From positions 1,972,336-2,036,335 of the forward strand of contig NC_019695.1 in assembly GCF_000317125.1 (NCBI RefSeq): a stretch of DNA of 64,000 nucleotides, read 5' to 3'. The position numbers and the translations under genes are program-made. This DNA comes from Chroococcidiopsis thermalis PCC 7203. Lineage in GTDB: Bacteria; Cyanobacteriota; Cyanobacteriia; Cyanobacteriales; Chroococcidiopsidaceae. Below the pieces are notes generated by a model. The model made no database searches and was not told where the DNA came from. It saw only the letters and a list, made by a program, of their open reading frames with translations. Shown piece after piece: positions 1-64,000 of the stretch. The stretch's first letter is position 1. Each line of letters begins with the position of its first letter.

Positions 1-141
1 TTAATTGCTAATTTACCAATTCGGCGAGTGAAAACAGACGAATGAAACGTGGTAATTGGTAGTTGGTAATTGGTAGTTGACGATTGATAGTTCTTGCTCC
101 TGTGCCCCTCTGCACCTGAAGCTCTCTTCCCCGACTCCCCT

Positions 142-210
142 GTACGGGCGGGTTTTAAGTCACAATTTATAGACGGAAGCCGTGAATCTGCTGGCTAAAC
201 CCGCCCCTAC
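142..210. repeat. Inverted-repeat element, long GTAC/GTAG type (~63-69 bp)
   Basis: The ends are GTACGGGCGGGTTT and AAACCCGCCCCTAC, an imperfect terminal inverted repeat around a ~40-bp AT-rich centre. Related elements lie at 4835-4897, 53396-53458 and 58149-58216. They share the ends but not the centre. No coding capacity. It resembles a small non-autonomous (MITE/REP-like) element. Confidence 0.6.
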
Positions 211-284
211 GACTCCCGACTCTCGACTCCCGACTCCCTGATAACTGATAACTGATAACTGATAACTGATCGGTGGTACTCTGG

Positions 285-365
285 AAGATGGCAAGTTTAT
301 GTCTGTCTGTAAAGATGGCAAACTCGCATCCGTCTGAATGATGGCAAGTTTGTAGATAAACTGTC
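285..365. repeat. Triplicated 26-27 bp unit in the ATP synthase leader
   Basis: The core GATGGCAAGTTT or a variant occurs at 287, 314 and 340, that is with spacing 27 and 26. Flanking bases (GTCTG, CCGTCTG, CTGTC) are also partly conserved between copies. It sits 45-125 bases before the beta-subunit ATG, so it is probably in the leader or promoter region. A role is not shown. Confidence 0.55.
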
Positions 366-385
366 CGACCGGATCTAAAACATAG

Positions 386-1858
<1,473 letters not shown>

Positions 1859-1977
1859 TGGCTAGTGGCTAGTGGCTGGTGGCTAGAAAAAGACTAACCA
1901 CTAACCACTGCTCGCTACTCCTGTACGGGCGCACAGCTGTGCGCCCCTACTCACTATTTACTACTCACTACTCACTT
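1859..1977. repeat. Composite short tandem repeats between beta and epsilon
   Basis: The beta-epsilon spacer is almost entirely repeat: GTGGCTA heptamers (1859-1886), CTAACCA-type heptamers (about 1893-1914), a 28-bp palindrome (1923-1950) and ACTCACT-type units up to 1977. Only five bases of non-repeat sequence precede the epsilon ATG, and no Shine-Dalgarno is visible. Confidence 0.7.
1923..1950. repeat. 28-bp palindrome, GTAG-CTAC class A
   Basis: Near-perfect palindrome beginning GTACGGGCGCACAG and ending CTGTGCGCCCCTAC. Four sister copies lie at 2427-2454, 10943-10970, 30948-30975 and 48291-48318. It can form a very stable GC-rich hairpin and lies inside the beta-epsilon transcript. Confidence 0.8.
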
Positions 1978-1981
1978 TTCT

Positions 1982-2401
1982 ATGACATTGACAGTTCGTG
2001 TAATTTCTCCAGACAAGACTGTTTGGGATGCTTCAGCTGAAGAAGTGATTTTACCCAGTACCACTGGACAACTGGGTATTCTCAGCGGACATGCTCCCTT
2101 ATTAACTGCCCTCGATACTGCCGTGATGCGCGTTCGTCCTGAAAAAGGGCAAAGTTGGGTGGCGATCGCCCTGATGGGTGGATTTGCCGAAGTCGAGAGC
2201 GATGAGGTGACAATTCTCGTCAACGGTGCAGAACGTGGCGACAAAATCGATATGGAAGCCGCCCGTGCTGCATATAACGAAGCTCAAACTAAGCTCAACC
2301 AGGTTCAAGGCGCTTCTCGTCAAGAGCAGATCCAAGCAACTCAAGCGTTTAAACGCGCTCGGGCTAGGTTTCAAGCCGCAGGTGGTATGGTTACAGTTTA
2401 G
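1982..2401 (+). CDS. atpC: ATP synthase F1 subunit epsilon
   Basis: Central-stalk subunit that couples rotation to catalysis and inhibits ATP hydrolysis. At 139 residues it has the family length: an N-terminal beta-sandwich ([25 protein letters not shown] is typical, residues 5-29) and a C-terminal two-helix hairpin (residues ~90-135). Cotranscription with the upstream beta gene is likely from spacing and strand. The leader is built from short tandem repeats and lacks a Shine-Dalgarno, yet the start is fixed by the conserved MTLTVRVI N-terminus. Confidence 0.98.
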
Positions 2402-2426
2402 TTGCTTCTATTGCCGATATTTCTAT

Positions 2427-2454
2427 GTAGGGGCGCACATCTGTGCGCCCCTAC
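2427..2454. terminator. 28-bp palindrome class A, possible terminator of the ATP synthase pair
   Basis: Palindrome GTAGGGGCGCACAT / mirror, 26 bases after the epsilon stop and before the convergent ABC transporter end at 2482. Its position between convergent genes suggests a bidirectional terminator, but no T-run follows, so it may simply be a member of the dispersed palindrome family. Confidence 0.5.
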
Positions 2455-2481
2455 GAATTTTACGCTTCTCAGAACGTAAAA

Positions 2482-4218
2482 TCAAATTTGCTGGGTCTGC
2501 TGGTATTCCTCAGCTAGCATTAATTGCCAGCGAGTGTCTTCTGCTAAGTTTAGTACATACTTGTGATACTGCAACAAACTAGCACGGTGTCCGACACTAA
2601 TTGTCGTAGTTTCCATTGCTTTGAGTTGTTGGTAAAGACGTTTTTCGTTAGCCAGATCCAACGCGCTTGTTGCTTCATCCAAGATCGCGTAGGCTGGTTG
2701 AGTCAGTAAAAGCCGCGCAAACGCAAGCCGCTGCTGCTCCCCTAAAGAAAGTACGTTCGCCCAGTCTAATTGAGCATCAAATCCCCCTACCCTTTCTGGT
2801 AAATCTGTTAAGTTGACTTGTGCTAATATTTGACGCAATTGCTCCTCATCAATTTGGCGATCTGTATGGGGATAAAGTAACTGGCTGCGTAAGGAACCTA
2901 ATACCATGTAGGGACGTTGGGGCAAAAACAGCATTTCTTGGAGCTGCGGACGGGTAAGATGACCTGTACCCGCATTCCACAGCCCTGCGATCGCTCGTAA
3001 AATCGAACTTTTACCGCTACCGCTATTCCCCACTAATACTAGCCCTTCTCCTGGCTCTAAACTGAGCGATAAATCTTCAACTAAAGTTCTTTGATGGTTG
3101 GGAGTCAGCAGCGTCACGCGCTGCATGGCTAGTTTGGCAGCTTCTGTTACGTCGATTGTCGTCGATCCAGGCTGTACCTGAGATGGGTTTTCTAAAGCAT
3201 TGGTAAGGCTGCTGAGACGCTCGACTCCCGCCGCGAAAGCTGTTAAGTTCTCAAACTGATCTACGACAATAGATAAGGCATTGAAAATTTGTCGAAAGGC
3301 GATCGCTGCTTGGGCAAACGTCCCGAATTCCGTGTTTCCGGCAAAGTAAATTGGTGCGACCACTAAATAAGGCAGTGCGTAAACAAAGTAGTTGTAGCTA
3401 GTAGTAAAAAAACCAAGATTTCGCTGCCAGCTAATTAATAAATCGAAGTTCCGAATTGCTGCAAGAAAACGCTGTCTCAACCCAATAGATTCTTCTGCTT
3501 CACCTTGATAAAAAGCAATTGATTCTGCGTTATCGCGGACGTGAATTAATCCATAACGAAAATCAGCTTCTTTTTTGAGCTGGTCGAAGTTAATACTAAT
3601 TAGCCTTTGACCGATCCAAGCAGTGATAATTGTCCCTAAAATTGCATAGATTAGCAGGGAAATCGATAGAGAAACGGAAATAGATAGTAAAACAGCAGTG
3701 AAAGAAATTAATGTGATAACCGATGTCAAAATTAATAGCAGAAAAGTCAGGCTAGTACGGGTAAAAGCTCTAACATCCTCAGCAATTCGCTGGTCTGGGT
3801 TGTCGATATTTCCGTTAAAATTGAGCTGGTAGTAAGCTCGATTTTGCATGTATTTATTCAGAAAACGATTCGTCAGCCACTCTCGCCAAGCTAGTCCTAA
3901 TTTATCTCGAAGATAGGCAAACATGACAACAATGGGAGTGCCGATCGCCAATAGCCCAATATAAATAAAAATGAATTGCCAAAAAGTTGACGCATCCTTA
4001 GTTTGAGGAAATCTTGCTAGGGATGTATCGATATTTCTAAAAATAAAACTAATGCTGACATTAATGGCATTAACGGCGAATGATAGCAAGAGCAATAACA
4101 GTAACAGTCCTCTTGCTTTCCACTTGCGTTCGGAAAACCAGTAAGGTTTGGCGATCGCCCAAAATTTTCTCCACAATCGACGGTCAAATCGGTTCTGTCT
4201 ATTGGTTGCAACGCTCAT
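2482..4218 (-). CDS. SbmA/BacA-type ABC transporter, fused permease and ATPase
   Basis: Fused membrane (residues ~30-345) and ATPase (~365-570) domains of the ABC_membrane_2/YddA-BacA group. This group in other bacteria moves peptides, cobalamin or long-chain fatty acyl compounds. Walker A GNSGSGKS is at residues 397-404, the signature is LSLGEQQR and Walker B is YAILDEATSALD, all intact. At least four hydrophobic segments precede the ATPase. The gene ends convergently with the ATP synthase pair and lies downstream of PSRP-3 on the same strand, separated by a terminator-like hairpin, so it is probably monocistronic. The substrate cannot be read from the sequence. Confidence 0.9.
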   Translation of the reverse strand: MSVATNRQNRFDRRLWRKFWAIAKPYWFSERKWKARGLLLLLLLLSFAVNAINVSISFIFRNIDTSLARFPQTKDASTFWQFIFIYIGLLAIGTPIVVMFAYLRDKLGLAWREWLTNRFLNKYMQNRAYYQLNFNGNIDNPDQRIAEDVRAFTRTSLTFLLLILTSVITLISFTAVLLSISVSLSISLLIYAILGTIITAWIGQRLISINFDQLKKEADFRYGLIHVRDNAESIAFYQGEAEESIGLRQRFLAAIRNFDLLISWQRNLGFFTTSYNYFVYALPYLVVAPIYFAGNTEFGTFAQAAIAFRQIFNALSIVVDQFENLTAFAAGVERLSSLTNALENPSQVQPGSTTIDVTEAAKLAMQRVTLLTPNHQRTLVEDLSLSLEPGEGLVLVGNSGSGKSSILRAIAGLWNAGTGHLTRPQLQEMLFLPQRPYMVLGSLRSQLLYPHTDRQIDEEQLRQILAQVNLTDLPERVGGFDAQLDWANVLSLGEQQRLAFARLLLTQPAYAILDEATSALDLANEKRLYQQLKAMETTTISVGHRASLLQYHKYVLNLAEDTRWQLMLAEEYQQTQQI

Positions 4219-4282
4219 CGCTAATCGAGGTTTAGATGATTTTAATCGTAGATAAACTACAGATTAACGCAGATGAACGCTA

Positions 4283-4328
4283 AAAACCGCCCCTACTGTA
4301 CCGTGCTAGGTCATGTAAGGGCGGTTTT
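4283..4328 (-). terminator. Hairpin terminator after PSRP-3
   Basis: AAAACCGCCC and GGGCGGTTTT pair across an ~26-base loop. On the minus strand the stem ends GGGCGGTTTTTA, a GC stem followed by a T-run, 38 bases after the PSRP-3 stop. The outer bases (CTAC, GTAA) relate it loosely to the GTAG-type inverted repeats. Confidence 0.6.
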
Positions 4329-4366
4329 GGCGATCGCTTTTAGAAATGTTACACCGCAAGTTATCT

Positions 4367-4666
4367 TTAAGCGCTACCTGTAAAAGTAACTTCAGGAAAT
4401 TTTGACTGAGCTTCGCCTAGCGGTCGCCGCCTGCCTTCCTCTTGCCAGTAGTTGATCACTTCCGTGGATTTATTGAGTAACTCCACGCGCTCTTGCTCCG
4501 TGATCCAGCTTTTTGATTCTAATTCCTTTTTCAACTCCTCCCAAGCATCATTGCGAGGCCAGAAAAAGTATTTGGTTAAGGGGCTTGTGCCTTTGCCCAC
4601 GACCTGATCGACTGCTAAAGCAACGTTTTCTTCTAACCACAAAACTTTTAAGATAAACTTTGTCAA
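4367..4666 (-). CDS. ycf65: 30S ribosomal protein PSRP-3 (Ycf65)
   Basis: 99-residue small-subunit ribosomal protein known only from cyanobacteria and plastids, where it is thought to tune 30S function. The block [20 protein letters not shown] (residues 28-47) and the C-terminal FPEVTFTG are diagnostic. Translation starts at TTG: GGAGG lies 5 bases upstream, and the encoded [12 protein letters not shown] matches the family N-terminus. A terminator-like hairpin follows. Confidence 0.95.
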
Positions 4667-4834
4667 TCCAACCTCCGCTCGTTCCGATTCAGCAAAACTA
4701 CAAATAGGTGCAATCTATTACTATACCTTAATATCTAAATAAAATGAATCTTGTATCTTACATTCGGTTAACTCAGTACCGAGAGATAAAAAGCCGCTCT
4801 CAACCAAACACCGACATTTTGACTTTTAACTTCT

Positions 4835-4897
4835 GTACGGGCGGGTTTATCAAACAATTTTGACTAGGGCAAATATTTTCAGTGAACCCGTCCCTAC
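4835..4897. repeat. Inverted-repeat element, long GTAC/GTAG type
   Basis: 63 bp with ends GTACGGGCGGGTTT and GAACCCGTCCCTAC and an unrelated AT-rich centre. It lies 36 bases before the HAD gene start, so it probably forms part of that gene's leader or promoter. Confidence 0.55.
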
Positions 4898-4917
4898 AAC
4901 TTTTGACTTCTTTTTGC

Positions 4918-4927
4918 AGGAGGTAAC
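4918..4927 (+). promoter_or_regulatory. Strong Shine-Dalgarno fixing a TTG start
   Basis: AGGAGG at 4918-4923 lies ten bases before TTG at 4934. No ATG upstream in the frame gives a better choice, so TTG is taken as the HAD start. Confidence 0.7.
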
Positions 4928-4933
4928 GATAAA

Positions 4934-5728
4934 TTGACTCAGCAAACTAGGGCGATCGCAGTGTTTGATATTGATGGTGTCGTGCGCGATGTGAGCGCTT
5001 CCTATCGACGGGCGATCGCGGATACTGTAGAGTATTTTACGGCAGGTGCTTATCGTCCTACCCAGGCTGATATTGACCGCTTGAAGTCGGAAGGAATTTG
5101 GAATAACGATTGGGAAGCATCCCAAGAGTTAGTTTATCGCCACTTTGAGACCCGGGGAAAGGGGCGATCGCAGCTCGATCTAGACTATCCTACTCTAGTC
5201 GCCTATTTTCAATCTCTTTATCAAGGTACAGACCCGCAAAACTGGACGGGTTATATTTGCGATGAAACATTGCTGGTGCAACCTACGTATCTCGAACAAT
5301 TGAGTGCGGCTGGTATTCCTTGGGGTTTTTTCAGTGGTGCGACTCGCGACGAGGCGAAATACGTCTTAGAACGTCTTGGTGTAGTATCTCCAGCCTTAAT
5401 TGCAATGGAAGATGCACCAGGTAAACCCGATCCGACAGGATTGCTAGCTGTCGTGCATCAGTTAGAAGTCCAGCATCAGCTACCAGCAACAACCCCAGTT
5501 TTGTATGCAGGAGATACGGTAGCGGATATGTATACCGTCATCAAAGCCGCAGCACTTCAACCTCAACGTCAATGGATTGGGGTGGGTATTTTACCTCCTC
5601 ACGTTCAAGCTATCAGCGATCGCTGCCAGAATTATACGGAAACTCTCAAATCTGCGGGTGCGGCGATCGTTTTTGGCAATGTTGAGGAACTCACACCAGC
5701 ACAAATTCAGGCATTGCTACCAGTTTGA
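4934..5728 (+). CDS. HAD-superfamily hydrolase, TIGR01548-like
   Basis: 264-residue haloacid-dehalogenase-fold phosphatase. The nucleophile motif I is VFDIDGVVRD (D at about residues 12 and 14), motif II is the FFSGATRDEAKY region and motif IV is LYAGDTVADM. Matches the cyanobacterial group described as TIGR01548, whose substrate is not established. TTG start with a near-consensus Shine-Dalgarno. It is divergent from PSRP-3 and monocistronic. The 3' neighbour is on the other strand. Confidence 0.85.
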   Translation: MTQQTRAIAVFDIDGVVRDVSASYRRAIADTVEYFTAGAYRPTQADIDRLKSEGIWNNDWEASQELVYRHFETRGKGRSQLDLDYPTLVAYFQSLYQGTDPQNWTGYICDETLLVQPTYLEQLSAAGIPWGFFSGATRDEAKYVLERLGVVSPALIAMEDAPGKPDPTGLLAVVHQLEVQHQLPATTPVLYAGDTVADMYTVIKAAALQPQRQWIGVGILPPHVQAISDRCQNYTETLKSAGAAIVFGNVEELTPAQIQALLPV

Positions 5729-5857
5729 GTAATGATTTAGTGCAAGAAGGCAGGAGGTAGAAAGCAGAAGGTAGAAGAAAATAATGCTGACAGGCGTAAT
5801 AAGACGATCGCGTTATTCAACTGTAAAGATTCTTTTGCTACATAGCACTAGTCTGTA

Positions 5858-6070
5858 TTACCTTTGCGTGCGAAGTTTTTGGATATCTTTGAAGAGTGCC
5901 GACTTAAATTCGTATCCCAGTAGTTGCTTAAGTTTAGGTGTTGCACGGTCTACAACCTCTTGTTGCAAACCAGAGCGAGCTAATTCTGCTTCTACTGTAC
6001 TCAAAAGATCGGGAATCACAACGTAACCTTTCCCGTTAATAATTTCGTCTACCAAACTTGCAACTGCCAT
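5858..6070 (-). CDS. Small conserved-looking protein downstream of glycosyltransferase
   Basis: I do not recognise this 70-residue protein. The reading frame extends upstream to a TTG at 6127 that overlaps the glycosyltransferase stop. The ATG at 6070 has GGGAG nine bases upstream and is preferred. It looks acidic-amphipathic and helical (MAVASLVDEIINGKGYVVIPDL...), ending in a basic tail. Tight coupling to the glycosyltransferase on the same strand (about 55 bases, or overlapping if TTG is used) suggests one transcript and a related role. Confidence 0.6.
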   Translation of the reverse strand: MAVASLVDEIINGKGYVVIPDLLSTVEAELARSGLQQEVVDRATPKLKQLLGYEFKSALFKDIQKLRTQR

Positions 6071-6123
6071 ATCAAATTTCTCCCGATCGCGGTGTAATTT
6101 TGTTGAATGGGAAATTTTATGCT

Positions 6124-7404
6124 TCAACTAACATTAGCAAGGACGGGTTTACCTGTAGATATAGCTTGTTCGATAATATCGGCAGCGCGAGTCACGCCAC
6201 CAGCTTTTTGAATTGCCTGTTGCAATCTTGCCGCATTTTGTTTGTAAGAATTTTCGGTGAATACTTTTTGAATAGCTGCTTTTAACTTGGGAACGTTCAA
6301 GCGAGATAATGGTACGTATTCCCCTACCCCAGTCCAAGCAATTCTTGCGGCTACACCTGGTTGATCGTTTGTCACTGGAATTGCCACCATCGGTACTCCA
6401 TATTTCAAGCATTCCATCGTTGTATTCATGCCTGCGTGAGTAATCATCAAAGTTGCTTTTTTGAGTATTTCTAGTTGGGGTGCATACTCGACGACTACGG
6501 GATTTCCAGGTAATTTTGGTAATGATTCTGGACGAGCAGAACCACCCAATGAAATGACTAATTGAGCATCCAATCCTTCACAAGCTGATGCAATTTGCTG
6601 AAAAATTCCAATCAAACGATTTTGTAACGTTCCCATCGAAGCATAAATCAAGGGCTTTTCAGTCAAATTTTCGTAGGGGAAAGGCACAGGCTCTCGACTA
6701 GCAGAAGAATGATACGAGCCAGTGAAATGGAACCAAGAAGGTAATTTCTCTCTAGGAAATTCAAATTCGGCAGGGGCTTGACTGATTTGAGCTAATCGAG
6801 AGTACGCATCATTGGGGTGAGCGTGTAAGGGCAATTTCCACTCTCGGCGATATTCTTGAATAACGGTTCGAGTAGGACGAGCAACGCGATTTAATAACGC
6901 ATAACCTGCTCGGTTGCGTAAACGCGCCCACCAAGCAGGGCTATACTGCCAAAGAGTGTTAAAAGGAGGAACGCTAGGTTCTCGATTCAGCACCACGGCA
7001 CTGCACACGGTCACAAAAGGAATACCTAGAAAATCTGCAACAGTACCTCCTTCTCTAGAACCTTGGTTTACGAGCAAGGCTTCTACATTGGATGCTTGGA
7101 GTAAGTCTGGGGCATCCCGCAGGGTAACAGTCGCCAAATTTTTCAGCAGATTAATAGTATATGCCAACGCTGCTAATCCACTCAGTTTTCCCAGTTGGGC
7201 AAAAGATTCTGCCATTGCACCTTCTGGAAACTCATCCTCGCCTACTACCTGGAATTCTAATCCTGCTACTAATACTTTAGGTCGAGCGTCCAGTATCCCG
7301 ATTACAGTGACGCGATGACCCCGCCGTTGAAGTTCCTGTCCCAGCGGAAGCATGGTATTGAGGGGTCCTGTTGAGCTGGGACAAATGATTCCAAAATGAG
7401 TCAT
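6124..7404 (-). CDS. UGT-type (GT1) glycosyltransferase
   Basis: 426-residue GT-B glycosyltransferase resembling macrolide and zeaxanthin glycosyltransferases (MGT/CrtX-like). The N-terminal half begins HFGIICPSSTGPLNTMLPLG with the acceptor-side Rossmann fold. The C-terminal donor site has VEYAPQLEILKKATLMITHAG (residues ~320-341), NTTMECLKYGVPMV and NDQPGVAARI. It likely transfers a sugar from a nucleotide sugar to a lipophilic acceptor such as a carotenoid or sterol. The acceptor is not determinable here. Followed in the same direction by a small unknown gene. Confidence 0.85.
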   Translation of the reverse strand: MTHFGIICPSSTGPLNTMLPLGQELQRRGHRVTVIGILDARPKVLVAGLEFQVVGEDEFPEGAMAESFAQLGKLSGLAALAYTINLLKNLATVTLRDAPDLLQASNVEALLVNQGSREGGTVADFLGIPFVTVCSAVVLNREPSVPPFNTLWQYSPAWWARLRNRAGYALLNRVARPTRTVIQEYRREWKLPLHAHPNDAYSRLAQISQAPAEFEFPREKLPSWFHFTGSYHSSASREPVPFPYENLTEKPLIYASMGTLQNRLIGIFQQIASACEGLDAQLVISLGGSARPESLPKLPGNPVVVEYAPQLEILKKATLMITHAGMNTTMECLKYGVPMVAIPVTNDQPGVAARIAWTGVGEYVPLSRLNVPKLKAAIQKVFTENSYKQNAARLQQAIQKAGGVTRAADIIEQAISTGKPVLANVS

Positions 7405-7573
7405 AAACTACTGCGTAGATTAAGTTATATAGCTTTGGCTGAGTTATTAAGCAATGCGATCGCATCACCAACAACTCTCCTTGTATTTAACTTCAATCCC
7501 CAACAGTCTTATTACTTCAATTGTGACGATTTTTTCACAACCACCAATTCACTAAGGCTAATTCATGCCTTAA

Positions 7574-7609
7574 ATAGCAAAAGACGCGGAATTTCGCGTC
7601 TTTTGCTAT
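7574..7609 (-). terminator. Strong hairpin terminator after Mn-catalase
   Basis: Fifteen-base perfect stem (ATAGCAAAAGACGCG) around a six-base loop, with the AAAA/TTTT inside the stem giving A-tract and T-tract flanks on both strands. It lies 91 bases after the Mn-catalase stop and before the glycosyltransferase promoter. It would separate the two transcripts. Confidence 0.8.
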
Positions 7610-7700
7610 GTTAATTTATTTTGATTGGCAGCTATACAGTCGAGAAAATGCCCCGAGCTAATGCTACAAGCATCGTTCTCCCCTGCTATCTCGTACTAGC

Positions 7701-8672
7701 TTACTGTCCGTCTCCACCAGTAATTTTATTAATGGTATTAGCCGTACCTTCAACTGCATCAGCTACACCCTGGACTGCCTTAGATACAACACTACCCTCC
7801 TGCATCTGTTGAGCTTGAGGTGATTTCATCGTACCGTGAAGTTTTGGATCGGGTTGAGGAAGATTTGGTTCTGGTCCTATTGGCTGCGGATTTGCTACAT
7901 ACTCAAACTGACCTTTACCGTCGATTGAAGCACCTTTCGCCCAACGACCTTGAGCGCTTTCTTCTCCCTCAGAGTGATTCCAGAACTGATAAGCGTTCTC
8001 TTTCTTCCCATATTCATACGCGATCTTGGGAACAACTGTTTCCTCAAATCCTTCGCTTTTCAGATCTTCAATTGCCGCTAACCACTGGTTTTGATGCATG
8101 GTGTCGCGGGCAATATTGAAACTGAGCATGTCTCTTACACCTGGGTCGTCTGTCATTTCGTACAACCGTACAGCCTGTAAAAGACCCTGAGATTCGGCGT
8201 GAAGATTAGAGCGGAAGTCTGCCAACAAGTTGCCACTAGCAACAATAAAGCGTCCGTTCCAAGGAAAACCTACGCTATCCGCTGGCATTGCCCCCCCACC
8301 CGAAACAGTGGCGTGTTGAGGATTCATTGCCGCTGCCATAATCACATCTCGCGGACGAACGCCACCCATGACCGCACCAACGACTGGATCTTTTGCCCCA
8401 TCTTCTTGCATATTGACTGGTGCTTTATCCAACAAATGAGCAACCATCGTTGCTAGCATTTCAACGTGACCGATTTCCTCAGTTCCAATGTCTAATAGCA
8501 TATCGCGGTACTTAGCGGGTCCCCGGCAGTTCCAACCTTGGAATAGGTACTGCATCATCACGGTCATTTCGCCAAAAGAACCGCCAATTAGTTCTTGCAG
8601 CTTTTTTGCATAGGCAGCATCGGGTTTTGCTGGTGGAGTGAAATACTGTAGCTGCTTCTTGTGATAAAACAT
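7701..8672 (-). CDS. Manganese catalase
   Basis: Di-manganese, non-haem catalase that dismutates hydrogen peroxide, expected in the cytoplasm. The metal ligands are all present: E35, E66 and H69 (in EEIGHVE), E160 and H193, with the family spacing. Length 323, with a long Gly/Pro/Gln-rich tail after residue ~245. AGGAG six bases before the ATG supports the start. Single gene with its own terminator. It stands at one end of a stress-gene block. Transcription control is not visible in the 485-base upstream gap. Confidence 0.95.
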   Translation of the reverse strand: MFYHKKQLQYFTPPAKPDAAYAKKLQELIGGSFGEMTVMMQYLFQGWNCRGPAKYRDMLLDIGTEEIGHVEMLATMVAHLLDKAPVNMQEDGAKDPVVGAVMGGVRPRDVIMAAAMNPQHATVSGGGAMPADSVGFPWNGRFIVASGNLLADFRSNLHAESQGLLQAVRLYEMTDDPGVRDMLSFNIARDTMHQNQWLAAIEDLKSEGFEETVVPKIAYEYGKKENAYQFWNHSEGEESAQGRWAKGASIDGKGQFEYVANPQPIGPEPNLPQPDPKLHGTMKSPQAQQMQEGSVVSKAVQGVADAVEGTANTINKITGGDGQ

Positions 8673-9157
8673 GAAGATCTCCTGAAAAAATTTTACTGAG
8701 CGACGCGATCGGTTGTAGTGCGATCTATATTTTGACTGGCGAAATTTTGTTGCTAGAATTTTGTTGCATTACCCTATCTAGGTAACTACTGACTCACTTC
8801 TTTTTCCTCAACCTACAGACAGAATGACGGAATTCAACTGAAAGAGATAGGTATTATTATTTAGGTTTAGTTGCTCTATTCTTTTTTGAAAACTAGAATA
8901 TTTTTAATCGAACAAAGTTTCCTTGCAGAGTGGGTGCTATCCAATCTGAATTTCAATTTCACATATTAAGTAAGACTGCTATGCTTTAAAGATAGTGTTA
9001 AAATTCATCTGCCGATACAGCAATCTGGCGATCGAATAGAATTTACGGCAGCGAACTCAAGAAAATAAACTGAAACTACTGTAAGATACGCTCTATCAAA
9101 TAGTGCAGCCGCTATTAAATAGTAGCGGCTGAAAGCTTTATTCCTCACTAACAAATC
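8673..9157. other. AT-rich gap upstream of Mn-catalase
   Basis: No gene, tRNA or heptamer repeat block recognised. It contains a short direct repeat (AATTTTGTTGC near 8742 and 8757) close to the Mn-catalase start, and a weak hairpin (AGCCGCT...AGCGGCT near 9106-9131) that may terminate the cupin transcript. The Mn-catalase promoter must lie here. Confidence 0.5.
9105..9132 (-). terminator. Hairpin after cupin gene
   Basis: CAGCCGCTATT and AATAGTAGCGGCTG form a short inverted repeat 26 bases downstream of the cupin stop (minus strand). Small stem, modest T-content; a plausible but not strong terminator. Confidence 0.45.
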
Positions 9158-9496
9158 TTATTCATCTCTTCCGTGAACCTGTGACGGAGGACTAGTAGCT
9201 TCGACAGCAGTAAAAGGTTCCAAAATTTTATAAGTATGAGATGCACCTTTAGGTACAACCCAAGAATCTCCAGGTTCTAGTAATACCATTTGACCTTCAA
9301 GATGTAACTCTGCCTTACCGCTAATTACATAGCCAACGGTTTCATAGTCTCTTGTCGTGGGAGATTTAGTTTCTGCTGGTTGTTCGTTTTCCCACAAACG
9401 CATCGAAAGAGATTTACCGGAAGCTAAATACTTCTGTCCCTGCTTACCATGAGGGGAACTACTAGAATCTACCTTTTTAACACTGGTATCGCTCAT
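9158..9496 (-). CDS. Single-domain cupin protein
   Basis: 112-residue RmlC-like beta-barrel protein. The segment GYVISGKAELHLEGQMVLLEPGDSWVVPKGASHTYKI contains the two cupin motifs (G-x5-G pattern, PGD, P-x-G-x-x-H). The frame extends to 9550, but the ATG at 9496 has GGGAG eight bases upstream and removes a non-conserved lead. Family members bind a metal and act as dioxygenases, isomerases or binding proteins; the reaction is not predictable. Neighbours are oxidative-stress genes. Confidence 0.85.
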   Translation of the reverse strand: MSDTSVKKVDSSSSPHGKQGQKYLASGKSLSMRLWENEQPAETKSPTTRDYETVGYVISGKAELHLEGQMVLLEPGDSWVVPKGASHTYKILEPFTAVEATSPPSQVHGRDE

Positions 9497-9601
9497 ATTT
9501 TCATCTCCCATAGAATTTGCGATTGCACTGCCTGCTCTTTTCCATCCCATCTCGATTTCTGCTTTAGCGCATCATCCTTAATTGGTAATTGGTTGTTATA
9601 A

Positions 9602-9736
9602 GTGGCTAGTGGCTGGTGGCTAGTGGCTGGAATCTTTTCTAGCTTAAATTTAACAGTTCGATATTTGGAAAAGTCGATCGGTTAGTGGCTAGTGGCTGGA
9701 ATCTTTTCTAGTCACCAGTCACCAGTCGCTAGTCAC
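9602..9736. repeat. Duplicated GTGGCTA heptamer block
   Basis: Two copies of a block (GTGGCTA heptamers followed by AATCTTTTCTAG) at 9602-9642 and 9683-9711, then CACCAGT heptamers reaching the stop codon of the Gfo/Idh gene. The repeated non-heptamer tail shows that a whole composite block, not only the heptamer, was duplicated. Confidence 0.65.
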
Positions 9737-10917
9737 TCTCTACTGTCAACTGATATCGTGCGACCTGTGCGTGCCGCTTCGTAAATTGCTAACATCAATC
9801 TCACATCCTGTAAGCCTTCTTCACCAGGAGTTTTCGGTTGCCGATCTTGCATGACCGATTCAGAAAGATGATCCATCTCTAGGGCAAACTGGTTTTGTTC
9901 CTGAATCTGCCGTTCTTCTTGTACCTTTTCTCGTTTTACAGTTAATTGATGCCGATAGTAATCTGTAGCAGGGTCGAGTTCGAGCGTACCATTACTACCA
10001 AATACCTGAAAGCGTTTGGTACTGGAGTAGCCATAACTAGAAGTACAGTTGGCTAGCACGCCGCTAGGGAAACGCAAAATGAAGTTAACGTTCTCCTCCA
10101 CTTCCTTGAAGCGAGGATCGTTGGGAGTGCTATAGGTCATAGCACAGACTTCTGTAGGTTCTTCGCCTGTAATGTAACGCGCAGCCTGTAAGCTGTAGAT
10201 CCCAATATCAAATAGCGAACCACCACCAGCCAGTTTCTTATTCATCCGCCAGACATCCGCTGGATCTTTGGGGTCGAGGTTGCGCCCGTGGTCGGCGACG
10301 ATCGCCTTGAGTTGACCGAGTTGTTTTTTCTGCGCGATCGCGATCGCCTCTAAGTTGAAAGGTTCGTATTGAGCGCGGTAAGCTATCATCAACTTGCGGT
10401 TTGCTTGATTACAAGCAGCAATCATCGCCTGACACTCTTCTACCGTATTTGCCATCGGCTTTTCACATAAAATATGCTTTCCTGCTTGTGCGCCACGGAT
10501 AGTATATTCAGCGTGTAAACCGTTGGGTAGAACTATATAGATAATGTCTACTTCTGGATTATTCCGAAGGGAATCGTAATTTTCGTAATTGTAAATATTT
10601 TTAGGATTGACATTATATTGCCGCGCATAATTTTCAGCTTTAGCGCGATCGCCACTCACCAACGCCACTAATTTTGACTGCTTGCACTGCGAAAATGAAG
10701 GAATAATTTGTTGCGTAGCAAATTTACCCAACCCGACAACAGCCCAACCGAGTTTCTTTTCGTCGGGTATTGGTGGTTCTTTAGCTGGTTTATAAGCGGG
10801 CTGGGCGATCGCAGGTGAATTTCGCGTTACCACTCCCGCCACTCCTACACCCAAAATTCCCATCCCAGAACCAATTATTTGCCTGCGCGTGAGGAGATTT
10901 TTGACTGCATTCAACAT
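9733..10917 (-). CDS. Gfo/Idh/MocA oxidoreductase with twin-arginine signal
   Basis: 394-residue NAD(P)-dependent sugar-type oxidoreductase. The N-terminus LTRRQIIGSGMGILGVGVAG is a twin-arginine signal, so export through Tat with bound cofactor is likely. Rossmann motif WAVVGLGKFA at ~58-67 and the family motif CEKPMANT at ~150. Overall closest in layout to glucose-fructose oxidoreductase, which makes gluconolactone and sorbitol in the periplasm, but the substrate is inferred only. The same-strand gene upstream is 60 bases away, so an operon with the MRJP-like gene is possible. Confidence 0.88.
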   Translation of the reverse strand: MLNAVKNLLTRRQIIGSGMGILGVGVAGVVTRNSPAIAQPAYKPAKEPPIPDEKKLGWAVVGLGKFATQQIIPSFSQCKQSKLVALVSGDRAKAENYARQYNVNPKNIYNYENYDSLRNNPEVDIIYIVLPNGLHAEYTIRGAQAGKHILCEKPMANTVEECQAMIAACNQANRKLMIAYRAQYEPFNLEAIAIAQKKQLGQLKAIVADHGRNLDPKDPADVWRMNKKLAGGGSLFDIGIYSLQAARYITGEEPTEVCAMTYSTPNDPRFKEVEENVNFILRFPSGVLANCTSSYGYSSTKRFQVFGSNGTLELDPATDYYRHQLTVKREKVQEERQIQEQNQFALEMDHLSESVMQDRQPKTPGEEGLQDVRLMLAIYEAARTGRTISVDSRE

Positions 10918-10942
10918 ATATTTTTTTGCCCTGTAATTGTTA

Positions 10943-10970
10943 GTAGGGGCGCACAGCTGTGCGCCCCTAC
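10943..10970. repeat. 28-bp palindrome, GTAG-CTAC class A
   Basis: Perfect 28-base palindrome (half site GTAGGGGCGCACAG) in the 60-base space between the MRJP-like gene and the Gfo/Idh gene. It could attenuate or protect the intercistronic RNA. Confidence 0.75.
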
Positions 10971-10976
10971 AGATTG

Positions 10977-12146
10977 TTATCGCAACAGCACTGGTTTCGC
11001 ATTAATGCGGGTACGAAACAGACTGTATGGTTTTTCGCGCAAATCTTTCTTCTGATGGAACTGGGGCTGACGGTGAAGTTGATTGGCAATGAAATAGAGG
11101 TAGCCGTCATTGGCGACAGACAGCGTATCAGCCCATAAAACGCGAGGATCGTGAACTACAGTTTCATACATCCCATCAGGCGATCGCCGCAAAATTGCAT
11201 TATGCTCGTAGTTGGTCAGATAAACTCGATTTTGAGCATCCGACTCTAAGCCATCAGATGCACCGCCTTTATCTCCCAAATCTTGTACGGTCGCTGCTAC
11301 TTCTTTGTCGCTTAATTTCTCATCGACTAAAGCATCAACGCTGACACTATATAACCTTCTTCCAGCTAAATTACAGTAAAATAACTGTTTCCCATCGGCA
11401 CTGATTGCAATTCCATCCGCACCAATTGTAATTGGGCTGGGTGGCTTGTCTGGCGGACGGTTCATCAACGGTTGTCCCTCCACTACTGGGAGAAAATTCG
11501 GTTCTGCTTTCGTAGAAGGATGGTCGTTCAGCCGCCGCCAACTTTTACCAGAATCTAAATCGACAACAATAATGGCATTAGCACCGTTACCGGAAGAATC
11601 GGTAATAAAAGCCATCCCTGCTTTACCGCGCCGTAAATCGAAGCGGATATCGTTCAAATAGGTAGTCGGTAGCGCTACATCTTGGGGAAACAAGATAGTC
11701 TTAAAAATTCGATTTTGTTTCAGATTTATCCCGATTAATTTCGGTCCCCCATAAGCAGTAGGTGCAAACTGAATGCTGCCAGTATCCAAGATCCACAAAC
11801 GGTCTAAAGGATCGACAACCACACTTTGAACAGAAACGAGTGACTTCGATTGGTCTTTTTGAGGGCGATTGAATTTGGCGTTGGGATAAGCTACGACTTT
11901 ACCCCTGACTATCTCCGCTACCGTATAATCTACTTTGTCTCCCCAGCGAGGGAAGTTAACAAAAATTCTCCCCCTTTGAGACACTGTTACTCCGGTCGGC
12001 ATAGCACCGTTAAACGAAGCTACCGATTCAATCTTGCCCACGGTCTTTTCCTGCGGTAAGGCATAAGCCGGAGGAACAAAAGCAAGAAACAATAAACTCG
12101 ATAAAAGCAGACAGAAGAATTTTTGTCGCAAGCTGTGCCAAAACAT
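10977..12146 (-). CDS. Exported yellow/major royal jelly (MRJP)-like protein
   Basis: 389-residue secreted beta-propeller protein of the MRJP/yellow family (L-dopachrome tautomerase related; bacterial functions unknown). The start is set at ATG 12146, giving a clean signal peptide (FFCLLLSSLLFLAFVPPAYA). The longer frame to 12191 reads into a heptamer repeat block. Propeller motifs include VDPLDRLWILDTG (~residues 105-117), IVVDLDSGKSWRRL and GIAISADGKQLFYCNL. It lies just upstream of the Tat-exported oxidoreductase and may share its transcript and compartment. Confidence 0.82.
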   Translation of the reverse strand: MFWHSLRQKFFCLLLSSLLFLAFVPPAYALPQEKTVGKIESVASFNGAMPTGVTVSQRGRIFVNFPRWGDKVDYTVAEIVRGKVVAYPNAKFNRPQKDQSKSLVSVQSVVVDPLDRLWILDTGSIQFAPTAYGGPKLIGINLKQNRIFKTILFPQDVALPTTYLNDIRFDLRRGKAGMAFITDSSGNGANAIIVVDLDSGKSWRRLNDHPSTKAEPNFLPVVEGQPLMNRPPDKPPSPITIGADGIAISADGKQLFYCNLAGRRLYSVSVDALVDEKLSDKEVAATVQDLGDKGGASDGLESDAQNRVYLTNYEHNAILRRSPDGMYETVVHDPRVLWADTLSVANDGYLYFIANQLHRQPQFHQKKDLREKPYSLFRTRINAKPVLLR

Positions 12147-12159
12147 AGTTTTTTCTTTG

Positions 12160-12227
12160 GTAGTTACTGGTTGGTAATTGGCAAGTCGCAACTACCAATT
12201 ACCCATTACCAATTACCTATTACCAAT
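12160..12227. repeat. TTGGTAA / TTACCAA heptamer block
   Basis: Heptamer units on one strand (TTGGTAA) followed by the opposite orientation (TTACCCA/TTACCAA) fill the 5' side of the MRJP-like gene and run to two bases from the stop of the alcohol dehydrogenase. Confidence 0.7.
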
Positions 12228-12228
12228 T

Positions 12229-13398
12229 TCAAGGCTTCAACACAACTTTGATACAATTATCTTTTTTATGCTTGAAGATATCGTAGGCGTGGGGTGCTTG
12301 TTCTAAGGGAAGAGTATGAGTGATGATGAACGTTGGATCGATGTCACCGTTTTGAATGTGTTCTAGTAGTGGTTTTAAGTACCGATGGACGTGGGTTTGT
12401 CCCATCTTGAATGTCAAACCTTTGTTCATTGCCGCACCCATTGGGATTTTATCGAGGAAACCACCATACGCCCCTGCGATCGAGACATGACCTGCTTTCC
12501 CGCAAGCAACGATCGCATTACGTAAGGCTGTGGGTCGGTCTGTTTCCAATCGCACGACTTGTTTTGCTTTATCGAACAAGTTCATAAAATCAGTACCGTG
12601 CGCCTCTAGTCCTACGGCATCAATTACCGCATCGGGACCGCGCCCGCCAGTCATTTCTTTTAACGCTTCCCCAACATCCACTTCTTCGTAGTTAAGTACG
12701 TCGGCTTTACCCTGTTCCTTAGCCATTTGCAAGCGTTCTGGGATGCGATCGATCGCGATAACTTTTTCCGCACCCAGCATATACGCACTCTTAATCGCGA
12801 ACTGTCCTACCGGACCACAACCCCAGACAGCAACGATATTACCAGGCTTAATATGACAATTCTCTGCTGCCATGTAGCCAGTGGGAAAGATATCGGTTAA
12901 GAATAATACTTGCTCGTCTGTCAGCCCATCAGGAATCTTAAATAACCCGACATCGGCAAATGGGACTCGCGCGTACTCCGCTTGTCCGCCAGCATAACCG
13001 CCGAAGATATGAGAGTAGCCAAATAGACCAGCTGGTGAATGTCCCATCAGCTTCTCTGCCATCCAACCGTTGGGGTTAGAATTATCGCACAACGACCACA
13101 GATCGCGATTGCAGAAAAAGCAGTTACCGCAAGAAATTGTAAAAGGAACGACGACGCGATCGCCGACTTTTACATTCTTAACCGCACTCCCAACCTCAAC
13201 CACTTCTCCCATAAATTCGTGACCGAGGATATCCCCTTTCTCCATAGTGGGGATAAAGCCATTATAAAGGTGCAAATCCGAACCGCAGATTGCTGTTGAC
13301 GTAATTTTGACAATTGCATCGCGGGGATTTGCAATTTTAGGATCGGGGACTGTATCTACCTTGACATTCTTTTCCCCGTGCCAGCAAACTGCTTTCAT
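12229..13398 (-). CDS. Zinc-dependent alcohol dehydrogenase, formaldehyde-dehydrogenase-like (copy 1)
   Basis: 389-residue medium-chain dehydrogenase of the glutathione-independent formaldehyde dehydrogenase-like group. Catalytic zinc site CGSDLH (from residue ~38) and GHEFMGEV; structural zinc loop [15 protein letters not shown] with all four cysteines; NAD-binding [11 protein letters not shown] (~190). Reaction inferred as oxidation of formaldehyde or another small aldehyde/alcohol. A second copy lies at 13930-15105, separated by a small exported protein, all on one strand. Confidence 0.92.
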
Positions 13399-13475
13399 AA
13401 TTAATGAGTGAGTAGGAAGTAGTTTTTTATTTGTCCTTTGTCATTAGTCGTAAGTCAATTGGTAATACGTTTCTT

Positions 13476-13501
13476 ACTTACGACTTACGACTTACGACTT
13501 A
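13476..13501. repeat. ACGACTT heptamer block entering a stop codon
   Basis: Nearly four tandem ACGACTT units; the last overlaps the TAA stop (13499-13501, minus strand) of the small exported protein gene. Confidence 0.65.
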
Positions 13502-13861
13502 ATTTGTATTTTGCTGATAAGAACCTTGCTCTTTTCCAGTGACGGGCTTAACTGTTTTTTCCACGTTTTTCTGAGCAGAATTCAAAACTTCTTTCGTACC
13601 AGGATCGAGTGGCTCATCTAAATTGAGCTTTTCTCGAACATTTTCAGCAGTTTCTTTGAGGCTTTCCTTAGCCTTTTCAAGCGGATTTCCTCGATTCATT
13701 TCAGTTCCAGGCTGCTTTGCTTGATATGCTCTAGCTTCAGGTGTTACTGTTTCAGCTCTAGCAGACAAATTACTGTTATAGCCAAATTGCAGTATAGAAA
13801 CAGTCAGCCCTACCAAAAAAACAATTGTTACCTGACGAAAAAGGGAAATTAATTTCTTCAT
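13499..13861 (-). CDS. Small exported helical protein
   Basis: 120 residues; not recognised. Start taken at ATG 13861 (AGAGG six bases upstream) rather than the ATG two codons earlier. An N-terminal hydrophobic segment (VTIVFLVGLTVSILQFGY) looks like a signal peptide or anchor. The rest is hydrophilic, Lys/Glu/Asn-rich and helical (NPLEKAKESLKETAENVREKL), resembling late-embryogenesis-like or CsbD-like stress proteins in composition only. It lies between two alcohol dehydrogenase copies on the same strand. Confidence 0.75.
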   Translation of the reverse strand: MKKLISLFRQVTIVFLVGLTVSILQFGYNSNLSARAETVTPEARAYQAKQPGTEMNRGNPLEKAKESLKETAENVREKLNLDEPLDPGTKEVLNSAQKNVEKTVKPVTGKEQGSYQQNTN

Positions 13862-13899
13862 TGTCATCCTCTACTTTTACTTTTCAAGTGTTAATTATA

Positions 13900-13929
13900 A
13901 TTACCAATTACCCATTACCAATTACCCAT
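13900..13929. repeat. TTACCAA/TTACCCA heptamer block
   Basis: Four heptamer units fill the short space between the second alcohol dehydrogenase stop and the small exported protein start. Confidence 0.65.
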
Positions 13930-15105
13930 CTACGGTTTCAGTACAACTTTGATACAGTTGTCTTTCTTTTGTTGGAAAATGTCGTAGCCGTGGGCAGCTT
14001 GTTCGAGGGGTAATTGATGCGTGACAACGCGGGAGGGATCGAATTTCTCTTCCAGAATCATCTTGAGCAACAAATGCATATATTTTTGTCCGTGCATTTG
14101 TCCCATTCTGAAAGTTAAAGCTTTATTGAATGCTGCACCAAAAGGCATCTTATCTACAAAGCCACCGTAGACACCCATAATTGAAAGAGTTCCACCTTTA
14201 CGACAAGATAGAATCATTTGTCGCAAAACATGCGGACGGTCGGTTTCTAGCTTTAATTTCTGCTTAGTCTGGTCGTAAAAGTCTTCAAAGCCAACTCCGT
14301 GCGCTTCCAAGCCTACAGCATCAATACAAGCGTCGGGACCCATACCCCCCGTCATTTCTCTCAAAGCTTCGCCTGCATCTACTTCTTCGTAGTTAATTAC
14401 TTCTGCTTTAGCGAAATTTTTGGCTAATTCTAAGCGTTCGGGGAAGCGATCGATCGCAATCACTTTTTCTGCACCCATCATGTAGGCGCTAATCATGGCA
14501 AATTGCCCGACTGCACCGCAGCCCCACACTGCTACTGTATCCCCAGGTTGAATGTCACATAACTCAGCTCCCATGTAACCTGTAGGAATGGCATCGGAGA
14601 TAAATAGTAACTTTTCGTCTGGTATGTCCTTAGGGACTTTGACCACATCTACATCGGCAAATGGGACGCGCACGTACTCTGCTTGCGCCCCAGCATATCC
14701 ACCGAAAGCATGGGAGTATCCATAAATCGCTGAGGTGATATTGCCAAACAACTTCTCTTCAACCCAACCGTTAGGGTTAGAGTTATCGCACAGCGACCAC
14801 ATATCGTGTTGGCAATAATAGCAACCACCACAACCGATTGTAGAAGGAACGACGACGCGATCGCCGACTTTTAAGTTGTTAATTCCTCTACCAACTTCGA
14901 CCACTTCCCCCATAAATTCGTGACCGATAATGTCACCTGGTTGCACGGTGGGAATGTAGCCGCCGTAAATGTGCAAGTCAGAACCGCAAATTGCAGTAGA
15001 GGTAATCTTTAAAATCACATCGCGAGGATTAAGAATTTTCGGATCGGGTACGGATTCCACCCGCACATCATTTGCGCCGTGCCAGCAAACTGCTTTCATA
15101 CTCAC
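13930..15105 (-). CDS. Zinc-dependent alcohol dehydrogenase, formaldehyde-dehydrogenase-like (copy 2)
   Basis: 391-residue paralogue of the gene at 12229-13398. Identical layout: AVCWHGANDVRVESVPDPKI start, [14 protein letters not shown], structural zinc loop CGGCYYCQHDMWSLC, VWGCGAVGQFA, and the same C-terminal [13 protein letters not shown]. The two look like an old duplication since many positions differ. Probably oxidises a small aldehyde or alcohol. ATG start is immediately preceded by a heptamer block (GTTGGTT). Confidence 0.92.
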   Translation of the reverse strand: MSMKAVCWHGANDVRVESVPDPKILNPRDVILKITSTAICGSDLHIYGGYIPTVQPGDIIGHEFMGEVVEVGRGINNLKVGDRVVVPSTIGCGGCYYCQHDMWSLCDNSNPNGWVEEKLFGNITSAIYGYSHAFGGYAGAQAEYVRVPFADVDVVKVPKDIPDEKLLFISDAIPTGYMGAELCDIQPGDTVAVWGCGAVGQFAMISAYMMGAEKVIAIDRFPERLELAKNFAKAEVINYEEVDAGEALREMTGGMGPDACIDAVGLEAHGVGFEDFYDQTKQKLKLETDRPHVLRQMILSCRKGGTLSIMGVYGGFVDKMPFGAAFNKALTFRMGQMHGQKYMHLLLKMILEEKFDPSRVVTHQLPLEQAAHGYDIFQQKKDNCIKVVLKP

Positions 15106-15109
15106 TTTT

Positions 15110-15159
15110 AGTTGTTGGTTGTTGGTTGATAGCTGATGGTTGATGGTTGACTATCAACC
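15110..15159. repeat. GTTGGTT / GATGGTT heptamer block
   Basis: Tandem heptamers fill the gap between the SRPBCC stop and the alcohol dehydrogenase start, ending five bases from the ATG. The opposite-orientation copy (ACTATCAACC) overlaps the SRPBCC stop. Confidence 0.65.
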
Positions 15160-15834
15160 GCCTTTTGGTTGTCCTTCAGTGGTAGCAATTTCACCTGCTT
15201 CCATGAGCATTTTGAAGCGGCGCAGGTCGTCACCAATTTGTTGTTCCGGTTCCTCACCAAAGAGTTTGGCGATCGCCGATGCTAAGACTCCGCCTGGTGG
15301 CGCGTATTCAATGACTACTTTTACTTCCGTACCGCGATTTCCTGGTGCTGGCTTAAATCTGACAAAACCAGAATTGTCTACATCTGCCCCTTCTACCGAA
15401 GTCCAGGAAATAAATTCGTTTTCGCGGTCTTCAATAATTTCTGCATCCCATTCAACACTTGCACCTAAAGGTGCATTTGCTACCCAATGAGATCGCTTGT
15501 TGTCGTACACCTCTACTGACTTGAGATGTTTCATAAAAGTTGGCAGATATTTGAAATCATGCCAGTAACGATACAGCTCATCAGCAGGCTTATTTATCGT
15601 TACCGTCTTTTCTACCTTAATTGCTTGGTTTAAACCCAATGCTTGTTGCATATCGCCCTTTTCCGTTGCTGCTTTATATGCCAATCCACCACCTGCGATC
15701 GCCAACAAAGCACCCCGTAGCGATCGCTGTTGTAACCCCATCAGTACCATTGCACCACCACCAATCAGTGATGCCCAGCGCCCGATTTCGTTACTATCTC
15801 CCTGTCCTTGCTGATTCTCTACCGTCGAAGCCAC
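15154..15834 (-). CDS. SRPBCC (START-like) protein with N-terminal membrane segment
   Basis: 226 residues. The N-terminal part (~19-58, WASLIGGGAMVLMGLQQRSLRGALLAIAGGGLAY) holds two short hydrophobic stretches like those of DUF2892-type proteins. Residues ~75-215 form a polyketide-cyclase/SRPBCC ligand-binding fold (VEKTVTINKPADELYRYWHDFKYLPTFMKHL). Proteins of this layout are common next to stress genes in bacteria; the ligand is unknown. Same strand as the alcohol dehydrogenases, 48 bases away. Confidence 0.85.
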   Translation of the reverse strand: MASTVENQQGQGDSNEIGRWASLIGGGAMVLMGLQQRSLRGALLAIAGGGLAYKAATEKGDMQQALGLNQAIKVEKTVTINKPADELYRYWHDFKYLPTFMKHLKSVEVYDNKRSHWVANAPLGASVEWDAEIIEDRENEFISWTSVEGADVDNSGFVRFKPAPGNRGTEVKVVIEYAPPGGVLASAIAKLFGEEPEQQIGDDLRRFKMLMEAGEIATTEGQPKGG

Positions 15835-15857
15835 CTTCTCTGTCTCCCTTGTCTGAA

Positions 15858-15931
15858 TAGATCTCCCCTCTTAAAAGTGGAGATTGCAGGGATCTCTTAG
15901 CCCCCTTTTTAAGGGGGGTTGGGGGATCTTC
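15858..15931. repeat. CCCCCTTTTTAAGGGGG-type inverted repeat
   Basis: A composite of imperfect inverted repeats (TCTCCCCTCTTAAAAG..., then AGCCCCCTTTTTAAGGGGG) ending GTTGGGGGATC. A related block lies at 61892-62011 between hoxY and hoxH. Lies just after the stop of the DJ-1 fusion gene (minus strand), so it could act as a terminator. Confidence 0.55.
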
Positions 15932-17026
15932 CTACATAGTTACCGCCGCCCCAGTCGTCGGCTTCCCAGGCTGTGTCGTTCCTACACGCAAGCGATAGAG
16001 TTCTGCCATATGGCGTTCGTACAGCGCTCCATCTTGCTCGATCTGCTTAAATAAGGCTGTTGATACGGGATCTGTAAATTGAACAAACAGATTGTGCGCA
16101 TCTACCACACCTGTCTGAATATCTCCTAAAGCCCGTCGCATTAGATTGCGATCGTCGCTACCTTGTAAAGCAGTTTTCACTTTGGCATACTTATCAGCCA
16201 CATTTGCCGTCAGTGATGGTTTCTCGCCTAAAGCTGACAGTCTTGCTTCTAGCCGCTCGATGTGTTGCTGCTTATTAGCAACAATCTCTAGCAACAATGC
16301 CTTAAATTGAGGGTCAGATGCTTTCTCTATATACTGCCCAAACGCCTCTTGAGCGTACTTTTCACCAGCTAAAGCAGTATTTAGCCCTTTGACAATTTCT
16401 CCTTTAGTAGAACCACCCCAAGCATCAGCTAGTTTCCACCATTCTGCATTGACATCTCGCACATCTGGTAAAGCAACTTCTTTGCCACCGTAACCTAGAC
16501 GGCTGAGGATAGCTGTGGTGAAAATTGCCAAGTCTCCGGGCTGACGGGAAGTGATTAAATTACCATCAATTACCAGTGGCTCATCGACGTAGTTTGCACC
16601 CGCATTGATCATGTCCTTGCGCACGGCAATAAATCCTGTGGCTTGCTTGCCTTTTAGCAAATCGCCTTCAATTAAAACTTGGGGTCCATGACAGACAGCA
16701 GCAACTAATTTTCCTTGCTGCATTGCCTCTTGAACGAAGCGCACGGTGTTGGGGTTGACACGCATTTTGTCGGGAGCCATCCCACCAGGAATAACCACGG
16801 CATCAAACTCTGATGCCATTGCTTCAGTTGTCGTGCCGTCTGCCGATTGCGAAACTTTACCTTGCTTACCTTTATATGTTTCGTTGGTTCGAGAACCGAG
16901 AACTACAGTTTCAATTCCCGCCATTTTCAAGGCTTCATAAGGAATTTTGAATTCCGCGTCTTCTACACCATTCTCAATCAGAATGGCAACTCTTTTTTTT
17001 CCGAGATTACCGTTAGCTTGTGTCAT
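15932..17026 (-). CDS. DJ-1/PfpI domain fused to ferritin-like four-helix domain
   Basis: 364 residues, two domains. Residues 10-190: DJ-1/PfpI fold with acidic E22, and nucleophile elbow AAVCHGPQ (C112, H113); members act as deglycases, chaperones or proteases. Residues ~200-345: a DUF2383/DUF892-like ferritin-type helical bundle (GLNTALAGEKYAQEAFGQYI..., NKQQHIERLEARL). The two domains are usually separate genes. Excellent Shine-Dalgarno (GGAGGG) before the ATG. Probably protects protein or DNA against carbonyl and oxidative damage; this is inferred from family and location. Confidence 0.88.
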   Translation of the reverse strand: MTQANGNLGKKRVAILIENGVEDAEFKIPYEALKMAGIETVVLGSRTNETYKGKQGKVSQSADGTTTEAMASEFDAVVIPGGMAPDKMRVNPNTVRFVQEAMQQGKLVAAVCHGPQVLIEGDLLKGKQATGFIAVRKDMINAGANYVDEPLVIDGNLITSRQPGDLAIFTTAILSRLGYGGKEVALPDVRDVNAEWWKLADAWGGSTKGEIVKGLNTALAGEKYAQEAFGQYIEKASDPQFKALLLEIVANKQQHIERLEARLSALGEKPSLTANVADKYAKVKTALQGSDDRNLMRRALGDIQTGVVDAHNLFVQFTDPVSTALFKQIEQDGALYERHMAELYRLRVGTTQPGKPTTGAAVTM

Positions 17027-17078
17027 AAATATCCCTCCTACTTTGTAAGATTTTATTGAAAGCCGAAAACAGCGATCG

Positions 17079-17486
17079 CTACGAAGCAGCAGACGCTCCT
17101 AGATTCGATCCTGTGGCGAATAAGTCGATATAATCGTCCGAAAAGTTAGCTTTGAAATCGGTGAATTCTCCAGGTGTCACTGCATTCTGCAACACTGCAA
17201 ATACAGCCCGAACGTGGTTAGCTGCGACAGTTGGCTCTACTTGTTCTTTGGCACTGACGCGCTGTAGAAATTCTTCCATTGAGAAAGGCTGACCGTCTTC
17301 ACCCTCTCTTCCACGCAAATATTCACTGAATTGTTGCGGTAATTGCGAAGCTAAATCTTTGGCTTCGTTACCGACAATCCTTTCTCTAATAGTTTCTAGA
17401 GTTGCTTGTGTCGCCCGTTGTGCATCTTCACGGGAATCCATCTGTGCCACTGTCTGAACGTGTTTGATGAACTCGTCGTACTTCAC
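17079..17486 (-). CDS. DUF2267 protein
   Basis: 135-residue helical protein of DUF2267, frequent beside stress genes; its biochemical role is unknown. Start chosen at GTG 17486, preceded by GAGG at nine bases, giving the family-like N-terminus (M)KYDEFIKHVQ; the frame runs a few codons further to TTG 17501. Two DUF2267-like repeats can be seen (residues ~1-65 and ~68-125). 52 bases upstream of the DJ-1 fusion on the same strand, so probably cotranscribed. Confidence 0.87.
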   Translation of the reverse strand: MKYDEFIKHVQTVAQMDSREDAQRATQATLETIRERIVGNEAKDLASQLPQQFSEYLRGREGEDGQPFSMEEFLQRVSAKEQVEPTVAANHVRAVFAVLQNAVTPGEFTDFKANFSDDYIDLFATGSNLGASAAS

Positions 17487-17713
17487 TCTGTATGTCCTCA
17501 AACTCAGTAAAACTTCTTTGCTCCAGTACCAAGCCTATGCAGCCGTACCCCAAATCCTCTTCCTCCAAAGGGTATGGATTATGTTCTTTTCTGGGGATAT
17601 AACTCTGGGAATAGGTGCAATTTGATATAAAACGCTATCTTGAAGTGGAGCTATCAGTGACCAACGAATAGTTGCCAACAACCATCAACCAACAACTAAA
17701 TGACTCTGAACTT

Positions 17714-18088
17714 ATGGGCGATCGCAACGATAAAAATATTCAAGACTTATCCGAAGAAATTACTGAATCTTTTGGTACTGGCGTTCACGATGACCCAAGG
17801 ACGAACGCTGGTAGAGAAGCAGGAGAATACACTAATACTAGTCCAGAATTGACTGGCGGAGATGTCGATGCATCGTGGCAAACAGCAGCAGAAGAAGGAG
17901 ATGAGGCTGTAGGTGGTACTGTTGCTACTCCCGACCAAGACGTAACTGAAGAGATTGAAGCAGCTGTTGGTCTGGAAATGGACGATCGCAGTTTTTTACG
18001 CACTCAAGATATTCTAGAAGACCGCGACGATCGCCGTTGGGAATTAGATCCCAAATCTTCTGATGACTACCAAGAACGGCGCGATTGA
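17714..18088 (+). CDS. DUF6335-type acidic protein
   Basis: 124 residues from ATG 17714; the frame is open back to TTG 17672 through a CAACCAT/CAACCAA repeat block, which is why the ATG is preferred. The motif ELTGGDVDASWQTAAEEGDEAVGG, followed by TPDQD and a C-terminal RRWELDPKSSDDY, matches the cyanobacterial family DUF6335. Very acidic, likely soluble and unstructured in part. Function unknown; divergent from the DUF2267/DJ-1 genes. Confidence 0.8.
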   Translation: MGDRNDKNIQDLSEEITESFGTGVHDDPRTNAGREAGEYTNTSPELTGGDVDASWQTAAEEGDEAVGGTVATPDQDVTEEIEAAVGLEMDDRSFLRTQDILEDRDDRRWELDPKSSDDYQERRD

Positions 18089-18225
18089 AGTAACATTCGC
18101 TTCAATTGCTACTTCAGCAAATGCTTTGTCAGTAAGGCGCTCGTTGCCACGCTCATGCAAAGAATTAGGGTGGGCAATGCCCACCAGAATATACAAGTTT
18201 TTTTCTAGCTGGTTAGCATTGAAAC

Positions 18226-18825
18226 CTAAAACCCGCCGCTGTAGCGCTCCTCTGCCCAAGGTTCGCCTCGACGATGATAGCCGTTCCGTTCCCAGAAGCC
18301 TAATTCATCTTGTTCTAAAAACTCTAGACCATTGATCCACTTGGCGCTTTTCCAAGCATAAAGGTGAGGTACGACTAACCGCATTGGTCCACCATGTTCG
18401 GCAGGAAGAGGTTCGTCAAATACAGTGTGGGCAAAAAAGTTTTCTTCCCGCAGAAAGTCTTCTAAAGGAATATTTGTCGTGTAGCCGCCATAACAATGTT
18501 CCATGACATAAGCGGCTTTAGGATCGATTTCAATCAGTTGCATGAAGTCTGTCACCTTCACGCCAGTCCATTTGACATCCAATTTAGACCAGCGAGTGAC
18601 GCAATGAAAATCCGCAGTAAAATCATGCTGCGGTAGCGCCATAAAATCTTCCCAAGTCAGAGTCTTTGGTTGTGCCAGACCCCAAACCTTAAATTGCCAT
18701 TGTTCTCGATTAACCCGAGGAGTATCACCATAGGTTAGTACGGGAAACCCCTTGGTTAAGTATTGACCAGGAGGGACGCGATCGCTTTGTTCTGCTCCTG
18801 GTTTCTGAAAAAATTTTCCTACCAT
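18226..18825 (-). CDS. Sulfite-oxidase-like molybdopterin protein
   Basis: 199 residues with the oxidoreductase molybdopterin-binding fold. C in DFHCVTRWSK (residue ~75) is the expected Mo ligand, and the Arg/Lys that bind the pterin phosphate are in the same block. It lacks the dimerisation domain of true sulfite oxidases and any Tat signal, so a soluble cytoplasmic YedY/MsrP-like reductase or sulfite oxidase-related enzyme is inferred. Convergent with the DUF6335 gene. Confidence 0.9.
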   Translation of the reverse strand: MVGKFFQKPGAEQSDRVPPGQYLTKGFPVLTYGDTPRVNREQWQFKVWGLAQPKTLTWEDFMALPQHDFTADFHCVTRWSKLDVKWTGVKVTDFMQLIEIDPKAAYVMEHCYGGYTTNIPLEDFLREENFFAHTVFDEPLPAEHGGPMRLVVPHLYAWKSAKWINGLEFLEQDELGFWERNGYHRRGEPWAEERYSGGF

Positions 18826-18959
18826 GCGGTGTAGACGTATAGGTTATTGTTGCATTCAAAGGTTAAAAAACCTTTACTTAGATCTTTAGCGCAACTCACC
18901 GATCTCTTACAACACTTCTAGGCAGATCCATGAGCGATAGATGCCTAAGCGCACCACAA

Positions 18960-19139
18960 CTAGGATTCAGTATCTTCTTCCTCTTCTTCAGGATTGGGAT
19001 AGACAAACTTAGAGCGTCCGCTGAGAATAGACTTACCTAACGACAGGGCTTTTTGTGCTTCTATTGCAGCTTTTCCTCTCCAAGTAGCTCGGCGCTTATC
19101 TCTTTTAGACTTAGATGTTTTCTTCTTTGGAACAGCCAT
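18960..19139 (-). CDS. rpmF: 50S ribosomal protein L32
   Basis: 59-residue ORF. It begins [17 protein letters not shown], continues [20 protein letters not shown] and ends in an acidic tail [10 protein letters not shown], exactly the cyanobacterial L32 pattern. It lacks the zinc-ribbon cysteines of some bacterial L32 proteins, as usual in cyanobacteria and plastids. No strong Shine-Dalgarno. Confidence 0.96.
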
Positions 19140-19197
19140 GACGACACAGACTTAATTTTTCACAACCTTTCCATTGTAAGCCAAATATTTATTGAGT

Positions 19198-19277
19198 GGT
19201 AATGGGTAATGGGTAGTTGGTAGTTGGTAGTTGGTCACTGCTCCCTGATAACTGATAACTGATAACTGATAACTGAC
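19198..19277. repeat. GGTAATG / GGTAGTT / GATAACT heptamer block
   Basis: Three heptamer families butted together: GGTAATG, then TTGGTAG, a short TCACTGC stretch, then GATAACT, ending at the stop codon of the Ser/Thr/Pro-rich gene. Confidence 0.7.
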
Positions 19278-19278
19278 C

Positions 19279-20211
19279 TCAAGGTTGTGTCGTCGGCGTA
19301 GTGGTTCCAAAAGGTGAGGTTGATGGAGTCAGGGGTTGACTGGGTGTGAGTCCCGAAGGAGTAGCAGGCGTTGCTGGAGTTATACCCGTGTTAGAAGATG
19401 AAGCAGGAGTTGTTGTAGACGGACTGGTTGATGTATCTGGTGATGAATCGGGAAATGCAGTTGGTTGGTTTGTCGGCGTGTTTGATGAATTGGGGGTTAT
19501 GGAATTGGGAGTTGTGTCTGGCAACGATTGAGGGACTAAACCCGTACCTGGTTGTGTTTGACTGCTAGGTGTATTGGTTGAGTTTGTCGTACCTGGCTGA
19601 CTAAAAGGAGTGGTGTTAGTAGGCTGTTCCGATGTAGATGGAATCAAGCGTCCTGGCTGGGAGAACGTTCCCTGTCCGCTACCTCTTGTGTTGCTAGAAT
19701 TCGAGTTGGCTGGCGTTCTCGATGAGGAGGGAGTTGGATTCGGAAACGATCTTCGAGGTGCGCTATCGGCATCGTTTGTTGCTACATCACGCTCGTCAAA
19801 TCGAAGTAGCGATCGCGCTTGGTCGAAATATTTAATTCCTTGCCGGGGATCGGGGTCAATTCCTTCAGTGCGATTTGCTGTCAGCGAAAGTATAGGTGCA
19901 ATTTGCCCGCGATCGCGGATAACTACCGTAACGGTGATATCTGTAGCTTGTCGATTGGTTGCTAAATTCTGTGTTGCTGCTGTTCTAGCCGCTGTTATAG
20001 CCCGACTGCGTAGTGCTTCGTAGGTTTCGTCGGGGCGACGGTCGAGTGTCACGTCAGTATTGACTGTTTGGGTGCGGGCAATTTGTGGTACTTGATGCTC
20101 TATTACCAGCCAGAAACTGCTTGCTAGCCCCAGGGAACTGAATGAAACAACAGCAATTTTAGTCGCTTTGGCTGCTAGATCCAACCATTGGTGAAAGAAG
20201 TATCTCCCCAT
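19279..20211 (-). CDS. Membrane-anchored Ser/Thr/Pro-rich protein
   Basis: 310 residues, not recognised. One N-terminal hydrophobic segment (IAVVSFSSLGLASSFWLVI, ~18-36) anchors it. Residues ~45-145 look globular (TVNTDVTLDRRPDETYEALRSRAITAARTAA, then a beta-rich VTVVIRDRG). Residues ~160-310 are a low-complexity Ser/Thr/Pro/Asn stretch, probably an extended cell-envelope linker. ATG start; the tail ends 2 bases from a heptamer block. The tail is not itself a nucleotide tandem repeat. Confidence 0.75.
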   Translation of the reverse strand: MGRYFFHQWLDLAAKATKIAVVSFSSLGLASSFWLVIEHQVPQIARTQTVNTDVTLDRRPDETYEALRSRAITAARTAATQNLATNRQATDITVTVVIRDRGQIAPILSLTANRTEGIDPDPRQGIKYFDQARSLLRFDERDVATNDADSAPRRSFPNPTPSSSRTPANSNSSNTRGSGQGTFSQPGRLIPSTSEQPTNTTPFSQPGTTNSTNTPSSQTQPGTGLVPQSLPDTTPNSITPNSSNTPTNQPTAFPDSSPDTSTSPSTTTPASSSNTGITPATPATPSGLTPSQPLTPSTSPFGTTTPTTQP

Positions 20212-20374
20212 AGTCGCTTAACACTTATAATTTGGTAATTATATTGAGCGCCGATAGCCGCGATCTCCATTCTTGTAGGTTGTTGCAGCTCAGCCTCAGT
20301 ATAACTCCATGTCAAGCGATCGTCACATCAGTCGTGGTGCGTGGGTAATTAGTGAAAAACACATAAATAACTAC

Positions 20375-20431
20375 TGGGCACTGGTCACTGATAACTGTTA
20401 ACTGATAACTGTTAATTGTCAACTGTTAACA
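20375..20431. repeat. GATAACT / GTTAACT heptamer block over a stop codon
   Basis: Heptamers of the ATAACTG/TTAACTG type continue across the stop codon (20426-20428, minus strand) of the Mo-nitrogenase C-terminal domain gene. Confidence 0.65.
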
Positions 20432-20809
20432 GTAAGGAGTTACGTCTTCACCACATTCGTCGGCTAGGTAGCATAAGGCGCGGAAACGCAAGCCTACAAC
20501 TTCTTCGTAAAGCGGGTTGAGCTTGCACATTGGTGGAATATGGAACAGCTTGCGACCGAATAGAACGACATCTCGCTCAAACGGACACTGGGAAGGAATA
20601 AGTTGACATAAGCGATGTGCTAACTGAGGATTGCGGACTTTGACGCTATCCAGCCAGCGACGTAGAGGTAACAACAAGTCTAATTTGCGCTGTTTGGGTT
20701 GCTGTAACGGACTAGCTGCAATGGGTATTTCTAGAGACTGTTGAGTTTGGTCGATCCAGATCCAACTGGCTAGGGCAATGTCTTGGGGTGTATATGGGGA
20801 AGCGTTCAT
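20426..20809 (-). CDS. Mo-dependent nitrogenase C-terminal-domain protein
   Basis: 127 residues matching the family named Mo-nitro_C (a domain named from cyanobacterial nitrogenase annotation). Diagnostic stretch NPQLAHRLCQLIPSQCPFERD (residues ~60-80), then FHIPPMCKLNPLYEEVVGLRFRALCYLADECGEDVT. Six cysteines lie in the second half. No nif genes are nearby, and the domain occurs widely in non-fixing cyanobacteria, so nitrogen fixation should not be inferred. GAGGAG before the ATG. Confidence 0.85.
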   Translation of the reverse strand: MNASPYTPQDIALASWIWIDQTQQSLEIPIAASPLQQPKQRKLDLLLPLRRWLDSVKVRNPQLAHRLCQLIPSQCPFERDVVLFGRKLFHIPPMCKLNPLYEEVVGLRFRALCYLADECGEDVTPYC

Positions 20810-21566
20810 GATTCACTCCTCGTACTGTATGAAGCAACTTGAGCTTGCTATAGAACACATACAATGTCTCAACGATCTTTACCGGAATAATGTTTCCTAA
20901 ATCAATTAAAAATTTTTGGAGGATTTTTTCTCAATTCAGGAACCTCTTTATCACTACCCCACGTTAACTAACGATTTGGCAGAATTGGTAGGTGAATAGA
21001 GAGATTTTTTTGAAATTTGACCTATATAAAACTTTAGTGAAGTTTAGCGAATTTGACTGGAAGTGCATGTAGAACAAACATTCAAGCGATGCACGAACCA
21101 CATCTATCTCGATTTTGTATTCAAAAGTACAAATTTATTATTTGTAGTTTCAAACACAATTTTTGTTCCACCTCTCTAATAGGAATCGCTTTGATTCTGC
21201 CTAAAATTCCTGCGCGATGTATGAGCAACAATACGGAAATTTTTAAAATAATAAAGAAATAATTAAAAGCAGCTTCCGTATATTTACCGATGTTTGACGA
21301 TTTGTCAAGCTAATTTCGTTAGATTTTCTTTATAGTTGATGGAGAGTTGAGGGTTGAGGGTTGATAGTTGACGGTTGTTGGTTGCTAAGTCACTCCAGAG
21401 CGATGTGACATGTCAGATCTCTACACCGATCGCTGGCAACATAAAATCCCCCAAAACTGCCTTTTAAAGGAGAATTGGGGGAATTTTGTGTGATGAGCTA
21501 TCTATTTCTATCTAGATAGGAACCCTATCTGTCACTGATAACTGATAACTGTTAACTAGTCACTGT
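20810..21566. other. 757-base gap between Mo-nitro_C gene and RNase J
   Basis: AT-rich with no convincing gene; an open frame at 21053-21262 has no Shine-Dalgarno or family resemblance. The 3' part is repeat-filled: GAGGGTT/GTTGGTT heptamers (about 21341-21393), a C5...G5 inverted repeat (21443-21486), and a GATAACT run (about 21532-21565) reaching the RNase J stop. The promoter for the Mo-nitro_C gene should lie near 20830-20950. Confidence 0.5.
21443..21486 (-). terminator. Inverted repeat after RNase J
   Basis: AAAATCCCCCA and TGGGGGAATTTT pair around an internal TCCTTTAAAAGG-like hairpin. On the minus strand it lies ~80 bases after the RNase J stop with an A/T-rich edge, consistent with a terminator. 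A related sequence type occurs at 15858-15931 and 61892-62011, so it may also be a dispersed element. Confidence 0.5.
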
Positions 21567-23336
21567 TCATGACGCGACTGGTGCCGCAGTAGTGCGTCGC
21601 CGTCTTCTACCGTCAGCTGCCTTGACAGGTTCTTCAGGGATAGGCATGAGTAGGGTGACAGTGGGTTGACATTGTAACTCGCGTCGAATTGCCCGTTGTA
21701 AGTCTTTTTCTAGCTGTACCTGCAATCCCGCCCAATCAATATCAACTTCTTGTCCGTCAAAAGATCGAGCAAAATCTGTCCAGCGATCGCTTAATATTTG
21801 CTCGATCTGTTCTTGTACCCACTTTTGCAGCAAATCGCGGTTAATCGTGGTGACTACGCCCCGTAGGTGAATGTCCGGCTTAGTCATTAACTTCCCATTC
21901 CAATCGATCGCAGCAGCGATGGTAACGATGCCATCTGCTGCCATTTGCTGGCGTTCTTGCAAGACTTTACCGCTGACAATACCAGAACCAGAGGTATCGA
22001 CTAGTTCGATCCCCGCCGGCACTTTCCCAACTACCTTAATTTCCTCTGTTGATAGTCCTACTACGTCACCATTTTGGATGATGACCATATTCTCAGCCGG
22101 AATTCCCATGCTTTGGGCTGTTTGAGAATGCTTCACTAGCATCCGATGTTCGCCATGCACGGGTAAGAAAAACTTGGGACGAGTTAAGGCAATCATTAAT
22201 TTTTGGTCTTCTTGGCAACCATGTCCAGAAACGTGAATGCCCTGTTCCCGACCGTAGATAACTTTAGCACCCTGCATCATCAAGCGATCGATCGTGTTGA
22301 CTACGGCGATCGTATTACCTGGGATCGGGTTTGCTGAAAATACGACTGTATCTCCCTCGCGAATTTTGAGATGGGGATGTGCGCCGCGAGAAATTCTCGT
22401 CATGGCTGACATCGGTTCGCCTTGAGAACCAGTGGTGAGAATCAAAACATTTTCATCGGGAAGTTGGCGAATGGCGTGTAGCGGCTGCAACAGGTTATCT
22501 GGACATTTGATGTAGCCTAGATTTCGAGCATGAGCAATGACGTTTAACATCGATCGCCCGACAACTGAAACAACGCGATTGTGTTTTTGCGCCAATTCCA
22601 GAATCATGTTGATCCGGTGTACGGAGGAAGCAAAGGTGGTGACGAGGACTCTGCCCTTAGCTTGCATAAAAATACGGTCTAAGTTGGGATAGACCGATCG
22701 TTCTGAAGGTGTATGTCCTGGAACTTCGGAATTAGTAGAATCACTGATTAGGCACAATACGCCTTTTTCTCCATGTTCTGCCAGCCGTTGAATGTCGTAA
22801 TGCTCGCCATCAACTGGAGTATGGTCGAATTTAAAATCCCCCGTGTGGATAATTACGCCAAGGGGGGTGTGAATGGCGACGGTGAAGCTATCAGCGATTG
22901 AGTGGGTGTTGCGGATAAATTCAACAATAAAAGAGGAACCAATACGGACGAGTTCGCGGGGACGTACCGATCTTAACTCCGTGCGATCGCGGACTCCTGC
23001 TTCTTCTAGTTTCCCCTCTAGCATTGCCATTGCCAAGCGGGGACCGTAAATTACCGGAATATCAAATTGCTTTAAATGAAAGGCAATGCCACCAATATGA
23101 TCTTCATGACCGTGGGTGACGATCATGCCCTTAATCTTATGCCGATTTTCACGTAAGTACGTGACATCTGGCAGAACGATGTTTACCCCGTGCATTTCGT
23201 CGGTAGGAAATGCCAACCCTGCATCGAGGAGAAAAATTTCATCGTTGTATTCAAAAACGCAAGTGTTTTTGCCAATTTCGTGTAAACCGCCAAGGGGAAT
23301 AATTTTGACGGCGGCTGTCGTTCCGTTGTTACTCAT
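21567..23336 (-). CDS. rnj: Ribonuclease J
   Basis: 589-residue metallo-beta-lactamase/beta-CASP RNase with 5'-3' exo- and endonuclease activity in RNA turnover. Metal-binding HGHEDH at residues 75-80, D38 region (FLLDAGLAF), HTGDFKFD, then the beta-CASP and C-terminal domains; the C-terminus ends in a short basic Arg-rich tail (GRRRRRTT). Lies upstream of nothing on its strand except dapA and asd, the conserved rnj-dapA-asd group of cyanobacteria; a 187-base gap separates it from dapA. Confidence 0.96.
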   Translation of the reverse strand: MSNNGTTAAVKIIPLGGLHEIGKNTCVFEYNDEIFLLDAGLAFPTDEMHGVNIVLPDVTYLRENRHKIKGMIVTHGHEDHIGGIAFHLKQFDIPVIYGPRLAMAMLEGKLEEAGVRDRTELRSVRPRELVRIGSSFIVEFIRNTHSIADSFTVAIHTPLGVIIHTGDFKFDHTPVDGEHYDIQRLAEHGEKGVLCLISDSTNSEVPGHTPSERSVYPNLDRIFMQAKGRVLVTTFASSVHRINMILELAQKHNRVVSVVGRSMLNVIAHARNLGYIKCPDNLLQPLHAIRQLPDENVLILTTGSQGEPMSAMTRISRGAHPHLKIREGDTVVFSANPIPGNTIAVVNTIDRLMMQGAKVIYGREQGIHVSGHGCQEDQKLMIALTRPKFFLPVHGEHRMLVKHSQTAQSMGIPAENMVIIQNGDVVGLSTEEIKVVGKVPAGIELVDTSGSGIVSGKVLQERQQMAADGIVTIAAAIDWNGKLMTKPDIHLRGVVTTINRDLLQKWVQEQIEQILSDRWTDFARSFDGQEVDIDWAGLQVQLEKDLQRAIRRELQCQPTVTLLMPIPEEPVKAADGRRRRRTTAAPVAS

Positions 23337-23523
23337 TTGTATCCTTAATCTACAGTTGTTTTTTTAGATTCACGTTTGTTGTTTGAGTTAGATAAAACAA
23401 AGTCAGGTGGTTTTGCGATAGATAAAAGTTGTCATTAAGGGCAATTATTTTCAATCCGAGCGATCGCGATAACGACTTGGAAGTATCTTGCACGAATTAT
23501 TCAGTTGTCTGAAAGCTCTATAC

Positions 23524-24408
23524 CTATATCAGGTTTAACTCTGCTAGTACTGGCTTGAGTTTCTGTGCTAATCCATTTTGGTCGTCTTCTAACGGTAGAC
23601 GAGTTGAACCTACATCCCAGCCTTGAAGTCTGAGGGCTGCTTTTACGGGAATGGGATTTGTTGACAGGAACAGACTTTTGAATAGAGGGAGTAGTTGGAG
23701 GTGAATTTGAGTTGCCGTTTGAACTTGTCCTGCGGCAAAGGCTTGAATCATTTGTTGTAGCTGCTTGCCAACTAAATGACTTGCCACGCTAATGACACCA
23801 TATCCACCGATCGCCAGTAAAGGTAATGTGAGGGAATCGTCACCAGAGTAGATTTTAAATTCTGGCGGTGTCATGCGACTAATTTCACTAGCTTGGTCGA
23901 GGCTACCCGTCGCTTCTTTAATTCCAACAATGTTACCTATTGCTGACAACCGAGCCACTGTTTGCGGCAAGAGATTTTGACCCGTGCGACCGGGAATATT
24001 ATATAACACCATTGGCAGATCGGGACATGCTTGTGCGATCGCCTGAAAATGGCTAAATAACCCTGCTTGTGGAGGCTTATTATAGTAGGGGACTACTTGT
24101 AAAGAACCATGTACTCCTATTTTAGCTGCTTTTTGGGTAGCCGCGATCGCTTCTTGAGTAGAATTAGAACCCGTTCCCGCAATGACTAGCGCCTTACCTG
24201 CAACAGCTTTAATTACGACTTGGAATAGCTGGTACTCTTCGTCCCAACTCAAAGTGGGAGACTCTCCTGTCGTACCACAAACCACCAAAGCGTCACTTCC
24301 TTGTGTCACCAAATGCGCTGCTAGTTGCTCCGCAACTGCATAATTTACGCTACCGTCTGCTTGAAATGGCGTGACCATTGCGGTCACCACTCTGCCAAAA
24401 TCTACCAC
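23524..24408 (-). CDS. dapA: 4-hydroxy-tetrahydrodipicolinate synthase
   Basis: 294-residue TIM-barrel enzyme that condenses pyruvate with aspartate semialdehyde, the first committed step of lysine and diaminopimelate synthesis. Schiff-base K164 in VGIKEATG, Y136 in LYNIPGR and the CGTTGES motif (44-50) are intact. GTG start supported by AGGAG six bases upstream. Lies 88 bases after asd, which supplies its substrate, so an asd-dapA operon is likely. Confidence 0.97.
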
Positions 24409-24496
24409 GCTTGACTCCTAATTTTTAGCTGTCGGCATTCTTTGCCAAAGCGCTCAGCTGTAAGAACTGTAAAAAATCTGCTTGCACTCAACCTGC

Positions 24497-25537
24497 CTAC
24501 ACTGCTGCTACTTCGGAGGGCTGAAGTAAGTTTTTGGCTACCAATAATTCTGCAATTTGCACGGCATTTAATGCCGCACCTTTACGGATTTGGTCGCCAC
24601 ACAGCCATAGTTCTAAGCCTCGGGGATGGGAAATGTCTTGGCGAATGCGACCTACGAGTACTTCATCGCGACCGGAGGCATCAATGGGCATGGGAAAATA
24701 GTTAGCAGCGAAGTCTTCGACTACACGCACGCCAGGAGCTTGTGACAAAATTTCCTTTGCTTCGGCGACGCTTAAACACTGCTCGAATTCTAGATTAATC
24801 GCTTCTGAATGCGCTCTGAGTACGGGAACCCGCACGCAGGTTGCCGTAATTTGCAACTGAGGTTCGGCAAAAATCTTGCGGGTTTCGTTCACCATTTTCA
24901 TTTCTTCCTCACAGTACCCTTGGTCATTGAGCGGAGTGTTGTGAGGGAAGAGATTAAACGCCAGAGGGTAGGGAAAGATCTCAGTTATGGGGGTGTTGCC
25001 TGCTAAAATCGCTTGAGCTTGAGCTTTAACTTCTTCCATTGCCCTAGCACCAGCACCGCTCGCTGATTGATAGGTCGCGGCAACAATCCGTTTTACTGGA
25101 CTGACTTGATGGAGGGGATAAACAGCAACGTTCATCAAAATGGTGGTGCAGTTGGGATTGGCAATAATCCCTTTGTGGGTAGCTGCTACTTGGGGATTCA
25201 CTTCTGGAACGACGAGGGGAACGTCTGGGTGCATCCGAAAGGCGCTGGAGTTGTCGATAAAAACAGCCCCTGCTGCTACGGCTTTGGTAGCATATGCCTT
25301 AGAAGTGGAACCACCAGCTGATGCTAGGACAATATCTATGTCGTCGAAGGAGCGATCGCTTACTGGCTCTACCGGAATATTTTCTCCTGCAAATGTCACG
25401 ATCGTACCAGCACTACGAGGCGATGCGAGTAGCCGCAATTGGGCGACAGGAAAGTGGCGTTCTTCTAGTAAACTTAGTAATTCTGTCCCAACAGCTCCCG
25501 TTGCCCCCAAGATGGCAACTGAATAGGATTTGCTCAA
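24497..25537 (-). CDS. asd: Aspartate-semialdehyde dehydrogenase
   Basis: 346 residues. Reduces aspartyl phosphate to the semialdehyde with NADPH, feeding lysine, methionine and threonine. Rossmann GATGAVG (11-17), catalytic C130 in ANPNCTT, and RVPVLRAHS near 250. TTG start: AGGAGG lies eight bases upstream and the encoded MSKSYSVAILGATG is family-like. Divergent from tig across 645 bases. Confidence 0.97.
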   Translation of the reverse strand: MSKSYSVAILGATGAVGTELLSLLEERHFPVAQLRLLASPRSAGTIVTFAGENIPVEPVSDRSFDDIDIVLASAGGSTSKAYATKAVAAGAVFIDNSSAFRMHPDVPLVVPEVNPQVAATHKGIIANPNCTTILMNVAVYPLHQVSPVKRIVAATYQSASGAGARAMEEVKAQAQAILAGNTPITEIFPYPLAFNLFPHNTPLNDQGYCEEEMKMVNETRKIFAEPQLQITATCVRVPVLRAHSEAINLEFEQCLSVAEAKEILSQAPGVRVVEDFAANYFPMPIDASGRDEVLVGRIRQDISHPRGLELWLCGDQIRKGAALNAVQIAELLVAKNLLQPSEVAAV

Positions 25538-26182
25538 AATTTCTGCCTCCTAATATTGCAATAAACTGAAACGAGTTTTTTTAAAAGTTTGGGGTTATAC
25601 TTTAAAATTTTAAAAAATTCAAATTAGCCTTGGCGATCGCGACCCATTAGCGTTTGGATTCAATGATGATGAACTTAATAATTGTGTTGTTAGAACGAAA
25701 AAGATAAAAAGTCTATCTATAGATTTAAGGATTCACTATTCTGCCTCTTGTCTGCCGTTTTCTATCTCCCTACTTAAGTAATTTTAACAATTCAGTTAAC
25801 CTTCGGCTTTCGCCGATCGCTGGCGGCTTGGGGCGGATGGTCGCAAAAAGTTCCAATGATTTTAACAATTATCATCACATATAAGCTGGCATATTATCAG
25901 AAAATTGAGGAGAATGCATTCAGTTCATAACAGGTGTTCCAGCAGTATAGTCTATAGATGACTAGTTACGTCTAGCAACTAGACCTCAAAGCAGTTATTT
26001 GTCCGAGCAAGTCGAGAGCCAAGCAAACAGAAAAGCTAAAACGCTTTAGAAGTCGTCCTCCCTCAAGGCAAGCAATGTCGGTCACAGCCGCTAATTTATG
26101 GCATTAGGCGATCGGAGTAGGACTAGTGCTAGTGTGGTACTTCAGCAGGTAAAAAACAATCAGTTACATATCTTCTATCAAA
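25538..26182. promoter_or_regulatory. Divergent asd / tig promoter region
   Basis: 645 bases without a gene, free of heptamer blocks unlike most gaps. It must carry promoters for both asd and tig. Near 25962-25982 a dyad CTAGTT...AACTAG is seen, and 25797-25838 is GC-rich with repeated CGG triplets (CGGCTTTCGCCG, GGCGGCTT). The last 150 bases may be a long tig leader. No operator could be identified with confidence. Confidence 0.5.
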
Positions 26183-27613
26183 ATGAAAGTCACCCAGGAA
26201 AAGCTTCCCGCCAGTCAAATTGGTCTGGAAATAGAAATTCCCGCCGACAAGTCTCAACAGAGTTACGAGCAGGTAATTCAAAACTTCACCCGCGCCGCCA
26301 ACATTCCTGGGTTCCGTAAAGGTAAAGTGCCGCGCCAAATCTTATTGCAACGGCTAGGGACAACGCGGATCAAGGCAGCAGCGTTAGAAGAGTTAATTCA
26401 AAGTGGCATTACGGAAGCCATTAAGCAAGCAGAAATAGAAGCGATCGGTCAACCTCAGTTGCGTTCCTCTTTTGAGGATTTAATTGGTGCGTTCGAGCCA
26501 GGAAAACCCTTGACATTCTCCGCTGCGGTGGATGTACTGCCGGAAATTGAGCTGAAGCAGTACAGCGGCTTACAAGTTAAGGCAGAAGAAGTCAAGTATG
26601 ACCCAGAAAAGGTAGAAAAAGTTTTAGAAGAAAATCGTCAGGAACGAGCTACCTTAATTCCTGTAGAAGGGCGGGCGGCGCAAATGGGAGATGTAGTCAT
26701 TATAGACTTCAAGGGCTATCTCGTACCGGAGGCAGAAGGCGAAGAACCACAGGAGATCGAAGGAGCCTCAGCCACGGATTTTGAAACAGAGCTATCGCCA
26801 GGAAGATTTATTGAAGGCTTTGTAGATGGCATTGTCGGTATGAGTCCAGGGGAAACAAAGGAAATATCGGCGCAGTTTCCCGAAGGATATCCTCAGCAAG
26901 AAATAGCAGGCAAGCCAGCAAAGTTTACGGTAACCGTGAAAGAGTTAAAAGAGAAAGAGTTGCCGGAGCTGAATGACGATTTTGCTCAAGAAATTAGTGA
27001 ATTTGAGACTTTAGCAGAACTGCGCTCGACGCTAGAAACTCGGTTTCGCGAAGAAGCAGAAAAGAAAACTAAGACAAATAAGCAACAGGCATTGTTGGAC
27101 GATCTGATCGAGCATCTAGAAGCCGATTTACCGGAGACGATGATCGAGCAAGAAGTCGATTCGGTGTTGACGCAAACGGCGATGCAGCTCCAAAGACAAG
27201 GAATTGATGTCAAGAAACTGTTTACTAAAGATACAGTGCCGCAGCTAAGACAGCGATCGCGTCCAGAAGCGATCGATCGATTGAAGCGATCGTTAGCTCT
27301 ACAGGAAGTCGCGAAAAAAGAATCGATTGAAGTCGAGCCAGCTGCCGTGGAAGCACGGGTCAAAGAGCTAATGGCTGAATACTCCGGTCAAGATATCGAT
27401 CGAGACAGGCTCAAAGAAGTCGTCCAAGAAGAACTGCTAACAGACAAGATTTTTGTTTGGCTAGAAGAACATTCCGCGATCGAACTCGTACCAGAAGGTT
27501 CTTTACAGGACGATGAAGAGGATGAAATTGATGATGCGGAAATTATAGAAGAATCGACCCAGCCAGAAGCGTCAGAAGCGACTATAACAGTAGAAGCAAC
27601 TGAAGCTGAGTGA
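26183..27613 (+). CDS. tig: Trigger factor
   Basis: 476-residue ribosome-associated chaperone and prolyl isomerase. N-terminal ribosome-binding domain with GFRKGKVPRQ (45-54), FKBP-type domain ~165-250 (MGDVVIIDFKGYLVP), C-terminal helical arms, and an acidic tail (EDEIDDAEIIEESTQ) of a kind common in cyanobacteria. First gene of tig-clpP-clpX. No Shine-Dalgarno visible before the ATG. Confidence 0.97.
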   Translation: MKVTQEKLPASQIGLEIEIPADKSQQSYEQVIQNFTRAANIPGFRKGKVPRQILLQRLGTTRIKAAALEELIQSGITEAIKQAEIEAIGQPQLRSSFEDLIGAFEPGKPLTFSAAVDVLPEIELKQYSGLQVKAEEVKYDPEKVEKVLEENRQERATLIPVEGRAAQMGDVVIIDFKGYLVPEAEGEEPQEIEGASATDFETELSPGRFIEGFVDGIVGMSPGETKEISAQFPEGYPQQEIAGKPAKFTVTVKELKEKELPELNDDFAQEISEFETLAELRSTLETRFREEAEKKTKTNKQQALLDDLIEHLEADLPETMIEQEVDSVLTQTAMQLQRQGIDVKKLFTKDTVPQLRQRSRPEAIDRLKRSLALQEVAKKESIEVEPAAVEARVKELMAEYSGQDIDRDRLKEVVQEELLTDKIFVWLEEHSAIELVPEGSLQDDEEDEIDDAEIIEESTQPEASEATITVEATEAE

Positions 27614-27882
27614 TTGGGAAGTCGGGAGTCGGGAAGCGGGTGGAGGCGGAGGTATCCTCCGCATCGGAGCCGCGTAGTCGGGAGTGGAATGTAAGAAAAT
27701 TTTGACTTTTGACTTTTGATTTTTAACTTTTCCCTTACCCCTTACCCCTTACCCCTTACTCCTAACCCCTAGTTCATGAGGCATAATAGTCAACAGATAG
27801 CAAAGCCACTGGTGAAAAGTGCGATCGCCTTCAGCGCCAGTTAAATCCACTGCATCTGGCTCTACTTCTGGAACAATTATCT
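27614..27882. repeat. Repeat-rich tig-clpP spacer
   Basis: Starts with GTCGGGA heptamers, then a 12-base inverted repeat (GCGGAGGTATCCTCCGC, 27650-27662), then TTTTGAC heptamers (27698-27730) and CCCCTTA heptamers (27731-27770). The last ~110 bases before clpP are repeat-free and may contain its promoter. Confidence 0.6.
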
Positions 27883-28581
27883 ATGCTTGTATCTCAGTCC
27901 TCATACTATCCACTCATTAGCAGCCACAAACATCTAGAGCTAAACTCTATGATGGCTCCTAGCAACATCGTGCCAATGGTAGTGGAGCAATCAGGCATGG
28001 GAGAACGTGCCTTTGATATTTACTCTAGATTGCTCAGAGAGCGGATTGTTTTTTTGGGCACTCCAGTCGATGATGCTGTTGCTGATTCGATCGTGGCTCA
28101 GTTGTTATTCTTAGAAGCTGAAGACCCAGAAAAAGATATCCATCTTTACATTAATTCTCCAGGCGGCTCTGTTACGGCTGGTATGGCGATTTATGACACA
28201 ATGCAGCAGATTCGCTCTGATGTTGCTACTATTTGTTTTGGATTAGCAGCTAGTATGGGAGCGTTTTTGCTCGCAGCCGGAGCAGCCGGAAAACGGATGT
28301 CTCTACCCAGCGCGCGAATCATGATCCATCAACCCCTCGGTGGCGCTCAAGGACAAGCAGTTGACATTGAGATCCAAGCCAAAGAGATCCTCTACCACAA
28401 GCGGCGATTAAATGAAATCCTCGCCTACCACACAGGTAAACCCTTGGAGAGAATCGAAGCCGATACGGAACGCGACTTTTTCATGTCGGCAGCAGAGGCA
28501 AAAGATTACGGGTTGATCGACCAAACGATCTCTAAGCAAAATCTCCCCAAAGCGGGCGAAGCAGTCACATCAGTGAAGTAA
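27883..28581 (+). CDS. clpP: ATP-dependent Clp protease proteolytic subunit
   Basis: 232-residue serine protease subunit. Catalytic triad S124 (GLAASMGAF), H149 (IMIHQPLGG) and D198 (TERDFFMS), all with normal spacing. Directly followed by clpX (10-base gap), with which it forms the ClpXP degradation machine. The N-terminus is about 20-30 residues longer than the mature core; ATG 27949 is an alternative start, and a processed leader is also possible. Confidence 0.96.
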
Positions 28582-28591
28582 GAGGCTTCTT

Positions 28592-29932
28592 ATGTCTAAG
28601 TACGACTCCCATTTAAAGTGTTCATTTTGCGGCAAATCGCAAGAGCAGGTACGGAAATTGATTGCCGGACCGGGAGTCTACATCTGCGATGAATGTGTAG
28701 ATTTGTGCAATGAAATTCTGGATGAGGAGTTATTAGACTCAACTGCTGCTGCACCCCAACAGCCTCGTCCAGAACCACCACCAAAGCGGCGCAGTCGAAC
28801 TGGGGGGATCTCGCTCAACCAAATTCCCAAACCCCGCGAGATTAAAGCACATCTCGACGAACACGTTATCGGTCAAGATGAGGCGAAAAAAGTTTTATCG
28901 GTAGCAGTTTACAACCACTACAAACGCCTGAGCTTAGTACAGTCGAAAAATAGTAGCGGTAAAGCTGGTGCAGAAGATATCGTAGAGTTACAAAAATCTA
29001 ATATTTTGTTAATTGGTCCGACTGGTTGCGGCAAAACTCTACTGGCGCAAACTTTAGCGCAGATTCTTGACGTACCCTTTGCGGTTGCCGATGCCACAAC
29101 GCTTACAGAGGCGGGTTACGTTGGCGAGGATGTAGAAAACATCTTGCTCAGATTATTGCAAGTTGCCGATTTAGATGTAGAAGAAGCTCAAAGAGGCATT
29201 ATCTACATCGACGAGATCGATAAAATTGCCCGCAAGAGTGAGAACCCCTCAATTACCAGGGACGTTTCGGGAGAGGGCGTACAACAAGCGCTGCTAAAAA
29301 TGCTGGAAGGTACTGTGGCAAACGTTCCACCCCAAGGGGGGAGAAAACATCCTTACCAGGACTGCATCCAAATCGATACTAGCAACATTCTATTTATCTG
29401 CGGTGGGGCTTTTGTCGGGTTAGAAAAAGTTGTAGAGCAGAGAATTGGCAAAAAGTCAATAGGTTTCATTCAGCCAGGAGAAGGGCTATCGCGAGAAAAG
29501 CGGACGGCAGATATTCTCGTCCACTTAGAGCCAGACGATCTGGTAAAATTTGGCATGATTCCCGAATTTATCGGTCGCGTGCCAATGGTAGCTGTGGTCG
29601 AACCATTGGATGAAGAAGCGTTAGTGGCAATTCTGACTCAGCCTAAGAGCGCGTTAGTCAAGCAATATCAAAAACTGCTGAAGATGGATAACGTCCAACT
29701 AGAGTTCAAACCTGAAGCCCTGCGGGCGATCGCTCAAGAAGCCTATCGTCGCAAGACTGGGGCGCGGGCGCTGCGAGGAATTGTAGAAGAACTCATGTTG
29801 GAGTTGATGTACGAGTTGCCATCGCGCAAAGATCTAACTCGTTGTGCGGTGACGCGGGAAATGGTAGAGAAACGCTCTACCGCCGAACTGCTGCTGCATC
29901 CGTCTTCCTTGCCCAAACCGGAATCGGCTTGA
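28592..29932 (+). CDS. clpX: ATP-dependent Clp protease ATPase subunit ClpX
   Basis: 446-residue AAA+ unfoldase for ClpP. N-terminal zinc finger with C10, C13, C32, C35; Walker A GPTGCGKT at 142-149; Walker B IIYIDEID near 205; sensor and C-terminal D2 domain intact. A Pro/Arg-rich linker ([10 protein letters not shown], ~60-69) joins the zinc finger and AAA domain. AAGAGG seven bases before the ATG; operon with clpP. Confidence 0.98.
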
Positions 29933-29944
29933 TGGTCGTTGGTC

Positions 29945-30007
29945 AACCGTCATTTGTCATTTGCCTCAAGTTGCTAACAAATGACAAATGACAAATGACA
30001 AAGGACA
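29945..30007. repeat. ACAAATG heptamers with opposite-strand partner
   Basis: TCATTTG units (about 29949-29963) followed by ACAAATG units (29976-30004) make an inverted arrangement that could form a hairpin between clpX and the hydrolase, possibly ending the clpX transcript. Non-coding in either strand. Confidence 0.6.
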
Positions 30008-30017
30008 AAAATTATAG

Positions 30018-30926
30018 ATGCCTTATATTTCAGTTCGTGGCGTTGAGCATTACTACGAGTGGATTCGGACACCGGAAGCCAAACAAGATAAGCCTGTAAT
30101 GGTATTTCTGCATGGCTGGGCTGGTTCAGCTCGTTATTGGCGCAGTACGGCACAAGCACTTTCAGAACAGTTCGATTGCTTGTTATATGACATGCGGGGA
30201 TTTGGGCGATCGCGCGGGAAACCTGCCCTATCTGCTGCTAACGTTGATGTAGCTGAGGCAGAGTCACCGCAAGCACAAGCTGAGGCGATCGCTGAGTTAA
30301 GCTACGAGCTAGAAGAGTACGCCGAAGATCTTGCAGGATTGCTGGATCGGCTGGAATTACCTTGGGTATACCTTAACGCTCATTCGATGGGAGCGTCGGT
30401 AGCAACATTTTTTCTCAATCGCTATCCAGCACGGGTAGAAAAAGCGATTCTTACTTGTAGCGGCATCTTTGAGTATGACGAGAAGGCTTTTGCTGCCTTT
30501 CATAAATTTGGCGGTTACGTTGTCAAGTTTCGTCCCCAGTGGTTGAAGAAAATACCATTTGTCGATCGCATGTTTATGGCGCGGTTTCTGCATCGTTCGA
30601 TTCCTGCTACCGAACGCCAAGCTTTTCTAGAAGATTTTTTGGTAGCGGATTACGAAGCAGCTTTGGGAACGATTTTTACTTCCGTCAGCAAGACAGCAGC
30701 AGAAGTGATGCCCCAAGAGTTTACCCGTCTGAAAGTGCCGACGTTATTAATTTCTGGGGAGTATGACAAGATTATTCCAGCGGCGATGGGGAAACAGGCA
30801 GCTGCATTGAGCGATCGCGTGGAGTTTGTGACGATCCCCAATACGGCTCACTTTCCCATGCTGGAAGATCCTCAGAGTTACCTTCAGCAAGTACGGGAAT
30901 TTTTGGCGCTTCCTGTGTCTGTGTAA
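30018..30926 (+). CDS. Alpha/beta hydrolase
   Basis: 302 residues. Nucleophile S123 in AHSMGAS, oxyanion hole HGWAG (32-36), catalytic His in NTAHFPM near 275 and acid in EYDKIIP. Cap domain ~135-215. Similar in layout to esterases and C-C bond hydrolases, so the substrate is not predictable. Starts 10 bases after a heptamer block, with no Shine-Dalgarno. Same strand as clpX but probably separate. Confidence 0.87.
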   Translation: MPYISVRGVEHYYEWIRTPEAKQDKPVMVFLHGWAGSARYWRSTAQALSEQFDCLLYDMRGFGRSRGKPALSAANVDVAEAESPQAQAEAIAELSYELEEYAEDLAGLLDRLELPWVYLNAHSMGASVATFFLNRYPARVEKAILTCSGIFEYDEKAFAAFHKFGGYVVKFRPQWLKKIPFVDRMFMARFLHRSIPATERQAFLEDFLVADYEAALGTIFTSVSKTAAEVMPQEFTRLKVPTLLISGEYDKIIPAAMGKQAAALSDRVEFVTIPNTAHFPMLEDPQSYLQQVREFLALPVSV

Positions 30927-30947
30927 AACAGGCAGAAGGCAGGACGG

Positions 30948-30975
30948 GTAGGGGCGCACAGCTGTGCGCCCCTAC
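30948..30975. terminator. 28-bp palindrome class A between convergent genes
   Basis: Perfect palindrome (half site GTAGGGGCGCACAG) 21 bases after the hydrolase stop and 2 bases before the convergent nitroreductase stop. Position favours use as a terminator for both, though no T-run follows. Confidence 0.55.
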
Positions 30976-30977
30976 CT

Positions 30978-31646
30978 TTATCCTAAAAAAGGATCGCCGT
31001 AAGTTTCGCTGAAGCAAACGCGATCGCTTTTGAAACGCCCGCCGTATTGTTTGAAGGGTTCGGCGGCGTAGCCGAGGGCGACTAAACAGCAAACATCGAC
31101 ATGGGGTGGAATATGAAAGGCTTCCTTGACTTGTGCTGTAGAAAAGCCTTCCATCGGGCAACTATCAACACCAAAGCTTTTAGCAACTAACATTAGATGG
31201 GCGACAGCTAGCATGGTGTGGCGGTTTGTCCACGCTTCCATCGACTCGAAACTAGGATGGTTTTCAAAGAAAGGTGGAATTTGCGATCGCATGTAATTTG
31301 CGTAGTCATCGTTCATCGCCCCCACTTCAGAACCCAATGCGATGACGGCTTCAATATTTTCCATTTCCGCACTGGCGCGATCGCCACAGCAAATTAGTAC
31401 GACTGGGGCTTCCCCTACTTGACGCTGATTAAAGGCACAAGCTTTCAGTTTGTCGCGATTTTGTTGTTCTCGCACGACGATAAATCGCCAAGGCTGGAGA
31501 TTAAAGCCAGAGGGAGCGCGTAATCCTATCTGAAAAATTGCTTCTAGAATTGCTTCGGGAATTGGATTGGAACGAAACGCTCTAGCTGCACGGCGCTGCT
31601 CGATCGCTTCTTTCAAACCAGTGGAAGGATGAATGTCTACAGTCAT
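30978..31646 (-). CDS. Nitroreductase family protein
   Basis: 222-residue FMN-dependent reductase. FMN-binding RRAARAFRSNPIP (~18-30), APSGFNLQPWRFIVV (48-62), and MEGFSTAQVKEAF near 165. Likely reduces quinones or nitro/aldehyde compounds with NAD(P)H. Divergent from the GntR gene is not the case: it is the same strand, with 115 bases between them. Confidence 0.9.
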   Translation of the reverse strand: MTVDIHPSTGLKEAIEQRRAARAFRSNPIPEAILEAIFQIGLRAPSGFNLQPWRFIVVREQQNRDKLKACAFNQRQVGEAPVVLICCGDRASAEMENIEAVIALGSEVGAMNDDYANYMRSQIPPFFENHPSFESMEAWTNRHTMLAVAHLMLVAKSFGVDSCPMEGFSTAQVKEAFHIPPHVDVCCLVALGYAAEPFKQYGGRFKSDRVCFSETYGDPFLG

Positions 31647-31729
31647 TTTATTTACTAAATGCTGAGTATTAATCTAATATTTTAAGTATAAATGATTTAA
31701 GTTTAAACAGTTATTGGCGCTCGGGGATA

Positions 31730-31761
31730 GCAACTAACAACCATCAACCATCAACCATTTC
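31730..31761. repeat. CAACCAT heptamer block
   Basis: CAACTAA/CAACCAT heptamers ending directly at the GntR regulator stop codon. Confidence 0.6.
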
Positions 31762-32745
31762 TTAATCAATCCCTAACTCGCGTTTGAGAGAATCAATTGA
31801 GTCAGTGGCAATATAATTTTCGCAACAAACAAGTTGGGGCGGGCGAATAATGTTTTCTCTCGCAGCTTGAACGGCGGCTCTAACAGCAGCATAACTGGCG
31901 CGATCGCTAATAATTAAGTGGGCGCTTTTGACAATGCCATTAAGCTTATAGCTATCTCCTGTTTGGGCTGTTCGTACTAACAATTCGCTCCCTCGCAGGC
32001 TATAAATAATGACTTCAGCAGCTCTTAACAAACCAGAGCTGAGGCTGACAATCCCCACACAATTACCTTTAGGTAATTTTTTCAAAGTTTGAATTTCTTG
32101 ACTGTAATCGTAGACATCTACAGGGATGACACGCACTCCTTTAGGTGAGGCGATCGCTTCTGCAACACCAATAAAATAGCGGCTCGTCACCACCGTACCA
32201 GAAGGTGTTTGTTCTAGAATTGCAGCTAATTCCTCAATCGGAACTAGCTGAACACTTACACCTAATGCTTTTTGCAATTCATCCACCATCAACTTACCCG
32301 CGCCGATATCATCACTTGGAACCGTCACCAAGACTTGAGCGCTACTGCGCAATCGCCAATCAATTTCAGCGATAAATACTTCCCGTGCTTCGTTGAGCGA
32401 ACAGCCTAACTTGAGTAATTCCTCTAAACTGCGTCGGACAATCTTTTCTGCTGCAGGATACTTTTCTATCACGGGGGAAGACGAGCGGGGGCTGCTATTA
32501 TGAGCTTGAGCGCGGACGTAGATGCCCGAACCTGCCAAACTTTCGACTAAACCGTCTTCCTCCAACTGACGATAAACTTTACTAATAGTGTTGCGATGCA
32601 AACCAGTCTGGATTGCTAATGCTCTCGTACTGGGTAAACGCTGTCCAGGTGGAAACTGCCTAGAGGCGATCGCATAAAGAATTTGATTGTAAAGTTGAGT
32701 AGAAGCAGGAATATCGCTATCTGGCTGAATGTGAAATTGAACCAT
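31762..32745 (-). CDS. GntR-type transcription regulator
   Basis: 327 residues. Winged-helix GntR domain at 1-75 (QLYNQILYAIASRQFPPGQRLPSTRALA, HRNTISKVYRQLEEDGLVESLAGSGIYV). The long C-terminal part (120-327) resembles a periplasmic-binding-like effector domain rather than FCD, UTRA or aminotransferase types. Likely a metabolite-sensing repressor. Divergent from the dienelactone hydrolase with 133 bases between start codons, so control of that gene is plausible but unproven. Confidence 0.85.
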   Translation of the reverse strand: MVQFHIQPDSDIPASTQLYNQILYAIASRQFPPGQRLPSTRALAIQTGLHRNTISKVYRQLEEDGLVESLAGSGIYVRAQAHNSSPRSSSPVIEKYPAAEKIVRRSLEELLKLGCSLNEAREVFIAEIDWRLRSSAQVLVTVPSDDIGAGKLMVDELQKALGVSVQLVPIEELAAILEQTPSGTVVTSRYFIGVAEAIASPKGVRVIPVDVYDYSQEIQTLKKLPKGNCVGIVSLSSGLLRAAEVIIYSLRGSELLVRTAQTGDSYKLNGIVKSAHLIISDRASYAAVRAAVQAARENIIRPPQLVCCENYIATDSIDSLKRELGID

Positions 32746-32774
32746 TTTTTTAGAGAGTCGGGGGAAGAGAGCTG

Positions 32775-32817
32775 AGGGAGCCCAGGGGGCTGAGGGGGCT
32801 GAGGGGGCTGAGGGAGC
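32775..32817. repeat. CTGAGGGGG nonamer block in the GntR/hydrolase divergent gap
   Basis: Four to five copies of a 9-base unit. The divergent promoters must work around or through this block. Confidence 0.65.
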
Positions 32818-32878
32818 AATTCAAAATTCACGCACCACGTACCACGCACCACTCCTTGATAACTGAATCTATACCATC

Positions 32879-33619
32879 ATGACAGATAAAGAAATTCAGA
32901 CAAATCACGTCAAAATTTTGGCTGGAGATTTGGATATCGATGCTTATCTAGCAGCACCAACAGTAGATGGGACGTATCCTGGGATTGTGGTGTTGCAGGA
33001 AGTATTTGGGGTCAACTCTCACATACGGGATGTGACGGAGAGAATCGCTAAACTGGGATACGTGGCGATCGCTCCCGCGTTATTTCAACGCCTCGCACCA
33101 GGTTTTGAGACTGGTTATACTCCAGAAGAATTGGAAGTGGGGAGAAAATATGCTTGGGAGCAAACCAAAGCGTCAGAACTGTTAAGCGATATCCAAGCCG
33201 CGATCGCCTACTTAAAAGCTTTGCCTCAAGTCAAACCAAACGCAATTGGTTGCATCGGCTTTTGTTTTGGGGGTCACGTCGCATATCTAGCGGCAACTTT
33301 ACCAGATATTAAAGCGACTGCGGCTTTTTATGGTGCTGGCATTCCTACCCGTACTCCTGGTGGTGGTTCTCCTACCCTATCTCGTACATCCGAGATTTCC
33401 GGCACAATTTATGCTTTTTTTGGCTTGGAGGATGGGAGTATTCCTACCGAGCATATAAACCAAATTGAAGCCGAGCTGACGAAATACCACATATCTCATA
33501 AAATCTTTCGCTATCATGGAGCAGGTCACGGCTTCTTCTGCGATCGCCGCGCAAGCTATAATCCAGAAGCTACAGCTAATGCCTGGGAGCAAGTGAAACA
33601 ACTGTTTGAAACTTTGTGA
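32879..33619 (+). CDS. Dienelactone hydrolase family protein
   Basis: 246 residues. Nucleophile C in GCIGFCFGGHVA (~residues 121-132), His in YHGAGHGFFCD near 223, Asp in FFGLEDGSIP near 178. Dienelactone hydrolase opens lactone rings in aromatic breakdown; many bacterial homologues have other esters as substrates. ATG start; there is no clear Shine-Dalgarno. Overlaps nothing. Divergent from a GntR regulator. Confidence 0.9.
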   Translation: MTDKEIQTNHVKILAGDLDIDAYLAAPTVDGTYPGIVVLQEVFGVNSHIRDVTERIAKLGYVAIAPALFQRLAPGFETGYTPEELEVGRKYAWEQTKASELLSDIQAAIAYLKALPQVKPNAIGCIGFCFGGHVAYLAATLPDIKATAAFYGAGIPTRTPGGGSPTLSRTSEISGTIYAFFGLEDGSIPTEHINQIEAELTKYHISHKIFRYHGAGHGFFCDRRASYNPEATANAWEQVKQLFETL

Positions 33620-33709
33620 GGAGTCAGAAGTCAGGAGTCAGGAGTCAGAAGAATACAAATCTTAATTACTCCCTTGTCTCCCTTGTCCCCCTTGTCTCCC
33701 TTGTCCTCC
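33617..33709. repeat. AGTCAGG heptamers and CCCTTGTCC nonamers
   Basis: AGTCAGG/AGTCAGA heptamers at 33623-33652, then CCCTTGTCTC/CCCTTGTCCC nonamers at 33671-33709. The nonamer run reads in frame as Ser-Pro-Leu ahead of the S1 gene, giving a false N-terminal extension. Confidence 0.65.
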
Positions 33710-33736
33710 CACTCTCGACTCCCTTTTTGTATTCCT

Positions 33737-34639
33737 ATGAAATCTGATTCGACCCCATCTGTATCTAGCTCATCGTTCTCGATGGAGGATTTTGCTAAAG
33801 CACTGGAACAACATGACTATCAGTTCCAGAAAGGGCAAACAGTACGCGGTAAAGTTTTTCAATACGACAGCAACGGCGCTTATGTCGATATTGGTGGTAA
33901 ATCTGCTGCTTTCCTCCCAGCAGATCAAGCTTCCCTACAACAGGTTACGGATTTGTCTACCGTACTACCTTTGCAAGAGGAACTAGAGTTTCTGATTATC
34001 CGCGACCAAGATGCAGATGGACAGGTCACTTTATCGCGTCGTCAGTTAGAAATTCAGCACATTTGGGAGCGCATCGAGCAGATGCAAGAGAATCGCCAGA
34101 CAGTGCAGGTACGAGTGACAGGAGCAAATAAGGGTGGCGTGACAGTAGACGTGCTGGGTTTGAGGGGATTTATTCCGCGATCGCATTTAGTTGAAAAAGA
34201 AAACATGGAATCGCTCAAGGGTCAAAACCTGACAGCTAGTTTTCTGGAAGTCGATTACGACAATAAAAAACTCGTCCTTTCCAATCGCTTAGCGACTCGC
34301 GCCAGTAGCTTCAGCCAATTGGAAATTGGTCAACTTGCTACGGGTAAAGTTTCCAGCATTCAACCTTTTGGTGTGTTTGTCGATCTTAATGGAGTCAGCG
34401 GTTTACTCCACATCAAGCAAGTAAGCCAAAACTATACCGCTTCTCTACCCGCCCTGTTTAAAATTGGGCAGGAAATTAAAGCGGTAATTATCGATTTGGA
34501 TGAAGGTAGAGGCAGAATTTCCCTTTCCACAAAAGTTTTAGAAAACTATCCAGGGGAAATTCAAGAGAAAATGGACGAAGTGATGACAAACGCTGAAGCG
34601 AGAGCCAATAAAGCCAGAAAGTTAGTCAACGAAGAATAA
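33737..34639 (+). CDS. S1 RNA-binding protein (ribosomal protein S1 homologue)
   Basis: 300 residues from ATG 33737. Three S1 domains: GQTVRGKVFQYDSNGAYVDIGG (~30-100), RQTVQVRVTGANKGGVTVDVLG (~115-185) and GQLATGKVSSIQPFGVFVDLNG (~200-270), then a helical tail. Cyanobacterial S1 proteins of this length bind mRNA on the 30S subunit. The frame is open 21 codons further upstream, but that stretch is nonamer repeat and is not used. No Shine-Dalgarno. Confidence 0.9.
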   Translation: MKSDSTPSVSSSSFSMEDFAKALEQHDYQFQKGQTVRGKVFQYDSNGAYVDIGGKSAAFLPADQASLQQVTDLSTVLPLQEELEFLIIRDQDADGQVTLSRRQLEIQHIWERIEQMQENRQTVQVRVTGANKGGVTVDVLGLRGFIPRSHLVEKENMESLKGQNLTASFLEVDYDNKKLVLSNRLATRASSFSQLEIGQLATGKVSSIQPFGVFVDLNGVSGLLHIKQVSQNYTASLPALFKIGQEIKAVIIDLDEGRGRISLSTKVLENYPGEIQEKMDEVMTNAEARANKARKLVNEE

Positions 34640-34641
34640 CA

Positions 34642-34679
34642 TAAATGTAGAGACGTTGCATGTAACGTCTCTACATTTA
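34642..34679. terminator. 28-bp palindrome (class B) and flanks, bidirectional terminator-like
   Basis: GTAGAGACGTTGCA / TGTAACGTCTCTAC (34647-34674) with TAAAT and ATTTA continuing the symmetry, exactly between the convergent stops of the S1 gene and the ABC ATPase. Sister copy at 63501-63528 after hoxH. A/T edges support terminator action. Confidence 0.65.
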
Positions 34680-34683
34680 CAAA

Positions 34684-35787
34684 TTACGAATAAACTCCTG
34701 CCATCTGCCGCCCAATTAAAGCATCTCCAGATTGAACGTCAAACCAGTGCAGGTGTTGAGGTGGTAGGGTGAGAGCAATTTCTTCCTCTTCGTTCCAACG
34801 ACGGTCTGTGGGTAGCAACGCCCGCACGATCTGCGTTGAGGTGCTGTGACTTTCGACCCGCGTACTGACCAAATAATTCATTCCCAAGTTTTCTACAACG
34901 TTGACTCGCCCTCGGACAAAGCTAGTATCGCCAGGTCGAGCAATGCCAACGTTTTCAGGACGGATACCCAAAATAATTTCTGGTGGTACGGTGGGCAAGT
35001 CAGGTAGGGGAATTTGGAAATCTCCTAGCATTGCCGATCTACCTTTACAGGGTAGGGTAAGCAAATTCATTTGAGGACTGCCAACAAATCCTGCTACAAA
35101 TCGATTTGCCGGATGATTGTAAATGCGATCGGGCGAGTCGAGTTGCTGTAAGTACCCATCATTGAGCAAAGCCACCTTAGAAGAAAGCGTCATTGCTTCA
35201 GTTTGGTCGTGGGTGACGTAGACTACAGGGGCTTTTTGGGCTGCAAATATGCGCTTGAGATCGGCGCGGACTCGTTCCCGCAATAATGCATCGAGGTTAC
35301 TTAGGGGTTCGTCTAACAAGAATACCTGAGCTTGACGTACCAGCGCCCGACCGACAGCTACCCGTTGTCTTTGTCCGCCAGATAGCTGTCCTGGTTTGCG
35401 GTTCATTAACTCATCCAGTCCCAATAGTCTGCTAACTTCCGCTACCCGTTGTTCGATGTCGGCGCGAGAAACTTTTTTCAGCTTCAGTCCAGAAGCGAGG
35501 TTTTCGCTTACCGTCATGTGCGGGTAGAGAGCATAGCTTTGAAACACCATCGCCATATTGCGATCGCCTGGTCGTTTGGAGGTGATATCTTCCCCACCTA
35601 AAAAGATGCGTCCGCGAGTTGGGGCATCTAACCCTGCAATCATCCGCAACACTGTAGACTTACCACAGCCACTAGGACCGAGTAACGTCAAAAATTCTCC
35701 ATCATCCACAGTCAAACTCACATCTTTAACTGGGACAACTTTAGGAGCATAAGTTTTATTTAAATTTCTGAGTTCGAGTTTAGCCAT
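34684..35787 (-). CDS. Sugar ABC transporter ATPase (MalK/UgpC type)
   Basis: 367 residues. Walker A GPSGCGKST (~38-46), signature LSGGQRQRV, Walker B VFLLDEPLSNLD, H-loop VTHDQTEAM. The C-terminal MOBE/TOBE regulatory domain (GFVGSPQMNLL, LGIRPENVGI) marks the carbohydrate CUT1 group. Last gene of a four-gene minus-strand import operon (binding protein, two permeases, ATPase), 92 bases from the permease with a TTTTGAC repeat block in between. Confidence 0.95.
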   Translation of the reverse strand: MAKLELRNLNKTYAPKVVPVKDVSLTVDDGEFLTLLGPSGCGKSTVLRMIAGLDAPTRGRIFLGGEDITSKRPGDRNMAMVFQSYALYPHMTVSENLASGLKLKKVSRADIEQRVAEVSRLLGLDELMNRKPGQLSGGQRQRVAVGRALVRQAQVFLLDEPLSNLDALLRERVRADLKRIFAAQKAPVVYVTHDQTEAMTLSSKVALLNDGYLQQLDSPDRIYNHPANRFVAGFVGSPQMNLLTLPCKGRSAMLGDFQIPLPDLPTVPPEIILGIRPENVGIARPGDTSFVRGRVNVVENLGMNYLVSTRVESHSTSTQIVRALLPTDRRWNEEEEIALTLPPQHLHWFDVQSGDALIGRQMAGVYS

Positions 35788-35824
35788 TGTTAAAAGTGAA
35801 TAATGAGTAGTGGCGAGTGTTTAA

Positions 35825-35878
35825 TTTTGACTTTTGACTTTTGACTTTTGACTTTTGACTTTTGACTTTGACTTTTGA
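35825..35878. repeat. TTTTGAC heptamer run
   Basis: About seven tandem copies of TTTTGAC in the ABC operon, between the permease stop and the ATPase start. Confidence 0.75.
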
Positions 35879-35879
35879 A

Positions 35880-36746
35880 TCATCCCTTAACAGCGCCAGC
35901 AGTCAGACCTTGAACGATCTTGCGCTGGAAGAAGAGGACGAGGAGAATTAAAGGTAGAGTGCCTAAAATGGTTGCAGCAGCGATGGGTCCATAAGGAATT
36001 TCAAATACTGAAGCCCCACTCAATTGAGCGGTTGCTACGGGTATGGTTTTCATTGATTCTCGCGAAATAAATGTTAGGGCAAAAATGAACTCATTCCAAG
36101 CAGCAATAAAAGTCAGAATTCCTGTCGTCACCAAAGCGGGAAGAGTCATGGGTAATAGAATCTTCCATAGTAATTGAAATGTGTTGTATCCATCTACTCG
36201 CGCTGAATCTTCCAAATCTTTAGGTAGTTGTTGGAAAAAACTGCGCATTACCAAAATTGTTAGAGGTAAATTAATCGCCGTGTATGGAATTATTAGCGCT
36301 AAAAAGTTGTTGGCTAAATTGGTTACTTGAACAATTTCCAACAGTCCTAGAAATAGTAATACCGTGGGAAATAAGGTAACGATTAGGACGATCGCGAGAA
36401 TAACTTCCTTACCCACTAATCGCAACCGTGCCAAAACATAAGCTGCTGGTGCGCCAAAAGCTAGACACAGTAGGGTAGAGGTAATAGAAACAAAGGCACT
36501 ATTTAAAATGTAAAGTCCAAATGGACGACGGGTAAATAGAGATGCGTAATGCTCGAAGGTGAAGCGAGTGGGAAAGTAAACTGTAGGAACGGCTGAGATA
36601 TCTTCGTTAACTTTTACGGAAGTTAATACCTGCCACAGCACGGGGGCGAGAAAGAATATGACAACTAAAGCTACTGCAATTGGTAGCCAAATGGCTCGCC
36701 AATTTATCCCTGCTTTGGCTTGCGATCGCGATTGTGCAATTGCCAT
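35880..36746 (-). CDS. Sugar ABC permease (MalG type)
   Basis: 288-residue inner-membrane protein with six predicted helices and the EAA-loop DSARVDGYNTFQLLWKILLPM (~190-210). CUT1 family. Two bases from the upstream permease gene, so translationally coupled. ATG start. Confidence 0.94.
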   Translation of the reverse strand: MAIAQSRSQAKAGINWRAIWLPIAVALVVIFFLAPVLWQVLTSVKVNEDISAVPTVYFPTRFTFEHYASLFTRRPFGLYILNSAFVSITSTLLCLAFGAPAAYVLARLRLVGKEVILAIVLIVTLFPTVLLFLGLLEIVQVTNLANNFLALIIPYTAINLPLTILVMRSFFQQLPKDLEDSARVDGYNTFQLLWKILLPMTLPALVTTGILTFIAAWNEFIFALTFISRESMKTIPVATAQLSGASVFEIPYGPIAAATILGTLPLILLVLFFQRKIVQGLTAGAVKG

Positions 36747-36748
36747 AA

Positions 36749-37657
36749 TTAACGTACTCCTGCGGCATTAGCCCGCGCTCTGGTTAAGAGTAAGGATGCG
36801 ATCGCGACAGCAATGACTAAAATCAAAAATGTCACGACAATCAACGCCGAACCGTAGCCGAAATCTAAATAACGCATCACTGTACTGTAGATATAAATTG
36901 AAACCGTTTCCGTTGCCCCACCAGGACCACCGCCAGTCATAACTTGAATTAAGTCGAAGATAGCGAAAGCTTGAGCAAAACGGAACAACAAAGAAACAAT
37001 AATTTGCGGCATTAACAAAGGGACGGTAATCTTCCAAAAACTCTGCCACGGAGTCGCACCATCTAAAGAATGCGCTTCGTACAAGTCGCCAGGTATTGAC
37101 TGCAACCCCGCTAGCAACAGCAATGCAATAAATGGTGTTGTCTTCCACACGTCAGCTAAAATGACCGCAATCATTGCCAGCGTTGGATTTCCCAGCCAAC
37201 TAATCCCTGTTTCAATTAACCCCAGGCGGCGTAATATATCGTTAACTACACCATACTGGTCGTTAAAAATCCACGCCCACGCAACCCCCATAACCGCCGT
37301 TGGCAAAGCCCAAGGAATTAAGGTAATTGTCCGCACAATTCCCCGTCCTTTAAAGGCTTGGTTAAGTACCAAAGCGACACCAATACCTAAAATTAATTCT
37401 GACAACACGGAAGCGGTTGTAAACACGGTGGTGTTCCACAAACTTTGCCAGAATCGCCCGTCGTTAAACATCCGCCCGTAATTACTCAAACCGGAAAACA
37501 CTAGTTCTAACTCAGTTCCCAGGTTTTGAGTAAAGACGCTCAGCCAAAACGCTCGTAAAATTGGATAGGCATACACTACCAACATGACAATTAGTGCTGG
37601 TAAGAGTAAGATCCATCCAGTTTTCTGTTCTCTTTTTTGTACGACATCGAGTTTCAT
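36749..37657 (-). CDS. Sugar ABC permease (MalF/UgpA type)
   Basis: 302 residues, six helices beginning GWILLLPALIVMLVVYAYP; EAA-loop EAHSLDGATPWQSFWKITVPLL (~190-211). Partner of the MalG-type permease. A TTGGTAR repeat block lies just upstream of its start. Confidence 0.94.
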   Translation of the reverse strand: MKLDVVQKREQKTGWILLLPALIVMLVVYAYPILRAFWLSVFTQNLGTELELVFSGLSNYGRMFNDGRFWQSLWNTTVFTTASVLSELILGIGVALVLNQAFKGRGIVRTITLIPWALPTAVMGVAWAWIFNDQYGVVNDILRRLGLIETGISWLGNPTLAMIAVILADVWKTTPFIALLLLAGLQSIPGDLYEAHSLDGATPWQSFWKITVPLLMPQIIVSLLFRFAQAFAIFDLIQVMTGGGPGGATETVSIYIYSTVMRYLDFGYGSALIVVTFLILVIAVAIASLLLTRARANAAGVR

Positions 37658-37664
37658 ATTTGAT

Positions 37665-37749
37665 TTGGTAATTGGTAGTTGGTAATTGGTAATTGGTAGT
37701 TGGTAATTGGTGATTCATTTCAATTTTCCATTACCCATTACCCATTACT
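37665..37749. repeat. TTGGTAR and CCATTAC heptamers inside the ABC operon
   Basis: TTGGTAA/TTGGTAG run at 37665-37712 and CCATTAC run at 37729-37749, the latter touching the stop codon of the binding-protein gene. Confidence 0.7.
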
Positions 37750-39065
37750 TAAGCTTGATTTCGACCTAATAAAGTGCGGGTTTCTTTAGCAGCCGCTTCC
37801 ATTGCTTGTTCGGGACTCATACGGTTGGAAAGGGCAGCACTGAGGTAACGTTGCAAAATATCAGAAGCTTGCGCGTATTGGGGAATTGCCGGACGCAGAA
37901 CTGCTTTTTGAGCAATTTGCAGTAACTCTGGAAAGTAGGGATATTTTGCCACAACGTCTGGGTCGGTAAATAATTCCTTCCGGCTGGGTACGTATCCCGC
38001 CCCTAAGATAAATCGCTTTTGCGCTTCCCGACTCATAAAGTATTGCAGGGCTTTCCAAGCCTCTTCTTTATGGGTCGAGTTACTCGAAATACCAAAACCC
38101 CAGCCTCCTAAACAAGCACCACTTGTTTCTCCTGGGGCGTGAACCATTGGTTTAATAGCTACTCGATTTCTGAGTTGAGACCCTTTTTCATTTGCTAAAG
38201 GTAAGACATAGGGCCAGTTTCTTAAAAAGGCAACTTGACCGCTTTGAAATAGGCGGCGAGTGTCCTCTTCTATGTATGTTGTTACCCCTGGTGGAGAAAT
38301 ACCTTTTTCAATCGTACTGCGGAGAAACTGGACTGCTTGAATTGCCTCGGGTTTGTCTAGCCCAACTTCCTGTGTATCTGAATTTACCCAAAATCCGCCA
38401 TAACCTTCAAGAACTTCAACGAACATTGCTGATAGTCCTTCATATTGCCGTCCTTGCCAGACATAACCCCAATCGACTTTATCTTGTTTTTGTAAAGTTT
38501 GGGATGCTTGAATTAAATCTTGAAAGGTTTCTGGCGGTTTTAATCCTGCTGCTTTGAGTAAATCTTCGCGGTAATAAAATATACCAACGTCAGAACGGAT
38601 TGGGATACGATATAATCCGTCTCTGTATCTCCCTGCTTCTATATCTTGGACTGTAAATGCTTTTAATTCCTCTGGACTTACCCGATTTTGCAAGTCTAAC
38701 AACCACCCAGCCGCCGCAAATTTTGGTGTCCAAACAATATCTAAAAGTACTAAGTCGTAAGGAGATTCACCTAAGAGAAAAGCTGAAGAGTACAGATCTT
38801 CAACTAAATTAGCCGCATTCGGTCCTTCAATGACGTTGATGCGAATTCCTGGATTTTCTTTCTCAAAGTCTTGAAACATTCCTGCTCGCAGATCTTTGAC
38901 ATCGGGTGCAAGAATTAAGGTATTCAAGACAACTGGTTGCTGTGCGATCGCTATCCATGCTGTCAGGATAATACTAAGGGACAGCACGAAGAGCAGCATC
39001 CATCGATACCACTTTTTCAGTTTTTGATGGAGAGTATGCAGTTTATTTTTCGACTGACGATCCAT
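37749..39065 (-). CDS. Extracellular sugar-binding protein
   Basis: 438 residues from ATG 39065 (the frame is open 31 codons further, through a stretch with no family likeness). N-terminal signal anchor (WMLLFVLSLSIILTAWIAIA) then a periplasmic binding fold of the ABC sugar type (VIEGPNAANLVEDLYSSAFLL, SGACLGGWGFGISSNSTHKEEAW). With the permeases and MalK-like ATPase it forms a CUT1 importer. In cyanobacteria this layout includes the glucosylglycerol/trehalose/sucrose transporter; the substrate here is inferred only. Confidence 0.9.
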   Translation of the reverse strand: MDRQSKNKLHTLHQKLKKWYRWMLLFVLSLSIILTAWIAIAQQPVVLNTLILAPDVKDLRAGMFQDFEKENPGIRINVIEGPNAANLVEDLYSSAFLLGESPYDLVLLDIVWTPKFAAAGWLLDLQNRVSPEELKAFTVQDIEAGRYRDGLYRIPIRSDVGIFYYREDLLKAAGLKPPETFQDLIQASQTLQKQDKVDWGYVWQGRQYEGLSAMFVEVLEGYGGFWVNSDTQEVGLDKPEAIQAVQFLRSTIEKGISPPGVTTYIEEDTRRLFQSGQVAFLRNWPYVLPLANEKGSQLRNRVAIKPMVHAPGETSGACLGGWGFGISSNSTHKEEAWKALQYFMSREAQKRFILGAGYVPSRKELFTDPDVVAKYPYFPELLQIAQKAVLRPAIPQYAQASDILQRYLSAALSNRMSPEQAMEAAAKETRTLLGRNQA

Positions 39066-40003
39066 TGTGATGTTAAGAGTTCGATCGATGTGAATTGAAA
39101 TGTTATTGAATTGAAAATTGATCGTTGGGTTAATTAAAATCGCGATCGCCGATCGCATCCGCTTTTAGACTGAGTATATTCAAGCACTCAATCTAGTAGA
39201 AATTTTGCTATTGGTGTTGAAGTAAATCAACAACTATGTTGTACTAAACCAACATGAAACGATTTTACCAGTTTATTCTTGCTTAGATTGAGTCTGACTT
39301 CAATCCCGTTCTAACTCGCAATTTTTTAGTTAAAATTACTTATGGTATTAGCGGTAATGATGCCGTAATTTATAAAATAATCTAATTATAATTAAGACTA
39401 CACCTCTCCTAAGATATATGCAGGCGATCGCAATAAACTGTCTCAGGGCGTATGCTTCTTACTCGAATAAAGTGATAGTCTTCCCGCTGATGAGTATTTA
39501 CTTTTCACTTCAACCCTATTTAGAGTTAAATTCTGTAAAGTACATATAAATTTAGCTGATAAACACTCGTTAGGCGATCGCTTCTAGTAAAACTGCTTGC
39601 TTTAAATATTAACTTTTGTGTATATTTTTACATTCAAAATAATTTAAGAAATATTGCTAATAAGTTTATATAGCGTGTCTATAATATGAAAAAAATAAAT
39701 TGTTTGACGGCGATCGCTGTCAAAACTCAAATATTAATTTTTGTATATAATAGTTCTCTCAAATAAATTAAAAACTATTAAATTTATCTTGACTAAAAAT
39801 ACTTATTAATCTAGCTGCAATGTAACTAAAATTACCAAGCTAAGAATGAATCTCAAGATAGAAGTAAAAAAACTCTTAATCTCCGAAAATAAACAAAATT
39901 AAATTTTCAAATTGGTAATTGGTCAACTGATAGCTAGTCAAAAGTTACAAGTCAAAAGTCAAAATTAACTGGTCACTGGTCACTGGTCACTGGTCACTGA
40001 ATT
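39066..40003. other. AT-rich gap between sugar importer and gluconate permease
   Basis: Roughly 940 bases, divergent promoters on both sides. The middle (39170-39900) is AT-rich with scattered HIP1 octamers and has no gene or RNA that I recognise. The 3' end is repeat: AATTGGT, CAAAAGT (39937-39962) and GGTCACT heptamers (39970-40000), which stop three bases from the permease ATG. Confidence 0.5.
39970..40000. repeat. GGTCACT heptamers abutting a start codon
   Basis: Four tandem ACTGGTC/GGTCACT units end three bases before the gluconate permease ATG, leaving no room for a Shine-Dalgarno. The ribosome must start in or after a repeat leader. Confidence 0.75.
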
Positions 40004-41350
40004 ATGTCTCCTGGTGCATTAATTTTTGTGGCGATGCTAGGTGTCGCCCTCCTTTTATTTCTCGTCATTGGCGTGCGCTTGCAAGCATTTGTTGCCCTGT
40101 TATTGACGAGTCTGTTTGTTGCCATAGCAGCGGGTATACCGTTAGATAAAATAGCCGAAACGATCCAGCAGGGAATGGGCAGTACCCTCGGCTTTATCGC
40201 GATCGTGGTAGGCTTAGGGACGATGTTTGGTGAAATGCTGCGGGTATCTGGCGGCGCGGAAGTGCTAGCAGCTACGTTAGTGAAAAAATTTGGTCAAGAT
40301 AAAGCTCAATGGGCTTTGAGTTTAACAGGTTTGATTGTATCGATTCCCGTTTTTTTTGATGTCGGGCTAATTATTCTCATCCCCTTAGTTTATGGTTTAG
40401 CAAAACGCACGGGGAAGTCATTGTTATATTATGCTATACCTCTGACAGCTGGATTGGCGATCGGTCATAGTTACATTCCCCCGACTCCTGGTCCAGTTGC
40501 AGTCGCCTCATTAATTAATGCAGACTTAGGTTGGGTGATTTTATTTGGTGCGATCGCGGGGATTCCTGCTACGATTTTCGGTGGTGTACTTTTCGGTAAA
40601 TATATAGCAGGGAAAATTCACGCTACAGTCCCAGAATATATGGAAATTGAAGCACCAAAGCACGAACTCGGTAAGGAACCACCTCGCTTTGGTACGGTAG
40701 TTTCTATCATTGCCATTCCCTTAGTCTTAATTCTGCTCAACACAGTTTCAACCGTCATTTTGCCAGAAGGAAACTTCTTGCGGAACTTCCTTACCTTTTT
40801 AGGACATCCTTTTACAGCTTTGATGATTGCTGCCCTACTTTCCTTTTATATTTTAGGAATTAAACGCGGATATTCCCTGGATGAAGTGCAACAAATTGCT
40901 ACCAAATCGCTAGAACCAGTAGGATTAATTATTTTAGTCACGGGTGCTGGGGGTGTATTCGGTAGAGTTTTAGTCGCCAGTGGTGTTGGGGATGTTTTAG
41001 CTAGGGCAATGGCAGCCTCAAATTTACCAATAATTCTGCTAGCATTTCTAATTGCAACTGCCGTGCGAGTCTCCCAAGGTTCAGCTACAGTATCGATGGT
41101 AACAGCAGCAGGAATCATGGCTCCAGCAATTGAAGCGGGGAAATATTCGCCGCCTATGGTAGGCTTGATTACAATTGCGATCGCTTCTGGTGCAACCGTA
41201 CTTTCCCACGTTAATGATTCTGGTTTTTGGTTAGTCAGTCGTTATTTAGGATTATCAGAAAAAGAAACCTTACGAGCTTGGACGGTCATGGAAACAATCG
41301 TTGGTTGCGTAGGATTTTTAGTAGTTTTTATTATCAGCTTTTTCGTGTAA
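40004..41350 (+). CDS. Gluconate:H+ symporter (GntP family)
   Basis: 448 residues, about 12 hydrophobic segments. GntP features: VVGLGTMFGEMLRVSGGAE (~68-86), IPVFFDVGLIILIPLVYGL, SYIPPTPGPVAVASL, and HVNDSGFWLVSRYLGLSEKETLRAWTVMET near the C-terminus. Imports gluconate or a related sugar acid with protons. The gluconate kinase gene lies 1.4 kb downstream on the same strand with two minus-strand genes between. Confidence 0.95.
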   Translation: MSPGALIFVAMLGVALLLFLVIGVRLQAFVALLLTSLFVAIAAGIPLDKIAETIQQGMGSTLGFIAIVVGLGTMFGEMLRVSGGAEVLAATLVKKFGQDKAQWALSLTGLIVSIPVFFDVGLIILIPLVYGLAKRTGKSLLYYAIPLTAGLAIGHSYIPPTPGPVAVASLINADLGWVILFGAIAGIPATIFGGVLFGKYIAGKIHATVPEYMEIEAPKHELGKEPPRFGTVVSIIAIPLVLILLNTVSTVILPEGNFLRNFLTFLGHPFTALMIAALLSFYILGIKRGYSLDEVQQIATKSLEPVGLIILVTGAGGVFGRVLVASGVGDVLARAMAASNLPIILLAFLIATAVRVSQGSATVSMVTAAGIMAPAIEAGKYSPPMVGLITIAIASGATVLSHVNDSGFWLVSRYLGLSEKETLRAWTVMETIVGCVGFLVVFIISFFV

Positions 41351-41394
41351 TAAAGATTTAATTCTTGTAGACTATTTGCTATCAGTTGAAAAAT

Positions 41395-41976
41395 TTATAT
41401 GTTGGCAAACTCAATATTTTCATAGAGGTCTGCAATTTGAATTTGAAACTCAAAAACTTTAAAAGATAGCGTCACATTAAGATCGTCATATTCTGAGAGC
41501 AACCATTGATTAACAGCAGTTTTAACATAGTGTTCTACATGAATGCTGTATTGGTCAATTAGTAAATATTCTTGAAAATTATTAATAGTACAATAAGCGA
41601 CAAACTTTTCACCACGGTCGTAATCTTGCGTCGATTTAGATAAGACTTCCGCAATAAAACATGGATTAACTAATGTATCTGTGCGTCCTTCTTTAAATTG
41701 GAGAGGCTTTTCGACTACCATGACATTAGGGTATGTATATAAGTTGCGATCGCCAATCCAAAGCCGTTGGTCGGTATGAAATGTTTCGTAAGGCTTACGT
41801 CTCATAGCGACGCTCAAAGCGATGTAAAGATTTCCACTGATGCGGTTGTGTGCGGGTGTCCCTCCAGTCATCGAGATAATTGCTCCATTACGGTATTCGT
41901 TGCGGGTTTCGGACGCAACTTCGAGTTCGAGATACTCTTCAGGCGTGTAGATTTGTCGTTCGAGTGCTTGTGTCAT
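41395..41976 (-). CDS. Uma2 (DUF820) family nuclease-fold protein
   Basis: 193-residue PD-(D/E)XK-fold protein of the expanded cyanobacterial Uma2 family. Recognised by YTPEEYLELEVASETRNEYRNG, LIAEVLS-like FIAEVLSKSTQDYDRGEKF (E110, K124). The usual Asp in YPDVMVV is Asn here (N84 of TYPNVMVV), so catalytic metal binding may be impaired. Function of the family is unproven; it is often mobile or multicopy. Confidence 0.9.
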   Translation of the reverse strand: MTQALERQIYTPEEYLELEVASETRNEYRNGAIISMTGGTPAHNRISGNLYIALSVAMRRKPYETFHTDQRLWIGDRNLYTYPNVMVVEKPLQFKEGRTDTLVNPCFIAEVLSKSTQDYDRGEKFVAYCTINNFQEYLLIDQYSIHVEHYVKTAVNQWLLSEYDDLNVTLSFKVFEFQIQIADLYENIEFANI

Positions 41977-42051
41977 GACGTAATTTCACCATCTTTGAGA
42001 TCAACAAAATAGAAGTAAAAGAATAGCGATCGCATGTTTACAATAACAGTA

Positions 42052-42513
42052 TCATCTAGAAGATGTTACTTGCTTAATGAAAGTGACAACTCTTTCTACT
42101 TCTTGAAACCCCACCTTTGTATGAAAATCATAACTTGCCGTGTTGTCCAATAAAGCATCTGAAGCAAGCTCCATACATCCACGTTCAATTGCCCACTGTT
42201 GAGCAAATTGAATTAATTTTGTCCCTATACCTTGTTTGCGATATTCATCTTCTACATAAATTCCTTCTACATAAGCCACAGGACTTTGAGTAGCACCAGG
42301 AACATAGTCGTAGCGCAGCGAAAGATTTATAAATCCAATTGCTTTAGCGTTATCATCTTTGACTAAAAATCCTGCTTCGCGAGGAGAGTAAAGAATATTG
42401 GTCAGACTTCTTTGCATTTCTTCAACTGATTCATCTGACCAAAGTTTTAACGCCAGGTCTAGCCACTCATTAAAGTTCTCTTGATTAACTTCAACAATTT
42501 TCACTTTTTGCAT
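42052..42513 (-). CDS. GNAT N-acetyltransferase (AAC(6')-like)
   Basis: 153 residues. Acetyl-CoA loop DEYRKQGIGTKLIQFAQQWA (~90-110) and C-terminal DFHTKVGFQEVERVV are the GNAT signatures; overall layout like aminoglycoside 6'-N-acetyltransferases, though most such homologues in cyanobacteria have unknown substrates. Sits between Uma2 and gluconate kinase. Confidence 0.88.
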   Translation of the reverse strand: MQKVKIVEVNQENFNEWLDLALKLWSDESVEEMQRSLTNILYSPREAGFLVKDDNAKAIGFINLSLRYDYVPGATQSPVAYVEGIYVEDEYRKQGIGTKLIQFAQQWAIERGCMELASDALLDNTASYDFHTKVGFQEVERVVTFIKQVTSSR

Positions 42514-42680
42514 TTTACCTCTTAAATATTTTCTGTTTCTGCTGATGTAATTGTCTTACAAATGTCAGCTACAATTCAAATGGCGATCGCTACTTAAAAC
42601 AAACTGTTATTTAAATTGAAGCGATCGCACTTTCTCTCACACAAAAACCTAAAATTGATTTTATAAATAATTTTTCTCTG

Positions 42681-42740
42681 TCCCCCTTGTCTCCCTTGTC
42701 CCCCTTGTCTCCCTTGTCCCCCTTGTCCCCCTTGTCCCCC
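42681..42740. repeat. CCCCCTTGT nonamer block abutting gluconate kinase start
   Basis: Six to seven tandem copies of the 9-base unit, ending ~15 bases before the ATG. Because 9 is a multiple of 3, it reads as Ser-Pro-Leu repeats in frame with the kinase, which explains a spurious longer reading frame. Confidence 0.75.
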
Positions 42741-42755
42741 TTATCCCTTCCCATC

Positions 42756-44252
42756 ATGACTTACTTCCTCGGCGTAGACATCGGCACAACTAGCACCAAA
42801 GCGATCGCATTTTCTCATGATGGTGCTATTAAAGCTAAGGGCAGTCAGGGATATGAAATTATCGTCCCGCATCCAACCTGGGCAGAACAAGATCCAGAAG
42901 CGCTGTTTAATGCAGTCATTACATCCGTGCGTCAAGCAATGGGTACTGGTATCTCTAAACAGGAAATCGCCGCAGTTGGTTTTAGTGCAGCAACTCATAG
43001 TTTACTGCCAGTAGATGCTAACAATAACCCCTTATCAAATATCATTATTTGGGCGGACAATCGCAGTGTTACTCAAACAGAAAGACTCAAACAGGAGGAG
43101 ATTGCTCATAATTTATATCTGCGAACGGGTAGCCCAATTCATCCCGTCTCTGTTGTGACTAAACTCATGTGGCTGCGGGAAAAAGCGCCAGAGATTTTCC
43201 ATAAAGCAGCAAAATTTATTTCAATTAAAGAGTATATTTTTTTCAGACTTTTTCAACGTTATGTAGTAGATTATTCTATTGCTTCCGCGACAGGATTATT
43301 TAATTTAAAACAACTGAATTGGGATGCAGAAGCTTTAACAATAGCAGGAATAAAACCAGAACAATTAAGCCAATTAGTCTCTACCACCCACATCTTACGC
43401 GGGATGCAAACAGAGTATGCAGAAGCAATGGGACTCGATCCGCATACACCTGTTATTATTGGTGCAAACGACGGCGTATTAGCAAACTTAGGCGTAGGCG
43501 CGATCGCTCCTGGTGAATTTGCCATTACCATTGGTACGAGTGGCGCAGTACGGACTGTAGCCCCCGAACCAATTACCGATCCGCAAATGCGAACTTTTTG
43601 TTACGCCCTCACCGAGAAGCATTGGGCGATCGGGGGACCGACCAATAACGGTGGAATTGTTTTACGATGGTTGCGCGATCGCTTTTGTCATCCAGAAGTA
43701 GAAGAGGCGAAACGATTAGGTATCGATCCGTATGACGTGATGATTCAAGCGGCGATGGAAATACCCGCAGGTGCAGAAGGATTGATCTGCTTACCCTATT
43801 TATCGGGAGAACGCGCCCCCTACTGGAATCCTAAAGCGCGGGGTGTCTTCTTCGGATTGAATTTCAACCACACGCGATCGCATACAATTAGGGCAGCGAT
43901 GGAAGGAATTATCTTTGCCGTCTATAGCATCAACGTGGCAATTCAAGAAATCACCGGAACGACAGGAGAAATACGCGCTTCTGGCGGTTTTGCCCGTTCT
44001 CAAGCATGGTTGCAAATGATGGCAGATGCATTTGGTATGGTGGTAGCAATGCCAGAAGTTTATGAAGCTAGCGGTTATGGGGCGGCGGTGTTAGCTATGT
44101 ACGCTGTAGGGGCGATCGCCGATTTATCTGACGTGCAACCGACAATTAAAATTCGCGATCGCATTTCGCCTAACCCCGACTTGACACGCACCTATCATCA
44201 GTTATTCTCTCGCTATCATCGCTTATATCGGCAGCTAGAAGCAGAGTTTTAA
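42756..44252 (+). CDS. gntK: Gluconate kinase (FGGY carbohydrate kinase)
   Basis: 498 residues from ATG 42756. FGGY kinase phosphorylating gluconate to 6-phosphogluconate, which enters the oxidative pentose phosphate pathway. N-terminal phosphate-binding GVDIGTTSTKA, then TIGTSGAVRT and the C-terminal GEIRASGGFARSQAWLQMMADAFG (adenosine site). Pairs with the upstream GntP permease. Start at MTYFLGVDIG is family-like; the longer frame is repeat. Confidence 0.94.
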   Translation: MTYFLGVDIGTTSTKAIAFSHDGAIKAKGSQGYEIIVPHPTWAEQDPEALFNAVITSVRQAMGTGISKQEIAAVGFSAATHSLLPVDANNNPLSNIIIWADNRSVTQTERLKQEEIAHNLYLRTGSPIHPVSVVTKLMWLREKAPEIFHKAAKFISIKEYIFFRLFQRYVVDYSIASATGLFNLKQLNWDAEALTIAGIKPEQLSQLVSTTHILRGMQTEYAEAMGLDPHTPVIIGANDGVLANLGVGAIAPGEFAITIGTSGAVRTVAPEPITDPQMRTFCYALTEKHWAIGGPTNNGGIVLRWLRDRFCHPEVEEAKRLGIDPYDVMIQAAMEIPAGAEGLICLPYLSGERAPYWNPKARGVFFGLNFNHTRSHTIRAAMEGIIFAVYSINVAIQEITGTTGEIRASGGFARSQAWLQMMADAFGMVVAMPEVYEASGYGAAVLAMYAVGAIADLSDVQPTIKIRDRISPNPDLTRTYHQLFSRYHRLYRQLEAEF

Positions 44253-44618
44253 CAGTTATCAGTTATCAGCTATCAGTTACCAGTTAACCAACAACTGTCA
44301 ACTGTCAACCGTCAACCGTCAACACGTCCGTGTAGCGAGCGCGTTTACCGTCAACCACCAACTACCCATTACCTGTTACCCATTACCAATCGAAAAGCAA
44401 TCTACTTTTAGATAGATGTCTTAAGGAGGAGAATTGCTTCAAAGTAGCGAAAGATAGGATGTGAAAATCTATCCGTAAAATGCTCAGTTGTTGAGTATAT
44501 TATATTACTGGTGTTGAGTATATTATATTACTGGTAGTTAAATTTCTTTCTACCTTTTGCCCTCTGCTCTCTGCCTTTCTCGATCGCCCGAGAAGTACTG
44601 CATCTATAAATAAGATAT
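44253..44618. other. Repeat-filled gap before the hybrid kinase
   Basis: 44252-44391 is a chain of heptamer families (CAGTTAT, CAACTGT, CAACCGT, CCATTAC) with a short inverted repeat (ACACGTCCGTGT, 44322-44333). 44491-44536 is a perfect 23-base tandem duplication. No gene. The kinase promoter presumably lies within the last 220 bases. Confidence 0.6.
44491..44536. repeat. Two tandem copies of a 23-bp unit
   Basis: Unit TTGAGTATATTATATTACTGG plus two bases (44491-44513 and 44514-44536) differing only at the last base. It is AT-rich with internal symmetry (TATATTATATTA) and 82 bases upstream of the kinase ATG; not a heptamer-type repeat. Candidate regulatory or replication slippage product. 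Confidence 0.7.
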
Positions 44619-48152
<3,534 letters not shown>

Positions 48153-48830
48153 TTCAAAGTCGATAATTCTCAGCCAAAATAATATTTAATTTGATGCAAT
48201 TTAGCTCTTTTCCTCTGAATATATACGACTGCAAAGACCTTTTGTTTCGGCGATCGTTGAAAGTAATTCTCGATTGCGTGCGTGACATTTATAGGGGCGC
48301 ACAGATGTGCGCCCCTACAGATCGTCTGTTTTACGCAATTGAAAACCGCTATGAAAGCACAAACTGAAAATTAGCGGCGCGTTCGTAACAACTTTTAATA
48401 ACTATTGAAAATTTATAATTGCTTTTAATCTCAGAAAAAGTAGCATTTTTAACTATTTCTGTAGATGGATGTTTGCCTTTTTTCTAGTAGCTAAATTGAG
48501 GAAATAGTGGGTCTTTTGCAGATAACTAACATTTTATTTCGAGCGGGATAAAATCGAACAAAAGAGACCTGGCAGAAACATCATATTTTATCTGCTAGTC
48601 AAAAAAAAGCTGCGAAAGCTCATGCATAGATAGATTCAACCGTAGATGTTTGCGGTTGAATTTCCAATGGAAGAATCAGTGACAACTTAGAAAAAAATCA
48701 ATTTCTCTCAAGTTATAGCTGTTTTCGCTCCTCATAACACAGTTACGAGCAGTTTTTGAAATGCTTGCTCGTACCATTGTTATGCATGAATTACAAATGA
48801 CAAATAAAAAACTTTTGAGTGTGGTGAAAA
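48153..48830. other. Gap between hybrid kinase and porin
   Basis: 678 bases, AT-rich, one class A palindrome (48291-48318). The porin promoter should lie in the 3' part. No gene or RNA recognised; no heptamer block seen, which is unusual for this window. Confidence 0.5.
48291..48318. repeat. 28-bp palindrome, GTAG-CTAC class A
   Basis: ATAGGGGCGCACAG / mirror with one base change at the left edge. 140 bases after the kinase stop. Confidence 0.75.
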
Positions 48831-50486
48831 ATGCAAAGATTTACAAAATATATCTTCTTATTGACACTTAGCATCTTAATAGCTCCGTTTGCAGGTATCA
48901 ATTTATTAGCAGCGCAAACAAATATATCAACGTCAGATCGGGCGATCGCCTCCGAGCTTAATTCGACTGAAGAAACTAAAGTACAAAGTTTAGCAGAAAA
49001 CTCGCTAGCCCAAGTTACATCTGTCTCGCAATTATCAGACGTGCAACCCACTGATTGGGCGTTTCAGGCATTGCAATCTTTAGTAGAAAGATATGGAGTC
49101 ATTGCGGGTTATCCCGATGGCACTTTTCGCGGTAATCGGGCAATGACTCGCTATGAATTTGCAGCTGGATTGAATGCAGCTTTAGACAGAATTAACGAAT
49201 TAATTGCCACAGGTAGCGCCGACACTGTTAGTAAAGACGATTTAGCAACAATACAAAGATTACAGCAAGAATTTGCTCCCGAACTTGCAACTCTTCGCGG
49301 TCGGGTTGACACGTTAGAAGCAACGACGGCAGAACTAGAAGCCAACCAGTTTTCGACGACAACTAAGTTGGAAGGAGAAGTTATCTTTGCCCTCATTAGT
49401 TTGATTGAGGGTGACAATGCTGCTGGCGAACCAGTAGATACTAACCCAACTGCGAGTTACAGGGTGCGCCTCAATTTACAAACTAGTTTTACGGGCGAAG
49501 ATCAACTCACAACACGTTTGCAAATGGGTAACGTCGTCCCTCTAGGCGGGACAAATAGCGGTGAAACACTGACAAACGAAGGGCGGATCGAATTTGATGG
49601 CGATACAGGCGGAGATGCCCAACTGGGGTTACTGCGCTATCGTTTTCCGGTGGGCGATCGCACCAACATTTACTTAGCGGCGGCGGGTAATGGTTTTGTC
49701 GATCTCGATGCTTCCTACCAGTTGACTCCCTTCTTAGATGGCAATGCCGTATCATTGTTCGGTTTGCGCAACCCAATCTATAACTACAGTGCTGGTACTG
49801 GTATAGGAATCAGGCATTTCTTTAATGACCAAATCGAACTAAATTTGGGCTATCTAGTTCCTACCAATAACGCTAGTAACCCCTTCCCACAAAACGGTCT
49901 GTTCGACGGTACGTATGCTGGATTAGCTCAGATCATCTTCAATCTCAGTGACAACTCTAGGTTCGGTCTGTCTTATATCAACTCCTACTCCCCCACTGGA
50001 GGCGACGATCCTGATGTAGAGCCAAATACCGAATTAACGCCTTTTGGTACGAGTACTGGTAGTAACCTATCGAATAGCAGCTTTAGTAGACCCGTCAGCG
50101 TCAATGCCTACGGTTTTTCGGGTACGTTTAGGCTTAGTCCGGGTCTAGCTATTAGCGGTTGGGTGGGACATGCCAACCATCGTTATATTGGTAGGGGAGA
50201 TGGGAGTATGTGGACTTGGGCAGCTAGCTTGAACTTTCCTGACTTAGGCAAAGAAGGTAGCGTAGGCGGTATTATAGTCGGCATGGAACCGAGACTAACA
50301 GAACTTGACAGCAATCTCGGTAGCCCCGATCGCGATACCTCTTTGCATCTGGAGGCGTTTTACAAGTATGCACTCACAGATAACATCCAAGTGACTCCGG
50401 CAATTATTTGGTTAACTGCACCAGACCACAATGCCGATAATGACGACATCATCATCGGTGCAATTAGAACTGTGTTTCGGTTCTAG
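48831..50486 (+). CDS. SLH-domain OprB-type porin (iron uptake porin)
   Basis: 551-residue outer-membrane porin. Signal peptide (IFLLTLSILIAPFAGINLLA), an SLH domain (~75-130, VSQLSDVQPTDWAFQALQSLVERY) that binds peptidoglycan, a short coiled coil (~145-185), then a C-terminal OprB-like beta-barrel ending in Phe (VFRF). Such porins are called carbohydrate-selective or iron-uptake porins; the substrate is not determined here. Confidence 0.93.
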   Translation: MQRFTKYIFLLTLSILIAPFAGINLLAAQTNISTSDRAIASELNSTEETKVQSLAENSLAQVTSVSQLSDVQPTDWAFQALQSLVERYGVIAGYPDGTFRGNRAMTRYEFAAGLNAALDRINELIATGSADTVSKDDLATIQRLQQEFAPELATLRGRVDTLEATTAELEANQFSTTTKLEGEVIFALISLIEGDNAAGEPVDTNPTASYRVRLNLQTSFTGEDQLTTRLQMGNVVPLGGTNSGETLTNEGRIEFDGDTGGDAQLGLLRYRFPVGDRTNIYLAAAGNGFVDLDASYQLTPFLDGNAVSLFGLRNPIYNYSAGTGIGIRHFFNDQIELNLGYLVPTNNASNPFPQNGLFDGTYAGLAQIIFNLSDNSRFGLSYINSYSPTGGDDPDVEPNTELTPFGTSTGSNLSNSSFSRPVSVNAYGFSGTFRLSPGLAISGWVGHANHRYIGRGDGSMWTWAASLNFPDLGKEGSVGGIIVGMEPRLTELDSNLGSPDRDTSLHLEAFYKYALTDNIQVTPAIIWLTAPDHNADNDDIIIGAIRTVFRF

Positions 50487-50488
50487 GA

Positions 50489-51022
50489 CTAAATCTGGGT
50501 AGGATTGCGTCCTACCCCCTTACATGACTCATCTACCCAATTTGGCAAATTCGTGACGGGCAATCGTGGCGGAACTCGATCTTCTGGTTTGTAACTTGAG
50601 CGTACAGGTGATTGTACTGGCACTTGAGTCGGTTGCGCTCTGCCATTGCCATGCCCGTTTCCATTGCCGTTACCATTTTGATATGGTGCTGCCTGCATAG
50701 GCGAAACAACACCGTTACTAGCTGAGCTTATCTGTAGCTTTGTCGGTGTTTTTGAAGCTTTCAACTCCTCGTCTGGATTAAAGTTTAGCCCTAAAGCCGC
50801 TACAATTTGGTCGGGGTCGCTATTTAACTGGGCGACAAAAGGCAGCACCTCAATTAGTTTTGGCTCTAAGTTGGTTACGACTGCCAAAATGAAACTAGAA
50901 CAAGGGCGACGCTTGCCATCAAACGTTCCCCAAATCCGAATTTTAGTCAACCAAGGGCGGTTCTGCTGATAGTAAATCAGCCATTTGACCTTAAGAGCGT
51001 GGCGTAGTTGCTGAATGTTCAC
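50489..51022 (-). CDS. DUF5331-like protein
   Basis: 177 residues, tentative DUF5331. N-terminal helical part (LRHALKVKWLIYYQQNRPWLTKIRIWGTFDGKRRPCSS), then a Gln/Asn/Gly-rich low-complexity stretch (GNGNGNGHGNG, ~118-128) and a Pro-rich C-terminus. GTG start with AGGTAGGTC upstream. Stop is two bases from the porin stop, so the two genes converge. Function unknown. Confidence 0.7.
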   Translation of the reverse strand: MNIQQLRHALKVKWLIYYQQNRPWLTKIRIWGTFDGKRRPCSSFILAVVTNLEPKLIEVLPFVAQLNSDPDQIVAALGLNFNPDEELKASKTPTKLQISSASNGVVSPMQAAPYQNGNGNGNGHGNGRAQPTQVPVQSPVRSSYKPEDRVPPRLPVTNLPNWVDESCKGVGRNPTQI

Positions 51023-51608
51023 GACCTACCTCAATCGCAGTTCAAACAACAAAACAGCATGGCTAAGTCTTGCACCTAAGTCAAGATGCGATCGCACTTT
51101 TCTAATTGTTTCATTTCATTATCTCACCCTTATTCCCTCTTCTGCCTTTGGTGGTCATTTGTCATTAGCAAACAGGATGTAGGATGTAGGGTGTGGGGTG
51201 TGGCGAGTTAATTGCGACTTGCGAGTTGCAACTTGAATTGTCTCCTAACTCCTCAGTTTTGACTTTTGACTTTTGACTTTTGACTTTTGACTTCAAAAAA
51301 AAGACCAGCTTCCCATAGCTAGTCCAGTCAACTTATATTACGTTGTCGGCTACGATATTGAGGAATACCAAAACTGTGCGTTCCCATCGCTACAGCGGGC
51401 AAAAGCTTTTCCTCCCAACTGATATTGTAACGAGAAACACAGACTTTTTTAACAAAATTCACAAATTCTTGACTTAACTGAGCCAGAAGGTAGATGTTGC
51501 AAGGCAATAATTTGAAGTAATCATTAAGTTCGATCGCCATGCCTTGAGTGGAGAGGAGTAAATTTTTACTTCTGCGAGGGGCGTCAGACTTAACATCCGT
51601 GCGTGTAA
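51023..51608. other. Gap and possible small ORF beside RqcH
   Basis: Repeat blocks GTAGGAT/GTGGGGT heptamers (51174-51208), CGACTTG/GAGTTGC-type (51210-51237) and TTTTGAC (51257-51293). The interval 51328-51540 holds an uncertain short reading frame listed separately. Confidence 0.5.
51328..51540 (-). CDS. Uncertain small ORF downstream of RqcH
   Basis: About 70 residues from ATG 51540, MAIELNDYFKLLPCNIYLLAQL... ending RSRQRNIS. No family recognised and no Shine-Dalgarno. The frame overlaps the end of the RqcH gene if extended to 51657. It could be a real small gene or chance. Confidence 0.3.
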   Translation of the reverse strand: MAIELNDYFKLLPCNIYLLAQLSQEFVNFVKKVCVSRYNISWEEKLLPAVAMGTHSFGIPQYRSRQRNIS

Positions 51609-53351
51609 CTAGTTCGATTGTTGCAGATATTGCTCTGCTTGCAAAGGTTGCCCCCAAATCACCTGCTCTTGTTTGTAAATGGCAATTCCTGGCTTTGCTC
51701 CTTTTGGCTTGTAAACATATTTCGGCTCTGTATATATCACTGGTACGCGATCGCTTTGACGGGCGCGGCTGTAGTAGGCAGCAAAGTCAGCTGCAAACTG
51801 TAAATCTACTTCCTCTGGTTCAGCCCCAGGTGTAACCCGCATCAAAACGTGACTGCCAGGAATTTCTTGAGCATGAAACCACAGATCGTAATCTCCGGCA
51901 ACGCGAAAAGTCAATTGGTCGTTTTGGCGGTTGTTGCGTCCGACGAGTAGTTCAAAGCCACTGGGGGTAGAATAGCGATGAAAATTAACGCTGGAATCTT
52001 CATTCGCATTTCGCCGTCCGTAATCTGGTGCTTTGAGATATTTCTGTTGGATCAACTCCTCGCGAATTTCTTTGAGAGCTTCCAAGTCTTCTGTAGATTG
52101 ATACTTATCGACTTGAGCAACTGCGGCTTCGACTTGCTCTAGATAATCGCGTTCCTGTTCTACCTCGGCTAGTAGCGGTTCTACCGCACCTCTTGCTCGT
52201 TTGAGTTTACCCGCTTGCTTGTATAAACCTTGGGCATTCTGAATCGCATTTTTTTCGGGATTGAGGGCGATCGCTATTGGTTCTCCCGTTTCAAAGTCTG
52301 CTAGCGTAATTGACTTCATCCCTGGCAGCCATTCTTGGAGGTGAGCCATCAACAAGTCTGCCTGTTGGCGATAGCTATCGGCGCGATCGGATTGCTGCAA
52401 ACGTGCTTTAAAGCTATCGATCTTTTGCTGTAATTTTGCCAATAAGCTCTGAATTTTTTGACTTAACTGATATTGGAGTTGGCTGAATTCCTGTCTATTG
52501 AGTTGATTTGTATAATATTGGTTAAGTAACTCTTGAACGCTTGCTACAGGCTGAATCGCATTCCATTTTAAAACCGTGTATCCCGTTGCCGTCCAACCAG
52601 GAGAAAATTGGGCTGTTGCTAATGTTTGCAGCCACGCCTGCCAGTAATGAAATAGCTGCTGCCAATCTTCTGCTGTCAAGCTATCTGTTGATTGCTCTGG
52701 ATCTAAATCAGCTGCTTGCGCGATCGCCTCTATTAAAGTAGGACTGATACCGCGATAGCTTTTGAGCAAACAGCGTTTTAAAGCCGACGGTACGAGGCTT
52801 ACCCGTTCTTGCCAGCGCGAAAACGGCTCATCTAAAGCTGGAGCTGTCCCCGTCAGTGCGGGTGGTAATTCGTAACTTTGCCCAGTCTGAATTGGACGCA
52901 CGCTCGATTTCTGGGGGCTGACTTGATGTGCGGCTGTAGTAATCTCGTTTGCAGTATTTGTCAGGACGACATTACTATATTTGCCCATAATTTCCACGTA
53001 TACGTGCCAAAGTACGGGTTCCCCTGGACGACGGGCAAACTGTAAATCGACAACTCGTTCCCAAGGGACGACGGGACGACAAGAAATGAGAGCTAAACCA
53101 TTAAGTTGGTGCAGTAATTGTTGGCTAAAAGTAAAAGTATCTGGTTGTCGTGGTGGTGGAGTACCGATGCAAATGTGGGCTGCTTGAGGATGCCAAGATA
53201 TTTCTAGCCATCCACGCCGATCGAGTGTCCGTAGCGCTAGCAAAATCGTGTAGCGATCGCGTTGATAAACCTGCTCCAAACGAGCTGGAATCCAATCTTT
53301 ACTCAACTCGCTACAAGCAGCAGTAAGTGTCGTGAAGTCAACTGGTTGCAA
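51609..53351 (-). CDS. RqcH/NFACT family protein
   Basis: 580 residues. NFACT-N domain (~1-200, MQPVDFTTLTAACSEL start), long coiled coil (~285-445), and NFACT-R (~455-560, GFELLVGRNNRQNDQLTFRVAGDYDLWFHAQEIPGSHVLMR). Bacterial RqcH binds stalled 50S-peptidyl-tRNA and adds alanine tails for degradation; that role is inferred from the family. TTG start, no strong Shine-Dalgarno. Confidence 0.93.
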   Translation of the reverse strand: MQPVDFTTLTAACSELSKDWIPARLEQVYQRDRYTILLALRTLDRRGWLEISWHPQAAHICIGTPPPRQPDTFTFSQQLLHQLNGLALISCRPVVPWERVVDLQFARRPGEPVLWHVYVEIMGKYSNVVLTNTANEITTAAHQVSPQKSSVRPIQTGQSYELPPALTGTAPALDEPFSRWQERVSLVPSALKRCLLKSYRGISPTLIEAIAQAADLDPEQSTDSLTAEDWQQLFHYWQAWLQTLATAQFSPGWTATGYTVLKWNAIQPVASVQELLNQYYTNQLNRQEFSQLQYQLSQKIQSLLAKLQQKIDSFKARLQQSDRADSYRQQADLLMAHLQEWLPGMKSITLADFETGEPIAIALNPEKNAIQNAQGLYKQAGKLKRARGAVEPLLAEVEQERDYLEQVEAAVAQVDKYQSTEDLEALKEIREELIQQKYLKAPDYGRRNANEDSSVNFHRYSTPSGFELLVGRNNRQNDQLTFRVAGDYDLWFHAQEIPGSHVLMRVTPGAEPEEVDLQFAADFAAYYSRARQSDRVPVIYTEPKYVYKPKGAKPGIAIYKQEQVIWGQPLQAEQYLQQSN

Positions 53352-53692
53352 TTGAGGGATCTAGGGGTAAGGGATGAACTCAGAAGTCAAAAATTGTAGG
53401 GGCGGGTTCACCAGAAATACTGGTCAGAGTCAAAGACTATTGGTAAACTCGCCCGTACAGGTGTCAGAAGTCAGATTACTGATAACTGACAACTGATAAC
53501 TAATAACTAATTTTTCTTTTCTCTGTCTTTTGAAGGATATCTAAAGATAGATATTGGATAAAAATGCGCTCGAACTAAATAAAAAGCCTGGTTTTTGGGT
53601 GATTTTAGCCTTGTAACTCCAAATTTTTATAGATACCATGAAAAGTAGATATTTATTTGCCTCTCGCGCCGCATTTTTTGCGTTAATTTATC
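53352..53692. other. Gap between RqcH and RemA
   Basis: Contains the long GTAG inverted repeat (53396-53458) and GATAACT heptamers (about 53472-53512). Beyond 53515 there is no repeat; the remA promoter presumably lies in the last 150 bases. Confidence 0.55.
53396..53458. repeat. Inverted-repeat element, long GTAG type (63 bp)
   Basis: Ends GTAGGGGCGGGTTC and AAACTCGCCCGTAC around an AT-rich centre. Same family as 142-210, 4835-4897 and 58149-58216. Confidence 0.6.
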
Positions 53693-53956
53693 ATGGACAT
53701 TCAGTTAATCAACATCGGTTTTGGCAACATTGTATCTGCTAACCGAGTCGTTGCCATTGTCAGTCCAGAATCCGCACCTATCAAGCGTATCATTACTGAC
53801 GCACGGGATCGAGGACAGCTAATCGATGCGACCTACGGTCGGCGGACGCGGGCTGTGATCGTAACTGATTCCAGCCATGTGATTCTCTCAGCAATCCAAC
53901 CGGAAACAGTGGCGAATCGATTTGTGATCGGTCGCGACCATCATGGAGACAATTGA
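53693..53956 (+). CDS. remA: RemA/DUF370 family protein
   Basis: 87 residues, [33 protein letters not shown]... , with [19 protein letters not shown]. In Bacillus RemA is a DNA-binding regulator of matrix genes; in cyanobacteria the role is unproven. Lies 54-66 bases upstream of gmk, a conserved neighbour pair, so cotranscription is likely. Confidence 0.93.
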
Positions 53957-54022
53957 GCTGGAGAAGCAGTAGTATGTGAAATAAACCATTTCGTTTTTTT
54001 CACTACAAAATTGGGAACGCGG

Positions 54023-54637
54023 ATGACGACAGGTTTGCCTACTCAAATTTCTCCTACCGTAATTCCAGGCTCGAAGGCTGGTCGGTTGATTGTACTCACA
54101 GGTCCTAGTGGCGTAGGCAAAGGTACGCTCATGCAATTGCTTTTGCAGCGTCACCCCCAGCTTTACCTGTCAATTTCAGTCACGACGCGCAGCCCTCGCC
54201 CTGGAGAAATTCACGGCAAACATTATTACTTCGCGAGCCGTGAAGAATTTCGACAAATGGTCGATCGCGGCGAATTACTAGAATGGGCTGAATTTGCAGG
54301 TAACTGCTACGGGACTCCTCGTCAACCAGTGGCAGAAAAGATCGGCGAGGGAAAAACTGCCATCTTAGAAATTGAATTAGAAGGAGCAAGACAAATCCGC
54401 GCTTCTTTTCCTGAAGTGCTACGCATTTTTATCTTACCACCTTCAATGGAAGAACTAGAGCAACGCTTGCGCAGTCGCGGTCAAGATTCAGAAGAGGCGA
54501 TCGCTCGTCGTCTGCGCCGCGCTCAAGCCGAAATTAATGCTGCTGGTGAATTCGATTACAAAGTCATCAACGATAATCGGGAAGCGGCACTGCAAGAAAT
54601 AGAAGCTATTTTATTTCCCGATTCTAGGCAAGATTAA
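54023..54637 (+). CDS. gmk: Guanylate kinase
   Basis: 204 residues from ATG 54023 (a TTG four codons earlier is possible). Phosphorylates GMP to GDP. P-loop [10 protein letters not shown] (~30-40), GMP-binding [20 protein letters not shown] and GNCYGT. Standard length and motifs. No Shine-Dalgarno. Follows remA. Confidence 0.96.
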
Positions 54638-54640
54638 CAA

Positions 54641-54702
54641 ATTAAATTGGTAATGAGTAACAGGTAATTGACAAACAGCAACTACCTATTACCTATTACC
54701 AA
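54641..54702. repeat. GGTAATT/CTATTAC heptamers between gmk and psaL
   Basis: Heptamer units in both orientations (AATTGGTAATG... and ...CTATTACC) fill the space between convergent gmk and psaL stops. Confidence 0.6.
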
Positions 54703-54708
54703 ACTACG

Positions 54709-55242
54709 TTATGAAAATAGCCCACCAAAAACGTTCTTGATGATAGCTATATTTGTTAGCACGAAGTAGGCAAACACCGCGCCACCAACGCCTCCAATCA
54801 AGAAGCCACTAATATAGTTGTTCCAGCTTTCTGGTGATTTGAAAGTAGAAGGAACTTGACCACCAGTGGTAGTAGTAGCAACAGGTTGAGGTGGATTGCT
54901 AGCAGAATACAAAGCCATAGTAGCAGTCATGATTGCCACCATACCTAAAGTACTGATCAATCCAGCAATGTTGGCAACATCTGTATCGCGTAACGGACCT
55001 AGCTTAGTAAAGGGTCCGAGTACCCAATAGCCATGTGCCATCCCAACTTCCAAACCTCGCCGCATGTCGGTAATACCTGGGCGATAGGCGGGTAAGTTAT
55101 TAATAAACCACTTCACCAAGCCGGAAGAATTTACTGGTGTTTCTAAGTTACTATTCTGAGGATCGCGCCCAGCAGGAAAGACAACTTCTTGATTTCTAGG
55201 ATCGCCGGGTCTATTTTTAGATGCATCTATTGCTTGCGCCAT
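54709..55242 (-). CDS. psaL: Photosystem I reaction centre subunit XI
   Basis: 177-residue thylakoid membrane protein that forms the PSI oligomer contact. Signature YRPGITDMRRGLEVGMAHGYWVLGPFTKLGPLRD (~53-85), three transmembrane segments, C-terminal IIKNVFGG. The C-terminal third has a long loop (SASNPPQPVATTTTGGQVP) before the last helix. Located after psaF-psaJ-psaJ on the same strand. In Chroococcidiopsis-type cyanobacteria the psaF-psaJ-psaL linkage was associated with tetrameric PSI. Start fixed by GGAG just before the ATG. Confidence 0.98.
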   Translation of the reverse strand: MAQAIDASKNRPGDPRNQEVVFPAGRDPQNSNLETPVNSSGLVKWFINNLPAYRPGITDMRRGLEVGMAHGYWVLGPFTKLGPLRDTDVANIAGLISTLGMVAIMTATMALYSASNPPQPVATTTTGGQVPSTFKSPESWNNYISGFLIGGVGGAVFAYFVLTNIAIIKNVFGGLFS

Positions 55243-55628
55243 ATTCTCCGTATGATATCAATAAGGTCGTGGCATCATTTTAGGTGAATAATTGTAGCCA
55301 AATATCAATTTAGACAGAGAAGTTAAAAAAAATTAATTTAGCGATCGCCGCCATATAGCAAGCGGCAAACACGCGAGTTTTCACTCTGTTTGCGTGGCGC
55401 AAAACTATTTCTTTTTGCGTTGTGCAAAACTACTTCTTTTTGCGTTGTGCAAAACTATTTTTTTTATGTAAAATCTACCAATCGCGCGATCGCTTATGCT
55501 GTCATTGCAATTTTAATACTCAATATTGAGACTTATAATATTGGGCTATCTCTAGATCTTATTATGTGTAGCGCTACATGCTTAAATTTCAGACTCTAGC
55601 TAGATGTGAGAAACTAATTAGTTTTAGC
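55243..55628 (-). promoter_or_regulatory. psaL upstream region with palindromes and 25-bp tandem repeats
   Basis: 386 bases between psaJ (copy 2) and psaL. Minus-strand order: palindrome TGTAGCGCTACA (55567-55578), palindrome CTCAATATTGAG (55520-55531), triplicate 25-bp repeat (55389-55463), then ~145 bases to the psaL ATG. The size suggests psaL has its own promoter here rather than relying only on psaF. No gene or HIP-type heptamer block. Confidence 0.55.
55389..55463. repeat. Three tandem 25-bp dyad repeats upstream of psaL
   Basis: Units begin at 55389, 55414 and 55439. Each begins TTTGCGTTGTGCAAA (first copy TTTGCGTGGCGCAAA), a dyad, followed by ACTATTTCTT-type sequence. Exact 25-base period. 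Could be protein-binding operators or hairpins in the RNA. Confidence 0.8.
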
Positions 55629-55784
55629 TCACGGCATTGGGTGAAAAAGTAAGTCAGGAAAAAAGTAGTTAAAAATTGCCCAAGTCGTGAAAGCCACAGA
55701 TACAGCAACCACAGCCAGCACTGGAGCTAAGGAAAGATACCTCTGAAGATAGTGTTTTTGTTCGTTCTCGTTCTGTTTTTGCAT
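55629..55784 (-). CDS. psaJ: Photosystem I subunit IX, second copy (PsaJ2)
   Basis: 51 residues. Starts MQKQNENEQKHYLQRYLSLAP, one membrane helix (VLAVVAVSVAFTTWAIFNYFF) and the conserved end [11 protein letters not shown]. Seven residues longer at the N-terminus than copy 1. The helix Glu that binds a chlorophyll in the Thermosynechococcus structure is Ile here (I37); the C-terminal His (H48) is kept. GGGAG 11 bases before the ATG. Confidence 0.93.
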   Translation of the reverse strand: MQKQNENEQKHYLQRYLSLAPVLAVVAVSVAFTTWAIFNYFFPDLLFHPMP

Positions 55785-56005
55785 GAATTTTGGTCTCCCG
55801 ACCAGTGTAATGATTTGCTAAAGCATGAAACGCGCTATGCACTTAATTGATAGTAATTTGCGAGTTTCAAACCGCCATCATCCGCTTGGTCGATCGACCG
55901 TCAGGCTGTTAAGAACCAGAGGGTAGAGAACAGAACGAAAAAAGAGTAGCAACGATCGCAATTCTCTCCGATCTATCCCCTCACCTCTAGCTCAAACACC
56001 CCTAC

Positions 56006-56140
56006 TTATGGCAAGGGATGGAAGAGAAGATCGGGGAAGAAGTAGTTAAACACAATTAACCACACAGCTGTTTCAGCCAGCCATGCAAATAGCAAAACTG
56101 GTGCGAGAGAAAGATATTGCAGAAAATATTTTTGTTGCAT
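56006..56140 (-). CDS. psaJ: Photosystem I subunit IX, first copy (PsaJ1)
   Basis: 44-residue, single-helix PSI protein. [16 protein letters not shown] then a membrane helix and [14 protein letters not shown]. Adjacent to psaF (41 bases) as usual. The helix Glu that ligands a chlorophyll in other PsaJ is Val (V30); the ligand His (H41) is kept. GGGAG ten bases upstream of the ATG. A diverged second copy follows 221 bases downstream. Confidence 0.94.
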
Positions 56141-56180
56141 TTGTAGCTCTCCCAAGTATTTCAAACAAAGTAACGTTCAA

Positions 56181-56684
56181 TTAGCGCGGAGAAATGGGGA
56201 TTTCTTCGTCTTTAGCAGTGAGTTCGCCTGAGAGCAACTCTTTCACGGCGGCTAGGGGCCAAGCAAACGCTGACACCATGCTCTGAAATGCTAAGGGAAC
56301 ATCAATGATGACTTCTTTGATTTCGGTTTCACTAGCATACTTTTTCTTGGTGGCTTGCAGATAGGCACGCCCCGCCCAGCCGATCTGACCGGCAATGTAG
56401 AGAAACATAATGCTAGGAATTAAAAAATCGCCAGCGCGATCGAGACGACCATCAACAACCAGGTGGGGTAGACCTTCAGGACCACACATTGCTTGAGCGT
56501 ACCGCTCAAACCGCTTTTCACCCGATTGCGGATCGGCAGTTGTATTGCGGGCTGCTTGTGCCCGTTGAACAAATGCAGGAGAGTCACTGCAACGTACTAA
56601 ATTAACTTGCTGTGCTTGAGCTGGTGGAGCAAATGTAAACCACAGTCCACCAATAACTAAGATCAGCGCAAACAATCGACGCAT
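56181..56684 (-). CDS. psaF: Photosystem I reaction centre subunit III
   Basis: 167 residues, plastocyanin/cytochrome c6 docking subunit on the lumen side. Signal peptide [18 protein letters not shown]; mature chain [23 protein letters not shown], the lumenal Cys pair C32 and C66-type ([15 protein letters not shown]) and a C-terminal membrane helix. AAGGA before the ATG. First gene of psaF-psaJ-psaJ-psaL. Confidence 0.97.
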
Positions 56685-57073
56685 GGAATTGTTTCCTTTT
56701 GTTACAAAACAAAAAGTTTATTTTACAAAATGAATCAGTTTGTACAGTATGTTTGCACGCACTTGGAAGCAATCATACTCTCGCGCGCGATCCTAGTAAA
56801 GTTAGAGCAAATCAAAGTTTAAGCTACTTAATATAGGGAGTAGGGAGCAGTTATCAGTTATCAGTAACCAGTTGTCAGGGAGACAAGGGGGGCAAGGGGG
56901 ACAAGGGGGACAAGGGGGACAAGGTTGCTGAGGGAGCAAGACAAGTCGCAGGTCGCAAGTCGCAAGTCGCAATTAATTCACCATACCCCACACCCTACAC
57001 CCCACACCCTACACCCCACACCCCACACCCCACACCCCACACCCTACACCCCACACCCCACACCCCTCCGACA
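56685..57073. other. Repeat-filled gap between psaF and tsaD
   Basis: About 390 bases between divergent genes. First 150 bases hold the psaF promoter region; 56840-57066 is repeat: CAGTTAT heptamers, ACAAGGGGG nonamers (56879-56922), a CTGAGGGAG unit, GTCGCAA heptamers (56944-56971) and CACACCC heptamers (56985-57066), reaching seven bases from the tsaD ATG. So the tsaD leader is entirely repeat. Confidence 0.65.
56879..57066. repeat. Stacked nonamer and heptamer repeats before tsaD
   Basis: Nonamers ACAAGGGGG (56879-56922), heptamers GTCGCAA (56944-56971), heptamers CACACCC (56985-57066). Longest uninterrupted heptamer run in the window (about twelve units). Confidence 0.8.
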
Positions 57074-58120
57074 ATGGCTACAGTTTTAGCGATAGAAACA
57101 AGTTGTGATGAAACTGCGGTGGCGATTGTTAAGAATCGTCAAGTTTGTAGCAGTGTTGTTAACTCCCAGATCTTAGTACATAGTCAGTATGGGGGAGTTG
57201 TACCAGAGGTTGCTTCGCGCCAGCATTTAGAAATTATCAATCAGGCGATCGCCCTAGCTCTAGAGCAAGCTGAAATGAACTGGCTAGATCTGGATGGGAT
57301 TGCGGCGACTTGCGCGCCTGGCTTGGTTGGTGCTTTGATGGTGGGCATCACGGCAGCAAAAACTTTAGCATTAATCCATCAAAAGCCTTTTTTGGGCGTA
57401 CATCACCTAGAAGGGCATATTTACGCTAACTACTTGAGCGAACCAAGTTTGCAACCGCCTTTTTTGTGCTTGTTAGTTTCTGGCGGACACACTAGCTCGA
57501 TCTACGTTAAAGATTGCGGCGTGTACGAGACATTAGGTGAAACCCGCGATGATGCGGCTGGAGAAGCCTTTGATAAAGTTGCACGGCTCTTGCAATTGGG
57601 ATATCCTGGCGGTCCCATCATTGACAAATTGGCACAGACAGGTAATGCTCAAGCTTTTTCCTTGCCAGAGGGAAATATTTCTCGATCGCAGGGTGGTTAT
57701 CATCCCTATGATTCGAGTTTTAGCGGCTTGAAAACAGCAGTACTGCGATTGGTAAGACAGTTAGAGCAGAATGGTGCTGTACCAGTGGCAGATGTAGCGG
57801 CAAGTTTTCAGGAAACAGTAGCGCGATCGCTAACTAAACGGGCGATCGCTTGCGCTCGTGACTATGGCTTAGAAACTATCGCTGTAGGTGGTGGAGTTGC
57901 AGCCAACAGCAGCCTCAGAAAACACCTGCAAGTAGCAGCAGCCAGTCATAATCTGCGCGTGTTATTTCCGCCTTTAAAGCTCTGTACTGATAACGCTGCC
58001 ATGATTGGTTGTGCTGCTGCCGACCATCTTAACCGAGGGCATACCTCACCCTTAACTTTGGGCGTGCAGTCGCGTTTATCACTTAGAGATGTGATGCAAC
58101 TGTATTCAGTTAACAATTGA
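57074..58120 (+). CDS. tsaD: tRNA N6-adenosine threonylcarbamoyltransferase
   Basis: 348-residue ASKHA-fold enzyme (YgjD/Gcp/Kae1) forming t6A37 in ANN-decoding tRNAs with TsaB/E/C. Metal site HHLEGH (~112-117), [31 protein letters not shown], and [10 protein letters not shown]. Divergent from psaF. ATG follows a repeat leader with no Shine-Dalgarno. Confidence 0.97.
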
Positions 58121-58413
58121 CAGTTATCAGTTATCAAGAGACAAAGTTGTAGGGGCGGGTTGATTCCCAGATGTCTGTTAATCCAGGCGCAATCTGGTAG
58201 TCAAACCCGCTTTTACAGTAGTTAAGCGTAATAACCAATTACCCATTACCTATTACCCATTACCATTCTTTCCATTCTCCGTATTTTCACGTTAAGTCTT
58301 TACTATTTTTGTAATTTGAATAAAGTTTTCATAAATATACCTGGAGATGGTTAGACATCCTCAGTGAATTCCAGTATGGTTTTATACATGTAAGGTTTAT
58401 TAGTAATATTTAT
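58121..58413. other. Gap with GTAG element between tsaD and unknown gene
   Basis: CAGTTAT heptamers (58119-58136), long GTAG inverted repeat (58149-58216), CCATTAC/ACCAATT heptamers (58229-58266), then an AT-rich 140 bases with the promoter for the unknown gene. No coding sequence. Confidence 0.55.
58149..58216. repeat. Inverted-repeat element, long GTAG type (68 bp)
   Basis: Ends GTAGGGGCGGGTTG and AAACCCGCTTTTAC with unique AT-rich centre. Fourth member of the family in the window. Confidence 0.6.
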
Positions 58414-59430
58414 ATGTCTCTAGATGTGCAAGAAATTAAGAGTGCAATTAGAATTCACGACTATATTTCACAATTAGAAAAGCTAACAAAATTAACTCTA
58501 AAAAACTCAGATATTATGCTGGGTGCGCCGAAAACTAAACTTGTTTTTGACTTACCGACTCACAATAAACCTTGCTACGAGTATGTCGAGCAACTGTATC
58601 AAGAAATTGGCGATCGCGATTTGCTGATGCAAGCTCTAAGAACGGGCTGGCATTATATCAGTTCTAACGGTACAACAATTCCCGTATCGAAAGAAAAGTA
58701 TTTTCAGCAATTAAACTCCTCTCAAGCATTTCGCGTTGCCAAACAGAGAGGCTATCAAGTTCCAGAGAAATTTTTAACTACTAAACAGTTTTGCTACGGG
58801 CAGTATGAAGCTTATTCTGCTATGCATGAAATTATGCATGGTAAGGCATTAGGAATTTGGTCTAACAAAGCTAATTTCTCTAATTTTATGTATAACTATG
58901 CCAAGTTTTATAAAGCAATTAAACTAATTGCTCCTCAATTTATCGTACCGAGTTCTAGCTATCAATCTTCTATTCCATATATTTTAGACCAACTGTGGGT
59001 GGCGAGTCATAACAGCAACCAAGTTAGATTATTAGGCTTAGAAGTTGCTGGCGAACAACATTTTCTGAATGGAGGACACAGCAAAACTTTAGGGAATGAA
59101 AAGTATCTAGAAAAACTAGGTTTTGAGATGTATCATGTCGCCAGTTGGTGGTGTCGGGTAGATCCATATCGCGTTATTTGTGAATTTTTAAAAGAGTCGG
59201 GAATTTTTCCTGAAGCACAACAATATTTAATTGGTGCAGAACTAGATACGATTGATAAATACGTCTGCGGTATTTGCCACCGTCCGATGGTAAGACTAGG
59301 TTGGGATTGGATTCAACAGTGTCAAATTGGCGATCGCACGGTTTACGCTCACAAACACTGTGTCGCGCACAAAGTTGCTGACAAGCTTTCAACTAGAGGA
59401 AGATTAGACGTGCAATCGCAAAGATGCTAG
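58414..59430 (+). CDS. Unrecognised protein with nuclease-like core and C-terminal zinc-finger-like motif
   Basis: 338 residues. I do not recognise a family. The segment YILDQLW...RLLGLEVAGEQHFLNGGHSKTLGNEKYLEKLGFEMYHV (~189-241) follows the D...ExxGE.H pattern of PD-(D/E)XK/Vsr-like nucleases (D192, E210, E214, H216). Residues 285-316 have CGICHRP...HKHC, a Cys/His cluster resembling a zinc site. The N-terminal ~180 residues are of unknown type. Its 3' end overlaps the convergent phosphate permease by 38 bases. AT-richer than neighbours. Possibly a DNA repair or defence enzyme; this is inference. Confidence 0.7.
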   Translation: MSLDVQEIKSAIRIHDYISQLEKLTKLTLKNSDIMLGAPKTKLVFDLPTHNKPCYEYVEQLYQEIGDRDLLMQALRTGWHYISSNGTTIPVSKEKYFQQLNSSQAFRVAKQRGYQVPEKFLTTKQFCYGQYEAYSAMHEIMHGKALGIWSNKANFSNFMYNYAKFYKAIKLIAPQFIVPSSSYQSSIPYILDQLWVASHNSNQVRLLGLEVAGEQHFLNGGHSKTLGNEKYLEKLGFEMYHVASWWCRVDPYRVICEFLKESGIFPEAQQYLIGAELDTIDKYVCGICHRPMVRLGWDWIQQCQIGDRTVYAHKHCVAHKVADKLSTRGRLDVQSQRC

Positions 59431-60688
59431 CACCCAAAACTGCACTTATCGGCACCGTAATAATCCAAGCTGCGGCAATTCCTCGCACAGTTTGGAACTG
59501 AATTGTTTTCCAATTTCTGACTAAACCAACTCCCACGACACCACCAACTAGAGCATGGGATGTAGAAACGGGTAAACCCAGGCGCGAAGCCAGTAAAATT
59601 GTTGTTGCCGTAGCTAATTCAGCACAGAAGCCGCCACTGGGTTGTAAGGGAATAATTCCCTCGCCGATGGTGGCGATGACTTTTTTACCCCAAACAGCTA
59701 AACCTGCAACAATACCAGCACCGCCAAGTACGAGAATCCATAACGGAATCGCGATGCCATCTACAGGGACACTAGCAGTACGAATAATATAAGTGATTGC
59801 TGCTAAAGGTGCGATCGCATTCCCGACATCGTTAGAACCGTGTGCGAAAGCGACGAAACAAGCACTCAATAATTGGAAGCGTGCGAGTTGTTTTTCTACA
59901 AGGGAGTCGGGAGTCGGAACTACTTTTGACCCTTCACTTTGTTCGAGGGCAAGCTTTTGACTTTGAACTTTTGACTTTGCTAGTTGTCTCCAACCACAGA
60001 AAGTTAGAGATACAGAGGCGATCGCTCCTAGCCCTAAAGGTAAATCGCGGGGTGGAAGTTGTAAACCCCAATGTTGAGTTAGCAAAGTATATATTGGATG
60101 ACTGACAGTAGGTAGGACGATAACACCAAAAATACCGATCGACGCCACACTTAACCAAGGAATCCACTCGTCTAGCTGTTTGAGAGGATCGGGTTGAGTC
60201 AAAATCCAGCGTCTTACCTGACTGTAAAATGCAGAGGCGATCGCACCGCTGACTATCGGCGTAATCACCCAGGCAAAAGTGATTTTACCGATTGATGCCC
60301 AGTCTATTGCTTCCCATCCGATCGCGCAAGCACTAAAACCCGCGATCGCTCCTACAATTGCATGAGAAGAGGACACGGGTAAGCCCTGTGATGTCGCGAT
60401 TTGCAACCACGCTCCCCCAGCTAGTAGAACTGATATCATGCCTACTAACAATACTTCTGGCTGAGAAATGAATAGGGCAGGATTGAAAATTTTGGTTGCT
60501 AGAGTTTCTGAAACTTCATGTCCAAACAGCACCGCACCTGTAAATTCTAGAGTCCCTGCAATGACTAATGCTTGACGCAAAGTCACAGCTTTAGACCCGA
60601 CAGAGGTTCCCATCGCATTAGCAACATCATTTGCGCCTAAGTTCCAAGCAACGTAGAAGGATAGGAGCGCAACTAAAAAAAGAATCAT
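59393..60688 (-). CDS. Inorganic phosphate transporter (PiT family)
   Basis: 431-residue membrane symporter with two PiT signatures, [20 protein letters not shown] (~18-37) and [14 protein letters not shown] (~281-294); ~10-11 helices. The central cytoplasmic loop, residues ~236-264, is built from intergenic heptamer repeats (59899-59982). Low-affinity phosphate or metal-phosphate uptake inferred. Converges with the unknown gene and diverges from rpmB. Confidence 0.93.
59899..59982. repeat. Heptamer repeats within the phosphate permease coding region
   Basis: GAGTCGG units (59904-59918) followed by TTTTGAC-type units (59922-59979), in frame, giving residues [20 protein letters not shown] and flanks. 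Same repeat types as the intergenic blocks at 27616 and 35825. Confidence 0.8.
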
Positions 60689-60789
60689 GCTTATTCGCTC
60701 TCAACACAGCCATCATACCCTCCCAGGAAAATTCCGGGTACAATGATAGATTGTGCAAGATACCCAAACGCGAAGATCTGGAGATCCTT

Positions 60790-61026
60790 ATGTCCCGTAA
60801 ATGTATGCTCACAGGCAGAAAGGCAAACAATGGTTATGCCATTTCCCACTCTCACCGCCGGACTAAAAAAGTGCAAGAAGCCAACTTGCAGTGGAAACGG
60901 GTTTGGTGGGAAGAAGGTAATCGCTGGGTGAGACTGAAGCTTTCGACTAAAGCAATCAAAACCCTCAACATCAAAGGCTTGTCAACAATGGCAAAAGAAG
61001 CCGGAATCAACCTCAACCATTATTAA
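60790..61026 (+). CDS. rpmB: 50S ribosomal protein L28
   Basis: 78 residues from ATG 60790; a frame open back to 60631 is not used. [27 protein letters not shown] is diagnostic; GGAG six bases upstream. Divergent from the PiT permease (about 100 bases). Followed by a hairpin terminator. Confidence 0.97.
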
Positions 61027-61333
61027 GATTTGATGGTATTTTCTATTGACCATACTAAGTTTGATGGTTAATTTTCTGGAGCCGTAAAATTTTGCGGCTC
61101 TACAAAGTAGAATTATTTGCAGTCTCTTTTCGCCTTCCTCTTCATAGGCTGAATTTATCTCAGCTAGGCGTTACTTTGTTCGCAGCCAATACCTGCTTGA
61201 GCCATTAATTCTCTATCTTCTCTAGGAAATTCTCGCTTCCTTCCTCATAACTTCCTCAAGTTATTTGTTTATAACCGTAACTGTAGGGCAACGATCCCCC
61301 GTAGTTCTTTACGAGCAAGGGAGTCAGTAAACA
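61027..61333. other. Gap between rpmB and hoxY
   Basis: 307 bases. Contains the rpmB terminator hairpin. From ~61110 onward, AT-moderate sequence presumably contains the hoxY promoter; GGGAG (61318-61322) is ten bases from the hoxY ATG. No repeats and no gene. Confidence 0.55.
61079..61100 (+). terminator. rpmB terminator hairpin
   Basis: GAGCCGTAAAA / TTTTGCGGCTC, an 11-base stem with one T-G wobble, 52 bases after the rpmB stop. The T/A-rich apex gives little loop; a poly-T tail is missing, so strength is moderate. Confidence 0.6.
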
Positions 61334-61879
61334 ATGACTCGTTTAAAACTAGCAACAGTTTGGTTAGGTGGCTGTTCGGGCTGTCACATGTCATTTCTTG
61401 ACTTAGATGAATGGCTGATCGACCTAGCAGCTGGGGCAGATTTAGTTTACAGTCCCTTTATGGATACCAAAGAATATCCAGAAGGGGTGGATGTGGTATT
61501 GGTAGAAGGAGCGATCGCTAATGAAGATCACTTGCAAACGATTAAAACAGTAAGAGAGCGATCGCAACTCCTGATCTCATTTGGTGATTGTGCTGTAACT
61601 GGTAACGTGACAGCTTTACGCAATCCATTAGGGAGTGCCGAACCAGTTTTGCAACGCTGTTACATTGAAACCGCAGATGTGCGCGGACAGATTCCCCAAG
61701 AACCGGGTATTGTCCCGCCTTTATTAGATCGAGTCACGCCAGTACATACAGTCGTACCTGTCGATATTTACTTACCTGGTTGTCCGCCTCCAGCGGCGCG
61801 GATTCGAGCCGTACTGGAATCGCTGCTGCGTGGAGAAAAACCGCAGTTAGAAGGGCGCGAGTTTATCAAGTTTGGTTAG
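61334..61879 (+). CDS. hoxY: Bidirectional NiFe hydrogenase small subunit HoxY
   Basis: 181 residues. Carries the proximal [4Fe-4S] cluster. Cysteine motifs GCSGCHMSF (~13-21), GDCAVTGN (~95-102) and LPGCPPPAAR (~155-164) are complete. Forms the hydrogenase dimer with HoxH. The diaphorase genes hoxE, hoxF, hoxU are not upstream (rpmB is), so they must be elsewhere. Shine-Dalgarno GGGAG. Confidence 0.97.
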   Translation: MTRLKLATVWLGGCSGCHMSFLDLDEWLIDLAAGADLVYSPFMDTKEYPEGVDVVLVEGAIANEDHLQTIKTVRERSQLLISFGDCAVTGNVTALRNPLGSAEPVLQRCYIETADVRGQIPQEPGIVPPLLDRVTPVHTVVPVDIYLPGCPPPAARIRAVLESLLRGEKPQLEGREFIKFG

Positions 61880-61891
61880 AAGCTGAGATCT

Positions 61892-62011
61892 CGATCCCCC
61901 TAGCCCCCCTTAAAAAGGGAGGAACTGGTAGCCTCCTTACCTCCCTAATTTCCCTGAAAAAGTGAGAAATTCAAAGCCCCCTTTCTAAAGGGGTTGGGGG
62001 ATCGAGTCTCT
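61892..62011. repeat. CCCCCTTAAAAAGGGAGG-type inverted repeats between hoxY and hoxH
   Basis: Two nested imperfect inverted repeats: TAGCCCCCCTTAAAAAGGGAGG (around 61898-61922) and AAGCCCCCTTTCTAAAGGGG (around 61974-61993), joined by a CTCCCTAATTTCCC stretch. A related element sits at 15858-15931. It separates hoxY from hoxH by 165 bases, unusually far for this operon. Confidence 0.55.
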
Positions 62012-62044
62012 ACAAAAAAATCATCGCGAAAAGAGCAGTATTCT

Positions 62045-63496
62045 ATGTCCCAGCGAATTGTTATCGATCCAGTCACGCGCCTTGAAGGTCACGCTAAAAT
62101 TACCATCTACTTAGATGATGCCGGACAAGTGACCGATGCTCGGTTCCACGTCACAGAATTTCGCGGCTTTGAGAAATTCTGTGAAGGTCGTCCTTTGTGG
62201 GAAATGCCAGGAATTACGGCGCGGATTTGTGGAATTTGCCCAGTGAGTCACTTGCTAGCTTCTGCTAAAGCAGGCGATCGCATTCTTTCTGTCACTATTC
62301 CCGCTGCTGCTACTAAATTGCGTCGGTTGATGAATTTAGGGCAAATTATCCAATCCCATGCTTTGAGTTTTTTCCATCTCAGCGCCCCAGATTTACTATT
62401 AGGCATGGATAGCGATCCTCAAAAGCGCAACATTTTTGGGTTAATTGCCGCTCAACCAGAATTAGCCAGAGGTGGAATTCGACTGCGGCAATTCGGACAA
62501 GAAATTATTGAAATATTAGGGGGGCGCAAGATTCATCCATCGTGGGCAATTCCAGGTGGCGTGAGGGAACCATTATCTCAAGCAGGACGCACGCAGATTC
62601 AAAGCCGCATTCCAGAAGCTAAAACCACAATATTAGATGCGCTAGACAAGTTTAAGCGCTTGCTTCAGGACTATGAAAGGGAAGCTCAAACTTTTGGTAA
62701 TTTTCCCAGTTTATTTATGGGTTTGGTCACATCTGATGGTTTGTGGGAAAACTACGACGGATATATTCGGTTTGTCGATAGCGCTGGCAACATTATTGCA
62801 GACAAACTCGATCCGACTCGCTTTCAAGAATTTATTGGTGAAGCAGTTGAATCTTATACTTATCTCAAGTTCCCCTATTATCGTCCTTTAGGGTATCCCG
62901 ACCAAAAAGATCGCTGTCGTTTAGATAGTGGCATTTATCGAGTTGGACCTTTAGCACGATTAAATATTTGTACTCATATTGGCACTGCGATCGCAGATCG
63001 AGAATTAAGCGAATTTCGCGATCGCGGTGGTGGTACTGTACTCTCATCCTTTTTTTACCACTACGCCCGACTGATTGAAATTTTGGCATCAATCGAGCAA
63101 ATTGAATTGTTGCTTGACGATCCACAGGTGTTATCTACTAAAATCCGTGCCGAAGCTGGAATTAACCAATTAGAAGGAGTTGGTTGTAGTGAAGCACCAC
63201 GCGGGACTTTATTTCATCACTACAAAGTTGATGAAAACGGCTTAATGCAGAAGATAAATTTGATTATTGCGACGGGGCAAAATAATCTCGCAATGAACCG
63301 CACGGTGGCTCAAATTGCCCGACATTTTATTCATGGTGCAGAAATTCCTGAAGGAATGTTGAATCGTGTTGAAGCTGGAATTCGGGCTTTCGATCCTTGC
63401 TTAAGTTGTTCGACTCATGCAGCCGGACAAATGCCATTGCACGTTCAATTAGTAGGAACAGATGGAAGTGTTGTTAATGAAGTTTGGCGGGATTAG
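62045..63496 (+). CDS. hoxH: Bidirectional NiFe hydrogenase large subunit HoxH
   Basis: 483 residues from ATG 62045 ([19 protein letters not shown]); the frame is open 17 codons further but the start is family-like. Binds the Ni-Fe centre: L1 motif [10 protein letters not shown] and L2 motif DPCLSCSTH near the C-terminus. A ~25-residue C-terminal tail ([19 protein letters not shown]...) is removed after the His by HoxW. Functional residues are intact. Confidence 0.97.
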
Positions 63497-63500
63497 AGCT

Positions 63501-63528
63501 GTAGAGACGTTACATGTAACGTCTCTAC
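63501..63528. repeat. 28-bp palindrome, GTAG-CTAC class B
   Basis: Perfect palindrome (half site GTAGAGACGTTACA) five bases after the hoxH stop and 37 bases before the hoxW start. Sister of 34647-34674. May act as an intercistronic hairpin. Confidence 0.75.
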
Positions 63529-63565
63529 AGGGAGAAGATAAAACTAAAATCAAATCGACAATCTG

Positions 63566-64000
63566 ATGGGCGAGAATTCAAAAACTATTTTGGTAATTGG
63601 CTATGGTAATGACTTACGTAGTGATGATGCTGTGGGGCAAAAAGTAGCTAATGCGATCGCCTCGAAGGAATTACCTGATGTAACATCGCTGTGCGTTCAT
63701 CAACTCACACCCGAACTAGCTACATTTTTGGCAACAGCCGACCTAGCAATTTTTATCGATGCCTGTTTTGCAAGTGTCTGCGAAGACGTGCGACTACAAG
63801 CGATCGCACCTACCAATTCCACTGTGATCGGCGGACATACAGGCGATCCGCGATCGCTATTAGCCCTGACGCAAGCGCTTTACAATCGGGTTCCGAATGC
63901 TTGGTGGGTAACGATACCGGGAACGAACTTTGAATTAGGCGATCGCCTTTCACCCAGTGCTGAACGAGGTATTCAGGTAGCGCTGGAACAAATTTACCAT
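63566..64000 (+). CDS. hoxW: HoxW hydrogenase maturation protease (partial)
   Basis: At least 145 residues; the window ends before the stop. MGENSKTILVIGYGNDLRSDDAVG (family GxGNxxxxDDxxG motif, metal-binding Asp/Glu), IFIDACF and IGGHTGDP near 95. Endopeptidase that trims the HoxH C-terminus after nickel insertion. Downstream of hoxH on the same strand. Confidence 0.92.
   Translation, partial: MGENSKTILVIGYGNDLRSDDAVGQKVANAIASKELPDVTSLCVHQLTPELATFLATADLAIFIDACFASVCEDVRLQAIAPTNSTVIGGHTGDPRSLLALTQALYNRVPNAWWVTIPGTNFELGDRLSPSAERGIQVALEQIYH

Follow-up and report, generated by a model that had tools for sequence, protein, structure and literature searches.

The question raised by this locus is why a single gene cluster of photosystem I (PSI) should hold two genes for the small subunit PsaJ, and whether their products differ in what they bring to the complex. 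The window, the whole stretch of 64,000 nucleotides from Chroococcidiopsis thermalis PCC 7203 that was analysed, carries psaF, psaJ copy 1, psaJ copy 2 and psaL in this order on the minus strand.

The psaF-psaJ-psaJ-psaL cluster

The upstream gene encodes PsaF1 (56181..56684, 167 aa, PF02507 E 5.6e-46). Copy 1 (J1; 56006..56140, 44 aa, PF01701 E 7.1e-20) lies 40 nt and copy 2 (J2; 55629..55784, 51 aa, PF01701 E 9.4e-12) 396 nt 3' of psaF, with a spacer of 221 nt (55785..56005) between them; copy 2 has the longer, hydrophilic N-terminus. PsaL1 (54709..55242, 177 aa, PF02605 E 1.7e-61) is encoded downstream. Both psaJ frames are intact and score 71.6 (copy 1) and 45.7 bits (copy 2) against PF01701, for which the curated cut-off is 22.4. 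These scores, with the family matches of psaF and psaL, mean that the pair is not a chance match, and Pfam and gene order confirm the two PsaJ genes of 44 and 51 residues after psaF that had been recognised in a sequence-only reading. The suspicion in that reading that annotation might have missed them is probably wrong. PsaL1 is Chro_1824 and PsaF1 is Chro_1827 (PMC8827656), and exactly two tags fit between, so that the tandem genes are probably annotated and, judged from the flanking tags, would be Chro_1825 and Chro_1826. We found nothing in the open-access literature on the two psaJ genes or on these two tags.

The genome holds a third PsaJ (G000:C1:2507602), absent from the sequence-only reading, which adjoins psaF2 away from the tandem locus. 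It is the far-red PsaJ2, the far-red pair PsaF2/PsaJ2 being Chro_2236/2235 (PMC8827656). The marks of FaRLiP PsaJ2, a C-terminal insertion with Tyr40 and linkage to psaF2, are present in this third gene and absent from both tandem copies.

Chlorophyll ligands and the loss of Glu28

The chlorophyll-coordinating residues of PsaJ in T. elongatus are Thr22, Glu28 and His39 (PMC7002129); residues are numbered here after T. elongatus PsaJ, by alignment. Copy 1 keeps Thr22 and His39, with Val (its own residue 30) in place of Glu28. Copy 2 keeps only His39, with Ala (own residue 31) for Thr22 and Ile (own residue 37) for Glu28. Tyr replaces Arg31 in both. The set of ligands is thus T/V/H in copy 1 and A/I/H in copy 2, and neither has the canonical three. 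The Val and Ile at the Glu position and the conserved His agree with what was first noted at this locus; that copy 2 also lacks Thr22 is an addition, as this third ligand had been overlooked. Canonical PsaJ (T. elongatus 1JB0, Anabaena 6JEO) shares with both copies the family, the operon position, the C-terminal FPDLLFHP and His39, but there Glu28 and Arg31 are present, as is Thr22 in most cases.

The best solved-structure match to both copies is chain J of the PSI tetramer of Chroococcidiopsis TS-821 (7qco_J, PDB 7QCO). It has Val28 and Tyr31, keeps Thr22 and His39 and is of the copy 1 type, which is thus represented by a chain of this solved PSI. Its aligned part is identical to PsaJ of a relative (G067) with a single psaJ, where no copy 2 partner is known. 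The TS-821 model, at 3.72 Å, contains 88–91 chlorophylls per monomer and its authors state that all known chlorophylls were placed (PMC8760143); the count in T. elongatus is 96 (PMC7940658), a difference which, allowing for the resolution, speaks for the pigment loss proposed below. FaRLiP PsaJ2, a paralog in the same genome, has also lost Thr22 and Glu28, but it carries a YGTYF insertion and has lost FHP, neither of which applies to the tandem copies. The far-red PSI structure, where PsaJ2 lacks Thr22 and Glu28 and its His is displaced, shows no chlorophyll at any of the three PsaJ sites (PMC7002129), which makes pigment loss plausible for PSI with the tandem copies, though only by analogy.

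The missing Glu28 had been put forward as a special feature of the pair. This does not hold: Glu28 is absent from psaJ in all 19 genomes of the window's family and the loss recurs elsewhere. That every PsaJ of the Chroococcidiopsis group might carry Val had been named, jointly with one copy being silent, as a finding that would weaken the isoform idea; its first half holds if Val is widened to Val, Ile or Leu, one of which stands there throughout. Alignment with PsaJ of tetrameric PSI had been suggested as a check, and since TS-821 also has Val28, the trait is already in a solved structure. Searched with a degenerate DNA pattern of the Glu28 type of PsaJ, 314 of the 391 genomes of the order gave a match, some matches being background, and in the window's family none lay inside psaJ. 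Operonic PsaJ without Glu28 also occurs in G011, G039, G020, G087, G026, G002, G115, G304, G357, G362 and G390. Among 134 unique PsaJ segments, a sample biased toward relatives of copy 2, Glu28 is present in 63 and absent in 71; 62 have both Glu28 and Arg31, 71 have neither, one has Glu28 only and none Arg31 only. On a psaF and tsaD tree about 2.9 of 3 independent contrasts agree on the joint loss, too few for significance. Judged by sequence, the absence of Glu28 is a lineage trait. The idea of Glu28 as a fixed ligand needs correction, as the residue is gone together with Arg31 across whole lineages, one of them with a solved tetramer.

Two associations of the loss were considered and given up. 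As a mark of duplication it was rejected, for the whole family and several other lineages lack Glu28. psaL lies downstream of 31/31 operonic genes without Glu28 versus 34/84 with it (far-red genes left out), but these reduce to three independent pairs, with psaL differing in about one, and a tie to psaF-psaJ-psaL linkage was dropped.

Some individual cases stand out on the trees and at the ligand positions. PsaJ of Prochlorococcus AG-402-O21 (L104) has Val28 and Tyr31, apparently a separate loss. In crown Nostocaceae (L134, L182, L091 and others) Glu28 PsaJ is nested among relatives without Glu28 on the operon tree, a pattern that regain of the residue or replacement of the gene may explain. 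At the psaF loci L053, L051, L054 and L074 (G162, G233, G227 and Gloeocapsa) PsaJ lacks Thr22, Glu28 and His39 and ends in FPDILMFPNP. No other PsaJ was found in G162 (99% complete), G227 or G233, whose PSI may thus carry a PsaJ without any known chlorophyll ligand. L051, L054 and L074 have a tandem psaL pair downstream of psaJ.

Two subfamilies and their retention

We define a copy-2-type subfamily by Ala or Ser at 22 and a residue other than Glu at 28. With the three diagnostic columns removed it still forms a single clade (support 91, 48 unique sequences), with copy 2 inside and copy 1 outside; copy 1 falls together with the lone PsaJ of the related genera g2 and g4 and with some Nostocaceae (support 91). 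Only 36 columns are usable, so the deeper branching order is unreliable. A recent local duplication was rejected, as the copies fall in different subfamilies. No description of the copy-2 type as a second type of PsaJ was found in the open-access papers searched.

Outside the family, copy-2-type genes are present in 16 of 372 sampled genomes, nearly all of which hold another psaJ; one further gene, in G372, has an in-frame stop. Most of these loci have neither psaF nor psaL nearby and their neighbourhoods vary, Tolypothrix campylonemoides being an exception, with its copy-2-type gene within a psaF-psaL locus. In a set of 24 unlinked loci, one of them from Prochlorococcus, a DUF4383 cluster and a short-chain dehydrogenase cluster each occur as neighbours at 7, and the neighbours are otherwise mixed. 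The DUF4383-cluster gene lies near psaJ in L066, L067, L069, L070, L075, L080 and L081, the dehydrogenase in other or the same loci; among the host cyanobacteria are several that are terrestrial or subaerial, a possible link to stress. Microseira wollei and relatives (L082, L023, L029, L015) also carry a psaJ pair behind psaF, and its second member has Val28 and lacks Arg31, but there the first copy is canonical, with Glu28, and the second has Gln22; this pairing is separate from that in the window.

A locus tree built from psaF, psaL, tsaD and gmk at these loci splits the family in three: g1 (this genus), g2 with g4 (100/100) and g3 with g5, g6 and g7 (87/87). The AU test does not separate the placements of g1 relative to the other two groups (p 0.35 and 0.26). 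g1 has both copies, g2 and g4 the copy 1 type only, and g3, g5, g6 and g7 the copy 2 type only. Each single-copy relative gives one psaJ match, several of these genomes being near-complete, and no remnant of the missing copy is recognisable in them. As sister genera keep only one type or only the other, each can probably serve alone.

Redundant pair or interchangeable isoforms

On sequence grounds, either an ancestral pair was lost differently in the sister groups or copy 2 spread by transfer; under both histories one type by itself would suffice. If the pair is ancestral, it may be a redundant leftover of which the genus has yet to lose one member, both doing the same job with no isoform switch. 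Reciprocal single retention in sister clades is the pattern expected of neutral loss of redundant copies, and the distance from psaF to psaL, 907–942 nt with two copies versus 457–613 nt in single-copy relatives, points the same way. Among three genomes of the genus, however, 3–7 nucleotide changes in copy 2 leave the protein unaltered, and 4–7 in copy 1 alter one amino acid at most; the numbers are small, but both copies are apparently under purifying selection. Nor are the copies equivalent in sequence, with only 21 of 39 core positions identical and a known ligand present in one of them alone; we regard a mere leftover as rather unlikely. About equally doubtful is a horizontal origin, in which a mobile, Nostocaceae-like accessory PsaJ came to lie next to the resident copy 1 and took its place in g3, g5, g6 and g7, a history that would be compatible with two isoforms. 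The scattered extra genes of this type outside the family and the Tolypothrix locus speak for it, whereas within the family copy 2 sits at the same place in g1 and all four copy-2-only genera, two losses from an ancestral pair are an equally simple account, and a protein as short as PsaJ does not resolve the direction.

That copy 2 is a pseudogene or is not expressed seems very improbable. Simple scans found no promoter-like site in the spacer before it, and in the region fewer such sites than in shuffles, which would fit a silent gene and leaves independent regulation of copy 2 unsupported. Yet the intact frame is preceded by a ribosome-binding-like GGGAG, the protein is identical in the three genomes, and 10 related genomes have yielded no PsaJ other than this type. 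The proteome of C. thermalis PCC 7203 reports PsaF1 and PsaL1; its main text names PsaJ once, for PsaJ2, which went undetected for want of suitable tryptic peptides (PMC8827656). Copy 1 (about 5305 Da) is predicted to meet this difficulty too, as trypsin would release from it a single hydrophobic peptide of 40 residues; from copy 2 (about 6015 Da before N-terminal processing) the small peptides expected are only QNENEQK and HYLQR.

The separate subfamilies and the apparent purifying selection on each copy bear out the earlier view of two genuinely different isoforms. We favour, with more confidence than doubt, two interchangeable visible-light isoforms, for which about two (copy 1) and about one (copy 2) bound chlorophylls are predicted in place of the usual three. 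The locus is an ordinary psaF-psaJ-psaL cluster of visible-light PSI, but encodes PsaJ of two old subfamilies. Each copy is a one-helix subunit expected next to PsaF on the periphery of PSI, and either can probably fill the single PsaJ site. With two ligands kept in copy 1 and one in copy 2, the number of peripheral chlorophylls along the PsaF/PsaJ edge would fall stepwise from canonical PSI to PSI with copy 1 and then copy 2. Two points count against this prediction of pigment number: water or a backbone group can hold a chlorophyll whose ligand is gone, and all known chlorophylls were placed in the TS-821 model according to its authors. If both isoforms are made and built into PSI, different PSI forms are possible, and cells could adjust the antenna edge by choosing between them. 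Far-red acclimation is a known case of isoforms among PSI subunits; for this pair we infer a role as regulated isoforms.

New here are the copy 2 subfamily and its additional loss of Thr22, the way sister genera have kept one type or the other, and the finding that Glu28 and Arg31 are missing together. A wider proposal, which we put forward tentatively and hold to be improbable as a whole, is that the copy-2 type is an unrecognised second visible-light PsaJ, swapped into PSI perhaps under stress and removing two chlorophylls of the PsaF/PsaJ edge, with a graded series of PsaJ with 3, 2, 1 and 0 ligands tuning the PSI rim. If true, a widespread second visible-light PsaJ with fewer ligands would give a new handle on how cyanobacteria set the pigment number at the edge of PSI, a possible docking site of antennae.

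The intergenic regions of the locus contain two repeats. A short tandem repeat with a unit close to TTTTTGCGTTGTGCAAAACTA lies between copy 2 and psaL (window 55395-55475) and has one unit fewer in the two other genomes of the genus; low-complexity GGGGGACAA and CACCCC repeats lie between psaF and tsaD (window 56885-57065).
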